Assembly (NCBI GenBank): GCA_016183815.1
Contig: JACPDW010000036.1
Span: 37,584 to 101,583, forward strand
Source: Flavobacteriia bacterium
GTDB taxonomy: Bacteria; Bacteroidota; Bacteroidia; Flavobacteriales_D; Crocinitomicaceae
Reading direction: 5' to 3'
DNA length: 64,000 bases
The position numbers were made by a program, and so were the translations under genes. The notes below the pieces were generated by a model. It had not been told where the DNA came from. It saw only the letters and a list, made by a program, of their open reading frames with translations, and searched no databases. Shown here piece by piece: positions 1 through 64,000 of the stretch (positions within the stretch are counted from its first letter, which is position 1; each line of letters begins with the position of its first letter).

Positions 1-2
1 AT

Positions 3-2120
3 TTTGCTACATTAAAATTAAGATTAGAAAATAAAAAACCTACTGAAACTGAACTTAATGTTGAAAAAGGTGTTACCATTTCAGAAAAACCAATAGAAAT
101 GGACGATAGATCTGATTTAAAAACTTCTGAAATATTTGGTTCTGAAATATTTAGAAGTTCATCTATGAGTTTTGAACCTAATCCACATTTAGCAACCCCT
201 ACAAACTATATTTTAGGACCTGGAGACGAATTGCAAATTGTTGTTTTTGGGATGCAGGAATATACATCAAGTCCAAGAGTTAGTAAAGAAGGTAGAATTT
301 CAATTCCTGTTGTTGGACAAATATATGTTAATGGTTTATCCATTGAGGCAGCTAAAAGTAAAATTAAAAGTTCTTTTACGAAAGTTTTTAGTTCATTAAA
401 TTCAGGGCAATCTCAAATTTCAATTACTTTAACAAATGTTAGAACTATAAGAATAACCATTTTAGGGTCAAGAAAACCAGGTAATTACTCAGTTTCCTCA
501 CTATCAACAGTATTTAACGCTTTACATATTGCTGGAGGTCCAAATGACAACGGCTCCTATAGAAAAATTGAATTGTTAAGAAATAACAAAATAATTAAAA
601 TAATTGATATTTATAAATTTTTAATGACAGGTGATCAATCTGATAATATAAATTTACTTGATAATGATATTATTAGAATACCAGTTTATGAAAATAGAGT
701 CAAAATTGAAGGAAAAGTTAAAAGACCAGGAGTTTTTGAATTACTTCCTAATGAAAACTTTAATGATTTATTGAGTTATTGCTCTGGTTTTGATGAAGCT
801 GCTTACAAAGCCAATATAAAATTGGTACAAAATACAGATAAAGAGCTTAAAATATCTGATTTAAATGAAAAAGAATACAGTACATATACTCCTAAACTTG
901 GAGATGTTTTTAAAGTTAGCACTATTTTAAACCGTTTTGAAAACAAAGTTTCAATAAAAGGATCTGTTTTTAGACCTGATGATTATGCTTTAGTACCTGG
1001 GATGACTCTGAATGATTTGATTTCTAAAGCCGATGGTCTGACTGAAGACGCTTTTAAAAATAGAGCATTATTAATAAGAGAAAAAGAAGATCTAAGAAAA
1101 GAAATCGAATTTATAAACTTAAATTCAAACCAAAACCCAGAATTAAGAAAAAATGATGAAGTAATTATTTCTTCAATATTTGATTTAAAAAATATCGAAA
1201 ATGTATATATTTCTGGATATGTAAAAAAACCAGGAGAATATCCTTTTGCAGAAAAACTTACTTTGTACGACTTAATACTGCAAGCGGGTGGTTTTAAAAC
1301 TGGTGCTTCAAGACAAGTTGAAATATCTAGGGTTATTATAAAAGATGAGGAAATTTCAAATCAAGTTGAAAAGTCAAAAGTATTTACATTAACAATTGAT
1401 ACTTTGTTAATCGATCAAACAAAAAATTTCATATTACAACCAGAAGATGTAGTACAAGTTAGAAAAAAACCTGTTTATGAAATTCAAAAAACCATTTATG
1501 TAACAGGAAGAGTCATGTATCCAGGTGAGTATGTGTTATCAACTGAATTAGAAACTTTTATGGATTTTATAAAAAGAGCAGGTGGTTTAAAAGAAGATGC
1601 CAATGTTGAATCAATTTACATCAAAAGGAAAACAGACTTTGCATCAACTGAACAAATTGAACATACTGTTAAAAAAATACCAATAGATTATAAATATATC
1701 CTAAGAAAACCAAACTCATATAGAAATGTCTTTATGAAGCCGGGTGATCAAATAATAGTTGAAAAAATTGATAATACTGTTCGTGTTTTAGGGAATGTGT
1801 ATTTATCGACAGAAATTCCTTATATAAATGGAAAACGTTTAAAATACTATGTTAACTCTGTCGGTGGTTATAATGAAAATACAGATAAAAATAGAGTATA
1901 TGTTGTTAAACCTAATGGATTAGCTAAAACTACCAAAAGTTTTCTTTTTTTTAGAGTTTATCCAAAAGTACATAAAGGTTCAGATATTATTGTACCTGTC
2001 CAAGTTGAAAAAATAAGTAAAAAAGTTAAGATGACAATACAAGAAATAGCATCAATAACAGGTGTAATTGGAAGTTTAGCAGGTATGACTGTTGCAATTT
2101 TAAATTTATATAATAAATGA
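3..2120 (+). CDS. SLBB-domain polysaccharide export protein (5' end outside window)
   Basis: Outer-membrane/periplasmic polysaccharide export protein of the Wza/SLBB type, expected to form the export channel for the polymer made by the genes downstream. The reading frame is open to the window edge and already protein-like before the first ATG (position 99), so the true start lies upstream. Numbering from that ATG, a Poly_export motif ([12 protein letters not shown]) is near residues 40-51. About six SLBB-like units follow, each with the pattern hxGxVxxPGxY, and a hydrophobic segment sits near the C-terminus (about 645-670). The multi-SLBB form of roughly 700-850 residues is common in Bacteroidota. 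The stop overlaps the start of ugd (ATGA), showing one operon. Confidence 0.9.
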
Positions 2121-3514
2121 AAAAAATTGAGAAGATTTGTTGCATTGGTGCTGGTTATGTGGGTGGTCCAACTATGGCAATTATAGCAGAAAAATGCCCT
2201 AATATTAAAGTGACAGTTGTAGATTTAAATGAAAATAGAATTAATAATTGGAACGACGAGGATTTATCTAAAATTCCTATTTATGAACCAGGTTTAGGTG
2301 AAGTTGTAGGAAAAGCTAGAGGTAAAAACTTATTTTTTTCTACGGATGTAGATACTGCTATTGATGAAGCAGAAATGATTTTTATCTCTGTTAATACCCC
2401 AACAAAAACGTACGGTTTAGGTAAAGGTATGGCAGCTGATTTGAAACATATTGAATTGTGTGCAAGACAAATTGCTCGAGTAGCAAAATCTGATAAAATT
2501 GTAGTTGAAAAATCTACATTACCTGTTCGAACTGCTGAAGCTATTAAAAGTATTTTAGAAAACACTGGTAATGGATCAAATTTTCAAATTTTATCTAATC
2601 CAGAATTTTTAGCAGAAGGTACTGCAGTAGCTGATTTGTTAAATCCAGATCGTGTATTAATTGGTGGTGATCAAACTCCAGAAGGGTTAAATGCAATTAA
2701 TTCATTAGTTCAAATATATGCTAATTGGGTTCCAATTGAAAAAATATTAACTACAAACTTGTGGTCATCAGAGTTATCCAAGTTGACGGCTAATGCTTTT
2801 CTTGCTCAAAGGGTTTCTTCAATTAATTCAATTTCAGAACTTTGTGAAAGAACAGGTGCAGATATTCAAGAAGTAGCTAAATCAATTGGTACAGATAGTA
2901 GAATTGGATCTAAATTTTTGAAATCCTCTGTTGGTTTTGGTGGTTCATGTTTTCAAAAAGATATTTTAAATTTAGTATATATAGCAAGAAGTTATAGCTT
3001 AAATGAAGTTGCAGATTATTGGGAACAAGTAATTATTATGAATGATCATCAAAAAAGTCGTTTTGCAAGAAACATTATTAAAACATTATACAATACAGTA
3101 TCTGATAAAAAAATTGCATTTTTAGGTTGGGCATTTAAAAAAGACACAAATGATTCTAGAGAATCACCAGCTATATATGTTGCCGATGAATTGATTAATG
3201 AAGGTGCAAACATTTATGTATATGACCCTAAAGTAAGCAAAAATCAAATGTTAAGTGATTTAAACTATTTAGAAACAAGAACTAATAAAGATAATGAAAA
3301 AAAATTAAATTCTTCATCTGATGTTTATGAGATTTGCAATAATGCACACTCTATTGCTATTTTAACAGAATGGGAAGAATTTATTGATTTAGATTGGCAG
3401 AAAATTTATGATAATATGTTAAAACCTGCTTTCATTTTTGACGGAAGAAATTTATTAAATAGAATTAAATTGGAAAAAATTGGATTTAAATTTTATAGTA
3501 TAGGAATTTCTTAA
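2117..3514 (+). CDS. ugd: UDP-glucose 6-dehydrogenase
   Basis: Oxidises UDP-glucose to UDP-glucuronate with two NAD+, supplying a nucleotide sugar for the surface polysaccharide. The N-terminus carries the dinucleotide-binding motif GAGYVGGPT. The catalytic cysteine lies in [10 protein letters not shown] (Cys278). The length (465 aa) and the opening sequence resemble the eukaryote-like UGDH branch rather than the shorter E. coli form. The start overlaps the previous stop by ATGA. A Wzz-like gene follows 12 bp downstream. UDP-glucuronate may be a repeat-unit sugar or the precursor of another one; no UDP-glucuronate epimerase is seen in the window. Confidence 0.95.
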
Positions 3515-3526
3515 AAGAATTAAAAA

Positions 3527-4576
3527 ATGAGTAAAAGTAACAATGTTATAAAAGAAATTTTTTTATATCTCCTACTTAAATGGAAAATTGTAATTTCTGT
3601 TTGTATAATAGGGGGTGGTATAGGGTTGTTAATTTCTTTATTTAACAAACCTAAATTTGAATCAAAATTATCTTTTTCATTAGATTCATCTAGCATTTCA
3701 TCTGGTTCAATAGGTGGTGGTATTGGAAATATTGCTAGTTCTCTTGGTTTTGGGGGAACAACTGGAGAAAGCTTATTTGAAGGTGATAATTTAATTGAGT
3801 TAATGAAATCAAAAAATGTTATTATTAAATCTTTTTTATCTAAAATTCCGTATAAGAAACATAATTTTGTTGAGGAATATATAAATACTTATGAATTAAG
3901 ATCTTCTTGGGAAGAGAAAAGCACATTAAAAAACATTAAATTTAATTTAAACCAAAACAGAAATAAATTTTCTTATGAACAAGATAGTATTTTATTTGAA
4001 ATTTATGAAAGTTTTTTGGAAAAAAATATTAAAATTAAACAAATAAGTAATAAAATAAACATAATTAATATAACAGTGAAAACCAAAAGTCATGTTTTTA
4101 CTAGATATTTTCCTGAAATTCTTATAAAAAATCTAATCGATTTTTATACTGAAGTAAAAACCAAAAAAGCGAAATTAAATTACGATGTATTAAAAAAACA
4201 AACGGATTCTATTAGAGTAGCTTTAAATAATGCTATTTCATCAGTAGCAGCATCAAATGATAACATATTTGGACTTAATCCTTCAATGAATATTCAAAGA
4301 GTACCTTCTCTTAGGAAACAAGTAGATATTCAAGCAAATACTGCAATTTTGAATGAATTAGTAAAAAATTTAGAATTAGCAAGGATTAGTTTGCTAAATA
4401 ATACACCAATTATTCAATTAATTGATGTTCCTCGATATCCAGTTGAAAAAATTTATACTAGAAAATTATACTTTATTTTTTTTGGAGGGTTAATTTCTGG
4501 TATATTTTTATTAGTTTATTTATATTTTTCGGACATCAATTTTAAAAAAATTCTAAAATCAATTAAAAATGAGTAA
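3527..4576 (+). CDS. Wzz-like polysaccharide chain-length/co-polymerase protein
   Basis: Inner-membrane co-polymerase of the Wzz/GNVR family, which sets polymer chain length together with Wzy. Two membrane segments bracket a periplasmic domain: about residues 17-37 and 316-337. A Gly/Ser-rich stretch (about 54-80) follows the first. The proline-containing stretch before the second segment (PRYPVEK) is typical of the family. There is no C-terminal tyrosine kinase domain (no Walker motifs, no Tyr-rich tail), so it is the short form. It sits between ugd and gmd; its last codons overlap the gmd start. Confidence 0.85.
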
Positions 4577-5672
4577 AATCGCTTTAATAACTGGTATTAC
4601 AGGACAAGACGGTGCGTATCTTAGTGAATTCTTGTTAAAGAAAAATTATATTGTACATGGAATCAAAAGAAGGTCATCTAGCTTTAATACTGATAGAATT
4701 GATCATCTATACCAAGATCCACATGTGAATAATCAAAATTTCATCCTCCACTATGGAGATATGACAGATAGTACTAATTTAATTAGAATTATTCAGGAGG
4801 TTAAACCAGATGAAATATATAATCTTGCCGCCATGAGTCATGTTCACGTTTCTTTTGAAACACCTGAATATACTGCTAATGCAGATGGATTAGGTACTTT
4901 AAGATTATTAGAAGCTTTGAGAATACTTGGAATGGAAAAAAAAGTTAGAATCTATCAAGCTTCAACTTCAGAATTGTATGGACTTGTACAACAAGTACCT
5001 CAAACTGAAAAAACTCCATTTTATCCAAGAAGTCCATATGCTGTTGCAAAAATGTATGCTTATTGGATTACAGTAAACTATCGTGAAGCCTATGGGATTT
5101 ATGCATGTAATGGAATATTGTTTAACCACGAATCACCATTAAGAGGTGAAACATTTGTAACAAGAAAAATTACAAGAGCGGTTGCTAAAATAGCCTTGGG
5201 TTTACAAGATAAATTATACTTAGGAAATTTAAATGCTCAAAGAGATTGGGGACACGCTAAGGATTATGTCAGAATGATGTGGATGATACTACAAGCTGAC
5301 CAAGCTGAAGATTGGGTCATTGCAACAGGAAAAACTACCCCAGTTAGAGATTTTATTAAAATGGCCTTCAATGAAGTTGGTATTATTTTAGACTTTAAAG
5401 GTGAAGGAGAAAATGAAAAAGCTTATATAAAGGAATGTAATAATCCTGAATATCAAGTTGAAATAGGTAAAGAAGTTCTTGCAGTAGATAAACGCTATTT
5501 TAGACCAACAGAAGTGGATCTTCTTATTGGAGATGCAACAAAAGCAAAAGAAAAACTAGGTTGGGTTCCAGAATGTTCTTTACCTGAATTGATTAAAGAT
5601 ATGATGAGCTCTGATATTAATGTTATGAAAAAAGAAATTTATTTAAATAAAGGAGGCTTTTTAAAAAAATAA
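4569..5672 (+). CDS. gmd: GDP-mannose 4,6-dehydratase
   Basis: Converts GDP-D-mannose to GDP-4-keto-6-deoxy-D-mannose, the branch-point intermediate for GDP-fucose, GDP-colitose and GDP-perosamine. This extended SDR protein has the NADP-binding motif [10 protein letters not shown] at the N-terminus and the catalytic Tyr-x3-Lys in [12 protein letters not shown]. The length of 367 aa is usual. The start overlaps the Wzz-like gene by 8 bp. The next two genes encode a GDP-fucose-synthase-like reductase and a ColD-type 3-dehydratase, so its product probably goes to colitose here. Confidence 0.97.
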
Positions 5673-5682
5673 AAGGTAAATA

Positions 5683-6609
5683 ATGAAAAAAATTTTAATA
5701 TTAGGTGGGAATGGAATGGTTGGTAAAAATTTTATTGAAAATAATAACTCAAATAAAATTTGTATTTCTCCAAGTTCATCTGAATTAAACTTATTAGACT
5801 ATAATGCATGCTTATCATTTTTTAATGAATGCCAACCTGATGTGATACTTCATTGTGCAGGATTGGTTGGTGGTATACAAGCAAACATGAATAATCCAGT
5901 TGATTTTTTGTTGAAAAATACAGACATTGGAAGAAATGTCGTATGGGCAGCTTATAATGCAAATATAAAAACATTGATTAATATTGGTTCTTCTTGTATG
6001 TATCCAAGAGATGCAGAAAATCCATTAAAAGAGGATTTAATTTTAAAAGGTGAGTTGGAACCTACAAATGAAGGTTACGCTTTAGCCAAAATATTTACAC
6101 AAAGGTTATGTTCTTACATTAACAAACAATATCCTTCTTTTCATTTCAAAACTATTATTCCTTGTAATCTTTTTGGAAAATATGACAAATTTGAAGAATC
6201 AAAATCACATTTAATTCCTGCAATCATTCATAAAATACATCATGCAAAAGAAAATAATGAGAATGAAGTAGAAATTTGGGGTGATGGATTGGCAAGAAGA
6301 GAATTTATGTATGCTAAAGATTTAGCATTAATACTTTGGAAAGTAGTAGAAAATTTTGAAAATATTCCAGATGTAATGAATGTTGGTCTAGGTTATGACT
6401 ATTCAATTTTAGAATATTATCAAACTGTTTCAAAAGTATTAAATTATAATGGAAACTTTAAATTTAATTTAAACAAACCTGTAGGAATGAAACAAAAAGT
6501 TGTTGAAATCTCTAATTTGAAAAGATTAAATCTCTCTATCAATCATGATTTATCAAATGGAATAAAAGAAACGTATGATTATTATTTAACTCTAATTAAT
6601 AAAAAATGA
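5683..6609 (+). CDS. colC: GDP-L-colitose synthase-like (ColC) / GDP-L-fucose synthase family
   Basis: Short-chain dehydrogenase of the GDP-4-keto-6-deoxymannose epimerase/reductase family. The N-terminal motif is GGNGMVGKNF, and the catalytic Ser/Tyr/Lys set is visible in SSCMYPR and GYALAKI. Enzymes of this family epimerise C5 (and C3) and reduce C4: Fcl makes GDP-L-fucose and ColC makes GDP-L-colitose. The choice between them rests on context: the next gene encodes the 3-dehydratase ColD, whose product is the ColC substrate. If ColD is not active, Fcl is the alternative. The stop overlaps colD (ATGA). Confidence 0.75.
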   Translation: MKKILILGGNGMVGKNFIENNNSNKICISPSSSELNLLDYNACLSFFNECQPDVILHCAGLVGGIQANMNNPVDFLLKNTDIGRNVVWAAYNANIKTLINIGSSCMYPRDAENPLKEDLILKGELEPTNEGYALAKIFTQRLCSYINKQYPSFHFKTIIPCNLFGKYDKFEESKSHLIPAIIHKIHHAKENNENEVEIWGDGLARREFMYAKDLALILWKVVENFENIPDVMNVGLGYDYSILEYYQTVSKVLNYNGNFKFNLNKPVGMKQKVVEISNLKRLNLSINHDLSNGIKETYDYYLTLINKK

Positions 6610-7781
6610 AATATCCTTTAGCAAGTGTTTCTTGGGACACAAAAGAATTCGAAGCTATGCAAAGTGTAATAAATTCTGGTGAATTTACAATGGGCAAAAA
6701 AGTAATAGAATTTGAAAATAACTTCGCAAAATATTTTGGTAGTAAATATGCTTGTATGGTTAATTCTGGATCTTCAGCTAATTTGATTGCAATTGCAACT
6801 TTGTTTTATAGAAAAAATAATCCTTTAAAACGAGGTGATGAAGTTATTGTACCTGCTGTTTCTTGGTCAACGACCTACTATCCTTTACAACAATATGGAT
6901 TACATTGTAAATTTGTTGATATAGATATTGATACCTTAAATTATGATTTAGATTCTTTGGAAAAAGCTGTATCTGATTCAACGAAAGCAATTGTTGTTGT
7001 TAACTTGCTTGGAAACCCAAATGATTTCAATAAAATTAAATCAATAATTGGTAATAGAAAAATTGACATTATAGAAGACAACTGTGAATCTATGGGTGCT
7101 GAATATGATAATAAAAAAACTGGAACTTTGTCATTAATAGGTACATTTAGTTCGTTTTTTAGTCATCACATTTCTACAATGGAAGGTGGAATTATAGTGA
7201 CGGATAATGAAGAACTGTATCAAATTATGCTTTGTCTTAGGGCTCACGGGTGGACAAGAAATCTTCCTGATGAAAATATGGTGAGTGGAACAAAATCTTC
7301 CAATCCATTTTATGAATCGTTCAATTTTATACTTCCTGGATATAATGTAAGACCTGGCGAAATCCATGCAGCATTAGGAATAGAACAATTAAAAAAACTT
7401 GATTCTTTTATTAAAATTAGAAGAAAAAATGCAAAAATATTTTTGAATGAATTTCAAAATCATCCATTTATAAAATTTCAAAAAGAAATTTCAAATAGTT
7501 CTTGGTTTGGATTTTCAATGATTGTTTCAAAAAACTCTACAAAAAAAAGAGATGATTTAATAAACTTTTTAACTAGCAATGGTGTTGAATGTAGGCCGAT
7601 TGTATCCGGAAATTTTTTAAAAAATCCAGTATTAAAATATTTTGATTATTCTGTTCACGGAAAGATAGTAAATGCTTCCGAAATTGATGATTATGGTTTC
7701 TTTATTGGGAACCATCAATACGATTTAGAAACAGAAATTAAAGAGTTAAAAAAGTTAGTTAACTTATTTTTTGAACTATAA
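6606..7781 (+). CDS. colD: GDP-4-keto-6-deoxy-D-mannose 3-dehydratase (ColD)
   Basis: PLP enzyme of the DegT/DnrJ/EryC1/StrS aminotransferase fold that removes the C3 hydroxyl of GDP-4-keto-6-deoxymannose on the way to colitose. The decisive feature is the active-site segment SFFSHHISTMEGG, with His187-His188 where sugar aminotransferases have the PLP-binding Lys. His188 coincides with the catalytic base described for E. coli ColD, and the length (391 aa) is nearly the same. The phosphate-binding SGSSAN motif is at about 54-59 and the PLP-ring Asp lies in IIEDNCESMGA. It follows gmd and the ColC-like gene, giving a complete GDP-colitose set. Confidence 0.85.
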   Translation: MKYPLASVSWDTKEFEAMQSVINSGEFTMGKKVIEFENNFAKYFGSKYACMVNSGSSANLIAIATLFYRKNNPLKRGDEVIVPAVSWSTTYYPLQQYGLHCKFVDIDIDTLNYDLDSLEKAVSDSTKAIVVVNLLGNPNDFNKIKSIIGNRKIDIIEDNCESMGAEYDNKKTGTLSLIGTFSSFFSHHISTMEGGIIVTDNEELYQIMLCLRAHGWTRNLPDENMVSGTKSSNPFYESFNFILPGYNVRPGEIHAALGIEQLKKLDSFIKIRRKNAKIFLNEFQNHPFIKFQKEISNSSWFGFSMIVSKNSTKKRDDLINFLTSNGVECRPIVSGNFLKNPVLKYFDYSVHGKIVNASEIDDYGFFIGNHQYDLETEIKELKKLVNLFFEL

Positions 7782-8467
7782 TGAAAAATTATACAAAAAT
7801 CACCCTTTTAATACCAATGAAGGGTAATTCAGAAAGAGTTCCTAATAAAAATATGAGACTTTTTGATGGGAAACCCCTTTATCATGCAATTATTTCAGAA
7901 CTATTAAATTCAAAGTATATCACAAATATTATAATTAATACAGATAGTGAAAAAATCAAACAAGATGCTAATTTGAATTTCCCTTCTGTAATTATTGTTG
8001 ATAGACCGATAGAAATTCAAGGAGATTTTGTACCTATGAATGAAATTATTGAATATGATATAAATCAAATTGAATCAGATATATACATTCAAACACATAG
8101 TACTAATCCATTACTTAAACACATTACATTGGATAATGCGATTAAAGCATTTATTGATGCAGATGGTAAATTTGATTCTGTATTTTCAGTAACTAGACTT
8201 CAAACTAGACTATATTGGGAAGACGGTAAACCTGTTAATCATAATCCAAATGAATTGTTAAGAACACAAGATTTACCTCCAGTATTTGAGGAAAATTCAA
8301 ATTTTTATATTTTCACTAAGGAATCCTTTAAAAAAGTGGGTAAAAAAAGAATTGGACTTAAACCATTAATGTTTCCAATGAACAAAATTGAAGCTCAAGA
8401 TATTGATGAGCCAGAGGATTTTATTTTGGCAGAAACCCTTTATAAAGTAAGACATGATATACGATAA
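7781..8467 (+). CDS. Acylneuraminate cytidylyltransferase family (CMP-sugar synthetase)
   Basis: NeuA/KdsB-fold enzyme expected to couple CTP to the anomeric hydroxyl of a 2-keto-3-deoxy (ulosonic) acid. The N-terminal nucleotide-binding signature is LIPMKGNSERVPNKN, and the Asp-bearing segment IYIQTHSTNPLLK follows near residues 104-116. It is distinct from the housekeeping KdsB at 30143-30862, so it should act on a different acid. No NeuB-type synthase accompanies it. An HpcH/HpaI aldolase lies 1.2 kb downstream in the same operon and may provide the acid. The start shares one base with the colD stop (TAATG). Confidence 0.85.
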   Translation: MKNYTKITLLIPMKGNSERVPNKNMRLFDGKPLYHAIISELLNSKYITNIIINTDSEKIKQDANLNFPSVIIVDRPIEIQGDFVPMNEIIEYDINQIESDIYIQTHSTNPLLKHITLDNAIKAFIDADGKFDSVFSVTRLQTRLYWEDGKPVNHNPNELLRTQDLPPVFEENSNFYIFTKESFKKVGKKRIGLKPLMFPMNKIEAQDIDEPEDFILAETLYKVRHDIR

Positions 8468-8915
8468 GATTAATAATTGGAGAACTTATTTTAAATATCA
8501 AGTTTTTGAAGAAATATTTGATTCTTTAAAAACTTATAATGTTGACACTGAAGATGGTGTTTATTATTATGATGGATATTACTTTAAAGTAATGTCATAT
8601 GAAACTAAGGAAAATCCAACTATTATTGAGTCGCACTTAAAGGAAGTAGATATACAAATATTGTTAGCAGGTGCTGAAAATATAAAAATGTATCATCTGG
8701 AAGATTTGAAAGTAATAGAAGAATATAATGATCAGACTGATTGCATTTTTTATTCTTCAACAAAAAATCCTTATACAGAATTAACACTAATTCCAGATTA
8801 TATGGCAATATTTTTTCCTAGTGATCCTCATCATCCTCAATTTAGAAGTGCTACTGGAGTTTCTTTTTTAAAAAAAATTGTAATTAAAGTTAATCTTAAT
8901 GCCTTCCAAATATGA
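8454..8915 (+). CDS. YhcH/YjgK/YiaL family protein (NanQ-like anomerase)
   Basis: DUF386 cupin-like protein. The family signature is seen in ESHLKEVDIQILLAG (the His and Glu metal ligands) and in the segment around IFFPSDPHHPQ. Members include E. coli NanQ, which speeds anomerisation of sialic acid, and EbgC-like proteins. Its start overlaps the cytidylyltransferase by 14 bp, so the two are probably translated together. An anomerase beside a CMP-sugar synthetase is sensible because such synthetases use one anomer. The assignment to this sugar is an inference. Confidence 0.85.
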   Translation: MIYDKINNWRTYFKYQVFEEIFDSLKTYNVDTEDGVYYYDGYYFKVMSYETKENPTIIESHLKEVDIQILLAGAENIKMYHLEDLKVIEEYNDQTDCIFYSSTKNPYTELTLIPDYMAIFFPSDPHHPQFRSATGVSFLKKIVIKVNLNAFQI

Positions 8916-9688
8916 AAAAAAAAATAAAAAAGTTAATTGGAAAAAAGTTTCTGAATTTTTTAAAAAAGTTACTATACAAGCGTATTGATGAACTTGATGT
9001 TATACATAATTATTTGAAAAGAATTAACTCCAATCATGGAGTGATGGTTGACGTTGGTGTACATTATGGTGAATCTTGTATCCCCTTTTTAAAAGACGGT
9101 TGGAAAGTATATGGTTTTGAACCAGATAAAGAAAATCAAAAGATTCTTAAAAAAGAAATTACTGATACTTCTAATTTTGTTCTATTTGATTATGCTTTAT
9201 CAAATGAACCTGGTGAAATGAATTTTTATGCATCAGAAGAGTCTACTGGAATTTCAAGTCTACTTAATTTTCACGAGACGCATATTATTTCAAATGTTGT
9301 AAAAGTTGAAACTTTAAAAAATATTATCGATCAACACAATATTCAAAATATTAAACTTTTAAAAATTGATGTAGAAGGTTATGATTATTTTGTTTTAAAA
9401 GGTTTTGATTTTGAAAAACACACTCACCCAGAATATATTATATGTGAGTATGAAGATTTGAAAACTTCTAAATTGGGTTATAATGTTTTAGATATGATTG
9501 AATATCTTCAAACTATCGGTTACAAAGTTTTAGTGTGTGAATGGGAACCGATAATAAAATATGGTGGTCATCACAGATTTAACAAGGCAAAATTTTATCC
9601 ATGTGATTTAAATCCTAAAGCTTGGGGTAATTTAATTGCGTTTAAAGATGAAAATTTCATCCAATTTGCTCTAAAAAAAATGAACTAA
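8912..9688 (+). CDS. FkbM-family SAM-dependent methyltransferase
   Basis: Putative O-methyltransferase acting on a sugar or sugar intermediate. Residues about 44-70 hold the Rossmann motif I (MVDVGVHYGESCIPF) and the acidic motif II (VYGFEPDKEN). The later FkbM signature is LLKIDVEGYDYFVLKGF, followed by YIICEYED. A basic, lysine-rich N-terminus (about 35 residues) precedes the domain. It overlaps its neighbours on both sides (ATGA at the start, TAATG at the end), so it is a full member of the sugar operon. The acceptor cannot be deduced. Confidence 0.9.
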   Translation: MKKKIKKLIGKKFLNFLKKLLYKRIDELDVIHNYLKRINSNHGVMVDVGVHYGESCIPFLKDGWKVYGFEPDKENQKILKKEITDTSNFVLFDYALSNEPGEMNFYASEESTGISSLLNFHETHIISNVVKVETLKNIIDQHNIQNIKLLKIDVEGYDYFVLKGFDFEKHTHPEYIICEYEDLKTSKLGYNVLDMIEYLQTIGYKVLVCEWEPIIKYGGHHRFNKAKFYPCDLNPKAWGNLIAFKDENFIQFALKKMN

Positions 9689-10473
9689 TGAAAAACATTA
9701 CTCCAAATTGGTCATTAAAAGATAAATTAAAAAATAATCAGCTGACTTTAGGTTCTTGGTTAACAATCCCTCATCAATCGGTAGTAGAAATTATGGCAAC
9801 TGCTGGTTTCGAGTGGCTTACTCTTGATTTAGAACATGCAGCTATCGATATTTCTCAAGCCATGAATATGATTGCTTTAATCCAAGGAAAAGGAATGAAG
9901 GCTTTGGTTCGTGTCAGTAAAAATGAAGAAGTAATCATTAAAAGAATGCTTGATGCTGGTGCAGATGGAGTGATTATTCCAACCGTAAAAAATGCAGAAG
10001 AAGCCAGACAAGCTGTAGATTTTGTTAAATATCCACCTGTAGGTAAAAGAGGTGTTGGTCTGAATAGAGCTCAAAATTACGGAACTGGTTTTGACGAATA
10101 CCAAGATTGGCTAAAAAATGAATGTGTCATTATTGTTCAAATTGAACACATTGAGTCAGTTCATAACTTAGAATCTATTTTAAATGTAGAAGGAATCGAC
10201 GGAATCATTGTTGGACCTTATGATCTTTCTGCTTCTATGGGAATGCCTGGAAATTACGAACACCCAGATGTAGTTATTGCTTTAAAAAAAGTAGAAGAAA
10301 CAACCTTAAGGATGAAAAAACCACTAGGATTTCATGTGATTCATTCAGATCATCAAAAAACATTGGATAAAATAAATGTAGGATATTCCTTTTTAGCATT
10401 TAGTATCGATTTCTTTTTCTTAGGTGACAAAGCAAGAGATGAAATGAATTTATTAAAAAGTAAAATTCAATAA
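9688..10473 (+). CDS. HpcH/HpaI-family class II aldolase
   Basis: Metal-dependent aldolase of the HpcH/HpaI/GarL/RhmA family, which joins or splits pyruvate and an aldehyde to give 2-keto-3-deoxy or 4-hydroxy-2-oxo acids. Key elements visible are LDLEHAAID (Glu-His), LVRVSKN (substrate Arg), IVQIEHIES (metal Glu) and GPYDLSASMGMPG (metal Asp). Family members are usually catabolic. Inside a polysaccharide operon with a CMP-sugar synthetase it more likely works in the synthetic direction, in the place normally taken by NeuB or KdsA. That role is inference; the family call is secure. Confidence 0.9.
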   Translation: MKNITPNWSLKDKLKNNQLTLGSWLTIPHQSVVEIMATAGFEWLTLDLEHAAIDISQAMNMIALIQGKGMKALVRVSKNEEVIIKRMLDAGADGVIIPTVKNAEEARQAVDFVKYPPVGKRGVGLNRAQNYGTGFDEYQDWLKNECVIIVQIEHIESVHNLESILNVEGIDGIIVGPYDLSASMGMPGNYEHPDVVIALKKVEETTLRMKKPLGFHVIHSDHQKTLDKINVGYSFLAFSIDFFFLGDKARDEMNLLKSKIQ

Positions 10474-10474
10474 A

Positions 10475-11350
10475 ATGAAAGTAGCAGTTTTTGGTGGGAG
10501 TGGTTTTCTTGGACTTTATTTAGCTAAAGAATTATTGAGAAGAAATTATTGTGTGGTTATATTTGATATTGTTGATACTAGTTATACACATGAAAATTTA
10601 ACTTTTTGCATTACAGACATCTTAAATGCCAAATTAATTGAAGAACAAATAGTTGAAGGTCAATTTGATTATGTGTATAATCTAGCAGGTTTTGCAAATT
10701 TAGACAAAGCAGTTTTGGATCCATTTAGAACGATGGAACTAAATGTTTTAGGAAATATTAATATTCTCAACGCCTGTCTTAAAGCTAATATTAAAAGATT
10801 TATTTATGCAAGTAGTGCTTATGCGATGAGCGACAAAGGTTCTTTTTATGGTATAAGTAAACTCACATCTGAAAAAATAGTGGAAGAATATGCTGTAAAA
10901 TTTGACCTTAAATTTACCATTTTAAGATATGGTTCGGTATATTCAGAATTAGATTATGACAATAATTATATCTACAATCTAATAAAAAATGCTATTGATA
11001 CAGGTAAAATTGAACATGGTGGTGATGGAAACGAAATGAGAGAATATATACATGCTTCTGATGCCGCAAAACTTTCGGTCGATGTATTAAAAAGTGAAGA
11101 TTTTGTTAATGAACATGTTATTTTTACTGGAATTGAAAAAATGAAACGTTCAGAACTATTTGAAGTCATAAATGAAATCCTAGGCAATAAAATTGAAATT
11201 ACCTATAAAAACAGTAGCTATAATCACCATTATCGTTTTACTCCATATTCCTATTCTCCTACTTTAAGTAAAAAAATGGTTGCAAATCCTCATATTGACA
11301 TGGGACAAGGTTTGTTAGAATGTATAAAAGCTGTTTATAATAATAAATGA
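10475..11350 (+). CDS. NAD(P)-dependent sugar epimerase/dehydratase (extended SDR)
   Basis: Extended short-chain dehydrogenase acting on a nucleotide-linked or free sugar. The N-terminal coenzyme motif is GGSGFLGLYL, and the catalytic Tyr-x3-Lys lies in SFYGISKL after ASSAYAM. At 291 aa it is slightly shorter than GalE or RmlB, and it lacks obvious features that would distinguish epimerase from dehydratase or reductase. It begins one base after the aldolase stop and its own stop overlaps the lactonase-like gene (ATGA). It could modify the aldehyde partner of the aldolase or a separate repeat-unit sugar. Confidence 0.8.
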   Translation: MKVAVFGGSGFLGLYLAKELLRRNYCVVIFDIVDTSYTHENLTFCITDILNAKLIEEQIVEGQFDYVYNLAGFANLDKAVLDPFRTMELNVLGNINILNACLKANIKRFIYASSAYAMSDKGSFYGISKLTSEKIVEEYAVKFDLKFTILRYGSVYSELDYDNNYIYNLIKNAIDTGKIEHGGDGNEMREYIHASDAAKLSVDVLKSEDFVNEHVIFTGIEKMKRSELFEVINEILGNKIEITYKNSSYNHHYRFTPYSYSPTLSKKMVANPHIDMGQGLLECIKAVYNNK

Positions 11351-12042
11351 GAAATATTGGAAATTTACTATCTTTAAGTAATTTAGAGGAATGGGTTAAA
11401 ACTATTTGTACTATAATTTCTGAAAGAATAACTAAAACCTTAGAATCAAGTGTTAATTTCAATATTGCAATTTCAGGTGGGAATACACCAAAACTTGTGT
11501 TTGAAGAGTTAATTAAAAATCAGTATTTGAAAAATGATAGTTGGAAAAAAGTAAATTTCTTTTGGGTCGATGAAAGAATGGTTCCTATTAATCATCCTGA
11601 AAGTAATTTTGGTAATGCAATGAGATTTTTATCGCAAATTCCTGCTAACTTTTTCCAAATGTATGATGAAAATATTGGGTTAGAAGCTTCTATTGTAAAT
11701 TATTGCAAACAATTAGAAGCTGTTCCAAAAAAAGGGAACTTTCCGTTTTTTAATTTAATGTTACTAGGAATGGGCGATGATGGTCATACTGCATCACTAT
11801 TTCCCAATACTAAAGGTTTATTAGAAAATAAAAGCTTTGTAATTTGTAACGAAGTACCACAATTTAATACTTCAAGAATTACCTTAACTTTTCCTGTAAT
11901 TAAAAATTCAGATGAACTTTTGATACTAATTAATAGAGAAAAGGTAAAGTTGTTGCATGAAATAATAGATTATAAGACAAATTATCCCATTGAAAAATTA
12001 TTTGATGGAGGAACAAATATAACATGGTTATACCATAATTGA
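11347..12042 (+). CDS. 6-phosphogluconolactonase-family protein
   Basis: Member of the Pgl/NagB fold. Signature segments are ISGGNTPKLVFEEL, FFWVDERMVPINHPESNFG and LLGMGDDGHTASLFPNT, matching 6-phosphogluconolactonase. Its location within a polysaccharide operon, rather than with zwf and gnd, is odd. In this setting it may hydrolyse the lactone of a sugar acid made for the ulosonic-acid route, or be related in role to the fold's sugar-phosphate isomerases. No zwf or gnd is present in the window. The family call is firm; the substrate is inferred. Confidence 0.8.
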   Translation: MRNIGNLLSLSNLEEWVKTICTIISERITKTLESSVNFNIAISGGNTPKLVFEELIKNQYLKNDSWKKVNFFWVDERMVPINHPESNFGNAMRFLSQIPANFFQMYDENIGLEASIVNYCKQLEAVPKKGNFPFFNLMLLGMGDDGHTASLFPNTKGLLENKSFVICNEVPQFNTSRITLTFPVIKNSDELLILINREKVKLLHEIIDYKTNYPIEKLFDGGTNITWLYHN

Positions 12043-12046
12043 AAAC

Positions 12047-12691
12047 ATGATAAAAAATATTTTTTTTGATTTTGATGGTGTTTTGGCGGAATCAGTTAAT
12101 GTTAAAACCGAAGCATTTAAGAATTTGTATTTACCATTTGGTGAAGAAATTGCTAACAAAGTAGTTGAACATCATTTAGCACATGGTGGAATTAGTCGAT
12201 TTGAAAAAATTAAAAAATATCACCAAGATTTTTTGGGAATTGAGTTAAGTGAAAATGAAGTCTTTCATTGGGCAGAGAAATTTTCTGAATTGGTATTAAT
12301 AGGTGTCATTGAATCACCAGAAGTAAAAGGAGCGGAGGATTTTCTTAAAAAGAATTTCGAGAATTATCAATTTTGGGTAATAACAGGTACACCTACTGAA
12401 GAAATTAAAATAATTTTAGAAAAAAGAAACTGGAACAGCTATTTTAAAGGTGCTTTTGGCTCACCTGAGAAAAAAAATCATTGGACTGAATTTTTGATTG
12501 AAAAGTACGATATTAATAGAAAAGAAACAGTATTTGTCGGTGATGCAACAACTGATCAAGAAGCAGCATACTATTCAAAGCTTCATTTTATTTTGAGAAG
12601 AAATGAAGACAACAAACATTTATTTAAAAACTATAAAGGATTTGAATTAAATGATTTAACAAATTTAAATGAAATTTTAAAATCAATCTAA
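12047..12691 (+). CDS. HAD-superfamily phosphatase
   Basis: HAD hydrolase of subfamily IA type. Motif I is FFDFDGVLAES (nucleophile Asp with second Asp), motif II the Thr in WVITGTP, and motif IV is VFVGDATTDQEAA. The helical cap lies between motifs I and II. Relatives dephosphorylate small sugar phosphates. Within this operon it is a candidate for removing phosphate from the sugar acid before CMP activation, as KdsC does in the Kdo pathway, although KdsC belongs to a different HAD subtype with no cap of this kind. Confidence 0.8.
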   Translation: MIKNIFFDFDGVLAESVNVKTEAFKNLYLPFGEEIANKVVEHHLAHGGISRFEKIKKYHQDFLGIELSENEVFHWAEKFSELVLIGVIESPEVKGAEDFLKKNFENYQFWVITGTPTEEIKIILEKRNWNSYFKGAFGSPEKKNHWTEFLIEKYDINRKETVFVGDATTDQEAAYYSKLHFILRRNEDNKHLFKNYKGFELNDLTNLNEILKSI

Positions 12692-12692
12692 A

Positions 12693-13640
12693 ATGAGCAT
12701 AAAATTATTACTTACTTCCACTTCTTTCACTGATGCAAAAGGAGTACATCAAGACTTATTAAATAAACAAGGTTTTGATATAGATGTGATGAGAGGTCCA
12801 TTGTTTGATTATGAATTGAAACCCATCATAGCAAATTATGATGCGGTGATTTGTGGAGACGATGAATATACTGCTGAAATACTTGAAATAGGTAAAGCTG
12901 GCAAGTTGAAGTATATCTCAAAATATGGAGTTGGACTAGATAAAATTGATCTTAAAAAAGCTAAAGAACTTGGAATACCTGTAACAAATTGTCCAGGTGT
13001 GAATCAAGTTTCTGTTGCAGAACATGTTTATGCCTTATTGTTAAGCTTCGTTAAAAATATACATTTAGAATATAACATAACAAAAGACGGAGGATGGAAA
13101 AGACACGTTAGTACAGAAATTTATGGAAAAACATTAGGAATTGTTGGACTTGGAGCTATTGGTAAAGAAGTGGCTAAAAGAGCAACTTGTTTTGGTTTAA
13201 ATGTGATAGCATTTGACAAATTTGTTAGTGCTGATTTTATCAACGAACATCCATTTATTAAATTAGCTGAAAACTTTGAAGAAATAGCCTCAAAATCAGA
13301 CATTATTACGCTTCATGTTCCTCACACACCAGAAACAGAATCAATAATTAATGCTCAAATTATCAACGAAAAATTAAAAAAAGGAGTAATAATAATAAAC
13401 ACAGCTAGAGGAAAATTAGTTAATCTAGAAGACTTAATAAAAGGGTTAGACAGTGGAACAATTGGAGGATATTTGGCTGATGTATTAGACATTGAACCAA
13501 TGCCAGAAAATTATGTCTTAAAAGATAAAGAAAATGTATTAATCACCCCACACATTGGATCTAGAACTTATGAAAGTGTTCAAAGACAGGGTTTATTTGC
13601 TGTTCAAAATCTGATTAAATTACTTAAAAATAATGAATAA
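12693..13640 (+). CDS. D-2-hydroxyacid dehydrogenase (phosphoglycerate dehydrogenase-like)
   Basis: D-isomer-specific 2-hydroxyacid dehydrogenase. The NAD-binding motif is GIVGLGAIGKEVAKR. The catalytic Arg lies in NTARGKLVN, the Glu in LADVLDIEPMP and the His in TPHIGSRT. It has 315 residues and no C-terminal ACT domain, so it is not the regulated SerA type. It starts one base after the HAD gene. In the operon it may make or consume a 2-keto acid, for instance oxidising a sugar acid or 3-phosphoglycerate to feed the aldolase. That role is inference. Confidence 0.85.
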   Translation: MSIKLLLTSTSFTDAKGVHQDLLNKQGFDIDVMRGPLFDYELKPIIANYDAVICGDDEYTAEILEIGKAGKLKYISKYGVGLDKIDLKKAKELGIPVTNCPGVNQVSVAEHVYALLLSFVKNIHLEYNITKDGGWKRHVSTEIYGKTLGIVGLGAIGKEVAKRATCFGLNVIAFDKFVSADFINEHPFIKLAENFEEIASKSDIITLHVPHTPETESIINAQIINEKLKKGVIIINTARGKLVNLEDLIKGLDSGTIGGYLADVLDIEPMPENYVLKDKENVLITPHIGSRTYESVQRQGLFAVQNLIKLLKNNE

Positions 13641-14664
13641 ATTTATTATTATTTTTATTATACTATGTAATTACTGTTTTTCTCAAAACTATACAGGAAA
13701 ATTAATTCTCACAACTAGATGGTTTCATCCAAGAAACTCTATGGATACGTTGAGTACTTTAAAAGCAATTCGAGATTTTAAACCTTCAAGAATAGATTGG
13801 GTTTACACGAATGATTCAAATGTGACAAATATTTTTAAAAAGTTGAATATTGCTTATAGTTTAACTGCAAACCCAATGTGCCCTGACTCTTCAGGCTATA
13901 CAACACAAAAATTAAGAATTAAAACAATAAACGGTGAAACTTATATTGCGCCATGGATGAAAAGTTGGAAAATTAAAACTCCCTATTGGGGATGTGTAAA
14001 CAATCCTGAATTTCAAAAATTATTCTTAGATTACACAAAATCCTTAGTTAAATTAGGTCCTGATGGTATTATGGTTGATAACCCAGAATTTAATGCTAGA
14101 CTTGAAAGAGACAAATTGATTGGTTGTTTTTGTGATCATTGTGAAAGAAAATTTATTAATAAAAAATTTAGATACAAAAGAAATAAAAATAAATTAGAAG
14201 AAGAAATTAAAACTTTAATCGAAAATTCAAAAGATAAAAATTTTAAAAAAAATGAATTACAAATTAAATATGAGGAATTTCAAATTAATTCAGTTACTAA
14301 ATTTTTGGCTAATTGGAAAAAGGAATTATTAAAAACTAATCCTAATCTTAAGTTTTTCTGTAATAATTACAACGGTGAGTGGAGAAAATATCATTTAATT
14401 TTTGATGGTGGTATCGCTGAAATCACTGAAAGCAATATTAATGACAAGAAACTTGATGAATTATATAAGTTATCTGATAGTTTAAAAAAATCACAACTAT
14501 TTAATTGTAATTCTGGAGATTTCTCTTTACATGAAAAATTGCTTATTTATAACTTAAAACACAATAGAGATATTTTAATACCATGGGATTTATTTATTTT
14601 AGGAGAAAAAAATCGATTTTATATGGATGAAAAAAAATTCAATGAAATTATCAATGAATACTAA
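13633..14664 (+). CDS. Secreted glycoside hydrolase-like TIM-barrel protein
   Basis: A signal peptide is clear (hydrophobic residues 4-16, cleavage near YCFSQ). The mature part resembles hypothetical glycosidases of the GHL/beta-galactosidase-like type. Strand-end segments such as GPDGIMVDNPEF carry an Asp-Asn, and a CFCDHCERKF motif follows directly, a combination often seen in this group; ITESN may hold a second acidic residue. Lysine-rich residues 175-210 look like an inserted helical arm. It overlaps the preceding dehydrogenase by 8 bp, so an exported hydrolase is made with a polysaccharide operon, perhaps to trim or turn over the polymer. No T9SS sorting domain is seen. Confidence 0.6.
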   Translation: MNKFIIIFIILCNYCFSQNYTGKLILTTRWFHPRNSMDTLSTLKAIRDFKPSRIDWVYTNDSNVTNIFKKLNIAYSLTANPMCPDSSGYTTQKLRIKTINGETYIAPWMKSWKIKTPYWGCVNNPEFQKLFLDYTKSLVKLGPDGIMVDNPEFNARLERDKLIGCFCDHCERKFINKKFRYKRNKNKLEEEIKTLIENSKDKNFKKNELQIKYEEFQINSVTKFLANWKKELLKTNPNLKFFCNNYNGEWRKYHLIFDGGIAEITESNINDKKLDELYKLSDSLKKSQLFNCNSGDFSLHEKLLIYNLKHNRDILIPWDLFILGEKNRFYMDEKKFNEIINEY

Positions 14665-14670
14665 ATAAGT

Positions 14671-14678
14671 TAGCTTTG
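14671..14678 (+). promoter_or_regulatory. Possible internal promoter -7 box
   Basis: TAGCTTTG matches the Bacteroidota -7 consensus TAnnTTTG and lies in the 143-bp gap between 14664 and 14808, the largest gap in the polysaccharide locus. No good -33 TTTG is visible at the right distance, so this is a weak call. The rest of the gap is AT-rich with no other recognisable feature. Confidence 0.3.
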
Positions 14679-14807
14679 ATATACTACTGAAAGTAAGCTT
14701 CTCATTACAATTATTATTTAAAAAAACCAAATATTGTTAATAATTATTAAATTCGTAAATTGTGTGAAATGTATGTTAAGTCGAATTGATAACATTTATT
14801 TTTTAAT

Positions 14808-15554
14808 ATGAAAATAAAATTAATAAAAAAAATAATATCGTTTTTAATTATCATTTTGAAATATAAAAATTTTAAAAAGAAAAAAATTTTAATTTATACT
14901 GATTCAAGAGGATATAATGTTATTGGAAAATTTGGAAAGATTCCATTTGATTCATATATTTTTCAACTTTGTTTTAAGTACAATGTAGATTATTTCATTT
15001 GCCCAGAAAAATATACTACAATTGTTGATTTCTTAAATTATATAAATGAAATTGATACAAATAAATATGACTTCATTATTATGCATTGTGGTGTGGTTGA
15101 TTTTTCACCAAGACCATTGACAAATATATCAAATGTTAAAGAAAGTAAAAAAGGGAATAAAACATTTGACCAATTGTTCAATTTAAATCAAGAATATTAT
15201 GATAATCCATTTGAAACTGAATATAATAATGAAAAAACTATAACGTTATATTCAACAAAATATCTTGAGTCACACATTATTCCACATTTAAAAAAGATAA
15301 AAAATCTTATTTGGATAAACTCAAATAAATTTGTTTTTGGTTGGGAAGGTAATTATACAAAAGGAAGACCAAAAAATATAATGCAAACAGTAAATGATTT
15401 TGATTCTGTTATGTCTTATCATATAAAGAATTTTATCGATTTAAAGTCATGGGATGACAATACAATAAAAGATTTAACAATTGACAATATCCATTTTACA
15501 AAAGAAGGATTCTATGAAATTTATCAATTAATTAAAAAAGAAATAGAAAAATGA
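14808..15554 (+). CDS. SGNH/GDSL hydrolase-like protein
   Basis: Probable SGNH-fold esterase or O-acetyltransferase partner. Block I is degenerate (YTDSRGYN, in place of GDSL), the Gly block appears as MHCGVVDFSP, and the C-terminal DxxH block is clear in DNIHFTKEGFYE. The N-terminus (residues 1-30) is lysine-rich with a hydrophobic segment (about 9-19) that could anchor the protein. Genes of this kind in O-antigen loci often deal with O-acetyl groups. The gene begins a second run of overlapping genes after the 143-bp gap, and its stop overlaps the next start (ATGA). Confidence 0.65.
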   Translation: MKIKLIKKIISFLIIILKYKNFKKKKILIYTDSRGYNVIGKFGKIPFDSYIFQLCFKYNVDYFICPEKYTTIVDFLNYINEIDTNKYDFIIMHCGVVDFSPRPLTNISNVKESKKGNKTFDQLFNLNQEYYDNPFETEYNNEKTITLYSTKYLESHIIPHLKKIKNLIWINSNKFVFGWEGNYTKGRPKNIMQTVNDFDSVMSYHIKNFIDLKSWDDNTIKDLTIDNIHFTKEGFYEIYQLIKKEIEK

Positions 15555-16417
15555 TAAAGAAATTTTTAAAAACCATTTTTTATAAAGTAGTTAGTCCATA
15601 TGCTTATTTTGGAAGTGTCCCTAAATGGAAACAATTTTTCATAAGTCTAAGATACATCTTAGCAAGTAAAGGTATAATACTCAATAGAAATGTGAGACAA
15701 TTAAAAAAAATTAAAAATAGTCATCAAGGACAAAGATGTTTTATTATAGGGAATGGACCATCTTTGAATAAAATGGACTTAACAAAGCTTAAAAATGAAA
15801 TCACATTTGGTGTAAATGCTATTTATTTAAACTATGAAAAAATGAATTTTCATCCAACTTATTATGTAGTTGAGGATATTTTTGTAGCAGAAGATAGAGC
15901 AGATGAAATAAATAATTACAAACAGCCTAAAATTAAATTTTTTGGAAATTATTTAAGAAAATATATAAAAAAAGATGAAAAAACTGTTTTTATGAACCTA
16001 ATTAGAAATTATTCCGACATTGATAATTTTCCATATTTCTCTACCAATTGTTTAAAAGATTTAGGCGTTGGTGGATCTGTTACATACGTATGTCTAGAAC
16101 TAGCTTTCTACATGGGTTTTAAAGAGGTTTATATGATTGGTTTTGATCATAATTATGTTATTCCGAATTCTGTCATTATTACAAATGAGCGTATTACTGG
16201 TTGTGATATATTGTCAACCGAAGATGATGTTAATCACTTTCATAAAGATTATTTTGGAAAAGGATATAGATGGCATGACCCTAAAGTAGATCGTATGGAA
16301 GTTGGATTTTCTAAAGCAAATGAGATTTATTCAAAGCATGGAAAAAAAATATTTAATGCTTCTGTTGGGGGTAAACTTGAAGTTTTTGAAAGAATAGATT
16401 ATAATTCCATATTTTAA
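15551..16417 (+). CDS. MptE/DUF115-like protein, possible GT42-type transferase (paralogue 1)
   Basis: One of three related proteins in this locus. The N-terminal nucleotide-binding loop is FIIGNGPSL (residues 64-72). A central helix-strand segment reads GGSVTYVCLELAFYMGFKEV and leads into MIGFDHNY, and a downstream His-containing segment is NHFHKDYF. The same order (GNGPSL, then alanine/leucine helix plus GID/GFD, then HxxxxY) is found in GT42 sialyltransferases such as CstII, while database families usually call such proteins 6-hydroxymethylpterin pyrophosphokinase MptE-like. In a polysaccharide operon with a CMP-sugar synthetase a glycosyltransferase role is more sensible. The substrate is unknown. 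Confidence 0.6.
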   Translation: MIKKFLKTIFYKVVSPYAYFGSVPKWKQFFISLRYILASKGIILNRNVRQLKKIKNSHQGQRCFIIGNGPSLNKMDLTKLKNEITFGVNAIYLNYEKMNFHPTYYVVEDIFVAEDRADEINNYKQPKIKFFGNYLRKYIKKDEKTVFMNLIRNYSDIDNFPYFSTNCLKDLGVGGSVTYVCLELAFYMGFKEVYMIGFDHNYVIPNSVIITNERITGCDILSTEDDVNHFHKDYFGKGYRWHDPKVDRMEVGFSKANEIYSKHGKKIFNASVGGKLEVFERIDYNSIF

Positions 16418-16422
16418 TTTTC

Positions 16423-17289
16423 ATGACAGTTAGTATATTAATTAACAATTATAATTATGGTCATTTCTTAGATGAATGTTTGCTTTCTATACAAAACCAA
16501 ACTGTTAAACCTGATGAAGTGATTTTATATGATGATGGTTCCACTGATAACTCATTGGAGGTAGTTTCCAAATATAATTTTGTAAAGGTAATAGCTAATA
16601 AAAATTTTGGCGAAAAACCTTCATTTAATCAAGGAAATGCAATTAATCAAGCGTTTAAAGAATCAACAGGTCAAATAATTATTCTGCTTGATAGTGATGA
16701 TTTTTTTGATCCAAAAAAAGTAGAAAGTGTAAAATACCATTTTGAAAATAATAAGAGCTTAGTGTTTCTTCAAGATTCATACTTTGAGTATTATTCCAAA
16801 GATAATTTTTCAAAAAAAAGTAACACTAAGATTGATTTTAACTATCTAAAATTATATCAAAGAGAAAATTGGACAGCCTACTTTAACCCAACAAGTATGA
16901 TGTCATTTTCTAGAGACTATCTTGAAAAACAACTTCCTATCACAGTTGATGACTTTTGGAGAGTTTGGCCAGATGTTAGATTATCAAGAATAGCACCTTA
17001 CTTTGGTGATATTTGCATGTTAGATGAAGCTTATACCTATTACAGAAGACATTTGTCAAGTGACTCAGCTACCATGAATGCAAGTCATCAAAAGGCACTT
17101 GAAAATCAAATTGCACATCATGAATATATTAATAAAAAATTGATATCCCTTGGATTTGAAAAAATTAATTTTACAAAAAGTATTCCTTTTAAAAGATATA
17201 AATTGAGGCTTAAATACCCAGAAAAAGTAATACGATATATTTTATTACCTAGTAAAATAATACATTTTATAAAAAATATTTTTACTTAA
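16423..17289 (+). CDS. Glycosyltransferase family 2
   Basis: GT-A glycosyltransferase that adds one sugar of the repeat unit on the cytoplasmic face of the membrane. The N-terminal GT2 signature is VSILINNYNYGHFLDECLLS, followed by the nucleotide-sugar Asp in LYDDGSTDNS and the metal-binding DxD in ILLDSDDFFDP. A basic tail (about 255-288) could associate with the membrane. It lies 5 bp after the first MptE-like gene and 9 bp before wzx, inside the operon. The donor and acceptor sugars cannot be predicted. Confidence 0.9.
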   Translation: MTVSILINNYNYGHFLDECLLSIQNQTVKPDEVILYDDGSTDNSLEVVSKYNFVKVIANKNFGEKPSFNQGNAINQAFKESTGQIIILLDSDDFFDPKKVESVKYHFENNKSLVFLQDSYFEYYSKDNFSKKSNTKIDFNYLKLYQRENWTAYFNPTSMMSFSRDYLEKQLPITVDDFWRVWPDVRLSRIAPYFGDICMLDEAYTYYRRHLSSDSATMNASHQKALENQIAHHEYINKKLISLGFEKINFTKSIPFKRYKLRLKYPEKVIRYILLPSKIIHFIKNIFT

Positions 17290-17298
17290 AATTAATCC

Positions 17299-18735
17299 AT
17301 GTTAAAACAAAAAATAATTTCTATTTGGAATTCACCTACTCTAATGACATGGTTAAGTTATTCGACTAAATCACTAAGTCTTTTACTTGTCACACCTTTA
17401 ATCATTACCAAATTAACAGAGACAGAAATTATTATTTGGTACCTAATGGCAACTTTTGTATCGATGGCGGGTGTTGTAGATTTTGGATTTAGAAGCACTT
17501 TTATAAGATTTATATCATACGCAAATGGAGGAGCAAAAGATTTGATAAACCCATTAGAATCAAAAAATAATACTAGTGAAGTAAATTGGGAGCTAATTGA
17601 TAAACTTTATTTTCATATGAGAAAAATATACCTTACATTATCTGTTTTTCTCTTTTTTATACTCGTTATTATTGGATATTTTAGTCTAAAAAAAATTGTT
17701 TCTAATTACTATAATCCTTCTCAAATTTGGATTAGCTGGTTAATTATTTCTCTAACCTTAAGTATTGATTTTTACTGCAAAGTTTATTATAATTATATTG
17801 AAGGATTGGGCAAGGTTGCAATTGTAAGACGTATTGAAAGTTTTTTTAAAATTGGAACTATTTTTTCTCTTTTTGCAGTTCTAATAATTTTTAACAATAT
17901 ATTGAGTTTATCAATTGTAATTGGTATTGGCTACATTTTAAATACAGTAAGAAATTCATATTTATCAAATAGAATTTTTGATAATAAAAAGAAACAGTTT
18001 AAAGAAACAGAATTTAATTTTCAGTTTTTCAAAGAAATTTGGAAGCCAGCATGGAAAACTGGTTTATCTGGTATATTCTCAATTGGTCTGATTAATTTTT
18101 CCTCAATCATTTTTGCCCAAGTAGGAACTCCTTCTGTTGTAGCTTCATACATGTTTGCAATTAGAATTATTACCGAAATTAGAATGTTTTCTAATGCACC
18201 TTTTTACAGCAAATTACCTCTACTCTCTAAGTTAAATGCACAGAATAAGAAAGTAGAATTCATAAAGGTTGCAATAGGAGGAATTAACAAGAGTCATTTT
18301 ACTTTTATCATAAGTGTGATATTAGTAAATATTTTTATAAAAACTATACTACTTACCATAAATAGTCAAATTAGTTTTGTCGATACCAAACTATGGTTTC
18401 TGATCTGTTTTGCATATTACTTTCACCTATATGGGGCCTTTCACCTACAACTATATTCTACAAACAATAAAATAATCGCTCACATAGCAGATTTCGTTTC
18501 AGGGATAATTTTTGTTTTAACTTCATATTTTTTATTCCCTTTTTTAGGAATATACACTCTTCCTATAGGAATGTTATGTGCATATTTAGGTTTTTATAGT
18601 TGGTTTACCGCATATAAATCCTTAAATAGTTTGAATATGTCTTTTCTTCAATTTGAGAGAAAAACTTCATTTCTCCCCTTTTCAATCTTAATTATATATT
18701 GTATCTTTGTGACCCTATTTACAAAATATTCATGA
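17299..18735 (+). CDS. wzx: O-antigen flippase (Wzx-like)
   Basis: Polytopic inner-membrane protein with about twelve to fourteen predicted hydrophobic segments across its 478 residues, typical of Wzx/RfbX flippases that move the lipid-linked repeat unit to the periplasm. Early segments include the membrane stretch around residues 25-60 with conserved charged loops (GFRSTFIRF). Together with the Wzy-like gene at 20516 and the Wzz-like gene at 3527 it shows a Wzx/Wzy-dependent pathway. Its stop overlaps the ATG at 18732 (ATGA). Confidence 0.85.
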   Translation: MLKQKIISIWNSPTLMTWLSYSTKSLSLLLVTPLIITKLTETEIIIWYLMATFVSMAGVVDFGFRSTFIRFISYANGGAKDLINPLESKNNTSEVNWELIDKLYFHMRKIYLTLSVFLFFILVIIGYFSLKKIVSNYYNPSQIWISWLIISLTLSIDFYCKVYYNYIEGLGKVAIVRRIESFFKIGTIFSLFAVLIIFNNILSLSIVIGIGYILNTVRNSYLSNRIFDNKKKQFKETEFNFQFFKEIWKPAWKTGLSGIFSIGLINFSSIIFAQVGTPSVVASYMFAIRIITEIRMFSNAPFYSKLPLLSKLNAQNKKVEFIKVAIGGINKSHFTFIISVILVNIFIKTILLTINSQISFVDTKLWFLICFAYYFHLYGAFHLQLYSTNNKIIAHIADFVSGIIFVLTSYFLFPFLGIYTLPIGMLCAYLGFYSWFTAYKSLNSLNMSFLQFERKTSFLPFSILIIYCIFVTLFTKYS

Positions 18736-19538
18736 ATTATATCAGTCAACAAAATTTACCAGATAGTCTCAATGCTTATAGGATATCAATGGGAATACTA
18801 TTTAATAGAATTAAATGGGATTTAAACCTAAAATCATGGAAAAGTAAAAAGTACTTCAGTCAAAATCATACTAAGTACAATGGAAAAAAGGCTATTATAC
18901 TATGTAATGGTCCTAGCTTGAATAGTGTAGATTTTAAACTTCTTAAAGAAAAAAACATTTATACAATAGGATTAAATAAAATTAATCTTTTATTTGAAAA
19001 CACAGATTTTAGACCGAACTTAATTGTTGCTATAAATAAACTAGTAATTGAACAAAACATAGAGTTTTATAAAAACACAGACATTGAGCTTATTTTAGAT
19101 AGTTCATGTGCAAATTTATTTAATAGTAAAAAAATGAATATTCATTTCGTACATTCACTTCCTTTGCAATTAAAATTTGCCAGAAATATTAAAGAATCGA
19201 TTTGTCAAGGATATACTGTTACATATGTTGCTTTGCAGATAGCTTATCATTTAGGATTTTCTGAAGTGGCTTTAGTTGGATGTGACCATAATTTTACCAC
19301 CAAAGGCTCTTCTAATATGACTGTAAGGGCTGAGGATAAAGACCCTAATCATTTTTCTCCAAATTATTTTAGTAATGGAGTTAAATGGCAATTACCCGAT
19401 TTATTAGGTTCAGAGTTACATTATAAATTAGCTAATGAATATTATGAATCAAATAATCGAAAAATTTATAACGCTACTGATGGTGGTAAATTAGAAATTT
19501 TTGAACGAAAAACTTTAATAGACTATATTAATGAATGA
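18732..19538 (+). CDS. MptE/DUF115-like protein, possible GT42-type transferase (paralogue 2)
   Basis: Second of three paralogues. The open frame extends upstream to 18699 inside wzx, but the ATG at 18732 overlaps the wzx stop as ATGA, the common arrangement here, so I take that start (268 aa). The nucleotide loop is IILCNGPSL (Cys replaces Gly), the central segment is YTVTYVALQIAYHLGFSEV followed by LVGCDHNF, and the His segment is NHFSPNYF. The C-terminal NATDGGKLEIFER matches paralogue 1 (NASVGGKLEVFER), showing common descent. A glycosyltransferase function is inferred from context. Confidence 0.6.
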   Translation: MNYISQQNLPDSLNAYRISMGILFNRIKWDLNLKSWKSKKYFSQNHTKYNGKKAIILCNGPSLNSVDFKLLKEKNIYTIGLNKINLLFENTDFRPNLIVAINKLVIEQNIEFYKNTDIELILDSSCANLFNSKKMNIHFVHSLPLQLKFARNIKESICQGYTVTYVALQIAYHLGFSEVALVGCDHNFTTKGSSNMTVRAEDKDPNHFSPNYFSNGVKWQLPDLLGSELHYKLANEYYESNNRKIYNATDGGKLEIFERKTLIDYINE

Positions 19539-20502
19539 TAATGTCTATTGTTTTAGTTCTAAAAATCGTAGATGTCATCATGACGACTATTTTTTGTTAA
19601 TTTCCAAAATTAGAAATGCAATTAACGTAAAATCATTTGGACTGAAATTTAAATTGCTATTTTCAAAAAAGCCTATTGTTTTTCTTGATATAGATGCGCA
19701 AGATTTATTATTTTTCCCTATAATGTTATTGCGATCAATATGGGGAGCAAAAGCTATTGCTATTAGTGTTAGAACAGAATATCTTTATTTAGATAAAAAC
19801 TATGAAAAAGAATCAGATAAAAGTTTTAAATACAAACAAAAATTAAAGCAAATAATTTTTTTGCTAATTAAACACTTTTCTCTAACAAAAGTATACTCAA
19901 TACATAAAAACACAAAATATGATAAATTAGTTTTACATTATACTCATGGAAATTTTTACGATATTCAACTTTGGGACTTAAAATATTTAAACTTTAAAGA
20001 ATCCATGCCCAAAGAACTTATAAACCTTAAACTTGACTTAGATAACTATGTATTACTTGCAGGTAAATTAGATGAAAGAAGATCTAAAAGTGAATTTATT
20101 AAATTTATTAAAAATAATTCTGATATAAAATTTATAATTGCTGGAATTATTGATGATAACGATATTAATATACTTAAAGATAAACCCAACTTAATTTTAA
20201 TAAATAGATTTATAAGTAATGAAGAACTATTTTTTTTAATGAAATACTGTAAAAGCATTTATTCGTATTATTCAAATTATAGACCATCAGGTTTTTTTGG
20301 AAGAAGTGTTCAGCTAAATAGACAAATTATTGTTAAAAATAATTCTTTTTTAAGTGAAAATTTTAAAGAATACAAAAAATTAATTAGTATTTCAAACTTA
20401 AGTGAACTAAATGCAGACTTACTATGTATGCCTATGTCTCATGATGAATCTTTCATTTATGACGATTATAATTTTTTTAGTAAACTAATTCTATTGTTGT
20501 AA
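19531..20502 (+). CDS. Probable GT-B glycosyltransferase (GT4-like)
   Basis: The C-terminal half has the layout of a GT-B donor-binding domain. The strand YVLLAGKLDERR is followed by KFIIAGIIDDND, PNLILINRFISNEELFFLMKYC and a YSNYRPSGFFGRSVQ segment with the Ser/Gly turn seen in GT4 enzymes. The N-terminal half (about 1-160) is less typical but has the alternating strands expected of the acceptor domain. It overlaps the previous gene by 8 bp and precedes wzy. I do not recognise a precise family; a glycosyltransferase in the same operon as Wzx and Wzy is the likely role. Confidence 0.65.
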   Translation: MNDNVYCFSSKNRRCHHDDYFLLISKIRNAINVKSFGLKFKLLFSKKPIVFLDIDAQDLLFFPIMLLRSIWGAKAIAISVRTEYLYLDKNYEKESDKSFKYKQKLKQIIFLLIKHFSLTKVYSIHKNTKYDKLVLHYTHGNFYDIQLWDLKYLNFKESMPKELINLKLDLDNYVLLAGKLDERRSKSEFIKFIKNNSDIKFIIAGIIDDNDINILKDKPNLILINRFISNEELFFLMKYCKSIYSYYSNYRPSGFFGRSVQLNRQIIVKNNSFLSENFKEYKKLISISNLSELNADLLCMPMSHDESFIYDDYNFFSKLILLL

Positions 20503-20515
20503 ATACTATCTAAAA

Positions 20516-21817
20516 ATGAATTTTCTTCGGTTTTTGTTTTTTTTAGGTTTATTAAACATACACATCTCTGTTGGAAATTTTTATTTAATTATTCTTTTTA
20601 CAATTCTTTTTTTTTCAACTTTCATAATCGAGTTAAACAAAAGCAAAATATTAATTTTTCAGAAATATTATATAAAACAGCTCCGTTTTATTTATCTCTA
20701 TATACTCTTAATTTTTGTTGCATATACCAGAGATCCTGAGTTTCCCATTATTAGATTTATATATTCATTGTCATTCATCCTATTTCTATTAGTTTATTTA
20801 TCAAGAATAATTGAAATTTCAATAAAATCTGAAAAAAACAATTTGTTTTATTTTAGAAAATTTATTATATATCCATTTTTATATTATATCTTTTTAAACT
20901 TTATATTTTGGTTATTAAATCTTAAATTTAATGTTAAACTTGATGAAGAAATTTCTATCGGCAAGTCTCTTATTCTTTCAAACTTTGGATTTCAAGTAGA
21001 TAGAGTAAACTTTGCCTTTTCTAATGGAGTAAATAGTTATGCTGTAATTTTAGGTTCAATTATGACTTTTTTTTCAGTTGACATTTTTCTAAACAAACAA
21101 TGGTCACTTAAGATTTTATGCCTTTTTTTTATTGTTATTATTTGTGTTTTATTAACTGATGCTAGAGGTGCGATTGTTTTCCCGTTAATTATTTCTTTGA
21201 TTTGTTATCTATTTTACTATTTTAAACTCAAAAAAATCATCAAGTTAACTCCTCTACTTTTTATCTTATTACCTATATTTGCAATAACAATCGTTCCTTT
21301 ATTGTCAAATATTGAAATGTTTAACCAATTTTCAAGAAATGATACTGATTTATTTACACTAAACGGAAGGTTATTTATTTGGCTTTTTTCATTTGAAGAT
21401 TTTATGGCATTTAAAATTCAACATCTTTTCGGTTATGGATTTAAAGGTCATGTAAATTCTGGTGTAAGTCAAAATTGGGCCTTTGTTTTTGCAACTTATA
21501 GTAGTCCCGAAACTGTTCATCCACATAATTCTATTCTATCAATAATATTCGATATAGGCTATCTAGGACTTATTACAATGCTTATAGTAATAAATAAAGT
21601 TTCTAAAAACATTTATTTATTATATAAGATAAGCAAAAAAGAAGCTCTTACCTTCTTTGCTATGTTATTATTTATTATTTTTATATCAATAACAGAATCT
21701 TTTTTAAATGATATATATATGAATACATTTAATTTATATATTTCTTTTTTTATTTACATCATTGCATCAGAAGACAATAAATTAAATATCCATCAACCAA
21801 TAAAAATCAAAAAGTAA
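20516..21817 (+). CDS. wzy: O-antigen polymerase (Wzy-like)
   Basis: Very hydrophobic protein of 433 residues with about ten to twelve membrane segments and a large periplasmic loop in the C-terminal half. The loop carries GYGFKGHVN and the motif ETVHPHNSILSIIFDIGYLG, with the HPHNxxL pattern typical of Wzy/WaaL (O-antigen_lig) proteins. LTDARGAIVFP holds the conserved Arg of the other loop. A ligase (WaaL) is the alternative because the folds are alike, but location with wzx and wzz favours the polymerase. Confidence 0.8.
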   Translation: MNFLRFLFFLGLLNIHISVGNFYLIILFTILFFSTFIIELNKSKILIFQKYYIKQLRFIYLYILLIFVAYTRDPEFPIIRFIYSLSFILFLLVYLSRIIEISIKSEKNNLFYFRKFIIYPFLYYIFLNFIFWLLNLKFNVKLDEEISIGKSLILSNFGFQVDRVNFAFSNGVNSYAVILGSIMTFFSVDIFLNKQWSLKILCLFFIVIICVLLTDARGAIVFPLIISLICYLFYYFKLKKIIKLTPLLFILLPIFAITIVPLLSNIEMFNQFSRNDTDLFTLNGRLFIWLFSFEDFMAFKIQHLFGYGFKGHVNSGVSQNWAFVFATYSSPETVHPHNSILSIIFDIGYLGLITMLIVINKVSKNIYLLYKISKKEALTFFAMLLFIIFISITESFLNDIYMNTFNLYISFFIYIIASEDNKLNIHQPIKIKK

Positions 21818-21835
21818 CATTCTAATTTCTCACCC

Positions 21836-22624
21836 ATGTTTATAAAACGCTTTCATCCAAAAAGATTAATTCCTGGAATTTTTAGAAGAATCTTAGAAAA
21901 AAAATATAACTTTCTATGGAATAATTCTCTTCTTGGGAAAAATAATAAATCTTTTATATCAAATATCAAAAATAAATTTAAAGATGAAAAACTTTTCTTA
22001 ATAGCCAACGGTCCTAGCTTAAAGGATATGGATCTAACAGTTTTAAAAGACAAACACGTTATGTGTATGAATCGCTTTTATATTTATTTTGATAAAATTG
22101 GTTTCACTCCTGAGTTTATAGTTTGCGTGGAAGATTTTGTACTAGAACAGTTCGCAGATGATTTCAATAAATTAAATATTAAATATAAATTTATGAATTG
22201 GAGAAAACATAAAATAATTCCTAATTCTAATTTTTTAAAGGAATCTTTCGCTTTTAATCCATTTTTTCAAACAGATTTAACAAAACCTACACATTTTGGT
22301 GGTACAGTTACTTTTGCTTGTCTTCAATTAGCTTATTATTTAGGTTTTAAAGAAGTCATTATTGTTGGTATGGATCATAGTTTTAAAGAGAAAGGTATAG
22401 CTAATAAAATTGAAGTGAGAAAATATGAAAAAGATGAAAGTCATTTTGATGCTAATTATTTTCCAAAAGGTATGAAGTGGAAACTGCCTGATCTTGTAAA
22501 GTCAGAAATTAGTTATAATATTGCCAAAAATATCTACGAAAATAGTGGCAGAAAAATTATTGATTGTACAATAAAAGGTAAATGTACAATATTTGAAAAA
22601 GGGGAATTTTCTAATTTTATTTAA
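21836..22624 (+). CDS. MptE/DUF115-like protein, possible GT42-type transferase (paralogue 3)
   Basis: Third paralogue, 262 aa. The nucleotide loop is FLIANGPSL, the central segment GGTVTFACLQLAYYLGFKEV followed by IVGMDHSF, and the His segment SHFDANYF. As in the others, a basic and aromatic N-terminus of about 50 residues comes before the loop and may sit on the membrane. The C-terminus ends in KGKCTIFEKGEFSNFI, parallel to the GKLEIFER ends of the other two. Three such genes in one locus suggest three different linkages or acceptors. Confidence 0.6.
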   Translation: MFIKRFHPKRLIPGIFRRILEKKYNFLWNNSLLGKNNKSFISNIKNKFKDEKLFLIANGPSLKDMDLTVLKDKHVMCMNRFYIYFDKIGFTPEFIVCVEDFVLEQFADDFNKLNIKYKFMNWRKHKIIPNSNFLKESFAFNPFFQTDLTKPTHFGGTVTFACLQLAYYLGFKEVIIVGMDHSFKEKGIANKIEVRKYEKDESHFDANYFPKGMKWKLPDLVKSEISYNIAKNIYENSGRKIIDCTIKGKCTIFEKGEFSNFI

Positions 22625-22631
22625 ATGTTTT

Positions 22632-23381
22632 ATGCTTTCTTATAAAAAAGTAATTAGTTTAAATATTTCAACAGGATCACGTCAAGATTTTATAAATGAA
22701 ATTATTTTACTTGCTAAATCTAAATCTTCTTATGTTTGTTTTACAAACGTTCATATGACGGTCGAAGCTTATGATGATGTTGATTTTGCTAAATGTGTAA
22801 ATAATGCAGATATTGTTTCTCCTGACGGAATGCCACTTACAAAATGCATCAAACTCTTATATAATACCAAACAAGATCGTATTGCTGCTACGGATATTAT
22901 TCCAGACATATTAAAAAATGCTGAACAAAATCATCTGACTGTATATTTTTATGGTGGAACGCCAGAAATGCAAAAACATACAAAAAATTTTATTGAAAAA
23001 AAATATCCAAATTTAGTTTGCACAGGATATGACAGCCCTCCTTTCAGGGTATTAAATGAAGAAGAAAAAAGTGAAACGATTAATAGAATCAATAAGTCAG
23101 GAGCAAAACTTTTGTTTGTAATTTTAGGTTGTCCAAAACAAGAAAAATGGATGGCTTATCACAAAGATAAAATAAATGCATGTATGTTAGGTATAGGAGG
23201 GGCATTACCTATTTTGATTGGAATTCAAAAAAGAGCACCTATTTGGATGCAGAAAATGAGTCTTGAATGGCTTTATAGACTTATTCAAGAACCAAGAAGG
23301 CTTTTTAAAAGATATTTTTATACAAATTTTAAATTTATTTATTTAATAATTAAAATAAAAATCTTTACAAAAAAAATCTAA
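22632..23381 (+). CDS. WecG/TagA/CpsF family glycosyltransferase
   Basis: GT26-family transferase related to ManNAc (TagA) and ManNAcA (WecG) transferases. Family signatures are CFTNVHMTVEAYDD, NADIVSPDGMPL (catalytic Asp region), VYFYGGTPEM and LLFVILGCPKQEKWM, with the usual membrane-contacting C-terminus (SLEWLYRLIQEPRRL). An in-frame ATG at 22593 would overlap the previous gene by 32 bp; the ATG at 22632 gives a 7-bp gap and a start directly before the conserved domain, so it is preferred (249 aa). It is the last gene of the polysaccharide operon. Confidence 0.88.
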   Translation: MLSYKKVISLNISTGSRQDFINEIILLAKSKSSYVCFTNVHMTVEAYDDVDFAKCVNNADIVSPDGMPLTKCIKLLYNTKQDRIAATDIIPDILKNAEQNHLTVYFYGGTPEMQKHTKNFIEKKYPNLVCTGYDSPPFRVLNEEEKSETINRINKSGAKLLFVILGCPKQEKWMAYHKDKINACMLGIGGALPILIGIQKRAPIWMQKMSLEWLYRLIQEPRRLFKRYFYTNFKFIYLIIKIKIFTKKI

Positions 23382-23415
23382 ATTCTTTATACAAAGAAGT
23401 TTAATTTTTACTTTA

Positions 23416-24102
23416 TTAACCTTTTGAATAATAGGCTATAAAAGATTTGTTTAATCCGAAAGCTTTTTCATTGTATATATTTGCATTTGGAAACATTTCT
23501 TTTAACTCAGAAAGATTCATTAGCCTAACTTCTCTTATGCGATCCAAGGCTTTCTCATTATCTTTTATATAACCAATATGACCTAATTTTGTATATTTTG
23601 TGATTAATAATTTAATAGATTCTGGAAAATATTGAAAAAATGGAAATACCCAATGAGGTTCTATTGGAAACCAATAATTTGGAGTTTGTACAAAATAATT
23701 TTTACCCACCCTCATAACTTCCTTAGCCATTTTTTTTTGATTATCTAAAGTATATAAATGTTCAATTACAGAATTTGAATATACCAAATGAAACTGATTT
23801 TCACTATACTGAATTAAATTAGTTGCATCTCCTGTTGTACTATCAAAATATTCATTATTTTCAATTTTATTTAAAAATAAATTAAGTAAAGTGATTCGAA
23901 CATTGTCACCTTTTTTTGGAAAACCCATTCTCTCCCAATATTCTTTAGTTCCTCCAATATCTAGAATTTCAATTGTTTGTTCGGGATATAATTTCTTAAT
24001 TTTTTCAAATTCATTTAGGAAAAAATTAAATCTTTTTTGACGATAATTTTGATTAATTGAATTTGAATTCTTAGGATCAAATTTAGATAAATTTTGCTGC
24101 AT
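23416..24102 (-). CDS. Class I SAM-dependent methyltransferase
   Basis: A methyltransferase with the Rossmann motif I in IEILDIGGTKEYWERMG, a later FHLVYSNSVIEHL segment typical of the methyltransferase_11 group, and MRVGKNYFVQTPNYWFPIEPHW in the C-terminal part. It is on the opposite strand, convergent with the polysaccharide operon (35-bp gap). Such enzymes next to O-antigen loci often methylate a terminal sugar, but there is no direct evidence for the substrate. Confidence 0.8.
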   Translation of the reverse strand: MQQNLSKFDPKNSNSINQNYRQKRFNFFLNEFEKIKKLYPEQTIEILDIGGTKEYWERMGFPKKGDNVRITLLNLFLNKIENNEYFDSTTGDATNLIQYSENQFHLVYSNSVIEHLYTLDNQKKMAKEVMRVGKNYFVQTPNYWFPIEPHWVFPFFQYFPESIKLLITKYTKLGHIGYIKDNEKALDRIREVRLMNLSELKEMFPNANIYNEKAFGLNKSFIAYYSKG

Positions 24103-24228
24103 TTTTAGGCGAATTTATGGTAAAAACTATACAAATATAATAAATATGTTAAAAACAAACCTCGAAAATTAATCACTACTTTATTTTTCTCTGTCACTTT
24201 AGTCACCATTAACTCATTTATTTTTCAT

Positions 24229-24236
24229 TACTTTTG
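24229..24236 (+). promoter_or_regulatory. Promoter -7 box of the cytochrome gene
   Basis: TACTTTTG fits the Bacteroidota -7 consensus TAnnTTTG and lies 16 bp before the ATG at 24253. A -33 TTTG at standard distance is not obvious. This supports a short leader for the pentahaem cytochrome gene. Confidence 0.4.
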
Positions 24237-24252
24237 TCGTTTATCTGATTAA

Positions 24253-25500
24253 ATGACAATGAATATTCCCTTAAAAAGAATAAGTTATATCTCATTATTG
24301 GTTTTATTACTTTTGACTGGTTCAATCTTATTTTTAAGAAATAAAAATTATTCATTTAAAAATGGTAAGAACGAAAATGCTTTAGTTAATGATACCGTTC
24401 CTCTTACAAAATATTGGGAATCTCCAATACCTCATCAAAAAGTGCCAAAAGGTTTGTCTTCTTTAAGTGCTAAATCTTGCGGGGCTTGTCATCAAGAAAT
24501 TTATAATGAATGGAAAGAATCAACACACGCCATTGCTTATCAGGATTTACAATTTCAAGCGGAATTAAATAAAGACCACATTCTCACTTGTTTAAATTGT
24601 CATACTCCTTTACAAAATCAGTTAAAATATATAATTACAGGGTTTGTTAATGGAGATTATAAAACCCCTGTTAAAAAGAAAAATCCGAATTTTGACAAAG
24701 CTCTGCAAGCTGAAAGTATTACTTGTGCCTCTTGTCATGTCCGTGATGGAAAAGTAATTGGTGCTATTGGTTATCCAAATACCCCTCATTTAACACAAAA
24801 AAATCCAGAATTTTTAAAAGAATCTCTTTGTATTTCTTGCCATAATGTGGTCGATCAAGTTAGCCCTGTTTTAGTTTGTTCATTTGAAACGGGTGATGAA
24901 TGGAAAAACAATTGGGCAAGCAAAGAAGGAAAAAATTGTATTTCATGCCACATGGAAACAAAACATAGACCGCTTATGCCTGGTTTTCCCGAAAGAAAAG
25001 GACATTTTCATGCTTTTCCAGGTTCTGGTATTCCAAAACTTTTTAATAGAAAAACACACCGATTAGAAAGTTTGAATTTTATTGAATCAACAATTCCAAA
25101 AACTGTGAAAGTGAATGAATCATTGAATTATTTCATTACTTTACAAAATGAAAATGCGGGTCATTCTGTCCCAACTGGAGATCCAGAACGTTTTATTTTC
25201 ACTACTTTCACACTATTAGATAACAAAGGACAGGTTGTTGTTCAAGAAAAACATCGTATTGGTGAAAAATGGAAATGGTATCCAAATGCTGAAAAATTAG
25301 AAGACAATAATCTTAAACCTAAAGAAAAAAGAACGTATTCGTTTACAAATGAAATAAAAAATAAAGGAAAATATGTGTTAAAAGTTGAAGTTACTAAACA
25401 TCGTATGAACGAAGAAAATGCAAAATTCAACCAAATTTTAGGTAAATATCCACTTTCTATTACTGTATTTGAAAAAAAATACACAATAGAAGTGTTGTAA
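24253..25500 (+). CDS. Pentahaem c-type cytochrome (cytochrome c554/multihaem family)
   Basis: Five CXXCH haem-binding motifs are visible, with cysteine pairs at residues 76/79, 113/116, 158/161, 193/196 and 229/232. An N-terminal hydrophobic segment (about 11-28) serves as signal or membrane anchor. The C-terminal third (about 270-415) has no haem motif and looks like a beta-sandwich domain (SVPTGDPERFIFTTFTLLD). Such proteins carry electrons in the periplasm. It is a single gene with its own promoter; no partner oxidoreductase lies beside it. A link with the molybdenum-cofactor genes 28 kb away is possible but not shown. Confidence 0.85.
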   Translation: MTMNIPLKRISYISLLVLLLLTGSILFLRNKNYSFKNGKNENALVNDTVPLTKYWESPIPHQKVPKGLSSLSAKSCGACHQEIYNEWKESTHAIAYQDLQFQAELNKDHILTCLNCHTPLQNQLKYIITGFVNGDYKTPVKKKNPNFDKALQAESITCASCHVRDGKVIGAIGYPNTPHLTQKNPEFLKESLCISCHNVVDQVSPVLVCSFETGDEWKNNWASKEGKNCISCHMETKHRPLMPGFPERKGHFHAFPGSGIPKLFNRKTHRLESLNFIESTIPKTVKVNESLNYFITLQNENAGHSVPTGDPERFIFTTFTLLDNKGQVVVQEKHRIGEKWKWYPNAEKLEDNNLKPKEKRTYSFTNEIKNKGKYVLKVEVTKHRMNEENAKFNQILGKYPLSITVFEKKYTIEVL

Positions 25501-25607
25501 TCAGTATTAATATTGGCTTTAGATTCTATCAAATCAAATTTACACATCAAGTAAAATTTTAAGAATTTTTGTTAAAAACTTTTCTTAAATAAAAACAATT
25601 TTTCTTT

Positions 25608-25615
25608 TATCTTTG
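25608..25615 (+). promoter_or_regulatory. Promoter -7 box of the DUF2461 gene
   Basis: TATCTTTG is an exact match to the Bacteroidota TAnnTTTG consensus and is 24 bp before the ATG at 25640. A clear -33 box at the usual spacing was not found. Confidence 0.45.
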
Positions 25616-25639
25616 TCGATTTAATGGGATTTTGAATCG

Positions 25640-26317
25640 ATGAACTCTTATTTTTCAAAAGATTTTTTACAATTTTTTATTGACTTATCATTGAACAATA
25701 ACAAGCAATGGTTTGATAATAATAGAGTTCGTTACGAAGAAAATGTTAAAAAACCGTTTGAACTCTTTGTTCAACACATGTTGGGTTTATTGTCTAAAAT
25801 TGATTCGTCTTTTGAAAATGTTTTAGCAAAAGAATGTATTTTTCGTATAAATAGAGATATTCGGTTTTCTAAAGACAAAATACCATACAAAACATATACA
25901 TCGGCTGTTCTTGCTCCTAATGGAAAAAAAAGTAAATCAATTAACGGTATTTATTTTGAATGCACACCTGATCATTTACGAGTTTATGGAGGAATTTATG
26001 AAATTGAAAAAGAAGAAATCCAAAAATTAAGAGAATACATAAGTAAAACAACTACACAATTTAAAAAACTCTATTCTAATCCTGAATTTGTTCAATTATT
26101 TGGTGAAATAAAAGGTGTTAAGAATAAGATTTTACCAAAAAACATGCAACCATTTGCTGAAAAAGAACCATTAATATACAATAAACAATGGTATTTTTAT
26201 GCAGAATTTTCAGCTGAAAAAATCTTAGATAAAAACCTTGACAAAATACTGTTGGAATGTTATAAGACAGGTAAACCAATAGAAGATTATTTTAACCATG
26301 TATTAAATCGTAAATAA
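25640..26317 (+). CDS. DUF2461 (TIGR02453) family protein
   Basis: Conserved protein of unknown function. It has the family's opening FLQFFIDLSLNNNKQWFDNNRVRYEE and the downstream FRINRDIRFSKDKIPYKTYTSAV block, plus YFECTPDHLRVYGGIYE. At 225 aa it is complete. No membrane segment or signal peptide is visible, so it is cytoplasmic. It starts with its own promoter and is followed 10 bp later by the S9 peptidase, so the two may be cotranscribed. No reaction is known to me for this family. Confidence 0.85.
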   Translation: MNSYFSKDFLQFFIDLSLNNNKQWFDNNRVRYEENVKKPFELFVQHMLGLLSKIDSSFENVLAKECIFRINRDIRFSKDKIPYKTYTSAVLAPNGKKSKSINGIYFECTPDHLRVYGGIYEIEKEEIQKLREYISKTTTQFKKLYSNPEFVQLFGEIKGVKNKILPKNMQPFAEKEPLIYNKQWYFYAEFSAEKILDKNLDKILLECYKTGKPIEDYFNHVLNRK

Positions 26318-26327
26318 ATTAAAATCT

Positions 26328-28460
26328 ATGAATAAAGTTTATTATCTCCTTTTTCTTTTAGTATTTACCTCAGCTGAATTAACTGCTCAAAAGAAAACGC
26401 TTACTTTAAGTGATGCGGTAATGCAACAATATCGTGCCTTTGCTCCTGAAAAATTGTCAGGTTTTTCTTGGATTCCAAATACCACTGAATATACATTTTT
26501 TGAAAAATATACAACACTTAAAAAAGCATCAGTTATCAATTCAACTCCTGAAGTATTGATGTCCATTGAGGAGTTAAATAAAATTTTAAATGCTAAACTT
26601 TCATGGTTTTCAGGATTTAAATGGAAAGATCAAAATGTGTTTTTAGTTAATGATGGGAGTTCATATTATTCATATGATTTCAGTAAAAAAGAAGGAAGAA
26701 AAATATTAACTTCACCAGAGAAAGCTGAAAATCATACTTACTATGAAAAAAGTGAATTGTTGGCCTACACAATAGAAAACAACCTATTTATTGCAGCTTC
26801 TGATGGAAAACAAACACCTGTTACCAATCAAACCAATAAAGAAATTGTCTCTGGTCAGACTTATGCTAGAAGTGAGTTCGGAATTAATAATGGTATTTTT
26901 TGGTCACCAAATGGTAATTTTCTAGCTTTTGCACAAAAAGATGAGACGTCTGTGCATAATTATCCATTGTTGAATATCAATGAAGTGCCGGGTAAATTAG
27001 AAAATACAAAATATCCAATAACAGGTCAGAAATCTGAAAAACCACGAATTGGTATTTATAATTTGAAAACTAAATATACTGCTTTTATTCAACCAATTTC
27101 AGCTCCAGACTCTTATCTAACCAATGTTGTTTGGACTCCAGACGAAAAATTTATTTTAATAGCAGAAGTAAATCGAGCACAAAATCAAATGTGGTTAAAT
27201 CTATATAATGCTGAGTCGGGAAATTTTGTACGAACATTATTTGAAGAAAAAAATGATAAGTGGGTTGAACCAGAACATGCTGCTTTTTTCCCTAGTGATG
27301 CTTCAAATAATTTTGTTTGGATAAGTGAAAGAGATGGTTTTAATAATTTGTATTATTATGATTTAAATGGTAAACTAATCAAAAAATTGACATCTAATAC
27401 TTTTGTAATAAAGGATATATTAAAAAGTATAAATAAAGGTAATGAAATTGTATTTTCAGCAACAGGGCAAAATCCAACCAACACTCTATACTATTCTGTT
27501 GACTTAAAAGGAAAACAAAAATGTCTTACTCCAAACGAAGGTAGTCATCACATAGTCTTTTCAGATGACGAAAAATGGATAATGGATGAGTATTCTTCAC
27601 ACGACATTCCCTCTAAATCTGTTTTAGTTGAAACAAATGGAAAATCTTCAAAAGTATTGATGGAAGGAATAAATAAATTACTTGATTATCAAATAGGTAG
27701 TGCAGAAGTATTTACAATAAAAAATGAAGAAGGTACAAATTTGTATGCAAGATTAATCAAACCTAGCAATTTTGACCCAAATAAAAAATATCCCGTTTTA
27801 ATTTATGTTTACGGTGGTCCACATGCTCAAATGATAACCAATTCCTGGATGGATGGTGCTAGTTTATGGATGTATTGGTTGGCAGAACAAGGATATTTAG
27901 TTTTCACAGTGGACAATAGAGGTTCAGCTGAACGCGGATTTGAATTTGAAAGTGGAATTCACCGTCGTTTAGGTACTCTTGAAGTGCAAGATCAAATGAC
28001 AGGGGTTAAATATCTCCAATCTTTACCTTATGTTGATGGTTCAAGAATTGCTGTGCATGGTTGGTCTTTTGGTGGTTTTATGACTTGTAGTATGTTGTTA
28101 AAAAATCCTTCAGTATTTAAAGTAGGAGTTGCTGGTGGTGCTGTTACGGATTGGAAATTTTATGAGGTTATGTATGGTGAGCGATATATGGATACTCCAG
28201 AAGAAAATCCTGAAGGGTACAAAGAATCGAGTTTGTTTACTCATGCGTCTCAACTTCAATCAAAATTATTGATGATTCATGGAACAGTGGACGATGTTGT
28301 AGTTATGCAACACGCTTATTCGTTGATAAAAAAATTCATTGAGTTGGGTAAACACCCAGATTTTTTTCCTTATCCTATGCACAAACATAACGTATCTGGA
28401 AAAGACAGAGTTCATCTAATGGAAACGGTCTTGAATTATGTTATCGAAAATAACAAATAG
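26328..28460 (+). CDS. S9 family peptidase (dipeptidyl-peptidase IV-like)
   Basis: Periplasmic or exported serine peptidase that removes N-terminal dipeptides from peptides, common in Bacteroidota protein breakdown. A signal peptide (residues 1-20, ending ELTAQ) precedes a beta-propeller domain (about 50-460) and an alpha/beta-hydrolase domain. The nucleophile is in GWSFGGFMT (Ser about 584), the Asp in GTVDDVV and the His in HKHNV. The oxyanion-site Tyr is in VYGGPHAQ. The length (710 aa) is typical of bacterial DPP IV. Confidence 0.93.
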   Translation: MNKVYYLLFLLVFTSAELTAQKKTLTLSDAVMQQYRAFAPEKLSGFSWIPNTTEYTFFEKYTTLKKASVINSTPEVLMSIEELNKILNAKLSWFSGFKWKDQNVFLVNDGSSYYSYDFSKKEGRKILTSPEKAENHTYYEKSELLAYTIENNLFIAASDGKQTPVTNQTNKEIVSGQTYARSEFGINNGIFWSPNGNFLAFAQKDETSVHNYPLLNINEVPGKLENTKYPITGQKSEKPRIGIYNLKTKYTAFIQPISAPDSYLTNVVWTPDEKFILIAEVNRAQNQMWLNLYNAESGNFVRTLFEEKNDKWVEPEHAAFFPSDASNNFVWISERDGFNNLYYYDLNGKLIKKLTSNTFVIKDILKSINKGNEIVFSATGQNPTNTLYYSVDLKGKQKCLTPNEGSHHIVFSDDEKWIMDEYSSHDIPSKSVLVETNGKSSKVLMEGINKLLDYQIGSAEVFTIKNEEGTNLYARLIKPSNFDPNKKYPVLIYVYGGPHAQMITNSWMDGASLWMYWLAEQGYLVFTVDNRGSAERGFEFESGIHRRLGTLEVQDQMTGVKYLQSLPYVDGSRIAVHGWSFGGFMTCSMLLKNPSVFKVGVAGGAVTDWKFYEVMYGERYMDTPEENPEGYKESSLFTHASQLQSKLLMIHGTVDDVVVMQHAYSLIKKFIELGKHPDFFPYPMHKHNVSGKDRVHLMETVLNYVIENNK

Positions 28461-28500
28461 TCTTTTTTAACTCTACTTTCAGTAAACTCAATTATCTATT

Positions 28501-29016
28501 TTGGTTAGAATAGCAGTCTTGTCCGATACCCACGGTTATTTAGATTCAAAAATTTGGAAATATTTAAAAGAAGTTGATGAAATCTGGCATGCTGGTGATA
28601 TTGGTTCAATTGAGGTTATAGATCAACTTAAATCAATCAAACCGTTAAGAGCAGTATATGGAAATATAGATGATTCTAAAATTAGAACTGAATTTAAAGA
28701 AGATTATTATTTTCAAATTGAACAAAAAAAAGTCCTAATCACACATATTGCAGGCAGACCATATAGATACGCAAAAACTCTGATTCCAAAACTAGAAAAA
28801 TATACTCCAGATATTTTAGTTTGCGGTCATTCTCATACCTTGTTGGTTCAATTCGATAAAAAATGGAATGTGTTATGGCTTAATCCTGGGGCATGTGGTT
28901 ACAAGGGGTTTCATTTAATGAAGACACTTCTTCGGTTTAAAATTGATGGGGGAAAAGTAATTGATATGGAAGCAATTGAAATAGGACCAAGAGTTGGAAA
29001 TAATCAAATAATTTAG
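28501..29016 (+). CDS. YfcE/MJ0936-type metallophosphodiesterase
   Basis: Small phosphodiesterase with the metallophosphoesterase motif series in order: VLSDTHG, HAGDIGS, YGNIDD, THIAG and CGHSHTLL. The total of 171 residues is standard for the family, which hydrolyses generic phosphodiesters with two metal ions. The frame begins with TTG at 28501, directly before the conserved strand (VRIAVLSDTHG); there is no in-frame ATG nearby that keeps motif I, so a TTG start is likely. It lies 40 bp after the peptidase gene. Confidence 0.88.
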   Translation: MVRIAVLSDTHGYLDSKIWKYLKEVDEIWHAGDIGSIEVIDQLKSIKPLRAVYGNIDDSKIRTEFKEDYYFQIEQKKVLITHIAGRPYRYAKTLIPKLEKYTPDILVCGHSHTLLVQFDKKWNVLWLNPGACGYKGFHLMKTLLRFKIDGGKVIDMEAIEIGPRVGNNQII

Positions 29017-29061
29017 GAAAGTAAATGAGAATTTTAGATTTATGGTTTTTAAAAATTTTAA

Positions 29062-29652
29062 TTAAAAACTTGCTCTTCCTTTAGTAAATGCTTTTCTGGA
29101 TAATCTGTAATGAGCAGTAAATTTGTTGTTTCTGACAATGTATTTTACTGAACCATTTACCATCCATTTTGTAATTGTGTATGGGTAAACAAAAAATGAT
29201 GGACCTGCATCTAAAGAAACACTAAAAGGTGAATTAGCAACAATACATTCTAATCCAAGAACGGAATTCATGACAGCTCTATATTTTGTTGGTTTGTTCA
29301 AGTAAGATTTTCTCCCATCGTTAGTTCCGTAACAATTGTACCAATAAAATGCAGAAGGACCTATTCCTGCATACCATGATAATCCTCGAGCTTTTCTAAA
29401 TTTTTGATTCAATTGAACCATTAACTGCAATGAAAAATTTTTATACTCAGAATGGACATTTTTACCCAAATTTGCTTCTATAGAAATTCTTTGTGTTAGG
29501 TGTTCTTTATAAGAAATAGCCATATAAGCTGAATAACCACCGACTTTTACTCCAATCCCTCTTAAATAAATTTGTCCGAAGAAATTGGTAGTTATGAAAA
29601 ATAAAAAAATAAATCCGATTATTTTTTTAGTTAAAGAGATTTTTGTTTTCAT
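29062..29652 (-). CDS. Putative outer-membrane beta-barrel protein
   Basis: Not assigned to a named family. A signal peptide is seen (hydrophobic residues 9-24, cleavage near FFGQ), followed by short alternating strands rich in aromatic and glycine residues (VKVGGYSAYMAISYKEH, LSWYAGIGPSAFYWYN, PFSVSLDAGPSFFVYP), the pattern of a small outer-membrane barrel. The ending lacks a clear sorting domain. It is oriented against the upstream phosphodiesterase gene. A palindrome lies 62-77 bp upstream of its start. Confidence 0.55.
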   Translation of the reverse strand: MKTKISLTKKIIGFIFLFFITTNFFGQIYLRGIGVKVGGYSAYMAISYKEHLTQRISIEANLGKNVHSEYKNFSLQLMVQLNQKFRKARGLSWYAGIGPSAFYWYNCYGTNDGRKSYLNKPTKYRAVMNSVLGLECIVANSPFSVSLDAGPSFFVYPYTITKWMVNGSVKYIVRNNKFTAHYRLSRKAFTKGRASF

Positions 29653-29713
29653 GTCGATATTTTTTAAAGGTTTCTATATATAAGACTATAAAAAGTTAAA
29701 ACACCCCTAAAAA

Positions 29714-29729
29714 ACTATGCGTGCATAGT
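29714..29729. promoter_or_regulatory. 16-bp dyad, possible operator
   Basis: ACTATGC-GT-GCATAGT: perfect 7-bp arms around two bases. It lies between the end of crcB and the start of the beta-barrel gene (both minus strand). It has no T-run, so it does not look like a terminator. It could be a repressor site for the gene at 29652. Confidence 0.35.
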
Positions 29730-29773
29730 ATTAAATATTTTTTAACTGATTGAATATAAGGAAAATAAATTTG

Positions 29774-30139
29774 TTAATTTTTTAATAAAATTATAAAAAA
29801 TAATAAACTAACGAGTACTGAAATTATAATATTTGCCGATAAAATCCCAAAATAATTTTGTTGAAACAGAAGATAGTTCTCATAACTAAATGTTGAAAAA
29901 GTACTAAATCCTCCGCAAACTCCAGTTAGTAAAAATAGTGTAAACCATTCTGGATAATCTGTTTTATTTTTAAAAAAAAGTATAAAAAATATCATCAAGA
30001 AGCACGCTAAAATATTACTTATTAAAGTAGCCAATGGAAAGGAATGGTTATAAAATTTTACAATAAAAAAACTCACCAAAAATCTAAGCACAGAACCTAT
30101 ACCTCCTCCGACAAAAACAGACATAAGTTGTATTTTCAT
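29774..30139 (-). CDS. crcB: Fluoride channel CrcB/FluC
   Basis: Small dual-topology fluoride exporter of 121 residues. The family marks are GGGIGSVLRF near the N-terminus, the conserved Asn in TLISNILACF and the signature TGVCGGFSTFSTFSYE. Four membrane segments are evident. It lies 3 bp after kdsB on the same strand, probably in one transcript. I saw no fluoride riboswitch upstream; the upstream gene is simply adjacent. Confidence 0.93.
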   Translation of the reverse strand: MKIQLMSVFVGGGIGSVLRFLVSFFIVKFYNHSFPLATLISNILACFLMIFFILFFKNKTDYPEWFTLFLLTGVCGGFSTFSTFSYENYLLFQQNYFGILSANIIISVLVSLLFFIILLKN

Positions 30140-30142
30140 TTT

Positions 30143-30862
30143 TTACAAAAGTTTGAGTACTTGTTCAACATCCTCTGGAACATCGATGTTTGGACTTTCG
30201 ATATCTGTTTCTACAACTTTAATGGTATAACCATAATACAACCATCTAAGTTGCTCCAACGATTCTTTTTTTTCTAATAAACAAGGTGGAAGAGAACATA
30301 AATGTTTTAAAACCTCAGATTGATAGGCGTACAATCCAATATGTCTTAAATAGGGATAATTAGTTTCTTCCTGTTGAGAATATGGAATTCCACAACGTGA
30401 AAAATAAAGAGCTTCATTTTTTGAATTAAGTACAATTTTTATTCTATTTGGATTATCTATAAAATCTAAATTATTTTCTTTTATCGCACTTGTTGCAATT
30501 TGTATATTAGGATCATTAAAACATTGAAGTAATTCATCTAATTGTTTATGATTCACTAAAGGTTCATCTCCTTGAATATTGATTACAACGTTATAATCAG
30601 GGAATTGTTGAGCGACTTCATTGCAACGCTCCGTTCCACTTTGATGCGAAAAAGAAGTCATCATAACTTCACCACCAAATCGTTTTACTTCGTTAAAAAT
30701 TTGCTCGTCGTCAGTAGCGACAACTAGTTTATTTATCGATTTTGAAGCAAGACACCCTTCATAAACCCTTTGAATCATTGTTTTACCTTTTAAGTCTAAC
30801 AATGGTTTGCCTGGGAATCGTGTGGACGCAAATCGTGCTGGAATGACGCCTAATATATTCAT
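30143..30862 (-). CDS. kdsB: 3-deoxy-manno-octulosonate cytidylyltransferase
   Basis: Activates Kdo as CMP-Kdo for lipid A-core assembly. The signature VIPARFASTRFPGKPL is at the N-terminus and the active-site segment INIQGDEPLV is in the middle. The length of 239 aa is normal. This is the housekeeping enzyme, separate from the cytidylyltransferase in the polysaccharide locus (7781), which implies that the latter serves a different acid. It is followed by crcB. Confidence 0.95.
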   Translation of the reverse strand: MNILGVIPARFASTRFPGKPLLDLKGKTMIQRVYEGCLASKSINKLVVATDDEQIFNEVKRFGGEVMMTSFSHQSGTERCNEVAQQFPDYNVVINIQGDEPLVNHKQLDELLQCFNDPNIQIATSAIKENNLDFIDNPNRIKIVLNSKNEALYFSRCGIPYSQQEETNYPYLRHIGLYAYQSEVLKHLCSLPPCLLEKKESLEQLRWLYYGYTIKVVETDIESPNIDVPEDVEQVLKLL

Positions 30863-30918
30863 ATTAACAATTTAAAAATATTCAAATTTTCTTTATATTC
30901 ATTAATTTTACAAAAGAA

Positions 30919-33021
30919 ATGAGAAAACTGTTATTCTTTTATTTAATTTTTCAAACATCGATTCTTTTTTCAAAAAATATTGAAGATGGATTTCAGGCAT
31001 TAAAAATATACAATTATTTTGAGGCAAAACGTATTTTTGAAAAAAATATAAATAAAGTCACTTCGCCCTCTGCTTTTGGTTTAGCTATAATTTATTTTCG
31101 TAAAGACAATCCTTTTCATCAGATTGATTCTGCCTATAAATACATATTGATTGCTGAAAAGAATTACTCTTTAACCAATGAAAAGTGGAAAGAGACTTTA
31201 AAAAAATATCAATTTGATGAGTTGTCCATTGTTGAACTGAAAATGAATATTTCAACACTTCATTTTAATCAAATTAAACATTTAAATGACATCAAATTAC
31301 TTTCAATTTTTATTGAGAATCACCCTTGGGCAAACGAACGATTTTTGGCGTTTCAAGTTAAAGATTCTATACTTTATAGTGTTTGCGAACAAAAAGGTGA
31401 TTTATTATCTTACGAAAAATTTATTGAACAAAATCCAAAATCAGCTTATTTGTCAAAAGCAAAAAGAAAAAGGGATTGGATTGTTTTTCAAGATGAAACA
31501 AAAAATGTTCTTTTAAATGAATACATTGCTTTTATTGAAAAATATCCTTTAAATGAATTTGTGAATGAAGCAGAAAATAAAATTTTTGAGATTCAAACAG
31601 AGGGTAATAGTAGTTTTGATTACCAACAATTTATAAGGAACTTTCCAACAAACAGAAACGTTTCTACAGCTTGGAAAAAATTATTTCAGGTCTATATGTA
31701 TCAATATTCAGAAGAAAGAATGTTAAAATTTTTAGATGAATTTCCAGACTATCCTTACAAAGATGAGTTGGCTGAAGAGATTTCTCGTCTGAAAAATGCC
31801 GTTTATCCTTATAAAGAAGGGGATAAATTTGGTTTAATGAACCAAAAAGGAGAAAAAATTTCAGCACCTACTTACGATTGGTTGTCGTTTTTTAAAGAAG
31901 GATTAGCGATGGCTTCAAGACAACAAAAAATTGGATATATCAACAAAAACAATGAAATTGTTATTCCATTTGAATACGATGAGGCCACTGATTTTGAAAA
32001 GGGCAGAGCAAATGTCAGTTGGAATCAAAAAATGGGTATGATGGATAGAAGTGGTAAACTAATATTTAATTTATTATTTAAAGAAATAGGGTTATTTTCA
32101 GAAGATTTAGTTTTCGCTAAGAAAGATTCACTTTTTGCATATTACGATACTTATGGCAAACAAATTATACCTGAAAAATTTGAAGAGGCCTTTTCTTTCC
32201 AAAATGGAATAGCTGAAGTGGTGCATAAAGGTAAAGGAAATTGTATTGATAGATTTGGTCAATTGTTGTTTCCTGAACACATGAATATAGTAAAAAGTAT
32301 TAATGAACAGTTATTTGTTTTTCAAGAAAATGAATTATATGGAATCATTCATCGTAATTTAAATGTTGTACAAATCGCACAATATGAAGAGATTGGTGTG
32401 CTTTCTGAAAATAGAATAGCATTTATTTTAAAAGATAAAATAGGATTTTTTGATGAAAATGGAGCTGTTATTATCCCTCCAATTTATGAAAAGGTCAATA
32501 ATTTTTCAAATTTAAGTGTATTTAAAAAAGGATTGGTACGTGTTAAAATTAAAAACAAAATGGGTATAATTGATTCTTATGGATTGTGGGTCATTCCTGC
32601 TCAATATACACAGCTTGGAGAAATTGGTGAATGGATTTCCTTTAAAAAAGAACCATTATGGGGTTACATTAATCTGTCGAATCAAATAGTAGTTCCACCT
32701 CAATATGATGAAGCTTTTTCTTTTGTAGAAAATCATGCGATAGTTGGTTTAAATCAAAACTATTCAATTATTAACAAAGAAAATCAAGTATTAATCCCAT
32801 TTGAACACGAATCAATACAGAATATTGGAAAAAATTTATTTATTTTGAAAAAAAATCAGAAAAAAGCATTGTTAAATGTACAAAACTCAGTTTGGAAATC
32901 GTTTGATTATGAGTCGATATTTAAAATTGATGAAAGCACCATTGTTTTAACTGATGAGAATAATGTTCATTATTATTTGATAAATGAAAATAGAGTATTA
33001 AAACCTCAAAATAATGAATAG
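30919..33021 (+). CDS. WG-repeat protein
   Basis: Exported protein with a signal peptide (residues 1-18). Residues about 20-290 are helical and TPR-like. From about 295 to the end there are eight or nine WG-type repeats, each of the form (K/L)xGxIxxxGxxxIPxxYDxxxxF, for example KIGYINKNNEIVIPFEYD and LWGYINLSNQIVVPPQYD. The function of such proteins is not defined; they form extended beta-rich surfaces. The stop overlaps the next start by 8 bp (ATGAATAG), tying it to the TonB-like gene. Confidence 0.8.
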   Translation: MRKLLFFYLIFQTSILFSKNIEDGFQALKIYNYFEAKRIFEKNINKVTSPSAFGLAIIYFRKDNPFHQIDSAYKYILIAEKNYSLTNEKWKETLKKYQFDELSIVELKMNISTLHFNQIKHLNDIKLLSIFIENHPWANERFLAFQVKDSILYSVCEQKGDLLSYEKFIEQNPKSAYLSKAKRKRDWIVFQDETKNVLLNEYIAFIEKYPLNEFVNEAENKIFEIQTEGNSSFDYQQFIRNFPTNRNVSTAWKKLFQVYMYQYSEERMLKFLDEFPDYPYKDELAEEISRLKNAVYPYKEGDKFGLMNQKGEKISAPTYDWLSFFKEGLAMASRQQKIGYINKNNEIVIPFEYDEATDFEKGRANVSWNQKMGMMDRSGKLIFNLLFKEIGLFSEDLVFAKKDSLFAYYDTYGKQIIPEKFEEAFSFQNGIAEVVHKGKGNCIDRFGQLLFPEHMNIVKSINEQLFVFQENELYGIIHRNLNVVQIAQYEEIGVLSENRIAFILKDKIGFFDENGAVIIPPIYEKVNNFSNLSVFKKGLVRVKIKNKMGIIDSYGLWVIPAQYTQLGEIGEWISFKKEPLWGYINLSNQIVVPPQYDEAFSFVENHAIVGLNQNYSIINKENQVLIPFEHESIQNIGKNLFILKKNQKKALLNVQNSVWKSFDYESIFKIDESTIVLTDENNVHYYLINENRVLKPQNNE

Positions 33022-33790
33022 AATATTTGATTTTCTCGAAAGATATAAATTTGGACTATTAGCTGTTTTAATCGTTTATATTTTTTTATTCATGTATTTA
33101 CAGATGGAAACCTACGAAAAATGGTATGTTGTTCCTATTTGGGATGAACGAGCTGAATTGGAGAAACCCCAAGAAATTGAAATTAAAGCTGAAAACATAG
33201 AAGTAAATCAAAAAGCTAGTAATGACATTAAAAGTATCAGTAGGGATATTAATGATCAAAGTGAAAAATCCTTAAAAGAATGGTCGCCCAACAAAAGTGC
33301 CAAACAAATTGAAAATGAAGTTAAACAACTCGAAAAAAAGATGTTTGAGGAAACAGGTGAGGCACAAAAAAGGGAAAAAATTAAGCAAGAACAAAATTCT
33401 CAAAAAGATAAAACTGAGAAAGAAAAATATCAAAAAAATAAAAACGTGCAAACCAACTCATCCGACAAAGTTTATTCTGGAAGTGTAATGGTGGATTGGG
33501 AACTAAAAAATAGACAGCCACATTTAAACAACACTTGGCACGTAAGAAACCCAGGATACACCTGTGGAACTGGCTCAAATGGAAGAGTTTTTATTAAAAT
33601 TAAAGTAACACCTTCTGGAAACGTAAGCAGTGCTCAATTTGTACCTGAAAAAAGTCAAAATGTGAATGATTGTATGCTTACCCAAGCTAAAAAATATGCA
33701 CTTTTATCAAGATTTTCTTATGATTCAAAAGAAGATAAAATTCAGGAGGGCTATATTATTTATACTTTTGTTTCTCAGAATTCCAATTGA
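33014..33790 (+). CDS. TonB-family-like membrane protein
   Basis: One N-terminal membrane helix (about 13-30) follows a short cytoplasmic end, then a long charged, Lys/Glu/Gln-rich linker (about 50-150) and a C-terminal domain. In that domain, GRVFIKIKVTPSGNVSSAQFVPEKS resembles the TonB C-terminal fold, where the usual form is VxFxVxxDGxV. TonB proteins pass energy from ExbBD to outer-membrane transporters. Two cysteines in the domain (YTCGTG and NDCML) could form a disulphide. It overlaps the WG-repeat gene and is convergent with carbonic anhydrase, overlapping its end by 16 bp. Confidence 0.6.
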   Translation: MNRIFDFLERYKFGLLAVLIVYIFLFMYLQMETYEKWYVVPIWDERAELEKPQEIEIKAENIEVNQKASNDIKSISRDINDQSEKSLKEWSPNKSAKQIENEVKQLEKKMFEETGEAQKREKIKQEQNSQKDKTEKEKYQKNKNVQTNSSDKVYSGSVMVDWELKNRQPHLNNTWHVRNPGYTCGTGSNGRVFIKIKVTPSGNVSSAQFVPEKSQNVNDCMLTQAKKYALLSRFSYDSKEDKIQEGYIIYTFVSQNSN

Positions 33791-34410
33791 TATACTTCAG
33801 CTAAAGACTTATTATTCTTTAAACTGATATTTAGGTCTTTGACTAAACCATCTTTGACATCATAAACCCATCCGTGAAGCATTAAATTTTGACCTTTATT
33901 CCATGCATTTTGAACGATAGAAGTTTTTGCCAAATCGTGAACTTGCTCTATTACATTGAGTTCTACAAAACGATTAAAACGTTCTTTATCGTCTTGTATA
34001 ACATCCAATTCTTTGTGATGAAAACGATACACATCTTTAATATGACGAATCCAATTGTCGATTAAACCAATTGAACGATTGTCCATTGCAGCTTTAACAC
34101 CTCCGCAACCGTAATGACCACAGACAATTACATGTTGAATTTCTAAAGCGTTTACTGCAAAGTCTAACACGCTTAACATATTCATATCTGAATGAACAAC
34201 CATATTGGCAATATTACGGTGAACAAACACCTCGCCAGGTTGAGCTCCAATTACTTCATTAGCAGGCACTCTACTGTCTGCACAACCTATCCATAAAAGA
34301 GGTGGTTTTTGACCATTTGCTAAACGTGAAAAAAATTCTGGATCATTCTCAGTTTTACTTCTGACCCATTCTCTATTGTTTTCAATTAGTTGTTTATAAA
34401 ACTTTTCCAT
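33775..34410 (-). CDS. Beta-carbonic anhydrase
   Basis: Interconverts CO2 and bicarbonate. Zinc ligands are visible: Cys43 with Asp45-Arg47 in CADSRVP, and His99 with Cys102 in HVIVCGHYGCGG. The length of 211 residues is typical of the bacterial Can/CynT clade. The gene follows sulP on the same strand with a spacer made almost wholly of a heptamer repeat, so both are probably one transcript: bicarbonate uptake plus interconversion. Confidence 0.95.
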   Translation of the reverse strand: MEKFYKQLIENNREWVRSKTENDPEFFSRLANGQKPPLLWIGCADSRVPANEVIGAQPGEVFVHRNIANMVVHSDMNMLSVLDFAVNALEIQHVIVCGHYGCGGVKAAMDNRSIGLIDNWIRHIKDVYRFHHKELDVIQDDKERFNRFVELNVIEQVHDLAKTSIVQNAWNKGQNLMLHGWVYDVKDGLVKDLNISLKNNKSLAEVYQLEF

Positions 34411-34420
34411 GTCATATTTT

Positions 34421-34490
34421 TTTTAACTTTTAACTTTTAACTTTTAACTTTTAACTTTTAACTTTTAACTTTTAACTTTTAACTTTTAAT
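34421..34490. repeat. Tandem TTTTAAC heptamer array
   Basis: Nine perfect copies of TTTTAAC (34421-34483) plus one imperfect copy (TTTTAAT). Read on the minus strand the unit is GTTAAAA. The array fills nearly the whole space between sulP and the carbonic anhydrase gene, and the sulP stop codon (34479-34481) lies inside it. It ends 10 bp before the carbonic anhydrase ATG, where the ribosome binds, so a change in copy number could alter the spacing there. Confidence 0.95.
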
Positions 34491-36020
34491 TTTAGGCACA
34501 TTAATCGTTTTAACTTCTATATTTTTAACTTTTGCTTTATATTCAATAAACTCTTGTATGAGTTCTAAAACATCAAAATCTATTTCATGACATTTGCTTC
34601 CATCGATATAAAGTTTAGAATTATTTTTTATGTTATTTAATTCTTCTTTGATACTTCCTTTGTTAAGATAAGTTACTTCTTCTGATAATTGAATACATAT
34701 TTCGTTTTCATCTGTTTTTAATACGTAATTGTTTTTATAATTTCTTCTCAAAATAAAATAGATGGAAACTACCATTCCTACACCAATACCAATTAAAAGG
34801 TCACTAAACAACACTGCTATAATTGTAGAAAGAAAGGGAACAAATTGATCCCAACCCAAGCCATACATTTTCCTTAATAAATCAATTTTTGCGAGCTTAT
34901 AACCTACCATAATTAATATAGCGGCTAAAGATGCAAGGGGGATTTTATTTAAAAAACTTGGTATAAAAGCAACTGTACTTAAAAGTAAAATCCCATGAAA
35001 AATTGCGGATAATTTATTTTTACCACCTGCATTTACATTGGCTGAACTTCTAACGATTACTTGAGTTATTGGCAAACCACCAATTAATCCAGAGATAATG
35101 TTTCCAATTCCTTGAGCTTTTAATTCTCTATTGGTAGGTGTGGTTCTCTTTTCTGTATCCAATTTGTCGGTAGCTTCAACACTTAATAAAGTCTCTAAAC
35201 TGGCCACTAAAGCAAGTGTTAAACCAACTACATAAACATTTGGATTACTTAAAACAGAAAAATTGGGTAAAGTGAAAAATCCAATAAAATCTTGCATATT
35301 TTCAGCTTTGGGAAGGTTGACAAGATGCTTACTATCAAGTACCCAATCGATCATAAAATAAGGATAAAGACTATTGACAATAATTCCTGTAAGGACAACA
35401 AAAAGTGCAGAAGGTAGGAATTGAAATAAAGCAATTTTTTTAAAAGATTTAGTTTCAAACAAGATTAAAATAAGCAAAGAAAGTGAAAAAATCAAAATTG
35501 CACCTGGACTTGTTTTACTGAGGGCATTTACAATTTCAGAAAAAGTATTTTGACCATCCATTTGAAAAAATGCTTCATCACCTATAAAGTCTGCGTCATA
35601 TCCAAAAGCATGAGGTATTTCTTTCAAAATCAAGGTGATACCAATAGCAGCTAACATTCCTTTAATTACTGAAGAGGGAAAATAATTTCCTATTACTCCA
35701 GCTCCTAAAATGCCACTGATTAATTGAATGACTCCCGAGATAACTACTGCGGTCAAAAAATATTCAAATCCACCTAAAGTGCCGATGGCTGCTGCAACAA
35801 TAGTTATTAAACCAGCTGCTGGACCAGAGACACCAATTCTTGAACCACTAAAAATAGACACAATAATACCTCCAACAACACCTGCAATTATACCAGAAAA
35901 CAATCGAGGTTCAAGGGCTGTGGAAGCCAAACCAATTCCTAAACAAAGGGGAAGTGCAACTAAAAAGACGACTAGACCAGCTGGTAAATCTTGTTTCCAA
36001 GAGCTAAATAAATTTATCAT
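34479..36020 (-). CDS. SulP-family anion (bicarbonate) transporter
   Basis: Inner-membrane transporter with about twelve membrane segments. The N-terminal SulP signature is DLPAGLVVFLVALPLCLGIGLAS, and a conserved substrate-site region reads SGPAAGLITIV. A C-terminal STAS domain covers about residues 430-513. Coupling to the carbonic anhydrase gene directly downstream points to bicarbonate rather than sulphate as the substrate. Its final codons run into the heptamer array. Confidence 0.88.
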   Translation of the reverse strand: MINLFSSWKQDLPAGLVVFLVALPLCLGIGLASTALEPRLFSGIIAGVVGGIIVSIFSGSRIGVSGPAAGLITIVAAAIGTLGGFEYFLTAVVISGVIQLISGILGAGVIGNYFPSSVIKGMLAAIGITLILKEIPHAFGYDADFIGDEAFFQMDGQNTFSEIVNALSKTSPGAILIFSLSLLILILFETKSFKKIALFQFLPSALFVVLTGIIVNSLYPYFMIDWVLDSKHLVNLPKAENMQDFIGFFTLPNFSVLSNPNVYVVGLTLALVASLETLLSVEATDKLDTEKRTTPTNRELKAQGIGNIISGLIGGLPITQVIVRSSANVNAGGKNKLSAIFHGILLLSTVAFIPSFLNKIPLASLAAILIMVGYKLAKIDLLRKMYGLGWDQFVPFLSTIIAVLFSDLLIGIGVGMVVSIYFILRRNYKNNYVLKTDENEICIQLSEEVTYLNKGSIKEELNNIKNNSKLYIDGSKCHEIDFDVLELIQEFIEYKAKVKNIEVKTINVPKIKS

Positions 36021-36098
36021 TAGTTAATTTCTTTTATTAGACAATATAAATTTTAACATATTAATTGAACATGATTTAATTCAATTAATTAAAAAGAT

Positions 36099-36386
36099 TT
36101 ACATTAATTGGGGAGGTCTGTCTTTAGAAATTAATAATGGGTCAATATAGGAGTAATTTTTATAAAAAGTAGATTTTTTTAATTCAAATTGATAATATAT
36201 AAAAACATTATCTAAATCAAATAGATTAAATCTTACAAATGAAATCTCGCTTTCTAATTCTAAGGAAATATCTTCATTTATCTCTAATTGTGTAAAAGTC
36301 TTTTTTAAGTTAAATAATTCAGATTGAGAAAAATTTGTGTAACAAACAGCAAATAAAATAATAATAGAAAGAAATTTAATACCCAT
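36099..36386 (-). CDS. Small secreted protein of unknown function
   Basis: The frame extends to 36452, but the ATG at 36386 begins a good signal peptide (MGIKFLSIIILFAVC, cleavage near TNFSQ), so this start is preferred (95 aa). The mature part of about 75 residues is acidic and aromatic with no recognisable domain. It lies upstream of, and in the same direction as, the sulP-carbonic anhydrase pair? No: it is downstream-facing from a separate start 94 bp divergent of the MFS gene and ends 78 bp before the sulP start. No function can be given. Confidence 0.45.
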   Translation of the reverse strand: MGIKFLSIIILFAVCYTNFSQSELFNLKKTFTQLEINEDISLELESEISFVRFNLFDLDNVFIYYQFELKKSTFYKNYSYIDPLLISKDRPPQLM

Positions 36387-36479
36387 TTTTTTCACGATAC
36401 AAAAATAAAAAACAAATTTTGAATCAATAAAAGTAAATGAAAAGAATAACAATTTTTAACGTTATTTTTGCAACTTTTT

Positions 36480-37634
36480 ATGACAACTTATTCAAAAGAT
36501 TTTTGGAGATTAAGTTTTTCGATGCTGTTTTTTATGACAAGCTTCAATTTGATTCTTCCAGAAATGAATGAGTATATTACAAGAATTGGAGGAGCAGATA
36601 AAAAAGGATTGATAATCACACTGTTCACAATTTCAGCAGCAATTTCTAGACCTTTTTCAGGTAAGCTGTCTGACATGATAGGTAGGAAAAAAGTAATGCT
36701 TTTTGGAATTATTATTTCTATTTTGGTTTGTCTTTTGTATCCATTGTTTTCAATTGTAACTTATTTTTTGCTTTTACGGTTTATTCATGGCTTTTCAAAT
36801 GGATTTATGCCTACTGGAGCCACTGCGCTTATAACAGATTTATTGCCAGACAATAAACGAGGGCAAGGTATGGGAATTTGGGGTACCTTTATTTCAATTG
36901 GAATTGGAATTGGGCAAAGTTCAGGTTTTATTGTAATGAAATATTTTAGCTATAATGAACTTTTTTGGCTGTCTTCAATCTTATCTACTATTTCTCTTTT
37001 ACTTTTGTTTCCTATAAAAGAAACTTTAACAAATAAACAGAAGTTTCGAGTTCAATTCTTAAAAATCCAATGGAGAGACGTCATTGAACCAAGTGTATTA
37101 CCTGCATTTATTGTAATGTTTTTAACCTCCTCCTGTTCGGGAATTATATTTGTTTTATCACCTGATTTCTCCAATTTTTTACATATTGAAAATAAAGGTT
37201 GGTTTTTTATTTTTTATGTATTTAGTACTATTATTATCCGGTTATTTACTTCAAAACTTTCAGACAAAATAGGGAGAGAAGTGACTCTTATTATTGGGGT
37301 TGTAGTTTTATTTTCTAGTATGATTGTATTATTCATCAGTTCAAGCATTTTAGTCTATACTCTTGCTTCCATATTATTTGGTATAGCAACAGGAATTATC
37401 AGTCCTGGTATCTTTGCATGGATTGCTGATTTAGCTCCTATTACTCGTCGTGGCGTAGCATCAGGCACCCTTTTTATAGGTTTAGAATTGGGGGTAATGT
37501 TCGGATCATTTCTCACTTTATCATTATACTCCAACACATTAATATCTTTACATAATGTATTTTTTGTCTCTATCTTTTTCCCAATAATTTCTTTCATTTA
37601 TTTGTTTTGGAAGATTATAAAAAAGAGGAGATGA
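36480..37634 (+). CDS. MFS transporter
   Basis: Major facilitator with twelve predicted membrane segments. The loop 2-3 signature appears as GKLSDMIGRKKVMLFG, and the related motif in the second half as SKLSDKIGREVTLIIG. An upstream TTG would add four residues; the ATG at 36480 is chosen as the better start (384 aa). Multidrug or small-molecule export is typical of such single-gene MFS proteins, but the substrate is unknown. The stop overlaps the remnant WYL fragment that follows. Confidence 0.85.
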   Translation: MTTYSKDFWRLSFSMLFFMTSFNLILPEMNEYITRIGGADKKGLIITLFTISAAISRPFSGKLSDMIGRKKVMLFGIIISILVCLLYPLFSIVTYFLLLRFIHGFSNGFMPTGATALITDLLPDNKRGQGMGIWGTFISIGIGIGQSSGFIVMKYFSYNELFWLSSILSTISLLLLFPIKETLTNKQKFRVQFLKIQWRDVIEPSVLPAFIVMFLTSSCSGIIFVLSPDFSNFLHIENKGWFFIFYVFSTIIIRLFTSKLSDKIGREVTLIIGVVVLFSSMIVLFISSSILVYTLASILFGIATGIISPGIFAWIADLAPITRRGVASGTLFIGLELGVMFGSFLTLSLYSNTLISLHNVFFVSIFFPIISFIYLFWKIIKKRR

Positions 37635-37735
37635 TAATTTTAATGCTTGGCCAACAAGTTAAAGTTTTAGAACCACCTTTTTTAATGGAAGAAGTAAAAC
37701 AATATTTAAAAGAGGCATTAACAATTTATTCGTAA
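37631..37735 (+). pseudogene. Remnant of a WYL-domain regulator (C-terminal end)
   Basis: A 34-codon reading frame beginning with an ATG that overlaps the MFS stop reads IILMLGQQVKVLEPPF... and ends ...KQYLKEALTIYS. This resembles the last residues of YafY-type WYL regulators (GxxVxVLEPxxLxxxxxxxLxxxLxxY). No HTH or WYL core is present upstream, since the MFS gene occupies that space. It is best read as the tail of a lost gene. The similarity is from memory of the family pattern. Confidence 0.4.
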
Positions 37736-37759
37736 ACAAAATGTACAAATAGCTCATTC

Positions 37760-37845
37760 AAACGACGGAAATCAATTAAATACCGACACAAAAACGACGG
37801 AATTAAATTATTTTTCGATACTCAAATGACGCTATTCAATTAAAT
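37760..37845. repeat. Three 32-bp-pitch repeats before ATPase 1
   Basis: ACGACGGAA at 37762, ACGACGGAA at 37794 and the variant ATGACGCTA at 37826 are spaced exactly 32 bp. Each is followed by an AATTAAAT-like tract. First and third copies match at 16 of 20 positions, as do first and second. The last copy ends 4 bp before the promoter -7 box of the ATPase gene. Confidence 0.7.
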
Positions 37846-37849
37846 TTCT

Positions 37850-37857
37850 TATCTTTG
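37850..37857 (+). promoter_or_regulatory. Promoter -7 box of ATPase 1
   Basis: TATCTTTG is an exact Bacteroidota TAnnTTTG match, 23 bp before the ATG at 37881 and immediately after the third 32-bp repeat, which therefore occupies the -33 region. Confidence 0.55.
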
Positions 37858-37880
37858 TGGAATAATTCATTCAAAATTTT

Positions 37881-39023
37881 ATGAAATTCATAGAAAGATC
37901 CCTTGAGAAAATAATAAAAAAGTATTTAAAACCAAATAAAGTTGTGATACTTTTAGGTGCAAGGCGTGTTGGTAAAACAGAACTTATAAAACACATTCTT
38001 AAAGATGTAAAAGAAAAAACGATGCTTCTTAATGGTGAAGATCAAGATGTTCATTTAATTTTAGAAAATCGTAGTATTAGAAATTATAAACAAATTTTAG
38101 GTGATAATAAACTTTTAGTAATAGATGAAGCTCAGGCAATACCTGAAATTGGATTGAAATTAAAATTAATGGTGGACTCAATCGATGGACTTAAAATAAT
38201 AGTAACAGGATCTTCTGTCTTTGATTTAAATAATCAATTAGGTGAACCTCTTGTTGGTCGCTCCTATTTTGTTAACATGTATCCTTTAGCACAAATTGAA
38301 TTTGCAAAAAGAGAAAACTATATTGACACAAAAGGATTACTACCTACTAGACTAATTTACGGTGCATATCCAGAATTAGAGCAACTAAAAAGTAATGAAG
38401 AAAAAGAACGTTACTTAAAAGAACAAGTTAATTCATACTTGTTGAAAGATATTTTAACTTTTGAAGGAATAAAAAAGCAAAATAAGATTGTTTCATTATT
38501 GAGATTAATCGCTTTTCGTGTCGGAAGTGAAATTTCGATTGAAAGTATTGGCAAAGATTTAGATTTAAACAAGAGCACAGTAAGTAGGTATTTAGATTTA
38601 TTATCCAAGGTTTTTATTATTTACAATTTAAGTGGATTTAGCAGAAATCTGGATAATGAAATTACGAAAAAAAGTAAATGGTATTTTTTTGATAATGGCA
38701 TTCGCAATGCATTAATAAATAATTTTAATCCAATCGAACTTCGTGACGACCAAGGCAAATTATGGGAGAATTACCTCGTCTCAGAACGATTAAAATTTCA
38801 GGAATATACGAGACTTCATACAGCTAATTTCTTTTGGAGAACGCATACACAACAAGAAATTGATTGGGTGGAAGATAGGGGAGGTGTTTTGTATGCTTAT
38901 GAATTTAAATGGGGAATTAATAAAAAGTCTAAAATTCCGCCTTTATGGGGGAAATCATACCCAGATTCAGTATTTCAGACAATCAATATTGAAAATTATC
39001 TTGATTTTATTACAAAAAAATGA
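37881..39023 (+). CDS. AAA_14/DUF4143 ATPase with PD-(D/E)xK-like C-terminus (ATPase 1)
   Basis: AAA+ protein of 380 residues. Walker A is GARRVGKT (26-33), Walker B LLVIDEAQ (78-85) and the sensor segment VTGSS (108-112), followed by the family-typical GRSYFVNMYPLAQIEF. A winged-helix-like stretch is near 210-245 (IESIGKDLDLNKSTVSRYLDLL). The C-terminal DUF4143 region ends in a nuclease-like motif, Asp328 then Glu341-x-Lys343 (EIDWV...YEFKW). Members are often stray, mobile-looking genes of unknown function. It is preceded by 32-bp-pitch repeats and stands alone between an MFS gene and the nadR-like gene. Confidence 0.85.
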   Translation: MKFIERSLEKIIKKYLKPNKVVILLGARRVGKTELIKHILKDVKEKTMLLNGEDQDVHLILENRSIRNYKQILGDNKLLVIDEAQAIPEIGLKLKLMVDSIDGLKIIVTGSSVFDLNNQLGEPLVGRSYFVNMYPLAQIEFAKRENYIDTKGLLPTRLIYGAYPELEQLKSNEEKERYLKEQVNSYLLKDILTFEGIKKQNKIVSLLRLIAFRVGSEISIESIGKDLDLNKSTVSRYLDLLSKVFIIYNLSGFSRNLDNEITKKSKWYFFDNGIRNALINNFNPIELRDDQGKLWENYLVSERLKFQEYTRLHTANFFWRTHTQQEIDWVEDRGGVLYAYEFKWGINKKSKIPPLWGKSYPDSVFQTINIENYLDFITKK

Positions 39024-39074
39024 ACCTTGATATAATATAGATTCTCTATTTTCCATAATTAATTGATTATAACC

Positions 39075-39608
39075 TTAATTATTAAACCTAATTAAACTCT
39101 CCATTTCATCAATACAAGTGTTTAATCGTTGTTCTTTTGTGCCCTCTACAATTGTATAAGGTAATGAGTAATTTTCTAACTTTTTTTGATATAATTCAAA
39201 CAATTCTAGTCTGTCGTAAGGGTTTTCTCTTAAATGATCGAATTCCCATGGAATATCAGGCTTACATAAAAAAAAATGGGATATAGATTGATTTTGAACG
39301 TGATCTAAAATTAATGAACAGCACCGATTAAACTTAACTTTACTCCAAATCTCAAGCACAAGTAGTTCAGTATCAATTATTTTTATGTTTTTGGATTTTT
39401 TATTTATCCATTTCCATTGAACTTTAGCAATTTTTTCGATGTCTTCAAACTGATAGATTCCATTTTTTGGTTCTAAGAATTCTCTAGCATACTCTGGGAT
39501 ATAATCAGCGTGATATCTTTCACTTATTTTTTGAGCTAAAAAGGATTTGCCACTACATTCTGGTCCTGTGAATGCTACACTGAATATTTTTCCATGATTT
39601 GTATCCAT
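39075..39608 (-). CDS. NadR-like nicotinamide riboside kinase
   Basis: AAA-type small-molecule kinase like the C-terminal kinase domain of NadR, which phosphorylates nicotinamide riboside. The P-loop is FTGPECSGKSFLAQ. Further marks are IPEYAREFLE and IIDTELLVLEIW. It lacks the NMN adenylyltransferase domain of full NadR (177 aa). The gene directly upstream is pnuC, whose end overlaps this start by 56 bp, so the pair imports and traps nicotinamide riboside for NAD+ synthesis. The overlap is unusually long, but there is no later Met before the P-loop. Confidence 0.85.
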   Translation of the reverse strand: MDTNHGKIFSVAFTGPECSGKSFLAQKISERYHADYIPEYAREFLEPKNGIYQFEDIEKIAKVQWKWINKKSKNIKIIDTELLVLEIWSKVKFNRCCSLILDHVQNQSISHFFLCKPDIPWEFDHLRENPYDRLELFELYQKKLENYSLPYTIVEGTKEQRLNTCIDEMESLIRFNN

Positions 39609-40149
39609 AAACGGCTAAGATAGTGTAAAATATGTATAATACGAAAGTTAGATATAAATTTCTGTTAAAAAACAGGTAAGAAGCCATGATATCAATGACA
39701 ATAAAATAAATCCAATTTTCAATTTTTTTAATACTCAAAAGGTAGGTAGCAAACAAACTAAATACAAAAATCCCTGCATCTAAATAAGGATTAAATTGAT
39801 TGGTATAGTTTTGAAAAATCCATCCTAAAAGAATACTTATGATGCCGAGAAGAATAATAAAAAAAAGATGTGTTCGTATGTTAAAATTTGATACAATTCT
39901 GTCTTCTTTTTTATTCCAATTGAGCCAAGCATAAATGGCAACAAGAACATAAAAAATTTGTAAAAAACTTTCAAAATATAATGTATATTGAAAACTTAAA
40001 ATGCAGTATGCAATAGAAGAAATAATGGCAAAAAGCCAACAAAGTTTGTTAAGTTTTGAAGCTAAAAAAACGTAGATAATACTAGTAAAAAAGGCAATCC
40101 ATTCGATTAACTCCGTTTTTTTTAATACATTAAATACTTCATTTATCAC
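39553..40149 (-). CDS. pnuC: Nicotinamide riboside transporter PnuC
   Basis: Membrane protein of 198 residues with seven predicted segments. The PnuC signature region is visible in SFQYTLYFESFLQIFYVLVAIYAWLNW, with a further Tyr/Trp-rich segment near the C-terminus (YTILAVYGYKSW). It works by facilitated diffusion coupled to phosphorylation by the adjacent kinase. Its 3' end overlaps the nadR-like gene. Confidence 0.9.
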   Translation of the reverse strand: MINEVFNVLKKTELIEWIAFFTSIIYVFLASKLNKLCWLFAIISSIAYCILSFQYTLYFESFLQIFYVLVAIYAWLNWNKKEDRIVSNFNIRTHLFFIILLGIISILLGWIFQNYTNQFNPYLDAGIFVFSLFATYLLSIKKIENWIYFIVIDIMASYLFFNRNLYLTFVLYIFYTILAVYGYKSWKNIQCSIHRTRM

Positions 40150-40234
40150 TTTGTAAAATTAAATGGTTTTTGTTGGATATAAATAATTTTAGTATTACTT
40201 TGAAAAAAAACATACATTTATTTTGGAAAGAATG

Positions 40235-40242
40235 TAATTTTG
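40235..40242 (+). promoter_or_regulatory. Possible promoter -7 box of the BatA-like gene
   Basis: TAATTTTG fits TAnnTTTG, but it is only 5 bp before the ATG at 40247, so the mRNA would be nearly leaderless if this box is used. No -33 box at standard spacing was found. Confidence 0.3.
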
Positions 40243-40246
40243 AATC

Positions 40247-42286
40247 ATGAAATTTGAACATCCTAACGTTTTATACTTTCTTTTTTTCCTTATTATTCCA
40301 ATTCTTATTCATTTATTTCATTTTAGAAGACACAAAACTTTATATTTTTCTAATTTGTTTTTTATAAAAAAAATTGAGGAGGTAAATCGTTCGACTAAAA
40401 AGTTAAAAAGAGTTATAATCTTGATCACTAGACTTTTAGCTTTCATCTCAATAATTTTAGCTTTTGCTCAGCCATATATTCCAAATAAACAGGTAGAAAA
40501 TGGAAAAAATCTATACTGTTTTTATGTTGACAATTCGTATTCAATGGCATTACAAGGAACACATGGAGAATTGTTTTCAATGGCTAAAGAAAGAGCAAAA
40601 AAAATAGCTGAACAAGCAGAAAGAGATACAAGGTTTTTGTTAGTTACCAATCAATTTGACGGAATTGAACAACAGATATTAAGCAAAGCAGATTTTCTTG
40701 AAAATTTGAATTATTTGGACTACTCCCCACTAAAAAAATCCCTGTCAGATGTGATGCAGTGGATAACAGATGCTGTTGAAATGTCGAGTGAGGGAAACTC
40801 TAGTACATATCGTGTTTCTTGCTTTTTATTGTCTGATTTTCAGAAAAATAATCTTAAAAACACGCAATGGAAAAGTTCAAACCAATTGAGTCTTTATCCA
40901 ATTCAAATTTTAGCACAAAAAATTGAAAACTTGGCTGTTGACTCTATTTGGTTCGATAAACCTCACTTTAAAAAAGGTGAAAATAACGAACTGTTTATTA
41001 AAGTAAAAAATTATTCAGCTGAAGATTTTATAAATGTAGAAGTTGGTTTAGAAATTAATCAAACAAAAAGAACAGCTCTTTGTGACATACCAAAAAATAG
41101 TGAAAAAACAATCTCAATTCATTATACAGATCAAGAATTAGGTCTGAAAAAAGGTCGTGTTTGGATAAATGACAAATACATTCTTTTTGACGACGATTTT
41201 TATTTTAGTTATCAAGTGCAAGAATATTCACCTATTTTAATTGCCGATGGTGAAGATGCAGTGTCTAATATTCAATCTGTTTACTCTCTTGAAAAATATT
41301 TTAAGTTAAGTCAATGTTCTCAAAACAATTTTACGCCTGATAAATTAAATGATATTAATTTGTTGATTTTAAATGGCTGGAATGATATTTCAGATGCTGC
41401 AATAACCTTAATTTCTGAATTTGTTACTAAAGGTGGTAGTTTAGCTGTATTTCCTGGAAGTAAGCTACAATTAGAAAAATGGAATTCCTTTTTACTCAAA
41501 CTTCGTTTACCCACATTCAATAAATTGAGTAATACTAGCTTTAAAATCAATCAAATAGCCTATCAAGATCCTTTTTTTAAAGGTGTTTTTGAAACCAAAC
41601 CTCAAAAATTATTGATGCCACTTCAAAATAAAATCTATCCAAATATAGCTTCAAAATCGTCGATTTTACCTCTTATTTCTTATGAAAACAATCAAGTTTT
41701 ATTTTTAAAATCTTTACAAAATGCTGTTTATCTTTTTTGTAGTACATTACATGAAGAAGCAGGTAATTTTAAGAAAAACGCTTTATTTTCGACTATTTTA
41801 TTAAGAATGTCCGAAAATGCAATCCGAACTTATCCAAATTATTTAACTATTGGCAGTTCAGAGGTGTTTCCTTTACAACTATCTTCAAAAAATGACACAC
41901 CAGTAAAATTGAAATCCAAAGACGTTGAATTTGTCCCTCAACAGTATAAAGAAATGGGCTTTGTATATCTTTCTGTTCAATCCTCTTCTGTTCAAAAACA
42001 TCAAAAAGCTGGATTTTACGACATCATTTCTGACGAGATTAAAGGTGTTTTAGCAGTAAATGACAATAGGGAAGAATCATTGATAACTCCTGCATCAAAA
42101 GACGAAATAAATATGTATTTTCAATCTTTAGGTTACAATGAATTAAACTATTCCTCATTAGAGAATGAAAATGAGTTGCTTACATTGAATTTTAAAAAAG
42201 AACTTGTTTTTTGGAGATTATTTATTTTCTTTGCAATACTTTTCATAATAATTGAACTAATGTTGTTGAAATGGTGGAAAGATTAA
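40247..42286 (+). CDS. BatA-domain membrane protein (aerotolerance-operon type)
   Basis: Large membrane protein. The N-terminal BatA domain has two membrane helices (about 7-25 and 57-77) with the family pattern HPNVLYFLFFLIIPILIHLFHFRR. A von Willebrand factor A-like region follows, with a MIDAS-like start DNSYSMALQG (about 95-104). A long beta-rich periplasmic part and one C-terminal helix (about 655-672) complete the protein. Its molecular role is unknown. In many Flavobacteria this gene is followed by a dihydroorotase-like gene, as it is here 18 bp downstream. Confidence 0.8.
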   Translation: MKFEHPNVLYFLFFLIIPILIHLFHFRRHKTLYFSNLFFIKKIEEVNRSTKKLKRVIILITRLLAFISIILAFAQPYIPNKQVENGKNLYCFYVDNSYSMALQGTHGELFSMAKERAKKIAEQAERDTRFLLVTNQFDGIEQQILSKADFLENLNYLDYSPLKKSLSDVMQWITDAVEMSSEGNSSTYRVSCFLLSDFQKNNLKNTQWKSSNQLSLYPIQILAQKIENLAVDSIWFDKPHFKKGENNELFIKVKNYSAEDFINVEVGLEINQTKRTALCDIPKNSEKTISIHYTDQELGLKKGRVWINDKYILFDDDFYFSYQVQEYSPILIADGEDAVSNIQSVYSLEKYFKLSQCSQNNFTPDKLNDINLLILNGWNDISDAAITLISEFVTKGGSLAVFPGSKLQLEKWNSFLLKLRLPTFNKLSNTSFKINQIAYQDPFFKGVFETKPQKLLMPLQNKIYPNIASKSSILPLISYENNQVLFLKSLQNAVYLFCSTLHEEAGNFKKNALFSTILLRMSENAIRTYPNYLTIGSSEVFPLQLSSKNDTPVKLKSKDVEFVPQQYKEMGFVYLSVQSSSVQKHQKAGFYDIISDEIKGVLAVNDNREESLITPASKDEINMYFQSLGYNELNYSSLENENELLTLNFKKELVFWRLFIFFAILFIIIELMLLKWWKD

Positions 42287-42304
42287 TCTATTAAACAAAA
42301 TGGA

Positions 42305-43579
42305 ATGAGTATTCTCATAAAAAATGCTACGATAATTGACAAAAATTCCAATTTTAACGGATTAAAAAAAGATATTTTAGTCAAAGAGGGTAAAATTATT
42401 CAAATTGAAAATGAAATTGTAGCTGAAGGAGTTCAATTAATCCATTCAACAAATTTACATGTTTCACCTTCTTGGGCTGATATCAGAGCAGATTTTTGTG
42501 AGCCTGGAAATGAACAGCGTGAAAACCTACATTCGGGTTCTTTAGTAGCTATGGCAGGTGGTTTTGTCTATGTGTCTCTCGTTTCTTCTACTAATCCAAC
42601 CGTTTTTCAAAGTACAACACTTGAATTTATTCAAAATAAAGTAAAAAATCTTCCCGTTCAATTATTGCCTTACGCTTGTATTACAAAAGAAAGTAAAGGA
42701 GAACAATTGGCCGAGATGTACGATGTGTACACTTCAGGTGCTCGTTTGTTTTCTGACGATTTACAATCACTTTCCTCAGGAATTGTTTATCGTGCTTTAT
42801 TGTATTCCAAAATATTTAACGGAAAATTAGTTCTTTTTTGTAGAAATCCTTTTTTATCAAAATCTTGTCAAGTGAACGAAGGATTAGCTTCTTTAAAAAC
42901 AGGACTGAAAGGTGAACCAACCATAGCAGAAAGTATAGATTTAGATAGATATTTAAGTCTTTTAGAATATACAGATGCACAATTGCATATTAGTGGAATT
43001 TCTTGTGCTTCGTCCTTAAATAAAATTATAGAAGCAAAGAAAAAAGGACTTAAAGTTACGGTAGATGTTCATATTGACAATCTACTTTTTAACGAAGAAA
43101 AAGTGTTTGATTTTAACCAAAATTATAAAGTGTTGCCTGTTTTGAGGCGAGAAGAAGACCGATTGGCACTCATTGAAGGAGTTAATAACAATTGGATTGA
43201 TGGAATTGCCTCTAATCACAGACCATTTACAAAAGAAGATACAGAAGTGGAATTTGATGATGCACCTTTTGGTAATATACACTTACAAACATTTTTTCCT
43301 GAATTATTATCGCTTTTCCCTTTAGAAAAATGCATAGAAATATTGTCTTTTCAAAATAGATTGATTTGCTCAGTTCCCCCTTCAACAATCCAAATTGGAA
43401 ATATTGCCGATTTAACTTGTTTCGATCCTTCTTTAAAATGGATATTTAACGAAGAAAGCAATTTATCAAAATCGATAAATTCACCTTTTTTTAATAACGA
43501 ATTAACTGGTAAAGCCCTTGCTACTGTTCATCAACATAAAAACTCAGTTAATTTAGATCATCTTCCACATATTTTATGA
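42305..43579 (+). CDS. Dihydroorotase-like protein lacking catalytic metal ligands
   Basis: Amidohydrolase-fold protein (424 aa) resembling PyrC of the multifunctional type. The usual D-x-H-x-H-x-R-x-P-G motif reads D59-I-R61-A-D63-F-C65-E-P-G, so both His ligands and the substrate Arg are replaced. The usual T-D-H-A-P-H near the C-terminus reads SNHRPF, with Asn304 in place of the catalytic Asp. It is probably not an active dihydroorotase, and may be a structural partner like the inactive DHO subunits known with ATCase. It sits between the BatA-like gene and a methyltransferase gene (4-bp ATGA overlap). Confidence 0.85.
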   Translation: MSILIKNATIIDKNSNFNGLKKDILVKEGKIIQIENEIVAEGVQLIHSTNLHVSPSWADIRADFCEPGNEQRENLHSGSLVAMAGGFVYVSLVSSTNPTVFQSTTLEFIQNKVKNLPVQLLPYACITKESKGEQLAEMYDVYTSGARLFSDDLQSLSSGIVYRALLYSKIFNGKLVLFCRNPFLSKSCQVNEGLASLKTGLKGEPTIAESIDLDRYLSLLEYTDAQLHISGISCASSLNKIIEAKKKGLKVTVDVHIDNLLFNEEKVFDFNQNYKVLPVLRREEDRLALIEGVNNNWIDGIASNHRPFTKEDTEVEFDDAPFGNIHLQTFFPELLSLFPLEKCIEILSFQNRLICSVPPSTIQIGNIADLTCFDPSLKWIFNEESNLSKSINSPFFNNELTGKALATVHQHKNSVNLDHLPHIL

Positions 43580-44133
43580 AAAAATCGTTTTTAAAATCTT
43601 TTTTTGCTGATAAAAAAATGGTTGGGTCTATGACACCCAGTTCCAAGTTTTTAACTCAAAAGATGTTAAAAAATGTGGACTTTAAAAAAGCCAAATTAAT
43701 TGTTGAATTAGGGCCAGGAACAGGTGTTTTTACAGAAAAAATTCTTGAAAATCTCTCTTCAGATGCACATTTGATGATTTTTGAGCTCAATGATGGATTT
43801 TTTGAAAATTTACAAAAAAGAATAGTAGATCCAAGAATTATTTGGGTTAATGACAGTGCTGAAAAAATTCATGAATACTTACAAAAAAACGGATTCCTTT
43901 TTGCTGATTATATTATATCTTCGATTCCTTTAGCAAATTTACCAAAAAAGATTACAGAAAACATTTTATCGGATTCATATTCTTGTTTAAAAAATCAAGG
44001 AAAATTTATTCAGTTTCAATATTCATTATTGTCTAAAAAGTTGATTGACAATCAATTTCAAACGGTGCACATCTCTTTTACTCCACTAAATATTCCCCCA
44101 GCTTTTGTATATACTTGCATTAAAGAAAAATAA
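43576..44133 (+). CDS. Class I methyltransferase, phospholipid N-methyltransferase/KsgA-like
   Basis: SAM-dependent methyltransferase of 185 residues. Motif I is LIVELGPGTGVFTEKIL, then the acidic LMIFELNDGF and a motif IV-like DYIISSIPLANLPKK. The opening FFADKKMVGSMTPSSKFL is typical of the PmtA-like phospholipid methyltransferases, which methylate phosphatidylethanolamine. The short length agrees. Its start overlaps the stop of the dihydroorotase-like gene. Confidence 0.75.
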   Translation: MKKSFLKSFFADKKMVGSMTPSSKFLTQKMLKNVDFKKAKLIVELGPGTGVFTEKILENLSSDAHLMIFELNDGFFENLQKRIVDPRIIWVNDSAEKIHEYLQKNGFLFADYIISSIPLANLPKKITENILSDSYSCLKNQGKFIQFQYSLLSKKLIDNQFQTVHISFTPLNIPPAFVYTCIKEK

Positions 44134-44146
44134 ATGCGTTAAATCA

Positions 44147-44178
44147 TTTGTTTGATTAGCACAATGTTTTTAGCTTTG
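44147..44178 (+). promoter_or_regulatory. Promoter of icd
   Basis: A full Bacteroidota-type promoter: TTTG at 44147-44150, a 20-bp spacer, then TAGCTTTG at 44171-44178. The icd ATG is at 44202, leaving a leader of roughly 18-20 bases. Confidence 0.6.
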
Positions 44179-44201
44179 CAACAAATTTATAATACAATTT
44201 T

Positions 44202-45434
44202 ATGTCAAAAATCAAAGTAATTAATCCTGTTGTTGAATTAGATGGTGACGAGATGACTCGCATTATATGGAAATTTATTAAAGACAAATTAATCCTTCCC
44301 TATATTGATGTCGATATTAAATACTATGATTTAGGTATAGAAAGTAGAGATAAAACTGAAGACAAAATAACTGTTGATGCTGCAGAAGCTATTAAAAAAT
44401 ATCAAGTAGGGATAAAATGTGCAACAATCACGCCTGATGAAGCAAGAGTTAAGGAATTTAATCTTAAATCTATGTGGAAATCACCTAACGGAACCATAAG
44501 AAATATTTTAGATGGGACAGTGTTTAGAGAACCCATTGTTATCAAAAATGTTCCAAGATTAGTTACAAATTGGACAGCACCAATAATTGTAGGTCGTCAT
44601 GCTTTTGGAGATCAATATCGAGCTACTGATGCTGTTTTTAAAGGAAAAGGAAAGCTGACAATGACCTTTACTCCTGAAGATGGTGGAGAAATTCAACTGT
44701 TTGAAGTTTATAATTTTAAAGGTGATGGAGTTGGAATGGCAATGTACAATACCGATGAGTCTATTCAAGGGTTTGCTCGTTCTTGTTTTAATATGGCATT
44801 AAGCAAAAAATGGCCGTTATATCTCTCTACCAAAAATACAATTTTGAAAAAATACGATGGTAGATTTAAAGATATTTTTGAAGGAATTTATCAAAATGAA
44901 TTTAAAGCTGAGTTTGAAAAAAATGGAATTGTCTATGAACATAGATTAATTGATGACATGGTCGCTTCTGCTCTAAAATGGAATGGTAATTTTGTTTGGG
45001 CTTGTAAAAATTATGACGGCGATGTTCAATCTGACACAGTTGCTCAAGGATTTGGCTCTTTAGGATTAATGACTTCTGTTTTAATTACACCAGATGGTAA
45101 AATTATGGAAGCTGAAGCAGCTCACGGAACAGTTACTAGACATTACAGAGATCACCAAGCAGGTAAAAAAACTTCAACAAATCCAATCGCTTCAATTTTT
45201 GCATGGACAAGAGGATTAGCTTTTAGAGGTAAACTAGATGGAAACAATGAATTAATTTCCTTTTGCGATACTTTAGAAAAAGTATGTATCGAAACTGTTG
45301 AAAAAGGAATAATGACTAAAGATTTAGCTGTTTGTGTTCACGGAAATAAAGTGAATCACGGTGAACATTTTGTTTATACCGAAGAGTTTTTAGATGCTTT
45401 AGATGAAGGATTAAAAAATAAAATGGTAAATTAA
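44202..45434 (+). CDS. icd: NADP-dependent isocitrate dehydrogenase (eukaryote-like dimeric type)
   Basis: TCA-cycle enzyme oxidising isocitrate to 2-oxoglutarate. The 410-residue protein is of the type-II (eukaryotic mitochondrial/cytosolic-like) subfamily: [13 protein letters not shown] at the N-terminus, the substrate loop KSPNGTIRN, and the NADP region [13 protein letters not shown]. Catalytic Tyr and Lys are within the conserved core. It is a single gene with its own promoter and a strong terminator hairpin downstream at 45527. Confidence 0.96.
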
Positions 45435-45526
45435 TCTTTGCTTTAATACTATAAATTTCTTCGTAGTTTTCTAAAATAATAAAATTATTTATTGCAATCG
45501 AATCTTAGGTTGTGAAAATCGAAAAT

Positions 45527-45561
45527 AAAAAAAGCTGTTCAAATTTGAACAGCTTTTTTTT
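45527..45561. terminator. Bidirectional terminator between icd and the SprB-repeat gene
   Basis: A perfect 17-bp inverted repeat, GCTGTTCAAA / TTTGAACAGC bordered by A and T runs on both sides, so it can work for icd (plus) and for the gene ending at 45621 (minus). Confidence 0.85.
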
Positions 45562-45620
45562 GAACTTTTGTTAATACAATTAAAACTTTTAAAAACTTAA
45601 ATTCGTTTTTTATTTTCAGT

Positions 45621-47945
45621 TTATTTGATTAACTTTTTATAGTTTGTACCAAATTTATTTTCAACTTTAACAATATAATTTCCGTTAGAATATTTGTTGA
45701 AAGGAATTACAAAAGAAGTGGTATTTTCTTTGGTTTCAAATAATATTCTTCCATTCATATCTGTCAACTGAACTGAAGTTTCTGCTTTTTCTTCCAAAGT
45801 AATATGAAGTTCCTCAACTACTGGATTTGGATAAACATTAAATTGTAATGCTGTGTTTTCATTAACTCCAGAGAATCCAATCATTAATCTTTGTTTTACA
45901 ATAAAATATGGACTTCCAGATCTTTGAGGACAGAATACTTGAAGAATCAATTCATAAACACCCCAACCAGAAATATTATAAGATTCAATAATTTCAGTTG
46001 TTCCATTTGCTGTAATTACTGACCATGTTACCACTAAAGAGTCATTTCCAATCAATTCAAAACTTGAAATGTAAGCTGTATCTAAAGTGAAATAATCAAT
46101 TAAACAGTCTTCAACAACACCACTATATAAAGTATCAATTGCAGTTGAATCTTCATAACCACCATTGTTGTAAATGTCGTCTGGCGAAGCTATAAAATAG
46201 GTAACCATTGATGTTTGACCATAATAATCAGTAACAAAAGCCGAATAAACGCCTTCACATAAACCTGATACATAATTGTCAGTGATGTCACCATTGTCAT
46301 TTGTAATAACATAAGGAGCTGTTCCGCCATAAACATCGATGTAAACTGTTCCATCACATGCTCCATCAGAAGTAACAGCACTTGGATAAGCATAAACATA
46401 TAAAGGGAATTGTGTAGTATCCATATTGTAACCAACATAATATTGGGTCAGAAATGAACATCCGTTATAGTCTAAAATTTCAGTATAATATACACCCGAA
46501 CAAACATTATTTAAATTTTCTAAAGCTGTAGCTTGTCCATTTACAAGAGTATAATAAGGTGCTGTTCCTCCACTTGGTAAAAAATTAACTGTACCATCAC
46601 ATTCGTTGATGCCAGTTGTATTTGTAGTTTCAACATTTACCCAAAAATTATTACATGGATTAGAAGTCGTGTCATTAGAATAGATATAAAATTCTGATGA
46701 AATAGAACAATTATTAGCATCAACTATAGTAATCCAATTCCAACCTTCACAAAGGTTATCAAAATATCCATTTGGAGAAGAAACCCCATTATTAGAATAA
46801 AAAGTGTATGGAGCAACACCTCCAAAAACAGTAACTTGAGCAGTACCATCACAAGAGTTTAATGAACTTGTATTTGTTGATGTTGATGTTGCTGCAAAAC
46901 CATCACAAGGGTTAGTTACGGTATCGTTAGAATTAATCATAAATTCAACATAAGTGTAGCAACCAGCAGCATCTACTACATAGGCATATTGCCATCCATA
47001 ACATAAGTTTGTTAATTCTCCATTTGCAGAAGTTTGATTGTTGCTAGAATAATAAGTATAAGGAGTAACTCCGCTATTTGCCTGTACATAAGCCCAACCA
47101 TCACATGAATTCATATTTGAAGTGTTGCCTGTATTCATTAAAGTTAAACTTATACTATCACAAGCTGAGGTTGTATCTTCTGCACCTATTTCAAATTCTA
47201 TATAAGCAGAACAACCGTTGGCATCGTAAACGTATGCATATTGCCAGCCACTACAAAGATTTGTCATTTCGCCAGTGTTTGATGAAGAATTATTGGAGTA
47301 ATAAGTATAAGGTGCTGTACCATTATTAACAGTTAACCATACGGCGCCATCACAAGACATTGGGTTAGAAGCATTCATTGTATCGACAAGCAATAATTCA
47401 AAACCATCACAAAGGTTATTTGTAGAGTCACTAATCAATGTAACCGTCCAACATGATTCACATCCTAGATCATTAAATGCGCAAACATTGTAAGTACCTG
47501 AACTTAATCCAGCGATTGAAGATGTTGTTTCACCAGTACTCCATAAAAATGACAATCCTGAAGTATTACCTGAAACCGATGCATATATTTCACCGTCATT
47601 AGCACTTGGTGAAGATGGATTTACTTGTTGAGTATATACTTGAAAAGTACTACAATCATCATTTCCTGAACCTATGGTAAATGTTTCAACAACAACTACT
47701 CCATTTACATAAATTTCAACAGTGTAAGTTCCAGGACATAAACCATAAATTTGATTTAAACCAGATTGAATCACTGAATCGTTCATTGACCAATTTCCAG
47801 CAGTAATCATTAATGAGGAATCCAAAATTGCATACCCATCACAGGTGTTAGGATTACTTGTATTACCTGTATAAAGGTAAGAGTTTTGAGAAAAGAACTG
47901 AAAACTCATAAAGAGAGCAAACAGTCCGAAGATAATTTTTTTCAT
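45621..47945 (-). CDS. SprB-repeat, T9SS-secreted surface protein
   Basis: Secreted protein of 774 residues with a signal peptide (1-19, ending FFSQ). It has about seven SprB-like modules of about 70 residues, each with a CDG start and an aromatic or Gly turn; for instance SCDGAVWLTVNNGTAPY, ECDGTVNFLPSGGTAPY and ACDGTVYIDVYGGTAPY. They are followed by a beta domain (about 600-690) and a type-A T9SS sorting domain at the end (NVYPNPVVEELHI...NGNYIVKVENKFGTNYKKLIK). Such proteins are carried through the Por system to the cell surface and may serve in adhesion or gliding. No binding partner can be named. Confidence 0.85.
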   Translation of the reverse strand: MKKIIFGLFALFMSFQFFSQNSYLYTGNTSNPNTCDGYAILDSSLMITAGNWSMNDSVIQSGLNQIYGLCPGTYTVEIYVNGVVVVETFTIGSGNDDCSTFQVYTQQVNPSSPSANDGEIYASVSGNTSGLSFLWSTGETTSSIAGLSSGTYNVCAFNDLGCESCWTVTLISDSTNNLCDGFELLLVDTMNASNPMSCDGAVWLTVNNGTAPYTYYSNNSSSNTGEMTNLCSGWQYAYVYDANGCSAYIEFEIGAEDTTSACDSISLTLMNTGNTSNMNSCDGWAYVQANSGVTPYTYYSSNNQTSANGELTNLCYGWQYAYVVDAAGCYTYVEFMINSNDTVTNPCDGFAATSTSTNTSSLNSCDGTAQVTVFGGVAPYTFYSNNGVSSPNGYFDNLCEGWNWITIVDANNCSISSEFYIYSNDTTSNPCNNFWVNVETTNTTGINECDGTVNFLPSGGTAPYYTLVNGQATALENLNNVCSGVYYTEILDYNGCSFLTQYYVGYNMDTTQFPLYVYAYPSAVTSDGACDGTVYIDVYGGTAPYVITNDNGDITDNYVSGLCEGVYSAFVTDYYGQTSMVTYFIASPDDIYNNGGYEDSTAIDTLYSGVVEDCLIDYFTLDTAYISSFELIGNDSLVVTWSVITANGTTEIIESYNISGWGVYELILQVFCPQRSGSPYFIVKQRLMIGFSGVNENTALQFNVYPNPVVEELHITLEEKAETSVQLTDMNGRILFETKENTTSFVIPFNKYSNGNYIVKVENKFGTNYKKLIK

Positions 47946-48175
47946 ATTTTTTTAATTTAAATGTTATGCTCTTAAAACTAACAGAAATCTAAAAGGTTGC
48001 CTGAAAAGTTGAAAAAATAATTTTTTTCTCAATTATGTCATAAAATATGCCAAATAGTCAGACAATTTAACTCTTTAACTAAAATCGATTATCTTTTTGA
48101 CATATTTTATAGATTAAAATTGGATGGCATAACAATTGACAAAGAAAAAGAAACAACAAAGAAAATTTATTCAAA

Positions 48176-50077
48176 ATGGGAAAAATAATAGGAATCGACT
48201 TAGGAACAACCAACTCTTGTGTTTCTGTGATGGAAGGGAACGAGCCAGTGGTGATTGCTAATTCAGAAGGTAAAAGAACAACACCATCAATCGTAGCATT
48301 TGTTGAGGGTGGAGAAAGAAAGGTAGGTGATCCAGCAAAAAGACAAGCGATAACCAACCCAACTAAAACAATTTATTCTATCAAACGTTTCATGGGTACA
48401 TCCTATGATGAAATTAAGAAAGAAGCTGAAAGAGTAGCTTATGAGGTCGTTAAAGGAGAAAATAATACCCCAAAAGTTAAAATTGACGACAGAAATTACA
48501 CACCTCAAGAAATTTCAGCTATGATTCTTCAAAAAATGAAAAAAACTGCTGAGGATTACCTTGGTCATGAAGTATCAGAAGCCGTTGTAACTGTTCCTGC
48601 ATACTTTAATGACGCTCAACGTCAAGCAACAAAAGAAGCTGGCGAGATTGCAGGTTTGACTATTAAAAGAATTATCAATGAACCAACAGCCGCTGCTTTA
48701 GCGTATGGTTTAGATAAAAAAGGAATTGACCAAAAGATTGTAGTATTTGACTTTGGTGGAGGAACTCACGATGTATCTGTATTAGAACTTGGTGATGGAG
48801 TTTTTGAAGTATTATCAACTGATGGTGACACTCACTTAGGCGGAGATGATGTCGATCAAAAAATTATTGATTGGTTGGCAGATGAGTTTAAAAATGATGA
48901 AGGCATTGATTTAAGAAAAGATCCAATGGCACTTCAAAGATTAAAAGAAGCTGCAGAAAAAGCAAAAATCGAATTGTCCTCTACTCAAAGTTCCGAAATA
49001 AATCTTCCGTACATCATGCCTGTAAATGGCATTCCAAAACATTTGGTAAGAACTTTACAAAGATCAAAATTTGAACAATTAATTTCTGATATAGTTGAAA
49101 GAACCATCGCTCCTTGTCGTTCAGCTCTTAAAAATGCGGGTCTTTCTACTTCTGATATCAATGAAGTAATTTTAGTAGGGGGCTCTACAAGAATTCCAGT
49201 AATTCAAGATGCGGTAGAGAAATTTTTTGGTAAAGCCCCTTCAAAAGGTGTTAATCCAGACGAGGTAGTTGCTGTAGGGGCTGCTATTCAAGGTGGTGTA
49301 TTGACAGGTGAGGTAAAAGATGTGTTGTTATTAGATGTTATTCCTCTTTCTTTAGGTATTGAAACAATGGGTGGTGTATTTACTAAATTGATTGAAGCCA
49401 ATACAACTATTCCAACAAAAAAATCAGAAGTCTTTTCAACAGCATCGGATAATCAACCAAGCGTAGATATTCACGTGTTGCAAGGAGAAAGACCAATGGC
49501 AAATGACAACAAAACTTTAGGTCGTTTTCAATTAACCGATATTCCTCCAGCGCCTAGAGGTACACCTCAAATTGAAGTTACATTTGATATTGATGCCAAC
49601 GGAATTATGAATATTTCTGCAAAAGACAAAGGCACAGGGAAAAGTCAATCCATAAAAATTGAAGCATCCTCTGGATTAAGTGATGAGGAAATCAAAAGAA
49701 TGAAAGCAGAGGCAGAAGCAAATGCTGAAGTGGACAAAAAGAAAATGCAAGAAGTTGAAAAAATCAACAAAGCAGATTCTTTGATTTTCCAAACTGAACG
49801 TCAATTAAAAGAATACGGAGATAAAATTCCTGCAGATAAAAAACAACCTATCGAAGAGGCACTTGCTGAATTGAAAAGAGTTTTTGATGCAAAAGATACC
49901 GAAAACTTAGATCCAGCTATGGAAAAGCTTAATAACGTGTTTCAAGCAGCTTCCCAAGAAATGTACAATGCGTCTAACAGCCAGCCACAAGGTGAAGCAA
50001 ATCCAAACGATTCAAGTTCTACTTCATCTGACGAAGTAACTGATGTGGACTTTGAAGAAGTGAACGATAAAAAATAA
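48176..50077 (+). CDS. dnaK: Chaperone DnaK (Hsp70)
   Basis: ATP-dependent folding chaperone, 633 aa. The nucleotide-binding domain starts [15 protein letters not shown], the phosphate-2 motif is [14 protein letters not shown] (His replaces the commoner Phe or Tyr), and the substrate-binding domain and EEVNDKK-type acidic tail are complete. It is alone: no grpE or dnaJ is next to it. An AT-rich 230-bp region precedes it with no CIRCE element that I can see. A terminator follows directly. Confidence 0.98.
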
Positions 50078-50100
50078 AAGTTAAAATTTAATATTAAACT

Positions 50101-50136
50101 AAAATCGTCTGTTAAAAAACAGACGATTTTTTTTTG
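50101..50136 (+). terminator. Terminator of dnaK
   Basis: Inverted repeat AAAATCGTCTGTT (50101-50113) and AACAGACGATTTT (50118-50130) around a 4-base loop, followed by more T residues: a rho-independent terminator 23 bp after the dnaK stop. Confidence 0.9.
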
Positions 50137-50156
50137 TTTTCAAACCCCTATCCTAT

Positions 50157-50304
50157 TAATAATATCGATTATACTTTCAATTCGGCTATCACCCTTTTGA
50201 AATATTTCCAAGTAATATCAGCATTTTTTAATCCCGATTTTATCGAGGAAAATTGTATAATTAAAAATAACTTTGGGTTATTTTATAATTACAATTGGTA
50301 TAAA
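50157..50304. repeat. Dispersed hairpin repeat, copy A
   Basis: One of three related non-coding elements. It begins TAATAATATCGATTATAC, has an internal inverted pair (TTTCAA / TTGAAA), then AAGTAATATCAGCAT, and ends with ATTACAATTGGTATAAA. It begins 20 bp after the dnaK terminator. The 475-bp gap 50078-50553 is filled by that terminator, this element and the 32-bp-pitch array. Confidence 0.6.
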
Positions 50305-50320
50305 GTGTAAAAAATCTAAG

Positions 50321-50505
50321 AAAGTCATTCCTAAAATGTGCAATAATAAAAAAAAGTGGTACATAAAATGTGAAGTATATTAAAAAAGTCGTTTCGAAAA
50401 CGTGCAATAAATTAAAAAAGACATTACGAAAATGTGCAATAATATTAAAAAGTTGTTCCTAAAACATGCAAAATTATAAAAAAGTCGTTCATAAAATGTG
50501 AAATA
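50321..50505. repeat. 32-bp-pitch repeat array upstream of ATPase 2 (6 copies)
   Basis: Core starts (AAAG) at 50321, 50353, 50385, 50417, 50449 and 50481: the pitch is exactly 32 bp. The consensus core is about AGTCGTTCCTAAAATGTGC followed by AAT and an AT-rich spacer of about 8 bp. The core has short inverted arms that change in step: CATT/AATG in copies 1 and 4, CGTT/AACG in copy 3, TGTT/AACA in copy 5. The array ends 14 bp before a -7 box of the ATPase gene. Confidence 0.9.
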
Positions 50506-50519
50506 TTAAAATTTATTAT

Positions 50520-50527
50520 TATTTTTG
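50520..50527 (+). promoter_or_regulatory. Promoter -7 box of ATPase 2
   Basis: TATTTTTG fits TAnnTTTG, 26 bp before the ATG at 50554 and directly after the sixth repeat copy, so the array covers the -33 region and upstream. Confidence 0.45.
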
Positions 50528-50553
50528 TATTTGATTTATAAGTATTTAAACCA

Positions 50554-51882
50554 ATGCAATTTAAAAGAACACAAATTGAAGCATTATTGAAATGGAAAAA
50601 AAGTAAAACTAGAAAACCATTAATACTCCAAGGTGCACGACAAGTCGGAAAAACATCATTAGTGAAAACCTTTGGAAAATTGTATTTTAAAGACATTGCT
50701 TATTTCAATTTTGAAGAGGAAATTCTTTTAAAAGAATTGTTTGAAAGCACAAAAAAAGTGGATATTTTAATCAAAGAATTGTCTGTAATTCATGGTAAAA
50801 AAATAGAAGAAGATACAACATTGATTTTTTTTGATGAAATTCAGGAGTGTAATAGTGCGTTAAATTCATTAAAATATTTTCACGAAAGTAAAAAGAAATA
50901 TGCTATAATTGGAGCGGGGTCATTGTTAGGAATTTCTTTAGGAAAACAAATTTCTTTTCCTGTTGGTCAGGTTGAGTTCCTAGATATTTATCCTTTGTCT
51001 TTTTTTGAAATATTAGACTCAACAAACAATAAACTATATAAGTATGCTAAAAAAATAAATACGATAGAGCCATTGACGGAATTGATGCATTCAAATTTTT
51101 TAAATGAATTTAAAAATTATTTTATTTCGGGTGGAATGCCAGAAGTGGCAAAAAAATTTACCCAAACATTAAGTATTAATGAAGCAGATAAAATTTTAAA
51201 ATCCATTTTAAAGTCATATAACCACGATTTTACTAAACATACAAATAAAATTGATGCTATTAAAATTGGATATATTTGGAATTCTATTCCTTCACAATTG
51301 GCAAAAGAAAACAAAAAGTTTATTTTCCAAACTTTAAAAAGTGGTGCAAGAGCAAGGGATTACGAATATTCATTAGAATGGTTAATTAAATCTGGCTTGT
51401 GTTATAAGGTAAATCTATGTAAAAAACCATTTTTACCACTTAAAATTTATGATGATTTGAGTGCTTTTAAAATGTATGTTCACGATATTGGTGTTTTAAG
51501 GGTTTTGAGTGGTTTAGAAGCCAACTTATATTTACAAAAACATGATTTTTTTACTGAATTTAAAGGCGATTTAATTGAAAATTTTGTTTTACAAAGTTTA
51601 AAGATTCAGTTTAGTAATGATTTACGCTATTGGACTTCTGAAGGGAAAGCAGAAATTGATTTTATTTTGCAATATCAACAAGAGATAATTCCTATTGAAG
51701 TGAAATCAGGAAAAAATACCCAATCTAAAAGCATGATCGTTTACAATAAAAAGTATCGACCTAAATTAAGAATTTGTTATTCAACAAAAAATTTAAGTTT
51801 TGAAAGTGGCTTATTAAATATCCCTTTATATTTAATAGATCGTAGCAAAGATTTTATTGATTTGATTTTATACCAATTGTAA
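50554..51882 (+). CDS. AAA_14/DUF4143 ATPase with PD-(D/E)xK-like C-terminus (ATPase 2)
   Basis: AAA+ protein of 442 residues. Walker A is GARQVGKT (27-34), Walker B LIFFDEIQ (90-97), sensor GAGSLLGI, then FPVGQVEFLDIYPLSFFE, typical of the family. The DUF4143 region ends with a clear nuclease-like motif, Asp369 and Glu382-x-Lys384 (AEIDFIL...PIEVKSGK). It is a distant homologue of ATPase 1, not a recent copy. It is flanked on both sides by 32-bp-pitch repeat arrays, and its last codons lie in a 17-bp sequence that is the inverse of the end of repeat copy A. Function unknown. Confidence 0.88.
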   Translation: MQFKRTQIEALLKWKKSKTRKPLILQGARQVGKTSLVKTFGKLYFKDIAYFNFEEEILLKELFESTKKVDILIKELSVIHGKKIEEDTTLIFFDEIQECNSALNSLKYFHESKKKYAIIGAGSLLGISLGKQISFPVGQVEFLDIYPLSFFEILDSTNNKLYKYAKKINTIEPLTELMHSNFLNEFKNYFISGGMPEVAKKFTQTLSINEADKILKSILKSYNHDFTKHTNKIDAIKIGYIWNSIPSQLAKENKKFIFQTLKSGARARDYEYSLEWLIKSGLCYKVNLCKKPFLPLKIYDDLSAFKMYVHDIGVLRVLSGLEANLYLQKHDFFTEFKGDLIENFVLQSLKIQFSNDLRYWTSEGKAEIDFILQYQQEIIPIEVKSGKNTQSKSMIVYNKKYRPKLRICYSTKNLSFESGLLNIPLYLIDRSKDFIDLILYQL

Positions 51883-51883
51883 T
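51867..51883. repeat. Inverted copy of the repeat-A end, overlapping the ATPase 2 stop
   Basis: TTTATACCAATTGTAAT is the exact reverse complement of ATTACAATTGGTATAAA at 50288-50304. It contains the stop codon (51880-51882). The pair brackets the upstream array and the ATPase gene. Confidence 0.8.
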
Positions 51884-51887
51884 AATA

Positions 51888-52040
51888 AAAGTCGTTCCGA
51901 AAACGTGCAAAAAACATAAAAAGACATTCGGAAAATGTGCAATTATATTAAAAAGTCGTTCCGAAAACGTGCAATTATTACAGAAAGTCGTTCTGAAAAT
52001 GTGCAAAATTTACAAAAAGTGGTTCTGAAAATGTGCAAAA
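51888..52040. repeat. 32-bp-pitch repeat array downstream of ATPase 2 (5 copies)
   Basis: Core starts (AAAG) at 51888, 51920, 51952, 51984 and 52016, again exactly 32 bp apart and in the same orientation as the upstream array. The best core is AGTCGTTCCGAAAACGTGC. Inverted arms are CGTT/AACG in copies 1 and 3 and CATT/AATG in copy 2; copies 4 and 5 have weaker arms. The sequence degenerates after 52041. It occupies the gap between the ATPase stop and the end of the YwqK-like gene on the other strand. Confidence 0.9.
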
Positions 52041-52060
52041 ATTATTAAATGTCTTTTATT

Positions 52061-52441
52061 TTAGTGACTTCCGACGACTTGATCGTTTTTATACAAAAGT
52101 GTTCTCGCTACTTTTCCATTTTGATCAAAATAAACTTGTTCTCCATTCAGGAGGTTGTTTTGGTAATTACTTTTCATTTTTATTTGACCAAGTGAATCGT
52201 AAATTGTCCAAACTCCTTCTCGTTTTCCTTTATGGTAATTCCCAACAATATTTTTTGCGCCATTTGGGTGGTACCACACCCATTGACCTTCATTCAAATT
52301 TTCAACAACTTCTCCTGTTCTTATAGGTTTTCCATTATTGTATTTCAAATCGTTTTTTTCTCGAGTAAAAAAATGAAACATTACCCAAGCCAAAACAATA
52401 CCTACAGCCAAAGCTTTATGAATACTATTGTAGTTATACAT
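52061..52441 (-). CDS. YwqK/MORN-variant repeat protein
   Basis: Small protein with one N-terminal membrane helix (about 9-24) and about four short MORN-variant repeats: GQWVWYHPNGAKNIVGNYHKGKREG, GVWTIYDSLGQIKMKSNY and GEQVYFDQNGKVARTLLY fit the pattern GxWxxYxxxGxxxxxxxY. Such repeats occur in proteins labelled as YwqK-type antitoxins and in many Bacteroidota surface proteins, but no toxin lies beside it. It is 2 bp after the moaCB gene on the same strand, so cotranscription is likely without a clear functional link. Confidence 0.65.
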   Translation of the reverse strand: MYNYNSIHKALAVGIVLAWVMFHFFTREKNDLKYNNGKPIRTGEVVENLNEGQWVWYHPNGAKNIVGNYHKGKREGVWTIYDSLGQIKMKSNYQNNLLNGEQVYFDQNGKVARTLLYKNDQVVGSH

Positions 52442-52443
52442 AA

Positions 52444-53361
52444 CTAATCTTCATGTTTTGTTCCTCTAAAAACTTTAAATACATGGAAAATAGCAGGAAA
52501 AACAGCATCAATTGATTCCGAAGCTCCTTTTGTTGAACCTGGAACGGCTAAAATTAATGATTTATCTTTTACGCCCGCAACACTTCTAGACAACATAGAT
52601 AATGGTGTTCTTTCTTGACCATATTGACGCATACTTTCTTCTATCCCTGGAATTCTTCTATCTAACATTGGAATTATAGCTTCTGGTGTGATGTCTCTGA
52701 TAGACAAACCTGTTCCTCCTGTAAAAATAATCAAATTTGTTTTAATTCCACAATGTTTTGTTACCAACTCTTGAATATCTTTTTTCTCATCAGGTATCAC
52801 CACATATTCAACAACTTCTACACCAAAGGAGATTAATTTTTCCTGAATACTTTTCCCAGCAAAATCTTCTTTTTGTCCAGCACTGATGGTGTCACTACAA
52901 ACCACAACGGCGGCTTTTAAGCCTAACTCTACGTATTTATTTTTCCAATCAGATTTGCCTCCTTTTTTGCTAATTAATTTAATGTTTTTAATTTCAATTC
53001 CTTTGTCAATAGGCTTAAGCATATCGTACATTGTCAATGCAATAACACTTGCTCCATGCATCGCTTCGACTTCAACTCCTGTTCTATAAATGCTTTTTAC
53101 TTCAATCTGTATGATGATTTCTAAATCTTGAATGTCATAAGTAACAGCAGTATATTCGATAGGTAATGGGTGACAATCAGGGATTACATCGGAAGTCTTT
53201 TTAACAGCAAATAGTCCCGCTGTTTTAGCCATTTCAAAAACATCACCTTTAGGTACTTTTTTATCAATAACTGCTTGGATGGTTTCCAATTTAGATACTT
53301 GTACACGGGCTTCTGCAATAGCTTGCCTTAATGAACTACTTTTATGTGTAATTTCTACCAT
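52444..53361 (-). CDS. moaCB: Bifunctional MoaC/MoaB molybdenum cofactor protein
   Basis: Fusion of two activities. The N-terminal part (about 1-150) is MoaC, cyclic pyranopterin monophosphate synthase, with DVIPDCHPLPI and VEVEAMHGASVIALTMYDM. The C-terminal part (about 155-305) is MoaB/Mog-like, which adenylylates molybdopterin, with IIFTGGTGLSIRDITPEAI and LPG-like LAVPGSTKGA. The MoaCB fusion is common in Bacteroidota. It lies in a run of Moco genes in one direction: moeA..modE-mobA-moaD-moeB-moaE-moaCB. Confidence 0.95.
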   Translation of the reverse strand: MVEITHKSSSLRQAIAEARVQVSKLETIQAVIDKKVPKGDVFEMAKTAGLFAVKKTSDVIPDCHPLPIEYTAVTYDIQDLEIIIQIEVKSIYRTGVEVEAMHGASVIALTMYDMLKPIDKGIEIKNIKLISKKGGKSDWKNKYVELGLKAAVVVCSDTISAGQKEDFAGKSIQEKLISFGVEVVEYVVIPDEKKDIQELVTKHCGIKTNLIIFTGGTGLSIRDITPEAIIPMLDRRIPGIEESMRQYGQERTPLSMLSRSVAGVKDKSLILAVPGSTKGASESIDAVFPAIFHVFKVFRGTKHED

Positions 53362-53364
53362 TTT

Positions 53365-53820
53365 TTAATCAAATTTATTTTCTTTCCAAACATATTCTTG
53401 ATTTTCAAAGATTTCTTTGCCAAAAACAGGGGCTTTTAATTTTATTTCTTCCACTACATATTCAATAGCTTGTAATGCTGATTTTCTATGTTTTGATGAT
53501 ACAAAAACAAACAAACAAATTTCACCTTTTTTGACAACTCCAATACTATGGTAAATGTGCATACAAGTCAATTCAAATTTAGAATATGCTTCTTCTCTAA
53601 TCTCATGAAATACTTTATTCGCCATTTCTTCATAAGCCGAATATTCTATTGCTTGAACTTTTTTTCCATCAATTTCGTCTTCTCTTACCTGACCTAAAAA
53701 AATTTGATGGGCTCCGATTCCTATTTTGCTTTGATGTTTAGCAATAGAATCAGCAATAAAATCAGGTATTATAGCTCCAGGTTTAAAACAATTTTTGTAT
53801 TTTATAGTATTATTTTCCAT
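53365..53820 (-). CDS. moaE: Molybdopterin synthase catalytic subunit MoaE
   Basis: Large subunit of molybdopterin synthase, which inserts dithiolene sulphur into cPMP using thiocarboxylated MoaD. Features visible are GAHQIFLGQVR, IEYSAYEEMA, HIYHSIGVVKKGEICLFVFVSSKHR and the Lys-rich KAPVFGKEIFE with WKEN near the end. The length of 151 aa is normal. It is one base away from moeB and 3 bp from moaCB, as in a tight operon. Confidence 0.95.
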   Translation of the reverse strand: MENNTIKYKNCFKPGAIIPDFIADSIAKHQSKIGIGAHQIFLGQVREDEIDGKKVQAIEYSAYEEMANKVFHEIREEAYSKFELTCMHIYHSIGVVKKGEICLFVFVSSKHRKSALQAIEYVVEEIKLKAPVFGKEIFENQEYVWKENKFD

Positions 53821-54897
53821 TTATATTAATTTTTCAACTACATTATTAAAGTGTATTATTCGATTGATTTCCATATGATTTTGTAAAATTACAGCAGCTT
53901 TTTTACTTCTAATTCCTGATTTACAGACACATACAATTACTTTATCTTTAGGTAGTTCATTTATTCTTTCTTCTAAATTGAATAGTGGAATTTCAAGCAC
54001 ATTTCTTTTGTTTAATTTAGGGAATTCTTCCTCATTTCTAACATCCAAAAGTATAAAATTTTCTTCATTCAACGACTCAATAGTATCAATTGATTTCCCA
54101 CTAAAATTTTCTGATTCACAAGAATAATCTTCTAATTGAACTCCGTTTTTTTGAAGAATATATTGATAATCAATATTTTTTCTATTGACTTTTATTTGGA
54201 CAGTTTTTTGATTCAAGGCATCGTAAAAAAGTATTTTTCCATTCAACAACTCTCCTATTTCTGTTATCAACTTGATACATTCCATAGCTTGAAATGTGCC
54301 TATTATTCCAGGTAATACACCTAATACGCCTGCTTCTGCACAATTTAATAAGTTGGCATTTTCAGGTGTTGAAGGAAAAACACAACGATAAGTGGGGCCA
54401 ATTTGATAATTAAACACACTCACTTGTCCATTAAACTGATCTATTGCACCATAAATCATTGGTTTGTCGCACAAAACACAAAAATCATTAATAAGATATC
54501 GGGTGGAAAAATTATCGGTACAATCTATTACAACATCATGTGAATTAAACAATTTCGAGGCATTGTCAATAGTTAAAAATTCTTCTACTACATCAACAAT
54601 AATATAAGGATTTGAACTTTTTAATTTATTTTGAGCTACTCGAACTTTCTTTTTTCCAATATCTTCAATACTATACAAAGTTTGTCGATGTAAATTATGA
54701 ACATTCACCACATCACCATCAACAATTGTAAGTTGACCTACACCAGCTGCAGCTAAATATTGTAAACAAGGACAAGCCAATCCGCCCGCACCTATCACTA
54801 AAACTTTGGATGATTTAAGCTTATTTTGTGCTTCTTCACCGAAATTATTTAGCTGTAAATGTCTTGAATAATATGCTTTTTCTTGCTCGTTTAACAT
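53821..54897 (-). CDS. moeB: MoeB-type adenylyltransferase with rhodanese domain
   Basis: Activates the MoaD C-terminus by adenylylation; the rhodanese domain may deliver sulphur. The ATP motif is VIGAGGLACPCLQYLAAAGVG, with the Arg/Asp set in NLHRQTLY and DCTDNFSTRY. Residues about 265-358 are rhodanese, with the catalytic Cys loop CKSGIRS. The usual structural zinc cysteines of MoeB are mostly missing: TYRCVFP has one Cys in place of CYRC, and the C-terminal CxxC is replaced by NIDYQY. A ThiF is less likely given moaD directly upstream. Confidence 0.9.
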   Translation of the reverse strand: MLNEQEKAYYSRHLQLNNFGEEAQNKLKSSKVLVIGAGGLACPCLQYLAAAGVGQLTIVDGDVVNVHNLHRQTLYSIEDIGKKKVRVAQNKLKSSNPYIIVDVVEEFLTIDNASKLFNSHDVVIDCTDNFSTRYLINDFCVLCDKPMIYGAIDQFNGQVSVFNYQIGPTYRCVFPSTPENANLLNCAEAGVLGVLPGIIGTFQAMECIKLITEIGELLNGKILFYDALNQKTVQIKVNRKNIDYQYILQKNGVQLEDYSCESENFSGKSIDTIESLNEENFILLDVRNEEEFPKLNKRNVLEIPLFNLEERINELPKDKVIVCVCKSGIRSKKAAVILQNHMEINRIIHFNNVVEKLI

Positions 54898-54915
54898 TGT
54901 TTTTTAGATTTATAT

Positions 54916-55155
54916 TTAACCACCAGCAAACGGAGGCATTAAAACCAATTCTTTAATTTCTTTGTCTGGAAAAACTTCAACAATTTCTAAGTCAACGGCA
55001 ACACAAAAAGGCAAAGCGTTTAATTGAGGGTATTTTTTTTTGAAATAATTTTTAACGTCTTCTCCAATAGACCAGTCTATCTGAATAATATCACTAGCTT
55101 TTCCTATCTTGTCGGCAAGTCCAGCAAAAAATTTTATGTCACACGTTTTTTCCAT
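54916..55155 (-). CDS. moaD: Molybdopterin synthase sulphur-carrier subunit MoaD
   Basis: Ubiquitin-like sulphur carrier of 79 residues. The C-terminus ends in the required double glycine (MPPFAGG), which is adenylylated by MoeB and then thiocarboxylated. The N-terminal IKFFAGLADKIG is typical. It sits between mobA (1-bp gap) and moeB (18-bp gap). Confidence 0.93.
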   Translation of the reverse strand: MEKTCDIKFFAGLADKIGKASDIIQIDWSIGEDVKNYFKKKYPQLNALPFCVAVDLEIVEVFPDKEIKELVLMPPFAGG

Positions 55156-55156
55156 T

Positions 55157-55753
55157 TTAATTTTGAATTGTTTCGTTTGTAATTTTTAAAAAATCAGCAG
55201 TTGTATTGATGTTAAATAATACTTTTTCAGGATTAAAAGAGGGTGACCATTTTTCATTTTCAATATGAATAACATTTGATTCAGTTACTTTCAATAAATC
55301 TTGAACTTTAAAGTTGTTGTTCTCAATTTGATTTTGGATATTGTCAACGATTTCTTTTTTAGCCACTGCAATTAATGGAAAAAAACCACCTTGAAAACAA
55401 ACTGTGGTGAATTGAAAAGGGTTATGGTATTCAAGTAATTTTGATAATAATTCAATGTTTACAAAAGGCGAATCGCAGGGTACAATAATATTTGTCTGAT
55501 TACTTGAAACTTTTAATGAACTATAAATCCCTCCAATTGGACCTAAATCAGAAATAATATCAGGACAAATTCTCCAATTTTTTTGTATTGAGATTTGAGT
55601 ATTGGAATTGACAATAATTTCGGAAGCACCCATTTTTTCAAATACCTCAGCAATATGATATACTAAGGTCTTATTATCAAGCAACAATTCGGCTTTATTT
55701 TTCCCCATTCGAGAACTTTTTCCTCCTGCTAATATGATTCCAGTAAAAGCCAT
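55157..55753 (-). CDS. mobA: Molybdenum cofactor guanylyltransferase MobA
   Basis: NTP-transferase that attaches GMP to the molybdenum cofactor, needed for DMSO-reductase-family enzymes. The nucleotide motif is IILAGGKSSRMGKNKAELLL, with the metal Asp in IIVPCDSPFVN. The length of 198 aa is normal. Its presence suggests that this organism makes bis-MGD enzymes such as nitrate or DMSO-type reductases; none is encoded in the window. It shares one base with the modE-like start. Confidence 0.93.
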   Translation of the reverse strand: MAFTGIILAGGKSSRMGKNKAELLLDNKTLVYHIAEVFEKMGASEIIVNSNTQISIQKNWRICPDIISDLGPIGGIYSSLKVSSNQTNIIVPCDSPFVNIELLSKLLEYHNPFQFTTVCFQGGFFPLIAVAKKEIVDNIQNQIENNNFKVQDLLKVTESNVIHIENEKWSPSFNPEKVLFNINTTADFLKITNETIQN

Positions 55754-56106
55754 TATGCGATTATATCTAGTTTTTGTAATTCGTTTTTTAAAAATTCTTG
55801 ATTAGAATCGATGATTGAATCATAGATGTTGATTAAACTTCTCCCTGTTTCACTCAAGCAAGAGCCACCACCATTTGTTCCACCAACAGAACCGATAACC
55901 AATGGAATTTTAAATTTTGAATTCATTGAAGAAACTAAACTCCATGCCTTTTTATACGACATTCCCATCTCTTTTGCTGCTTTTGAAATGGAACCATAAT
56001 GTTGAATATTTTTTAACAAAGTAATTCTTCCTTTTCCTAGAAAAGATTCATTGTTTGAGTTAATCCACACCCTACATTCAATTTGAAAAGCTTGTTGCTC
56101 ATCCAT
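55753..56106 (-). CDS. ModE-like winged-helix regulator (N-terminal domain only)
   Basis: LysR/ModE-type winged helix of 117 residues. The recognition region is QHYGSISKAAKEMGMSYKKAWSLVSSMN, followed by the Gly-rich VGGTNGGGSCLSETGR wing segment that is characteristic of ModE N-terminal domains. The C-terminal molybdate-binding Mop domains are absent, as in other short ModE-like proteins. It probably regulates molybdate or cofactor genes. It is the first gene of the run modE-mobA-moaD-moeB-moaE-moaCB. Confidence 0.85.
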   Translation of the reverse strand: MDEQQAFQIECRVWINSNNESFLGKGRITLLKNIQHYGSISKAAKEMGMSYKKAWSLVSSMNSKFKIPLVIGSVGGTNGGGSCLSETGRSLINIYDSIIDSNQEFLKNELQKLDIIA

Positions 56107-56122
56107 CGTTATTTATTTCAAG

Positions 56123-56258
56123 TAATAATACCGATTACACATTCAATATAGTTCAAATTCGGCGTTAACCTTTAGAACTATTTTCATGTAATATCGGCAT
56201 AAACCATTGTAAAATTGTAAAATATTTTTGGAAGATTTTTCAATTACAATTGGTATTA
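56123..56258. repeat. Dispersed hairpin repeat, copy B
   Basis: It starts TAATAATACCGATTACAC, contains the inverted pair ATAGTTC / GAACTAT, then GTAATATCGGCAT, and ends CAATTACAATTGGTATTAC. Start and end are related as inverted repeats (TAATACCgATT and AATTGGTATTA). It fills the 194-bp gap between the modE-like gene and moeA, so it separates moeA from the rest of the Moco run. Confidence 0.75.
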
Positions 56259-56300
56259 CGCAAAATAACGGCTTAAAATTTGTCTAAAATATGATTTAAA

Positions 56301-57476
56301 TCAGATTCGTATAATTTCCACTTCCTCTCCATCAAAAAATTGTGCTTTTCCTTCGGGTAAAATGATTAAACAATCAGCTTCTACAAAAGAGGATAACATG
56401 GCAGAACTTTGATGTTCAAGGATTTCCACTTGGGAATTAGCTAGTAATTTTCCTTTTAAAAAACAAGTCAGTTTTTCGGATTTTTTATAATCAGAATTTA
56501 ATTTAACTTTATTTTTTTCTAAAAAAGGAATGTTTCTTCCTAAAAAAACTGCAATGGCTTCTAAAACGTACAAATAAAAGCAAGTTAACACAGCTGCTGG
56601 ATTACCAGGTAAAGCAAAAATTAGATGATTACCTTTTTGCCCAAAAAAAATAGGTTTTCCAGGTTTTTGTTTGATTTTATAAAAACTTTCTTTTACTTCT
56701 AATCTTTGTAAAATATCATACACAAAATCATAATCTCCAACGGAAATTCCTCCTGTAATCAGTAAAATATCACTTGATTCGATGGCATCATTGACACATA
56801 ATATCATTTTTTCAGGAATATCTTCCACCATTATATTTTCAGCTGAAAAGTGAAAATTATTTAAAACAGCTTTTAATGTATGTGAATTGGATTCAAATAT
56901 TTTGCCTTTTTGTAAAGTGGAATGAATGTCAACCAATTCATTTCCAGTTGTTATTATTTTAATTTTTGGTTTGTCATAAACAGAAACTTGTTCAATACCC
57001 AACATACATAAAAACCCAATTGTTCCTGCATTGATTAACGAATCTTTTTTAAGAATTAATTGATCTTTTTTACATTGTTCACCGATTAATCTAATATTTT
57101 CACCAGCGATAATTTCTTTTTCAATAAAAATTTCTTCTTCATTTTTATTTACATCTTCTTGTTTAATAACAGCATAAGTATTTTCAGGAATCATGGCACC
57201 TGTGAAAACACGATAACATTCACCATCATTTAAAAACACATTTTCTGCATTATCGCCAGCTTTAAAAACACCCTTAAGGTGAAAAGAATTGCCAGTAGGT
57301 TTACCAATTGCGTATCCATCCATTGCAGATTGTTCGAATGGTGGAAATGAAATAGGTGAATACAATTCTTCAGCAGATACTAAATGTAAACTTTCATCAA
57401 CCGATACAATTTTTACCCTTTTTTTAACTTGAGAATTTCTAATATTTGTAAGGGCTTCTGTCCAAGATAACATCAT
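56301..57476 (-). CDS. moeA: Molybdopterin molybdenumtransferase MoeA
   Basis: Inserts molybdate into adenylylated molybdopterin. Features seen are PPFEQSAMDGYAI, FTGAMIPENTYAVIKQED, IITTGNELVD, LITGGISVGDYD and FALPGNPAAVLTCFY. The frame could start seven codons earlier (57497), but a TATCTTTG -7 box lies in those codons (57490-57483), so the ATG at 57476 is preferred. It is transcribed towards copy B and the modE run, and divergently from the FNR-type gene, with an ATGATaaaaATCAT palindrome between them. Confidence 0.93.
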   Translation of the reverse strand: MMLSWTEALTNIRNSQVKKRVKIVSVDESLHLVSAEELYSPISFPPFEQSAMDGYAIGKPTGNSFHLKGVFKAGDNAENVFLNDGECYRVFTGAMIPENTYAVIKQEDVNKNEEEIFIEKEIIAGENIRLIGEQCKKDQLILKKDSLINAGTIGFLCMLGIEQVSVYDKPKIKIITTGNELVDIHSTLQKGKIFESNSHTLKAVLNNFHFSAENIMVEDIPEKMILCVNDAIESSDILLITGGISVGDYDFVYDILQRLEVKESFYKIKQKPGKPIFFGQKGNHLIFALPGNPAAVLTCFYLYVLEAIAVFLGRNIPFLEKNKVKLNSDYKKSEKLTCFLKGKLLANSQVEILEHQSSAMLSSFVEADCLIILPEGKAQFFDGEEVEIIRI

Positions 57477-57482
57477 AAAATA

Positions 57483-57490
57483 CAAAGATA
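57483..57490 (-). promoter_or_regulatory. Promoter -7 box of moeA
   Basis: TATCTTTG on the minus strand, a full match to TAnnTTTG. If used, transcription begins near 57477, and the palindrome at 57513-57526 is centred about 43 bp upstream of that point. Confidence 0.45.
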
Positions 57491-57512
57491 TAGACAAAAA
57501 TTGAAAAGTTAT

Positions 57513-57526
57513 ATGATAAAAATCAT
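57513..57526. promoter_or_regulatory. FNR/CRP-like palindrome between moeA and the regulator
   Basis: ATGAT-AAAA-ATCAT, perfect 5-bp arms with a 4-bp centre, close to the FNR box TTGAT-N4-ATCAA. It is in the divergent promoter region of moeA and the FNR-type gene, so it is a candidate site for that regulator. Confidence 0.6.
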
Positions 57527-57570
57527 AAAAAAAACTGCATTATAAACTTATTCAATTGCAAAATATTGAT

Positions 57571-57578
57571 TAACTTTG
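57571..57578 (+). promoter_or_regulatory. Promoter -7 box of the Crp/Fnr gene
   Basis: TAACTTTG fits TAnnTTTG and lies 34 bp before the ATG at 57613, giving a leader of about 25-30 bases. Confidence 0.45.
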
Positions 57579-57612
57579 ACTTAAAATTTAAATAACTTAG
57601 TAAATTTTTCGA

Positions 57613-58320
57613 ATGAAAGCAGTAGTTAACAACATTCCTTGTACGAATTGTGAACATGGTAAAAGTATTTTTTGTCATTTGACTGAAGAAGAAAAAAGTT
57701 TTTTAAGTGAAGTAAAAGGGTTAAATTATTACAAAAAAGGTCAAACTATCTTTTACGAGGGTAATCATGCTCACGGTATATTTTGTTTACACGACGGAAA
57801 GATAAAATTATCTAAATTAGGAAAAGACGGAAAAGAGCAAATTGTTCGTTTTGCTAAAACAGGCGAAATTTTAGGGTATCGTGCATTGTTAAGTAACGAC
57901 AATTATCAAGCGACGGCAACGGCAATGGTAGATTCTTACATTTGTATTATACCAAAAGATCGATTTTTGAAGATTATGGAAATGAACAGTAAGCTGTCAT
58001 TAAAGTTAATTAATTTACTTTCAAAAGATTTAAAAACGGCTGAACAACATTTGATTGACATCGCTCAAAAATCTGTAAAAGAAAGAATTGCAGAATCTTT
58101 AATGGTATTAGGTTCTACTTTTGGCTATTTAAAAGACCAAAAAACATTAAACATTTCTATGACACGTTCAGAAATTGCCGATATGGCAGGAACAACAACA
58201 GAATCAGCAATTCGTACATTAATACACTTAAGTGATGAAAAAATCATCGATTTAGAAGGTAAAAACATCAAAATCCTCAAACCACAAAAATTATTGGAGA
58301 TTGCTAATATTAATGATTAA
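57613..58320 (+). CDS. Crp/Fnr-family regulator, FNR-type with candidate Fe-S cysteines
   Basis: Transcription regulator of 235 aa with an N-terminal cyclic-nucleotide-binding-like beta roll and a C-terminal winged helix (MTRSEIADMAGTTTESAIRTLIHL). Cys10-x2-Cys13 and Cys21 are clustered at the N-terminus, and Cys111 (SYICIIPKD) is in the position of FNR Cys122, so a 4Fe-4S oxygen-sensing cluster is plausible. The recognition helix has the Glu-x4-Arg typical of the family (TESAIR). It is divergent from moeA. It probably controls anaerobic functions, including molybdenum-cofactor synthesis; that link is inferred. Confidence 0.85.
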   Translation: MKAVVNNIPCTNCEHGKSIFCHLTEEEKSFLSEVKGLNYYKKGQTIFYEGNHAHGIFCLHDGKIKLSKLGKDGKEQIVRFAKTGEILGYRALLSNDNYQATATAMVDSYICIIPKDRFLKIMEMNSKLSLKLINLLSKDLKTAEQHLIDIAQKSVKERIAESLMVLGSTFGYLKDQKTLNISMTRSEIADMAGTTTESAIRTLIHLSDEKIIDLEGKNIKILKPQKLLEIANIND

Positions 58321-58415
58321 TACTGATTTAACCTTCAATTTAGTCCAATTTCAGTAATAGTTATTAAATGTTTGATACCACCCTATAAGTGTGTGTCTAA
58401 AAAAAGGATTAAAAC

Positions 58416-58446
58416 AAAAAAGCCACTCTTTCAAGTGACTTTTTTA
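58416..58446 (-). terminator. Terminator of the S74 gene
   Basis: Read on the minus strand, AGTCACT and AGTGGCT (one G-T pair) form a stem with a 6-base loop, with A-rich sequence before and a T run after. It is 20 bp beyond the stop at 58466. Confidence 0.7.
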
Positions 58447-58465
58447 ACATCAGTAGAGACAATTG

Positions 58466-61137
58466 TTATTCTTTCACCATTTTTTTAGTAGCGACTACTT
58501 TTCCATCAGCAACGAGGGAATAAGTGTATAAACCAGAGCTTAAATCTTCAGCAAATACTTTCAATTCTCCGTTTCCTCTTTGAGAAATCTGAACTGAATT
58601 GATGATTAATCCACTACTTGTATAAAAATGTATTTGTGCCTCTTTAATTGAAATAGGGATATTATATTTAATGGTGGTCATTTCTGCGAATGGATTGGGA
58701 ACGTTTTGTGATAAAATTATAGCGTTTTTGTCTGAAAGATACGTTTCGATTGTTGGATTGTAATTTAGATTGTTAGATACGCTTCGCTTTGGATTGTTAG
58801 ATGGTTCGACTGATGGGTTGTTGGAATTATTGAAGGATTTTTCGAGCTGTTTTTGTTCTTCGTTAGTATTACGTTGAATGGCTTCTTGGTTCATTGAACA
58901 AAGGGTGGGCAATAATGCTGATAAACAAGATTCGAGTTGAGTTAGACGATCGTTTAGGTTGTTGATTTGTGATTGTTGTGCGTTAATTGTGGAGTCTTTT
59001 GATAAAATAGTGTTGTTTAATTCTTGTATGCTTTCAGCTAAAATTGGCACTATCTTATCATAATCAACGTGCATGAAATCATTATTGTCTGTAAAGGTTA
59101 ATCTACTGTCTATTTGATTTATTTCTTGTGCATTAAAACCAATATGTTCAGTTGAATCTAAGTTTAATTCAGGGTGATTCACTAAATCCCAAGAATAAGA
59201 AACACCCCTCATTTCTAATACTTTATTTAAAGAGTTAGAAATTTCCTCCACATTAATTTTCAAATTTTCATCAGACAAAGTTTGTCTATCTACTTTTTGA
59301 TTTAATTCATTGATTGCTTGGGTGTTGATTGAGATTAATCCATTATAGTTGAGGGATTTGTAGGATACTGGTGCAATAATTTCATTTCCTAAAGAATCTA
59401 ATTCACCAGGATGATAGCTGTTATGAACAAGTTCAGGCAAAATTTGTTCAACTTCTTGCGCTATAAATCCATGTTGTGTTTTATCATTAAAACCAAATTG
59501 AGGAAATTCAATGTTTCTCATTTTATAAATAGAGGGTTTTAATTTTGAAATTGTTTGTAAAGCGTCTTTCTCTTCATAGATATCATTCTTTAGACTTTGA
59601 TCGGAAATAATTAAATCTTGTGCTGCTTCTATTGCCCCTGCGAAATAACCAGCTCGAGTTATTCCAATACCAAAAGGAGCTGCCGCTTGAGAAAAAATAC
59701 CATAACTATGATCAGTTGCAAAAGAATAAAAATGTCCTCCAAAAGAATTTGGTGAGGTCATCGCTTTTGATTGAATTCCATAACAAGATTTAATTGTATT
59801 TTGTGCTTCGAAATAGCCTCCAATATTTTGACTTGTTTGTTGGTTTGTATTAGAAATTACTACGCTAGAAATACCATAATTACTGGTAGCATTACCCGAA
59901 TAAAAAATACCAGCACAATTTGTAGAAGATAAATTGTTGTATTCTCTACTTGAACAAATAATTCCAGTTATTTTAACACCTGTAACAGAGGCAACATCTG
60001 AATTTACGAAACTTGAAGCAGAAGTGCTTATGTTTGTTGGAGAAGGAAATTTTTGTTTAACATTAAACTTTGAATTATAAGGTGAAGTAGATCCACAATC
60101 ATATCCGACAAAAATCCTATTTTTATTTACTATATTAGAATTTGTGAAAAATAGGTTATTATCATTTAAATTAATTTTTGAATCCTCAGAAAGTGCTCCA
60201 GCAATTGGATCAGTATCAGAACATAAAGCAAAACCTGAAGAATTTTGAATTGTACTCCATTCTCCATTTCCATCTAAATATTTAGTTGCATCATTTGGAA
60301 AATCGATTCTTCTTACATTCAAATCTTGACCATTTGATGAAGATTCTCTTTTACCTACCAACAATGATTCAGAATCTGGACTTGTTTGAACCTCTCTAAT
60401 TCGAACATTTCCATTGACATCTAAAGTCGCTGTTGGTTCAGCATCTAAATTAATTAAAACTTTTCCACTTCCTGTAGTCGATCCAGAAGGTAAAATGTCT
60501 AAATGCCCTGTAGATCTAGATTTAAAATCAGTGTATTTACTAGCAAAAGCACTTTTATAAGAAATTCTAAACTGTGAAGCATCGTCACTCACTTCTAATC
60601 TTCTGTTTGCAGTGTTGGTCGGGTTTTCATTACCAGTTGGTCTTGCTCCTATCAACCAAAAATTGTTTGTTCCAATACGAGCTGTTTCAACATCTGACCT
60701 TGAAAATAGATAAATACCTGATGATGTGGTAGTATTGAAACGAAAACCATTTGATCTTCCATAAAATTCTAATCGTGAATTTTGACCTGATATTTGCCCA
60801 CTGCTCCCCAAACGATATGTGTTTCATTTTGACCGCTGTTAGCACTTGTAAACAGGTCTAATTCTCCAGCTGTACCATTTACAGGATTAACAATACGTAA
60901 ACCATCACCAGAATCTCCAGTAATGGTTGATAATGCATTTCCTGTGGTGAAAAGGGCACGGTGTGTACTGTTGGTTACTATTCGAATAGGCAGACTTGAA
61001 TTAGTCCCTAGTATATTGTTAGAAGAATTAAGAACTGGTGGGTTATTACCGCCTAGTCTCCAATCTTGAGCAAAGGTTGAAGATGTAAGCAGAGACAAAG
61101 CAAGTATACCTGCTAATTTAAAGTTTAAATTTTTCAT
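58466..61137 (-). pseudogene. T9SS-secreted S74 (tail-fibre-like) protein, frameshifted
   Basis: One gene read in two frames: 61137-60769 (122 aa, signal peptide plus start of the domain) and 60811-58466 (781 aa). A single T is missing near 60802 relative to the copy at 62591 (CACTGCTCC against CACTTGCTCC), and restoring it joins the frames through VWGASGQISGQNS. The whole would be about 890 residues: a signal peptide (ending TFAQ), a repetitive beta region, two consecutive S74-like intramolecular-chaperone domains each starting with a Ser-Asp site (ISDQSLKND and LSDENLKIN), a coiled coil and a T9SS sorting domain (NVPNPFAEMTTIKY to VATKKMVKE). A sequencing error is a possible alternative. 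Confidence 0.75.
60799..60958 (-). repeat. Duplicated segment, copy 2
   Basis: About 160 bp nearly identical to 62589-62752, encoding RALFTTGNALSTITGDSGDG and onwards to NETHIVWG. It is part of the tandem cassette duplication and shows either a recent event or gene conversion. Confidence 0.85.
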
Positions 61138-61140
61138 AAT

Positions 61141-62124
61141 CTATTGTTTTAAAAGTTTATAATTAATTATTTGATTATTTGATTTTATAGTGATAAATAA
61201 AATGCCTTTGGGAAATAGAGAAGTGTCGATGATTTTGTGGTTTGTAGTGATGTTGTTTTCTTGGAAAAGCTGTTGACCAAGCATATTATAAATAACGAGA
61301 TCATAAGGGGCAGTAAATATTTGATTAATTTGAAAGTAATCAATTATAGGGTTAGGATAAATGTTAAAATTAGCATTTAACTGTTCTTCCTGTATTCCAG
61401 TATAAACATAGTTGACAGCAAAAGATGAATCTATTGAAACACAAACGTCATCAATAAAGTAATAGCTATATCCATTTGTTGGAATAATATCATTAATATC
61501 AATAGTTGAGTTTTTAAAAAAATTACCAATAATGATTTGATTATATGAAGAATCCGCAATTATAGAACCAAAAATCGTATTCCAATTTAGAGTATCATCA
61601 ATGATACTGTCTGTCCAAACATGAGCTATGTCATTTACAGGTGGAGGATTGTTATTTACAAATGGAGGAGGCGGAAAAGAATAGGTTTGAGTTGTAAATC
61701 TTACACCAATTTTATTATTTGCACAACAAATCCAAAAATCGTTATTGTATTTAAAAACTACTTTAAAGGAAATAAAGTATTTTGTTCCAATTATCAAAGA
61801 TTCAGAAAGTTGTGTTCCAATCATTTCATCTGCTTCCAAATTTTCTTTAGAGTAAAAAATAAAACCCATATACGAGTTTCCTGAAGCTGGAATTTGATTA
61901 CCTATTAAATTTTTAGGTGTACTAAAAGAATCAACAGAACCACATGAATTATAATAGTCGGGAGACCCTTTGTATGCTTCCCAGTTATTTACTCTGTCAA
62001 TTTGATACCAATCGTCTGGACATCCAGTATAATTTTCAAAACTCGGATTAGGCACTAAATTAACTTGGCTATTTCCCTCACTAACAGCGAAGAAAACAAG
62101 AATGATATGTAGTATTTTTTTCAT
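61141..62124 (-). CDS. T9SS-secreted protein with PNPSFE-type N-terminal domain (copy 2)
   Basis: Secreted protein of 327 aa with a signal peptide (1-19, GNSQ end). The mature start is VNLVPNPSFENYTGCP, a jelly-roll carbohydrate-binding-like domain with conserved PDYYNSC, GYS/SYMGF and ICCANNKIGVRFTTQ segments. The last 75 residues are a T9SS sorting domain (NFNIYPNPIIDYFQI to NYKLLKQ). It is paralogous to the gene at 62926 and is followed 3 bp later by the S74 gene, as is that copy. Ligand unknown. Confidence 0.8.
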   Translation of the reverse strand: MKKILHIILVFFAVSEGNSQVNLVPNPSFENYTGCPDDWYQIDRVNNWEAYKGSPDYYNSCGSVDSFSTPKNLIGNQIPASGNSYMGFIFYSKENLEADEMIGTQLSESLIIGTKYFISFKVVFKYNNDFWICCANNKIGVRFTTQTYSFPPPPFVNNNPPPVNDIAHVWTDSIIDDTLNWNTIFGSIIADSSYNQIIIGNFFKNSTIDINDIIPTNGYSYYFIDDVCVSIDSSFAVNYVYTGIQEEQLNANFNIYPNPIIDYFQINQIFTAPYDLVIYNMLGQQLFQENNITTNHKIIDTSLFPKGILFITIKSNNQIINYKLLKQ

Positions 62125-62176
62125 GAAGCCAAGTTATAGTATATTTTTTAATAAAGCAAAATTATGAAAAAAATTA

Positions 62177-62189
62177 ATATGAAACATAT
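62177..62189. promoter_or_regulatory. Short palindrome upstream of the XRE gene
   Basis: ATATG-AAA-CATAT, perfect 5-bp arms with a 3-base centre, 40 bp before the GTG start at 62230. It is a possible autoregulatory operator for the XRE protein. Confidence 0.3.
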
Positions 62190-62229
62190 ATGAGGCAAAA
62201 TAAATTTTCAAGATTTTCAAATTCGCAAG

Positions 62230-62469
62230 GTGAAATCTTTAAACGAAAAATTAGTTAGCAAATACATAGGAAATAAATTAAAAGAACACCGTAAAAATCA
62301 AAATATCACTCAAAGTCAATTAGCTTATGAATCTGGAATACCAAGAGTACAAGTTGGAAGAATTGAAAGAGGAGAAATAAATACTACAATTAAAACACTA
62401 ATTCAAATTTCAAAAGCATTAAATGTACAACCAAGTGCTTTTTTTGATTTTATACTTGAAGATGAATAA
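62230..62469 (+). CDS. XRE-family helix-turn-helix regulator
   Basis: Small DNA-binding protein of 79 aa, made almost wholly of one HTH_3 domain: IGNKLKEHRKNQNITQSQLAYESGIPRVQVGRIERGEINTTIKTLIQISKALNV. The start is GTG at 62230; no ATG is available before the domain. It is on the opposite strand inside the duplicated cassette region. It ends 13 bp before the truncated S74 copy, suggesting that it came in with the rearrangement. No toxin-like partner is adjacent. Confidence 0.85.
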   Translation: MKSLNEKLVSKYIGNKLKEHRKNQNITQSQLAYESGIPRVQVGRIERGEINTTIKTLIQISKALNVQPSAFFDFILEDE

Positions 62470-62481
62470 AGATAAACTATT

Positions 62482-62922
62482 ATCCCAATTCTTGCTGTTT
62501 CAACATCTGATCTTGAAAATAGATAAATACCTGATGATGTGGTAGTATTGAAACGAAAACCATTTGGAATTTTGACCAGATATTTGCCCACTTGCTCCCC
62601 AAACGATATGTGTTTCATTTTGACCGCTGTTAGCACTAGTAAACAAGTCTAATTCTCCAGCTGTACCGTTTACAGGATTTACAATTCTTAAACCATCACC
62701 AGAATCTCCAGTAATGGTTGATAATGCATTTCCTGTGGTGAAAAGGGCACGAGAAACATTGTTGGTTTTGATTCTGATTGCTTGATTGTTAGTTGTCCCA
62801 AGAAAATTACTAGTGCTAATTGTATTAAAATTCCTGTTAATTGTCCAATTATTTCCTTGAGAATACAAATTTTGTCCATTTACCATGCAAAATGCTGAAC
62901 AAATTAAAATTACCTTTTTCAT
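62482..62922 (-). pseudogene. Truncated duplicate of the S74 gene (copy 1)
   Basis: It begins with a signal peptide (MKKVILICSAFCMVNGQ) and matches the N-terminal region of the S74 gene closely (RALFTTGNALSTITGDSGDG onwards). Relative to the other copy, 23 bases are missing after 62566, which shifts the frame and leads to a stop after 140 codons. Homology continues in another frame (NGFRFNTTTSSGIYLFSRSD) and stops near 62482, next to the XRE gene. More than 85% of the original gene is absent, so it cannot make the S74 or sorting domains. The start lies 3 bp after the stop of the gene at 62926. Confidence 0.85.
62589..62752 (-). repeat. Duplicated segment, copy 1
   Basis: Counterpart of 60799-60958, differing at only a few bases over about 160 bp, in the same orientation. 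Confidence 0.85.
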
Positions 62923-62925
62923 ATT

Positions 62926-63885
62926 TTATTGATTTATTAGTTTATAATTATAATTAATACCTTCTGATTTAATAGTAATAAAAAAGAAAGTGTTTTTAGT
63001 TTCAAGTAATTGAAATTTATTGAAATATTCATTATTATTTAACTTTTCAAATATTTTTTGCCCATACAAATTTGAAATTGATATAGCAAAATTGTTTTTT
63101 GTATTATTTTTTACAATTATATGATCATCTTTTAATGTTAAACTAAAATTTTGTTTGTTTTCATTTTTATTTAGATTAGCATATTGTAAACAAGTTGAAG
63201 AATCGATAGACACACAGATATCGTCAATATAATAATAAGCACCAAATGCATCATTGAAAATAATTGAATCAATAAATTGTTTTTCAAAAAAATTTCCAAT
63301 ATTAATAAATGAATAAGTCGAGTCGGAAATAAATGACCCAGAAATTGTTGTCCAATTTAAAGTATCTGAAATTATTGAATTAGTGTAAACATGAGCAAAA
63401 TTGTTTATTGGTATTTGATTTATAGAAGAATATTCATTTGTAGTGAATTGTACACCTATTTTGTTATTTGCAGCCATTGATCCAGTAGAATTTTCTAATG
63501 TTAAACTTGTTTTAAATGAAACGTAATACTTAACATCAATTTGTAGTGGTTCAGTTAATTGTACTCCTATTGCTTCTGTATATATTGCACTATCAGATCG
63601 ATAAGTTAGTAAGCCTATGTAGCCTTCTCCTGAATTGGGCATTTGATAACCGAAACCGTTAAAAGGAACAGAAGCACCCCACCATGATGCACATGAGTTA
63701 AAATAATCTGGGGTTTCCCTTGATGATTTCCAATTATATAAATATGTTTCTATATCTAATGAAAATGGACAATTAATATATTCCTCAAAACTTGGATTCG
63801 GAACTAAATTCTGTGCCACCCCCCACAAAGAAAAAGCAGAAATGAAATAAGTTAAAAACGATATTTTAATTAATACCGAATACAT
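62926..63885 (-). CDS. T9SS-type secreted protein with PNPSFE-type N-terminal domain (copy 1)
   Basis: Paralogue of the gene at 61141, 319 aa from the chosen ATG at 63885. A signal peptide (MYSVLIKISFLTYFISAF, ending GVAQ) is followed by NLVPNPSFEEYINCP and PDYFNSCASWW. The C-terminus (NFSLTLKDDHIIVKNN to NYNYKLINQ) resembles a sorting domain but lacks the YPNP motif of its paralogue, so T9SS export is less certain. The frame extends upstream to 63990 through repeat copy C, which I take as non-coding; the ATG itself and the first codons lie in the end of that repeat. Confidence 0.75.
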   Translation of the reverse strand: MYSVLIKISFLTYFISAFSLWGVAQNLVPNPSFEEYINCPFSLDIETYLYNWKSSRETPDYFNSCASWWGASVPFNGFGYQMPNSGEGYIGLLTYRSDSAIYTEAIGVQLTEPLQIDVKYYVSFKTSLTLENSTGSMAANNKIGVQFTTNEYSSINQIPINNFAHVYTNSIISDTLNWTTISGSFISDSTYSFINIGNFFEKQFIDSIIFNDAFGAYYYIDDICVSIDSSTCLQYANLNKNENKQNFSLTLKDDHIIVKNNTKNNFAISISNLYGQKIFEKLNNNEYFNKFQLLETKNTFFFITIKSEGINYNYKLINQ

Positions 63886-63983
63886 ATTCAAGATAGACCA
63901 ATTGAAAATTTGTCTATTTTCATATTGTATCGGCATTATACATTTTATTTTTGGTATATTTAATAAATGTATTTGGTATAATT
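63868..63983. repeat. Dispersed hairpin repeat, copy C
   Basis: It starts TAATTAATACCGAATACA, contains the inverted pair ATAGAC / GTCTAT, then TTGTATCGGCATTATAC, and ends with an ATTTGGTATAAT-like sequence. The outer pair CCGA-A-TACA / TGTA-TCGG is also complementary. It overlaps the 5' end of the gene at 62926. The remaining bases to 64000 show nothing else. Confidence 0.65.
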
Positions 63984-64000
63984 TGAGCATAAATGAGGTG

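Follow-up and report, generated by a model that had tools for sequence, protein, structure and literature searches.

Tandem self-binding sites are known from plasmid iterons, which are bound by Rep, and from the archaeal ORB repeats of Orc1/Cdc6 genes, and in ToxIN the repeat RNA ToxI restrains ToxN. We analysed a stretch of 64,000 nucleotides from a Flavobacteriia bacterium (the window), in which the gene of an AAA_14-DUF4143 ATPase is enclosed by two arrays of 32-bp repeats. The locus resembles iterons and ORB repeats in that the gene of a predicted DNA-binding protein lies beside tandem sites spaced at about whole helical turns, and the AAA+ and winged-helix folds of Orc1/Cdc6 are comparable to those of the window protein. 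By contrast, the three-turn pitch, the promoter-side array and a C-terminal nuclease-like domain set the window system apart from both. With ToxIN it shares a short tandem array directly before a nuclease-like gene, but the arrays of DUF4143 genes more often precede the -7 box and those of the window do not fold as RNA. The window protein also differs from STAND/NLR-like NTPases and from the archaeal ATPases 2qen and 2fna by having a PD-(D/E)xK-like end of its own, while its 442 residues leave no room for a repeat sensor domain.

The window protein belongs to the same family as PDC-S01, a PADLOC candidate with AAA_14 and DUF4143 to which the array would add a cis-part. In PMC12988326, PDC-S01 is reported to rank fourth by frequency among the defences of all prokaryotes and is presented as a candidate phage defence, most PDCs awaiting experimental validation; the passages of that paper on repeats, promoters, operators, upstream regions and arrays contain no mention of arrays of this kind. 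PMC4406477 tabulates how expression changes with plasmid DNA, and an AAA_14/DUF4143 gene is entered there with a value of 6.6. No description of the arrays was found in the open-access literature searched (preprints excepted), which included passages of PMC12988326, PMC13356809 and PMC4406477.

The window gene, its protein and its arrays

The locus comprises the following features.

50268..50275, + strand: TAACTTTG, another -7-like box, preceding the upstream array
50289..50320 (from about 50289), + strand: a degenerate stretch, by eye possibly a seventh unit, before the first upstream unit
50321..50512, + strand: upstream array of six 32-bp units, each a 23-bp core resembling AAAGTCGTTCCGAAAACGTGCAA plus a linker of about 9 bp
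50520..50527, + strand: TATTTTTG, Bacteroidota -7 box (TAnnTTTG), directly after the upstream array
50554..51882, + strand: gene of the AAA_14-DUF4143 ATPase, 442 aa, PADLOC PDC-S01
50554..51165, + strand: AAA+ module, residues 1-204, with Walker A GARQVGKT and Walker B DEIQ
51166..51519, + strand: predicted winged-helix module, residues 205-322, from the structure model
51319..51378, + strand: residues 256-275, extending as far as the presumed recognition helix begins; best predictor of repeat similarity
51544..51879, + strand: PD-(D/E)xK-like module, residues 331-442, with E367, D369, E382 and K384 conserved
51888..52047, + strand: downstream array of five 32-bp units, of the same family and orientation as the upstream array

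The PADLOC profile of PDC-S01 matches residues 1-432 of the window protein (E 5.8e-159) and is matched by all 64 of 64 aligned family members, and Pfam AAA_14 and DUF4143 are scored at 91.5 and 117.5 bits with cut-offs of 27 and 28.1, respectively. The predicted structure consists of AAA+, winged-helix and PD-(D/E)xK modules, so that the AAA+ domain and PD-(D/E)xK-like end ascribed to the enclosed protein by an earlier, sequence-only reading of this DNA are both present in the model. The AAA+ part resembles ORC/Cdc6, and AAA+ plus winged helix resembles archaeal ATPases. With the motif assigned by eye, E382 and K384 are invariant among the 64 aligned rows and E367 and D369 are kept in at least 90% of them; the window protein carries these residues, and a nuclease role is predicted for it. 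A PDB sequence search with the window protein returned a single chance-level match (E 0.34), an NCBIfam search with it returned no family, and Foldseek on the winged-helix piece alone returned nothing at E 0.001 or better.

The sequence-only reading had placed eleven copies of one core in a single orientation at exact 32-bp steps, six from 50321 and five from 51888, and every copy was found as described. The lag-32 self-match scores were 55.2 upstream and 67.9 downstream of the gene, while the highest scores at any lag of 14-63 bp among 300 dinucleotide shuffles were 14.3 and 13.3, respectively, and the exact 32-bp pitch of both arrays is firm. Mean identity between copies was 77% in the upstream and 89% in the downstream array for the 23-bp core, and 64% and 50% for the 9-bp linker. 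A CRISPR array was ruled out, the linkers being AT-rich and about 9 bp long, whereas CRISPR spacers span at least about 20 bp, and an Rfam search of positions 49000-53000 gave 0 matches. Elsewhere in the window, positions 34421-34494 hold a near-perfect 7-bp tandem repeat, TTTTAAC, in 10.7 copies.

The repeats had also been called palindromic, with inverted arms that change together. The covariation of the arms was recovered in part, the 4-bp arms pairing in full in 7 of the 11 window copies (shuffle p = 0.008), but the symmetry is weak over the unit as a whole: the dyad of the upstream consensus unit is not significant (p = 1.0), and a dyad at p < 0.05 was seen in 12 of 63 non-redundant units, the window unit being among the 63 (mean z 0.63). 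Symmetry is thus weak, and strong palindromy was rejected. In six relatives with no tandem array (L093, L096, L113, L150, L154 and L167), TGTG/CACA inverted repeats were seen by eye between the -7 box and the start codon.

Upstream arrays among homologues

Homologues were collected in two sets, one from the window's own genome and its relatives, to which 20 further stretches were added and which includes near-identical orthologues, and one from named records, in which the best 80 loci were listed and 79 scored. The titles of the named records give Bacteroidota, Clostridia, Proteobacteria, Spirochaetia, Verrucomicrobia and others, labels that are uncertain because many of the records are MAGs. 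The array test took the best self-match lag of 14-63 bp in the 300 bp upstream, and a score of at least 10.5 was called strong.

The best upstream lag was 32 or 33 bp at 52/79 named-record loci and at 41/50 loci of the own genome and relatives, compared with 8/79 and 6/51 downstream flanks and with 44/917 and 17/253 control windows of the homologous loci, while strong arrays were found in 43/79 and 40/50 upstream flanks, 2/79 and 2/51 downstream flanks, and 11/917 and 2/253 control windows (the first count of each pair coming from the best 80 listed). The downstream rate at 32 or 33 bp is low, yet about twice the control rate in the best-80 and relatives' sets. When both sets were pooled (the named-record part being the best 80 listed), the best upstream lag was 32 bp in 46 loci and 33 bp in 47. 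Upstream flanks of other ORFs had this lag in 15 of 204 cases; 5 arrays were strong, and among these was that of a DUF4143 gene in tandem at locus L098. Two or three copies were present in 74 of 89 arrays. These results show that genes of this family branch frequently have, on the promoter side, an array whose pitch is 32 or 33 bp. The proposal that periodic repeats accompany homologues of the gene was thereby borne out for upstream flanks, whereas that of arrays on both sides describes the window (six units upstream, five downstream) but fails as a rule, given two strong downstream arrays in either set, 79 (from the best 80 listed) and 51 flanks having been scored.

The upstream flank lacked 32 or 33 bp as its best lag at 27/79 named-record loci (from the best 80 listed), several of which, by eye, have their sites in the 5'UTR. 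In a phylum-wide sample of PF13635, for which 27 loci were fetched, 6 of the 25 scored members had a lag of 32 or 33 bp, and the array as a universal DUF4143 trait was rejected; the members of this sample with Walker A GPRQSGKT had it in 0 of 7 cases. Homologues also occur on plasmids (59 records), and 19 loci of PDC-S01 relatives (L231-L249) lie on contigs classed as viral in IMG/VR. An array was found in 10 of 15 distinct scored viral-contig loci, one near-identical pair being among them.

A replicate of the array architecture exists inside the window itself, where a second DUF4143 gene has its own three-copy array and -7 box.

37760..37847, + strand: second 32-bp array, three units, AAACGACGGAA..., unlike the first array in sequence
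37850..37857, + strand: TATCTTTG, -7 box, immediately downstream of the second array
37881..39023, + strand: second DUF4143 gene of the window, 380 aa

In the own genome as a whole, 6 of 14 DUF4143-like genes have 32 or 33 bp as the best lag when lags of 14-80 bp are considered. Two others, L178 (G000 C43:44467) and L174 (C13:152072), have promoter-side repeats with pitches of 23 and 37 bp, respectively, and pitch may therefore vary by branch.

The Bacteroidota -7 box has the consensus TAnnTTTG. Among 54 arrays from Bacteroidota, one of them labelled Chlorobiota, this box stands between the array and the ATG in 28. It occurs in the 60 bp preceding the array in 3, and a control zone of 60 bp contains it in none. 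This core-promoter siting is found at both the window gene and the second gene. Among 38 other, mostly clostridial loci, a half-site AAAnyGT starts exactly 9 bp ahead of a TAWNNT hexamer in 8 (a raw count; L121, L128, L137, L143, L146, L153, L161 and L172), and with this spacing the last copy falls, by eye, between -35 and -10. A scan for -10 boxes at 25 mostly clostridial arrays discriminated poorly: 17 loci had a box downstream of the array, 9 had one ahead of it and 7 had one in the control. Several close relatives with no clear array have half-sites in the 5'UTR, between -7 box and ATG, as judged by eye. From their position, the arrays would suit a repressor.

The downstream array of the window is unusual. 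Strong downstream arrays were found at 4 of 130 loci (L001, L074, L098 and L099; the named-record part being the best 80 listed), and among these only the window locus, L001, repeats its upstream unit downstream, as seen by eye. The gene that follows the array (52061-52441) is on the opposite strand, and beyond it, at 52444-57497, lies a gene run that from its translations resembles molybdenum-cofactor synthesis. At L098:1550-1950, a 32-bp array and a -7 box lie between tandem DUF4143-like genes, the second recognised by eye. Because this tandem pair, in a relative, has an array before its second gene, the downstream array of the window may, by analogy, be a promoter left by a lost tandem copy. 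A tblastn search for a leftover second gene after the array gave no meaningful match (best E 5.4 with the window protein and 0.049 over 21 residues with others); a TAnnTTTG box was absent after the array up to 52500. Long neglect is also hard to square with the downstream copies, which are better preserved than those upstream, and a second regulatory role for this array is possible.

Repeat sequence in relation to the protein

When the core pattern was sought in the 3.24-Mb own genome with up to 3 mismatches, all 10 matches lay at this locus, so that the scattered copies without a DUF4143 gene that would have spoken against a tie to the gene were absent from this genome. In other genomes the window core gave 31 matches in 28 of 148, one with 2 mismatches and the others with 3, while a reversed-pattern control was as common (32 matches, 28 genomes); since matches in relatives are no commoner than those of the control, what is conserved is the architecture rather than the letters. 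When another repeat was sought in four genomes, 11 of its 12 matches fell inside the array of its own gene.

Across 88 arrays, array similarity correlated with protein identity (Spearman 0.57; best of 500 permutations 0.11). Array similarity was 26-64 for orthologue pairs and 3.9-10.0 for 18 within-genome paralogue pairs, with a background of about 6, and the five paralogues examined in genome G066 have dissimilar arrays. On a tree of 63 proteins, pitch (taken as 32 or 33 bp for every array) switches 8 times, compared with at least 15 times in 200 shuffles, so that pitch follows the protein tree. Taken together, these results show that the repeat sequence follows the protein rather than the genome and that, where it was searched for, it is the gene's own.

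Once total identity was controlled for, residues 256-275 predicted array similarity best among 85 windows (partial r 0.253, reached by 0 of 200 nulls; null 95% 0.138) and ranked top in 100 of 150 subsets, although such window and domain correlations are confounded by shared descent. The winged-helix domain as a whole was rejected as the best predictor, with a partial r of 0.004 (0.152 for the nuclease domain). Windows near Walker B also score, and in the winged helix the short stretch 256-275 alone stands out.

Predicted self-regulation and its alternatives

We consider it fairly likely that the window protein uses its winged helix to bind its own upstream array, repressing the gene that encodes it. 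The encoded protein would then be the regulator of its own promoter array, and several molecules could bind cooperatively along one DNA face, since the copies stand about three helical turns apart. Such cooperative binding would give a sharp off-state and keep transcription low for a nuclease that may be costly at high level, while release, perhaps upon phage infection, would derepress the gene; infection is a natural guess given the PDC-S01 label. Activation rather than repression by the array-bound protein is possible. The earlier proposal of sites on one DNA face beside the DUF4143 gene, probably bound by its protein and with autoregulation as one option, thus gains support from sequence comparison. 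More tentatively, and somewhat below an even chance, a large branch of this family, one of the most abundant among candidate defences, may form a two-part system, in which an AAA+/winged-helix/nuclease protein is joined to a private tandem promoter address with three-turn pitch and co-diverging sequence. With the array as silencer and tether, an NLR-like nuclease would stay parked and counted for as long as no invader disturbs it, and each copy would regulate only itself, even with many paralogues in one cell.

The promoter-side siting of the arrays would fit any transcription factor, and a regulator that is unrelated and encoded elsewhere could use them as operators, with no binding there by the DUF4143 protein. 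However, such a regulator would have to serve dissimilar arrays at the five paralogues of G066 and arrays that follow the protein, the window core was found at no other gene of the own genome, and among the best 80 loci listed no neighbour gene family is shared by more than 3. We therefore regard this explanation as unlikely.

An array transcribed into a repeated RNA that restrains the nuclease, by analogy with type III toxin-antitoxin systems, would fit the tandem repeat of similar size directly ahead of a nuclease-like gene. The -7-like box before the window array counts against that array being untranscribed, dyads occur in the 5'UTR of some kin, and across 63 arrays folding is on average better than that of shuffles (mean z -1.35; 18/63 with z < -2). 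By contrast, both window arrays fold worse than their shuffles (z +1.9 and +1.4), on which ground an RNA hairpin in them was rejected, and in Bacteroidota the array lies ahead of the -7 box in 28/54 cases and behind it in 3/54. An RNA-based restraint thus has little probability.

That the window gene sits between two arrays, that its AAA+ part is ORC/Cdc6-like and, with the winged helix, archaeal ATPase-like, and that plasmids (59 records) and viral contigs (19 loci) carry homologues would also fit recombination or mobility ends, or a partition- or origin-like platform, of a gene cassette. We hold this to be improbable, given that strong downstream arrays are restricted to 2/79 (from the best 80 listed) and 2/51 loci, that both window arrays have the same orientation and that no empty site was found in the 1.5 kb after dnaK of four congeners, all of which differ there from the window. 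The MORN neighbour was uninformative as a synteny anchor. ParABS-like partition was rejected, with AAA_14/DUF4143 present in place of a ParA/ParB pair and no recurring partner gene. As to RAYT/REP-like or transposon ends, the repeats stand on both sides in the window in the same orientation, and no other genomic copy was found. Finally, although up to six copies in an array and a downstream array without a TAnnTTTG box after it could suit a protein whose main role at the array is non-regulatory, such as a nuclease stored tethered to DNA with promoter siting incidental, the position of arrays relative to -7 boxes makes this very unlikely.

Predicted self-regulation would join a known family, PDC-S01, to a known kind of element, tandem self-binding sites, and it is the arrays of this family that are new to the literature searched. 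A cis-array present in homologues from many labelled phyla provides a testable handle on the family: each array-bearing gene comes with a predicted DNA target, a predicted regulator and a way to separate family branches. The family would also offer a natural set of co-diverging pairs of winged helix and site from which recognition rules may be derived.
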